A stretch of 7,989 nucleotides of DNA from Acidobacteriota bacterium (GTDB lineage: Bacteria; Acidobacteriota; Terriglobia; UBA7540): contig JAKAWN010000320.1 in the NCBI GenBank assembly GCA_021827245.1, positions 1 through 7,989 of the forward strand, given 5' to 3'. This document shows positions 1-7,989 of the stretch, piece after piece. A program made the position numbers and the translations under genes. Under the pieces are notes generated by a model. It was not told the DNA's origin, searched no databases, and was given only the letters and a program-made list of their open reading frames with translations. Each line of letters opens with the position of its first letter. Position 1 is the first letter of the stretch.

Positions 1-226
1 CGCACAGAATGAGCAAGTCAAAATCCCTATGGGCAAGTTCAGATGTCGCTCGCGCCACCTCGTTTCCATGGGGATCGTCACAGACCGGGGCGGTTACAAA
101 TAGCTCCAGGCCTTTTTCCTCGAGCATTCTCGCCGCCGCAGCGCAGCGGTTGACGATGAGTTCTGTGGGAGTGTTAACTTCTCCGAAGCCGACAAATCCA
201 GCTTTGGCTTTTCTCTCTGCTGTCAT
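1..226 (-). CDS. L-fucose/L-arabinose isomerase-family protein, N-terminal part (cut by window edge)
   Basis: Reading leftwards from the ATG at 224-226 gives 75 codons with no stop before the edge. The start, MTAERKAKAGFVGFGEVNTP, followed by an alternating hydrophobic pattern, a segment ending APVCDDPHGNEVAR and then DFDLLILC, is the typical Rossmann-like N-terminal domain of the FucI/AraA-like sugar isomerases, which interconvert aldoses and ketoses in the cytoplasm. The catalytic and metal-binding residues lie in later domains outside the window, so substrate cannot be judged. GAGGA sits about seven bases before the ATG, a good ribosome binding site that supports this start. The gene follows the sugar kinase after only 37 bases and is surely in the same operon. 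Isomerase followed by ketose kinase would be a natural two-step route. Family assignment is from remembered sequence pattern only. Confidence 0.82.
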   Translation of the reverse strand, partial: MTAERKAKAGFVGFGEVNTPTELIVNRCAAAARMLEEKGLELFVTAPVCDDPHGNEVARATSELAHRDFDLLILC

Positions 227-263
227 GGAGCATTCCTCGATGAGAATCCGATATGCGAGTTAT

Positions 264-1727
264 TCATACGGAGAAGGCCCGCTGATTCAAGGCTCGATAG
301 GTCTTAAATCCAGCCTCATAGATTTCCTTGTTGCGAATATTCGGGTGGAACGTTGCCGAGGGATGAACCATGGCGTTTACCGCTGCCCGGATATTTGGGA
401 AAAGCCCCCTTCCCGTCGCGGCGAGCACAGCCGCACCCAGGCAGGTCGCTTCTTCACAGTGTATCGTTCTTATTTCGCGCTGCAGCACGTCGGCTTTGAT
501 CTGCAGCCAAAGCTTGCTGCGAGCACCTCCGCCGAGAGAAGTCATCTCTTGGCAAGCGACGCCAGATCGCAGCAATAGTTCGATATTATCGCGAAGCGCG
601 AAGGAGACACCCTCAAGAATGGCTCTGATAAAATGCGCTTTTCGGTGTGCCGTCGAGATTCCCCAAAACACGCACTGTGCTCTAGGATTGACTTCGGGTG
701 AATTCATCCCGCTGAAATGGGGCAACATAATAAGCCCGTCGCAGCCCGGAGAGACTGTCGCTGCCCGAGCATCTAATGCAGAGTAGTCTATCCCCTCACC
801 AAATTCGTCTCGGAACCAGCGCAAGATCATTCCTGCCGTCGGAATCCATGGCATCAGAAGGAACAGACCGGGCACTCCATGTCGGTAGATCGGAATACGC
901 ATCTCGGGGTCATAGACAGGACGCGCGACCGTCGCGCAGACTGCAAGCGCGCCACCGGTTGTCTCTGTTACCAGCCCCGGTGCAATATTCCCGGCGCCAA
1001 CCGCGGCGGCCACCTGGTCGATGGGGGCAACCGTGACTGCAGTCTCATGGCTCAGGCCGGTCTCTGCGACAACGCTTCCTGCAGACGCTCCAGAATTCAG
1101 CAGTATCGGGAGCTGGCAAGGGGAAACACGGAGGAAGTCGAGCATTCTTTCCCACCAGCATCCGTTACGCAAATCATAATAAAGTGTCGATGGGTTCAAA
1201 GCGTGATCGGTGGCGAAGGTCCCGCTCAGGCGGTAGATCAGGTAGTCTTCCAGCATGAGAAACTTGCCGGTAGACCTGAATACTTCTGGCTCGTGCTCCC
1301 GCAGCCAAACCATTTTGGCTGCAGGCCAAGCCGGAACGATCTCTTGCTGTCCGGTCATCCGATATACTAGGTCGCGCCCGAACTCCTTTCTGATTGCTTC
1401 AGCCTCAGCTTTGGCCCGGTTGTCCAGCCACACGATTGCCTTGCGAAGCGGTCTACCTTGCTTGTCCAGAACGATCAGGGTCTCTCCCTGGCCGGTTACA
1501 CCCAGGGCGATAATAGCCGCCGGATCTACGGCTGTTTTCTGTAGAATATTTGCGATTACAGTCTTCGCAGCAGACCAGTAAACCTCTGGATCAAGCTCAA
1601 CGATGTCCGGCTCCGGGTTCTCCAACTGATACTCATGAGCGCAAACGCCCAACACCCTTCCGGAGAGTTCGAACAGCGCCCCTTTCAACGAAGTGGTGCC
1701 CGCATCCAATGCCAGAATCAAGCTCAT
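264..1727 (-). CDS. FGGY-family carbohydrate kinase (xylulokinase-like)
   Basis: The 487-residue protein has the normal full length of the family, which phosphorylates sugars or polyols with ATP in the cytoplasm. Visible signatures are the N-terminal phosphate-binding LALDAGTTSLKG (residues 5-16), GVTGQGE (76-82), WLDNRA (100-105), a candidate catalytic Asp at 237 in APIDQVAAAVGAGN, the LPHFSGMNSPEVNP block (335-348) and the second ATP-site motif SLGGGARSKLWLQIKADVLQ (397-416), followed by EEATCLGAA (425-433). All these are intact, so the enzyme should be active. The pattern is closest to xylulokinase and related ketose kinases, but FGGY substrate specificity cannot be read from sequence. The ATG lies only seven bases after the stop of the degraded upstream gene, and no strong Shine-Dalgarno is seen, so translational coupling was probably the original arrangement. 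Decay of the upstream gene may therefore affect its expression. Confidence 0.93.
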   Translation of the reverse strand: MSLILALDAGTTSLKGALFELSGRVLGVCAHEYQLENPEPDIVELDPEVYWSAAKTVIANILQKTAVDPAAIIALGVTGQGETLIVLDKQGRPLRKAIVWLDNRAKAEAEAIRKEFGRDLVYRMTGQQEIVPAWPAAKMVWLREHEPEVFRSTGKFLMLEDYLIYRLSGTFATDHALNPSTLYYDLRNGCWWERMLDFLRVSPCQLPILLNSGASAGSVVAETGLSHETAVTVAPIDQVAAAVGAGNIAPGLVTETTGGALAVCATVARPVYDPEMRIPIYRHGVPGLFLLMPWIPTAGMILRWFRDEFGEGIDYSALDARAATVSPGCDGLIMLPHFSGMNSPEVNPRAQCVFWGISTAHRKAHFIRAILEGVSFALRDNIELLLRSGVACQEMTSLGGGARSKLWLQIKADVLQREIRTIHCEEATCLGAAVLAATGRGLFPNIRAAVNAMVHPSATFHPNIRNKEIYEAGFKTYRALNQRAFSV

Positions 1728-1734
1728 CTCGCAA

Positions 1735-2424
1735 TTAATTCCAGAGTTCCTTGATCGCTTTCACTCTTGTGCCGACCAGCCCTTTGCTGCCGTCGGATCC
1801 GACATGGCCGTTGATGATCAAGGCCTCGTAGCCGCCAAACAGCTCGGCCCGGGCTGTTCGCGTGTACCCAACATAACCGAAGAGAAGTTGGACGAGGAAG
1901 ATTTGTTCTGCAATACTCCTGCCTTTAACCTGGAGCCCGAACGCCTGAACGATATTAGAAGGATAACTCCGTGCTGTCCCATGATACGTCGAACAGATCC
2001 AATTTGATGCATGGATTGGGTTCGGGAATTCATTCGTGGTGCTGCGAAAAAGCCAGTAAAATCGGGGTTTTTTCGCAAATCGTGACGCTCAGGATTTGCG
2101 GGAATTTGTACAAGCTCAGGTCCCACTGCAGTTGCTTTTTGAGGATGGCGACCAGAACATAGACGCTGACGGCCACCCAGACTTGGGTCTTCACGGCGTT
2201 CTCCGAAGTGCCGTAGCTTCTCCCGAAACGAGAAGTGGAATCCAACGAATTCTAACGTGACGACAACGGCCCGTTGATCGTGCGTCGTTTCGAGCGCCAG
2301 GGCTGCTGCCGCAAGCCATGAGTGAACGCCATTGGGGACGTGCCGACAATACTGCCCGGTAAAATTCATCCTTATTGTCAAGGGTAGTATCGATCCAAGT
2401 TTATCCAATCAAGAATCGCCCCAT
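1735..2424 (-). pseudogene. Neutral/alkaline ceramidase-like hydrolase, disrupted by stop, frameshift and IS remnant
   Basis: Three pieces can be joined. The start is the ATG at 2424 preceded by AGGAG, coding MGRFLIG then a TAA (2401-2403) and TWIDTT. After a frameshift near 2385 the next frame continues PLTIRMNFTGQYCRHVPNGV and then a segment ending VVVTLEFVGF, which matches the usual ceramidase N-terminus (IGxxxxDITPP...GY..R...GVHDPL.ARALVLD...V.LDLVG). The C-terminal end, in the original frame from about 1960 to the stop at 1735, has FGLQVKGRS, FGYVGYTRTA and ELFGGYEA and ends in VKAIKELWN. This matches the family pattern NGYVGYxPTxxAxxxGGYE. Between them is an IS4-type transposase remnant, and roughly 300 residues of the usual 430-480 are missing, including the catalytic region. 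Family members hydrolyse N-acyl sphingosine or act on unknown substrates, often within sugar-utilisation operons. The product is certainly non-functional if the pieces are correctly joined; the family name is from memory of conserved motifs. Confidence 0.72.
1965..2218 (-). mobile_element. IS4-family transposase remnant (C-terminal end only)
   Basis: In the minus frame read from about 2218, the translation runs YGTSENAVKTQVWVAVSVYV, then LVAILKKQL, LYKFPQILSVTICEKTPIL and LAFSQHHE before a TGA. After that stop the same frame continues IPEPNPCIKLDLFD. GTSENAVKTQ(I/V)W(I/V)AVSVYVLVAI and the LYxxLQILSVTLFEKTPILQA...NQLNLFD tail are characteristic of the C-terminus of a common group of IS4-type DDE transposases. 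Only about 75 of some 370 residues remain. The N-terminal and catalytic DDE regions are absent and an internal stop has appeared. A terminal inverted repeat may survive as GGGACAGCACGG (minus strand, about 1968-1980), but its partner end has been lost. The boundaries are estimates from where homology fades. The fragment lies inside the ceramidase-like pseudogene and explains part of its disruption. Confidence 0.72.
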
Positions 2425-2430
2425 TTGCTG

Positions 2431-2435
2431 CTCCT
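2431..2435 (-). promoter_or_regulatory. Ribosome binding site of the degraded ceramidase-like gene
   Basis: AGGAG on the minus strand, seven bases before the ATG at 2424, is the best Shine-Dalgarno in the left operon. It fixes the ancestral start of the ceramidase-like gene, which otherwise shows only a seven-codon reading frame before a TAA. Ribosomes should still load here but will stop almost at once. Confidence 0.6.
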
Positions 2436-2466
2436 CTCGACTTCGCAAAGGTGCACCTATTGCCAT

Positions 2467-2483
2467 CCTCCGCAATGTGGAGG
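2467..2483 (-). repeat. Small inverted repeat between aminotransferase gene and pseudogene
   Basis: CCTCC (2467-2471) and GGAGG (2479-2483) can pair around a seven-base loop in the 74-base spacer between the aminotransferase stop and the next start. There is no following T-run, so it is not a convincing terminator. It may be a minor mRNA hairpin or chance. Confidence 0.25.
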
Positions 2484-2498
2484 CTATTGGTCTCGAAT

Positions 2499-3866
2499 CT
2501 AGTATCCATATTCTTTTTCTACTTCGGCGATAGATTCCTCGATGATATCCATCCCTTTCGCGGCAACATCAACCTCCATGACAATGGGCGGGGACATTCT
2601 CAAGATGTGCCCGGCGGGGACCCACGCTAAGCCCTTTTGGAATGCGCGTTGATAAACTCGCTGTCCCGCCTCGATGAAAGGTTCCTTCGTAACACGATCT
2701 TTCACCAGTTCAATCCCAAGAAGGCAGCCCATGCCGCGGACATCACCAATGATCGGATGAGCTGACTTCATGGCAGCCATGCGCGTGTTGAAATATTCAC
2801 CGAGAACCAGCGCATGTTCCAAAAGACCTTCCTCCTCGATCGCTTCAATACTGGCCAGAGCTGCTGCGCATGCCATTGGATTTCCCCCGTAGCTAGTCGA
2901 GGCAGAAATCTTGCCGATGCTGTCTTTGTACTTTTCAGCGACAAGTACTGCCGTAACCGGAAAACCATTTCCCAAACCCTTGCCGAGCGTGGCAACGTCT
3001 GGACGGGTGTCCCAGTGTTCAAGACAAAAGTATTTGCCCGTGCGACCCATTCCAGTTAGAACTTCGTCGGCGACTAGTAGCACGCCTCGTTGATCGCACA
3101 AGTGACGCAGTTTTGGGAAGAAGTCACCGGGCGGCACGATGGAACCAGACCATCCCTGGATGGGTTCTAAGACAAAAGCGGCCACATTGCCTGTCGTTGC
3201 TTTGTTCATGAAATCGTCAAAAAATTGTATATACGCATCAGTATCAATGGATCCGCCATTTTTAGTGAAAAGAGGGCGGTAAGGGTCGGGCCGAGGAACC
3301 AAGTAAAATCCCTGACTGCGCCCCTCTCCATTGGTTCGGTTCATTTTCCCGCAGCTGACCGCATGCCCAGTTTTGCCGTGGAAATCCATATAACATGAGA
3401 TGAATTCAGATTTGCCGGTAGCTGCGCGGCAAACTCGCAACGCCGCTTCGACGGCTGTCGCACCGCTGTCATAAAGCTGCATTCCCGTCAAGTCCCAAGG
3501 CTGAATCGCAGCAAGCTTTTCCAGCAGGGCCACCTTTATTGGCGTATTGAAGTCGTGGCAGTTCATTAGGTTTTTCGCGTGAAAGGCTATAGCTTCGCTA
3601 ACCTTCGGGTGACAGTGTCCCAACGTGGTCACAAATATTCCACTTGAAAAATCAATGTAAGTATTTCCATCAACATCGGTTAGGGTAACGCCGCGACCCC
3701 TCTCAAAAGCAACCGGGCACAGCCTTACTTGACTTGAGTAGCCAACCATGTGGTGCATCCCGCGGCTGTTCAAAACCTCTGATCGCGGTCCAGGGATTTT
3801 GTCGGTGACGATTTTGGGGACGGTTGCGGAATCAACTGAAGCCGATCTTTGGTTTAGAGTCGACAT
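2499..3866 (-). CDS. Class III pyridoxal-phosphate aminotransferase (4-aminobutyrate aminotransferase-like)
   Basis: The 455-residue protein is full length for the class III (subgroup II) aminotransferases, which move an amino group from an omega-amino acid, amine or similar donor to a keto acid, using PLP in the cytoplasm. Visible family landmarks are DVDGNTYIDFSSGI (64-77), the PLP phosphate-binding SGATAVEAA (134-142), DFHGKTGHA with the ring-stacking aromatic (161-169), EPIQGWSG (234-241), the pyridine-nitrogen Asp267 in VADEVLTGMGRTG and the Schiff-base Lys296 in TLGKGLGNGFP. STSYGGNP (323-330) and the C-terminal LRMSPP (422-427) are also there. Everything needed for catalysis is present. 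The exact substrate is not determinable; the best comparison is with GABA aminotransferase and related enzymes of carbohydrate-amine operons. It is the first gene of the leftward operon. No clear Shine-Dalgarno precedes the ATG; instead a GC hairpin lies just upstream, and another gene occupies the place where its promoter would be. Confidence 0.93.
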   Translation of the reverse strand: MSTLNQRSASVDSATVPKIVTDKIPGPRSEVLNSRGMHHMVGYSSQVRLCPVAFERGRGVTLTDVDGNTYIDFSSGIFVTTLGHCHPKVSEAIAFHAKNLMNCHDFNTPIKVALLEKLAAIQPWDLTGMQLYDSGATAVEAALRVCRAATGKSEFISCYMDFHGKTGHAVSCGKMNRTNGEGRSQGFYLVPRPDPYRPLFTKNGGSIDTDAYIQFFDDFMNKATTGNVAAFVLEPIQGWSGSIVPPGDFFPKLRHLCDQRGVLLVADEVLTGMGRTGKYFCLEHWDTRPDVATLGKGLGNGFPVTAVLVAEKYKDSIGKISASTSYGGNPMACAAALASIEAIEEEGLLEHALVLGEYFNTRMAAMKSAHPIIGDVRGMGCLLGIELVKDRVTKEPFIEAGQRVYQRAFQKGLAWVPAGHILRMSPPIVMEVDVAAKGMDIIEESIAEVEKEYGY

Positions 3867-3872
3867 AATGTA

Positions 3873-3885
3873 GGCGCTTAGCGCC
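3873..3885 (-). repeat. Perfect short palindrome just upstream of the aminotransferase start
   Basis: GGCGCT-T-AGCGCC is a 13-base perfect dyad whose near edge is six bases before the aminotransferase ATG (as RNA, five GC-type pairs around a three-base loop). It occupies the position where a ribosome binding site should be. It could be an mRNA hairpin controlling translation, a dyad operator, or an end structure of the neighbouring putative mobile gene. With 13 bases it could also be chance. Confidence 0.4.
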
Positions 3886-3914
3886 GAACATGTAGAAAAA
3901 AATTGTCGATGTTC

Positions 3915-5567
3915 TCAGGCAGCGATTCTGAGTTCCATCAATAGGTCTCGCATATCGGTACGCAGAGTTTGGTAATGCCGGTCGAGCGTCGCGCAGCCCT
4001 TGGGTTTGGGCCCTCTTGGAAGTTGGCAGGCTGCGGCGAGGAGTGGTTTGATGACCTTGTCGCGCAGGACCACCAAAGCGCTCATGGCCCGCAGGCCCTG
4101 GGGCACCGCCTCGTAGCGGCGGGTGGATTCAATCTTGTGAACCAGGTGCTTGACGCGAAATTTCTTCAGGTCATAGGCGGCATGACGAGAGCTATATTCG
4201 TCCTCCGTTTGGCCACTCTGGGCGCGAACCTGGGAAGCCAAGTTCGAGGCGGTGAAGCCGCGCGGGGAACCGGACAGAGCCCGGAGCGCCTCCGTCACCC
4301 GGCGCCTGCGAAGCGGGTGGAAGTTGATTCCTCCCACCCGCGTTTCGCCCATCCGGGAGGGCAGGGGCAGTTGCTCCAGGGTGTCGTCGGCGATAAAACA
4401 GACATCCAGGCCCTGGCGAGCGTTGAGGAAGCGCTCCACCATGCCCCGCAGGAGAGCCACGAGGGTCGGGAAATGGGGCCGGGATCGGTTGCCGGGCAAC
4501 GCCCGGGTGTTTTGCACGATGGCTTCGATGCGCAGGACCCGTTCGCCTTGGGTATAGATCTTCAAGGTGAGCTTGCTGAAATGGACTTTGAACACCGTGA
4601 GATCATACGTAGGTTTCTCGACCCGAACTCCCCAGCGCGTTGGTTGCTTCTTTCTTTTCCGGCAGCCGGGACGCTTCTTACCGCCCAACAAGGTCTTGAC
4701 TTGATCCCGACCGAGGGCGCCTCGATGGCGGTCGATGAGAGCTTGAAACACCTGATCCATCTGCCCGCCCGCCTGAAACAGCAGGTTGCGACTGTACTCG
4801 GTCTGATAAACCGAATACTTATAACGAAAGTTTGTCTTCTCTTGCTCCTCCGAGTTGAGCACGAAACAGAGGCAGGAGGTGTAAATCCAACGCTCGCAGA
4901 CTTGATTCAAGCGCCCTATAGTCCGGGCCTCGGACAAGGTCTCTGCGGCGCCGGCCAAGCCGGCGAGGTTGGAAGCTTGGGTGAAACAGTTATCTTCTTG
5001 GGTCAAGGCCATGGCTTTCTTTCTCGCCCGGCGCGCCACATATTCGTGGCCGTTGAGGAGAATCTGAGCGTTGAAGGGAGGATGGACACACATCTTGATG
5101 GTTACAGGCCCCCACTCCGGATCGAGAATATGGAAGTAAAGATGGTTGACATAAGGCAGAGACTTGGGGCGTGCGATGTCCTGGATCTTGCCGCCCGCGC
5201 TCCGCTCGACCTCCCAGACCGGTGCGGGGGCGCGCCCCATCAGAATCATGAAGACGCCTCGCGCCTTCGGAGGCTGGGTGAGATACTCCCGCGCCAGTTC
5301 GTGCTTCCGGGTTCCCGCCGCGCAGAAGACGACGGGAATGCCTCGGGCTTTGGCGAAAGCGCGAACCCGCCGGCTGAAACGGCCGGCCATGCGCATCAAG
5401 TGAGTGTCATCCAAGGTCCCGTCGCCGCCGTCCAACAACCGCCACCAAGTGCGAAACCCTCCCGCGTTTTGCCCCAGCGGGAAGTAAGCGTTGAGAACGA
5501 TACGGTCCACACAGTCATATTGACCTTCAAGAAGATCGGCGTAATGGTCGCTGAATTGGTCTGCCAT
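3915..5567 (-). CDS. Large protein of unknown function with C-terminal winged-helix; possible mobile gene
   Basis: About 550 residues counting from the ATG at 5567 (the frame allows another ATG at 5591). The later start is preferred because it gives MADQFSDHYADLLEGQYDCV, which resembles the start of a family of unnamed proteins I recall as multi-copy in unrelated environmental bacteria, and because a TATAAT lies nine bases before it. No catalytic family is recognised. Visible parts are an N-terminal region with YDCVDRIVLNAYF and FRTWWRLL; a dense block near 140-182 with VNHLYFHILDPEWG and ILLNGHEYVARR; VCERWIYTSCLCF (about 223-235); YSVYQTEYSRNLLF (251-264); a very basic linker KKRPGCRKRKK (297-307); and a likely winged helix at about 435-485 (GFTASNLASQV, then SSRHAAYDLKKFRVKHLV and a wing STRRYEA). 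The basic linker and winged helix suggest nucleic-acid binding. I see no HUH relaxase, tyrosine-recombinase or obvious DDE signature. Codon and base composition appears more GC-rich than the adjacent aminotransferase, and it sits where that operon's promoter should be, both consistent with insertion. Confidence 0.78.
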   Translation of the reverse strand: MADQFSDHYADLLEGQYDCVDRIVLNAYFPLGQNAGGFRTWWRLLDGGDGTLDDTHLMRMAGRFSRRVRAFAKARGIPVVFCAAGTRKHELAREYLTQPPKARGVFMILMGRAPAPVWEVERSAGGKIQDIARPKSLPYVNHLYFHILDPEWGPVTIKMCVHPPFNAQILLNGHEYVARRARKKAMALTQEDNCFTQASNLAGLAGAAETLSEARTIGRLNQVCERWIYTSCLCFVLNSEEQEKTNFRYKYSVYQTEYSRNLLFQAGGQMDQVFQALIDRHRGALGRDQVKTLLGGKKRPGCRKRKKQPTRWGVRVEKPTYDLTVFKVHFSKLTLKIYTQGERVLRIEAIVQNTRALPGNRSRPHFPTLVALLRGMVERFLNARQGLDVCFIADDTLEQLPLPSRMGETRVGGINFHPLRRRRVTEALRALSGSPRGFTASNLASQVRAQSGQTEDEYSSRHAAYDLKKFRVKHLVHKIESTRRYEAVPQGLRAMSALVVLRDKVIKPLLAAACQLPRGPKPKGCATLDRHYQTLRTDMRDLLMELRIAA

Positions 5568-5576
5568 GGCTGCCGG

Positions 5577-5582
5577 ATTATA
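5577..5582 (-). promoter_or_regulatory. -10 box giving a leaderless or near-leaderless transcript
   Basis: A perfect TATAAT on the minus strand ends nine bases before the ATG at 5567. With normal spacing the transcript would begin within a few bases of that ATG, so there is no room for a Shine-Dalgarno, and none is seen. The expected -35 region contains no good TTGACA, so the promoter is either extended/activated or fortuitous. If real, the upstream ATG at 5591 cannot be the start because it would precede transcription. Confidence 0.45.
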
Positions 5583-5621
5583 CGCCAGCATTCTGTGTTT
5601 CGGCTGCCCTGGCAGGGGCCA

Positions 5622-5649
5622 CTTTTTCTGAGCGAAGTCTCAGAAAAAG
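5622..5649. repeat. Perfect 11-bp inverted repeat (palindrome) upstream of the unknown gene
   Basis: CTTTTTCTGAG (5622-5632) and CTCAGAAAAAG (5639-5649) are perfect reverse complements around the six-base CGAAGT. The T-run precedes and the A-run follows the stem on both strands, the reverse of a rho-independent terminator, so termination is unlikely. It lies about 40 bases upstream of the TATAAT of the unknown gene. Its position suits an operator bound by that gene's own winged-helix protein, or an end-recognition palindrome of a mobile element. Confidence 0.7.
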
Positions 5650-5658
5650 CGTAGTACC

Positions 5659-5749
5659 TTTGAAATTGGATTCTGTTCTTTTGTGGCAGAATATTTTTGA
5701 CCACTATGAGTTGGCCCTGTGTTGATGCACCTTTGAAGGCAATTTCAAA
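5659..5749. repeat. 10-bp inverted repeat pair TTTGAAATTG / CAATTTCAAA
   Basis: TTTGAAATTG (5659-5668) and its exact complement CAATTTCAAA (5740-5749) bracket 71 bases. The same area carries a direct repeat ACCTTTGAA (5656-5664 and 5729-5737), and the second copy can also pair locally with TTCAAA (5744-5749) around a six-base loop. No gene is seen between the arms. Repeated AT-rich half-sites suggest protein binding or remnants of element ends. The function is unknown. Confidence 0.5.
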
Positions 5750-5773
5750 TCGGTCCAACTTCCCTGTTTGGTT

Positions 5774-5882
5774 CCGGCTACGCCGGGTTAGGTTAAGCAG
5801 GTATGGTCGGTGCGAAGCGATGAGATGACCTCGCCGAGAATGGGCAGCGCCGTGTCATTTCTTCACGCCTGCTTGACTTGAC
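5774..5882 (+). ncRNA. Candidate structured RNA (nested inverted repeats with G-U pairs)
   Basis: Reading the plus strand, a short hairpin CCGGC-TAC-GCCGG (5774-5786) is followed at once by a 15-pair helix between 5787-5801 and 5868-5882. Three of its pairs are G-U (5794/5875, 5791/5878, 5789/5880) and none is a mismatch. Inside it, GAGATGAC (5822-5829) pairs with GTCATTTC (5854-5861) using one more G-U, and GA at 5819-5820 can pair with TC at 5863-5864 beyond one mismatch. All four imperfect pairs are allowed only if the plus strand is the RNA; on the other strand they become A-C mismatches. The outer arms consist of two tandem pentamers each (GGTTA twice, TTGAC twice), which raises the chance of coincidental pairing. 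It lies 54 bases before the small membrane protein gene and could be its leader or an independent small RNA. No known RNA family is recognised. Confidence 0.35.
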
Positions 5883-5923
5883 GTAACTGCACTTGCTAGC
5901 GTCTGTCTTTTCGCCAGCGGGAG

Positions 5924-5928
5924 AGGAG
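5924..5928 (+). promoter_or_regulatory. Strong ribosome binding site fixing a GTG start
   Basis: AGGAG within GAGAGGAGAA lies eight bases before the GTG at 5937. This spacing decides for GTG at 5937 rather than the immediately following TTG at 5940, and is the main evidence that the very small downstream frame is a real gene. Confidence 0.65.
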
Positions 5929-5936
5929 AACTTTTT

Positions 5937-6119
5937 GTGTTGAGGCGGTGGCTCGATGATCATTTTAAGTTGGTGGGAACCTTCCTTTTAATTCTCGCTG
6001 TTTTGAACGGCTGGATTTCCTACACGATCTTTCCTGAGCATCCCATCATGGCTTTGGCAAATGGAGCGATGGCGGCAATGCTCGCCCTGGGAGTGATCCT
6101 TTCTTGGCGATCACAATGA
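5937..6119 (+). CDS. Small two-helix membrane protein (60 residues)
   Basis: GTG start with a strong ribosome binding site. The product begins MLRRWLDDHFKL, a short positively charged cytoplasmic-type end, followed by two hydrophobic stretches long enough to cross the membrane: about residues 12-32 (VGTFLLILAVLNGWISYTIF) and about 38-57 (MALANGAMAAMLALGVIL within it). It ends WRSQ. The FPEHP turn between them would make a tight hairpin with both ends inside by the positive-inside rule. No family is recognised, and the role is unknown. It lies about 200 bases before the RecQ gene on the same strand, so co-transcription is possible but not shown. The alternation of helix and turn and the strong start signal make it a likely true gene rather than a chance frame. 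Confidence 0.68.
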   Translation: MLRRWLDDHFKLVGTFLLILAVLNGWISYTIFPEHPIMALANGAMAAMLALGVILSWRSQ

Positions 6120-6315
6120 ACGGCACGACTGGCCTTCGCCCTAACGATGAAATCGAGTTGTGGAGAGCGCCTCGACAGACGGGCGACGACGGAAGGTCGT
6201 GGATTGCGTGAGTGAAGCGAAAGTCACCGTGGGCCGGACACCACAGGTCGCTGAGCCTGACGTGGCGGGAACAACAGGAAGTCCGTCGAAAGACCCCGTC
6301 CAGCACAAAGCAACG
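6120..6315 (+). other. Spacer between small membrane protein gene and recQ
   Basis: No convincing gene is seen in these 196 bases. The RecQ frame is open from 6151, with a possible upstream GTG at 6160 that would add 52 low-complexity, charged residues without a ribosome binding site. A 31-codon frame from ATG 6116 overlaps the previous stop but has no recognisable content. No terminator or good promoter is visible. Confidence 0.45.
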
Positions 6316-7989
6316 ATGACCGGGGATGATTTAGCAACCGAGATGAGTAGTCTCCTACGCGGTGCGTTTGGTTTCTCCTCCTTCCGCCCGAACCAGGAGG
6401 CCGTCTGCCGTGCGGCCATCGAAGGCCGGGACGTGCTGCTCGTCATGCCAACCGGGTCCGGCAAGTCGCTGTGCTACCAATTGCCCGGCATCGCCCGGGG
6501 CGGGACCGCGCTGGTAATCAGCCCGCTGATTGCCCTGATGGAAGATCAGGTGGCGAAGCTCAAGGACCGCGGCTTCGCCGTCGAGCGCATCCATTCCGGC
6601 CGTCCGCGCGCCGACTCGCGCCAAGCCTGCCTTGATTATCTCAGCGGCAAGCTGCAGTTCCTATTTATCGCGCCGGAGCGGCTGCGCGTGCCGGGTTTCC
6701 CGGAGATGCTGGCCAAACGGCCACTCTCTCTCATTGCCATTGACGAGGCACATTGCATTTCGCAATGGGGGCACGATTTCCGGCCGGATTACCGCAGGCT
6801 GGGCCAGCACTTGCCTCGCTTGCGCCCGGCGCCCGTGGTCGCGCTGACCGCTACGGCGACGCCCGTCGTTCAGGATGACATCGCCGAGCAGTTGGGGCTG
6901 GTCAAGCCCGCGCGCTTCGTTCACGGCTTCCGGCGCGAAAACATTGCGGTTGAGGTTGTTGAGATTCCTCCGTCCCAGCGGGCTGAGCTCACAGGCAAAC
7001 TATTGCAGGAGGCAGGACGCAGGCCGGCAATCGTCTATACGCCCACGCGCAAGCAGGCCCAAAGTCTGGCGGCCGAGCTCGCCGATTACTTTCCTGCTGC
7101 CGCCTACCACGCTGGGCTCGATGCCCCACTCCGCAAGCGAGTGCAAGAGGAATTCCAAAAAGGTCGGATCGAGGCCATCGTGGCGACCATTGCCTTTGGC
7201 ATGGGAATCGACAAGGCTGACATCCGCACCGTGATCCACACCGCTCTGCCCGGCAGCCTGGAGGCGTACTACCAGGAAATCGGCCGCTCCGGGCGTGACG
7301 GGAGACCCAGCCGGGCGATCCTGATGCACTCTTACGCCGACCGTTTCACTCATGATTTCTTCCTGGAACGCGACTATCCCGACGTGACCTTGCTGGATGA
7401 AATCTTCGCGCGGCTCCGGACCACGTCTCAAGAGAAGGCGGCGCTCGAGCGCCAACTCCGAATGGACGAGGAAGTGTTCGACAAAGCGCTGGAGAAATTG
7501 TGGGCCCATGGCGGCGCCCTTGTGGACTTCGCTGAGAACGTGAGCCGGGGCCACGACCAGTGGCGCGAGACCTATGTCGCGCAGTGTGAACAGAAGCGGG
7601 CGCAGATTGACCAGATGATCCGTTACGCAGTGAGCAGCCAGTGCCGCATGGCCGCGCTGGTGCGACACTTCGGTGATCTGGCGGACGGGCAGAAGCCATG
7701 CGGGATCTGCGATTTCTGTGCTCCAAGGCAGTGCGCGGCTCAGAAGTTCCGAAGTCCCACGCAGGCAGAGTATGCAGTGTTCTTGCGCGTGGTAGTCGCA
7801 CTGCGCAAGCGCGGTTCTCAGGCAACGGGCAAACTGTACACTGAACTTTGTCCCGGCCGGGAGATGAGCCGCGATGCTTTCGAAGAAGTGCTCGGCGCGA
7901 TGGCGCGGGCGGGGCTCGTGAATCTGGTTGATGCAGTCTTTGAGAAGGACGGCAAACAAATCCCGTACCGCAAGTCTAGTCTTACGCAG
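6316..7989 (+). CDS. recQ: RecQ-family ATP-dependent 3'-5' DNA helicase (3' end outside window)
   Basis: The frame is open for 558 codons to the edge. It unwinds DNA during recombinational repair and fork restart. In order from the ATG at 6316: motif 0 FGFSSFRPNQ (18-27); Walker A MPTGSGKS (44-51); motif Ia ISPLIALMEDQV (68-79); motif II DEAH with the RecQ aromatic-rich loop HCISQWGHDFRPDYRRL (143-162); motif III ALTATATP (176-183); motif IV IVYTPTRKQA (239-248); motif V VATIAFGMGIDKADIRTVIH (289-308); motif VI YYQEIGRSGRDG (318-329). A zinc site is formed by Cys443, 462, 465 and 468 (CGICDFC). After it, SRDAFEEVLGAMARAGLV (518-535) and VFEKDGKQIPYR (541-552) belong to the extended C-terminal half of longer RecQ-like proteins rather than the classical short E. 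coli layout. The start is chosen because 23 residues before FRP matches family length, although no strong ribosome binding site is visible; ATG 6343 and GTG 6160 are alternatives. Confidence 0.95.
   Translation, partial: MTGDDLATEMSSLLRGAFGFSSFRPNQEAVCRAAIEGRDVLLVMPTGSGKSLCYQLPGIARGGTALVISPLIALMEDQVAKLKDRGFAVERIHSGRPRADSRQACLDYLSGKLQFLFIAPERLRVPGFPEMLAKRPLSLIAIDEAHCISQWGHDFRPDYRRLGQHLPRLRPAPVVALTATATPVVQDDIAEQLGLVKPARFVHGFRRENIAVEVVEIPPSQRAELTGKLLQEAGRRPAIVYTPTRKQAQSLAAELADYFPAAAYHAGLDAPLRKRVQEEFQKGRIEAIVATIAFGMGIDKADIRTVIHTALPGSLEAYYQEIGRSGRDGRPSRAILMHSYADRFTHDFFLERDYPDVTLLDEIFARLRTTSQEKAALERQLRMDEEVFDKALEKLWAHGGALVDFAENVSRGHDQWRETYVAQCEQKRAQIDQMIRYAVSSQCRMAALVRHFGDLADGQKPCGICDFCAPRQCAAQKFRSPTQAEYAVFLRVVVALRKRGSQATGKLYTELCPGREMSRDAFEEVLGAMARAGLVNLVDAVFEKDGKQIPYRKSSLTQ

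Follow-up and report, generated by a model that had tools for sequence, protein, structure and literature searches.

IS200/IS605 elements have an HUH Y1 enzyme of about 150 aa, subterminal hairpins, insertion at a short motif and no inverted repeats. Helitrons have a 3′ hairpin and a CTRR end, and a target motif repeated at one terminus is a trait of single-strand and rolling-circle transposons. The family described here appears to work like IS200/IS605 (subterminal hairpins, inverted repeats absent, integration on the 3′ side of a short motif) or like IS91/ISCR and Helitrons (no inverted repeats, no duplication, a target motif common to one end), yet it is a member of neither; it lacks both the HUH Y1 enzyme of the former and the HUH motifs of the Y2 enzymes of the latter. 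Its protein is closer to the Rep_trans initiators (PF02486; pT181, pSTK1, ICEBs1), with which it shares a predicted TBP-like fold (4cij being the best meaningful match), YxK and RxE motifs in equal order, conserved acidic residues and a tyrosine predicted to lie in a β strand, as that of Rep_trans does. It differs from them in having no detectable sequence similarity, a shorter spacing of motifs III and IV and an added winged helix, and in that its gene belongs to transposons with ends of their own rather than to a replicon or ICE; because a family HMM test failed, we do not file it under PF02486. Filamentous-phage gpII (IKe and relatives; Phage_CRI) has the same D..D..KxYxK..LRxE order but serves phage replication, and its profile, used in place of a Rep_trans set for the profile comparison, aligned with six sequences at an hhalign probability of 0.3% (E 0.2), which is not significant. 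Archaeal Rep-Arvir, which the accessible part of the source presents as a replication initiator of archaeal viruses and plasmids recognised by fold only, is alike by description in its TBP-like catalytic domain, MarR-like winged helix and hairpin site beside the gene, whereas transposition does not figure in that part of the account (PMC13107129, 2026).

The window, by which we mean the whole stretch of 7,989 nucleotides that was analysed, contains the following features; the boundaries of the element were defined from its relatives.

3871-5654, minus strand: whole B-type element, 1784 bp with both terminal CTAs included, a script having located the end motifs
3915-5567, minus strand: putative tyrosine transposase, 550 aa, with a predicted TBP-like catalytic part (about residues 1-390) and a winged helix (about 395-510)
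5606-5649, minus strand: left-end hairpins, an 11-bp stem (5622-5649) and a 5-bp stem (5606-5619), from an alignment of 25 left ends
5652-5660, minus strand: target-like motif AAGGTACTA at the left boundary, AAG being at the exact offset in 11/18 solo loci
3871-3880, minus strand: right-end terminal decamer TAAGCGCCTA, the motif being present in 30/38 loci vs 3/115 control windows
3873-3885, minus strand: right-end mini-hairpin GGCGC-TAA-GCGCC, from a stem-length test over 29 right ends
5763-5791, minus strand: A3-subtype left-end motif CTAACCCGG..CCGGAACCAAACAGG, a motif match with a related 250-bp family in genome G011
2499-3866, minus strand: class III aminotransferase, a host gene outside the element (Pfam Aminotran_3, E=4.6e-96)
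264-1727, minus strand: FGGY kinase, neighbour gene
6316 onward, plus strand: RecQ-like helicase, neighbour gene

An earlier note had singled out the 550-residue frame as an unrecognised protein with patterned blocks, a basic linker and a C-terminal winged helix, and had read it as a possible mobile element. The frame is real, and the quoted blocks, the linker (about residues 297-312) and, in the model, the winged helix are all there. Homologues track the minus frame and not the antisense frame of 561 aa (3969-5654, plus strand), which is also open, overlaps the whole transposase gene and probably stems from GC-rich codon usage; a start at the ATG in frame at 5591 would lengthen the protein to 558 aa. 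It is the sole homologue-supported gene within the element of about 1.78 kb. That it is wedged against the first gene of an operon proved exact: the right end lies at 3871 and the aminotransferase ATG at 3866, so that the insertion, which follows AAAGGTACTA, sits 4 nt before the ATG, occupies the region upstream of the aminotransferase and has probably displaced its promoter by 1.8 kb. On the other side, 5655-5762 together with the A3 motif is possibly a short non-autonomous A-type element, an arrangement which suggests that the B element docked on the right end of this derivative; the layout of L034 is similar, its B left end coming after the right end of the G011 derivative. In the window copy the innermost pair of the 5-bp stem is non-standard, and residue 340 (4548-4550), two residues past the candidate catalytic tyrosine, is Q where 82/85 relatives have K; given this residue, the copy may be impaired.

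The earlier note's statement that similar unnamed proteins occur in many copies elsewhere was borne out. In a phmmer search with the window protein at least 6110 proteins reached E≤1e-3 (7997 candidates scored), and the profile of a second type, which we call A, matched at least 8000 (8000/8000 scored); the B and A sets, clustered at 90%, may overlap. A and B are paralogous types with about 21-28% identity. None of 240 homologues listed is named a transposase, and some sources label relatives ArsR-family regulators, an identity that we rejected because the label covers the winged helix alone. Among hits of stated length, 38/118 of B and 50/117 of A are on contigs of 1.7-2.1 kb, about one element long, and 11 B hits (of 118) and 16 A hits (of 117) are on contigs above 10 kb. 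Our 62 loci in genome contigs include Acidobacteria, Chloroflexi, Planctomycetes, Actinomycetota, Caldithrix, Deltaproteobacteria and one Heimdallarchaeota MAG; the B-type protein of the Heimdallarchaeota-labelled contig (L038; 43%) has a fitting right end, and that locus could be archaeal or contamination. A search of phages gave no match, and viral contigs yielded none in one search and 1 locus in another. Distribution is patchy: within one order 6/257 genomes, two of which were picked as carriers, have B at E≤1e-100, A is present at the same threshold in 7/249 genomes of one family, and in another family 2/151 genomes have a match at E≤1e-60, the last two counts including genomes chosen as carriers. 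Strong matches in so few genomes of one order do not support the vertical inheritance that, according to the earlier note, would speak against mobility.

The palindromes which that note saw upstream of the gene are the left-end hairpins. B left ends read CTACG, then an 11-bp hairpin, then a GC-rich 5-bp hairpin, and across 25 of them the hairpins have standard pairs in 96.5% of 396 cells (75.8% when shuffled), 81 cells with both sides changed (19.8 on average after shuffling) and a covariation score of 0.559 (0.146 shuffled, at most 0.161 in slid versions); the count of further pair types, 21 vs 19.8, does not stand out. Since only 2/382 paired cells are G-U, the left-end hairpin speaks for a DNA structure. 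At the right end, sought within about 130 nt after the protein match, nAAGnnn(C/T)TA was found at the frequency given above; one of the 30 loci, L017, has the T variant and may match by chance, and the eight misses include L007, which is cut by a contig end, and near variants in L033 and L034. Right-end hairpins are weaker than left-end ones, yet above chance (longest perfect stem mean 5.66 vs 4.08 shuffled, the top of 50 shuffles being 4.62; 29 ends). Of 27 loci with a recognisable left end, 26 had enough upstream sequence for the target statistic: AAG stands 5′ of the left CTA at the AAGnnnCTA offset in 11/18 solo B loci (background at offsets 15-94: mean 0.26, maximum 2) and in 1/8 B loci with A upstream. 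The idea that this motif is merely the right end of A-type elements, the window, L012 and L034 having A3-type motifs upstream, was set aside, and the statistic was retained in view of L021 and L028, which follow a host gene at 3 nt and 24 nt respectively. By sequence, target and right terminus thus share AAGnnnCTA. No terminal inverted repeats were seen by inspection of the delimited ends, nor did a repeat search of window positions 3700-6200 give a pair at 3871/5654.

Does the element move? The copies argue strongly that it does. Mycobacterium sp. SM1 has three full A copies (1846-1847 bp, 99.2-99.6% identical) whose flanks do not match one another, further A copies in that genome being partial or interrupted; some are broken by other insertions (L104, L106; L102, L103), and a dispersed repeat of 200-270 bp lies near several. 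In two Bryobacterales MAGs (L009 and L010) a unit of A plus B is 99.95% identical over 3961 bp with both flanks unrelated, and L008 has the same boundaries at 70% identity. The A3-subtype left-end motif occurs 96 times in the 6.4-Mb MAG G011, the genome of L034 (0 for the reversed control), 11 times in G014 and 0 times in 12 other genomes; in G011, where A3-type gene fragments also lie at contig edges, it marks a MITE-like derivative family of about 250 bp whose flanks diverge at its ends. Twelve of the 13 rows of the derivative alignment come from G011; ten of these twelve have both ends, L173 with a variant right end, and two form a palindromic pair without the right end. At L021 the element is flanked by genes for an oligopeptide permease and an ATPase; 3/9 other genomes of that taxonomic family have the flank pieces 59, 10 and 9 nt apart, as against 1807 nt in its own genome, and two of these empty sites read TAG-12 nt-ATG and TAG-11 nt-ATG. 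The empty site that the earlier note named as a test was thus found at the level of genes; a REP-like repeat next to the right end keeps the junction from being exact to the base, and for five other joined flanks no match spanned the junction (L005, L004 and L002 in plasmids, with no record covering 80% of the query and single halves only; L009 in 257 genomes, with only its own two halves and one 49-nt match; L109 in 249 genomes, where 22 match, never across the junction). A palindromic repeat of about 90 nt in G020 (L021 right flank, query 421-510) starts with CTA exactly at the right end of the element, has at least 34 other rows among the matches listed, and is possibly a REP-like derivative.

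Rhodococcus plasmids carry another set of A copies with ends of the same kind, some with shared flanks. In R. koreensis R85 plasmids the same element (L002 and L127) has at least 1.5 kb of common right flank and left flanks that differ from the left end on, and L002 shares its left flank with L128. Such sharing could reflect one-ended transposition, recombination or an IS that both have beside them, and we therefore did not use it as proof of mobility. The A elements of L002, L128, L131 and L004 abut apparent IS ends at CTA; what their flanks match is widespread among Rhodococcus plasmids (IS701/IS5 being named in two rows) or is linked to IS110. Conserved ends, copies at unrelated sites and the gene-level empty site leave us in very little doubt, judging from sequence, that this is an undescribed family of mobile transposons.

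Is B mobile by itself, or are A and B two subunits of one machine, of which only the composite moves and solo B elements are decayed remnants? A lies immediately upstream of B, on the same strand and within 1 kb, in 11/52 B loci (those with at least 900 nt upstream; L057 and L059, missed by the script, are visible on inspection), and the composite moves as a unit in L009/L010. However, A-only elements form their own units of about 1.85 kb with clean ends, a solo B sits in a host operon with a target-like motif, and the share of B hits on contigs of 1.7-2.1 kb is as expected of a lone repeated B unit, so that we regard the two-subunit account as unlikely.

What kind of enzyme, then, does the element encode? 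The earlier note had seen none of the usual transposase or nuclease signatures, and no clear match to a known enzyme family emerged by sequence from Pfam, NCBIfam, PDB, PHROGs or PADLOC. The window protein has no Pfam family at E≤1, which covers Rep_trans (PF02486) and Y1_Tnp/Y2_Tnp, and a single NCBIfam match (E=0.3, far under its cut-off); IS110, serine or tyrosine recombinase and reverse transcriptase domains were found in neither. For 85 members searched against Pfam at E≤0.1, Rep_trans and Y1_Tnp/Y2_Tnp are not among the 25 families listed. The PDB by sequence gave only ribosomal S2 (E 0.37 or worse), PADLOC anti-phage models 0 matching families at E≤0.1 for either the window protein or P0122, and Rfam 0 matches on the window, while PHROGs gave weak matches in 1-5/85 members (best E 0.0018, to an unnamed family), one of them to a "replication initiation protein" at E 0.078. 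The Rep_trans HMM found 0 in 3 and in 198 genomes, with a positive Bacillus subtilis control. Fold comparison went beyond the earlier note: the model is TBP-like with a winged helix, its best meaningful PDB match is the Rep_trans initiator 4cij, and a Rep_trans-like fold is the likely enzyme class. Y338, invariant (85/85) and in a predicted β strand (333-340), is the candidate catalytic residue, and K340 is found in 82/85 members; with R346, E348 (85/85), D21 (84/85) and D149 (83/85) it makes up the candidate residues of the putative transposase. D21, D149 and E348 stand in the order of the Rep_trans triad (D of motif N', motif I RxD, motif IV W/LxRxE) and motif IV is LRxE; there is no conserved R two before D149, the glutamate of the Rep_trans YxKxxE motif is not conserved at equal spacing among the 85 members, and motif II (T/SxY/ExG) has no clear counterpart by eye in the family alignments.

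The four near-invariant acidic residues would also suit cut-and-paste movement by a diverged DDE (RNase H-like) transposase, in which D21, D149 and E257 or E348 form the acidic triad and the CTA or CTAA at both boundaries is a target duplication of 3-4 bp. We consider this improbable: terminal inverted repeats were not seen, one end has a covarying hairpin, the motif common to the right end and the target exceeds the putative duplication in length, and the left and right tetramers differ by eye in 3/9 comparable 250-bp derivatives (the palindromic pair L161/L173 omitted). Nor is there an RNase H fold among the best 50 matches listed in either PDB fold comparison, although its absence there is no proof. 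Subterminal hairpins, no inverted repeats and a short target motif common to an element end are equally what a distant IS200/IS605 or IS91 relative with an unrecognised HUH (Y1/Y2) enzyme would have, but in addition to the missing Y1_Tnp/Y2_Tnp matches the 85 members have no conserved histidine pair (position 162 is H in 57/57 B and Y or F in 28/28 A), and Y338 is predicted to lie in a β strand whereas HUH tyrosines lie in a helix, making such an enzyme highly improbable. Least probable of all is a winged-helix regulator or replication protein carried as cargo and moved in trans by another enzyme, for although some relatives bear the ArsR name and winged helices come first in one PDB fold comparison of the model, the 1.78-kb B unit has no other homologue-supported gene, the invariant tyrosine and acidic residues lie outside the winged helix, and the paralogous A and B types each have matching ends.

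Our preferred reading, to which we assign a probability of about 0.68, is single-strand transposition by a Rep_trans-like tyrosine enzyme, with the window frame as transposase. Mobility is well supported; the chemistry we infer. The frame would be the transposase, probably a Rep_trans-like tyrosine enzyme, of a small autonomous element transferred as a single DNA strand, its TBP-like N-terminal part being putatively related to the initiators of pT181/pSTK1 plasmids. Y338, in its β strand, would attack the phosphate on the 3′ side of CTA, assisted by a metal bound to D21, D149 and E348, and the winged helix and hairpins would serve end recognition. Cuts after CTA at both boundaries would free or peel off one strand, released either by excision, in the style of IS200/IS605, or by replication, in that of IS91 and Helitrons. 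The right end (..AAGCGCCTA) would then be joined to the left end (CGCTTTTT..) in a circle junction that again reads AAGnnnCTA|CGC and would be inserted after another AAGnnnCTA with no target duplication. A and B could travel together, and B would often be docked behind A because A-type right ends resemble B targets.

Defined and structured ends, no terminal inverted repeats seen, a shared AAG-N3-CTA and copies at unrelated sites are what the sequence comparisons show, and we lean towards regarding the family as a new prokaryotic transposon superfamily whose transposase is a TBP-fold (Rep_trans-type) phosphotyrosine endonuclease, a class unseen before, occurring across many bacterial phyla and on one archaeal MAG contig, with MITE- and REP-like derivatives of its own and two paralogous types that dock on each other's ends. 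We found no report of a Rep_trans or TBP-fold transposase in the open-access literature searched. No convincing Pfam model exists for the 85 members tested, nor an NCBIfam one for the window protein or a PADLOC one for the two proteins compared with it, with the consequence that a sizeable class of mobile DNA goes under the labels "hypothetical" or ArsR regulator. Should the enzyme prove Rep_trans-like, then single-strand transposition has arisen on two folds, this one and HUH, and it becomes possible to test where the initiators of plasmids, phages and transposons come from. The AAGnnnCTA rule and the tiny derivatives make the family a candidate insertion tool, and the derivatives are a possible source of bacterial REP/MITE repeats.

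The 23S_rRNA_IVP and PDDEXK_3 families are multi-copy genes without explanation. A four-helix protein of the 23S_rRNA_IVP type is encoded within the A+B unit of L009 and L010 (L009:584-955), and a PDDEXK_3 protein lies between A and B in L007 (2276-2713) and L057 (4578-4970). The right ends of L015, L002, L127, L129 and L101 have short tandem units in variable number (GGGCCTAA runs; CTACCTAG; CTAAG/CTAA runs), which look as if strand transfer or copying had stuttered there.
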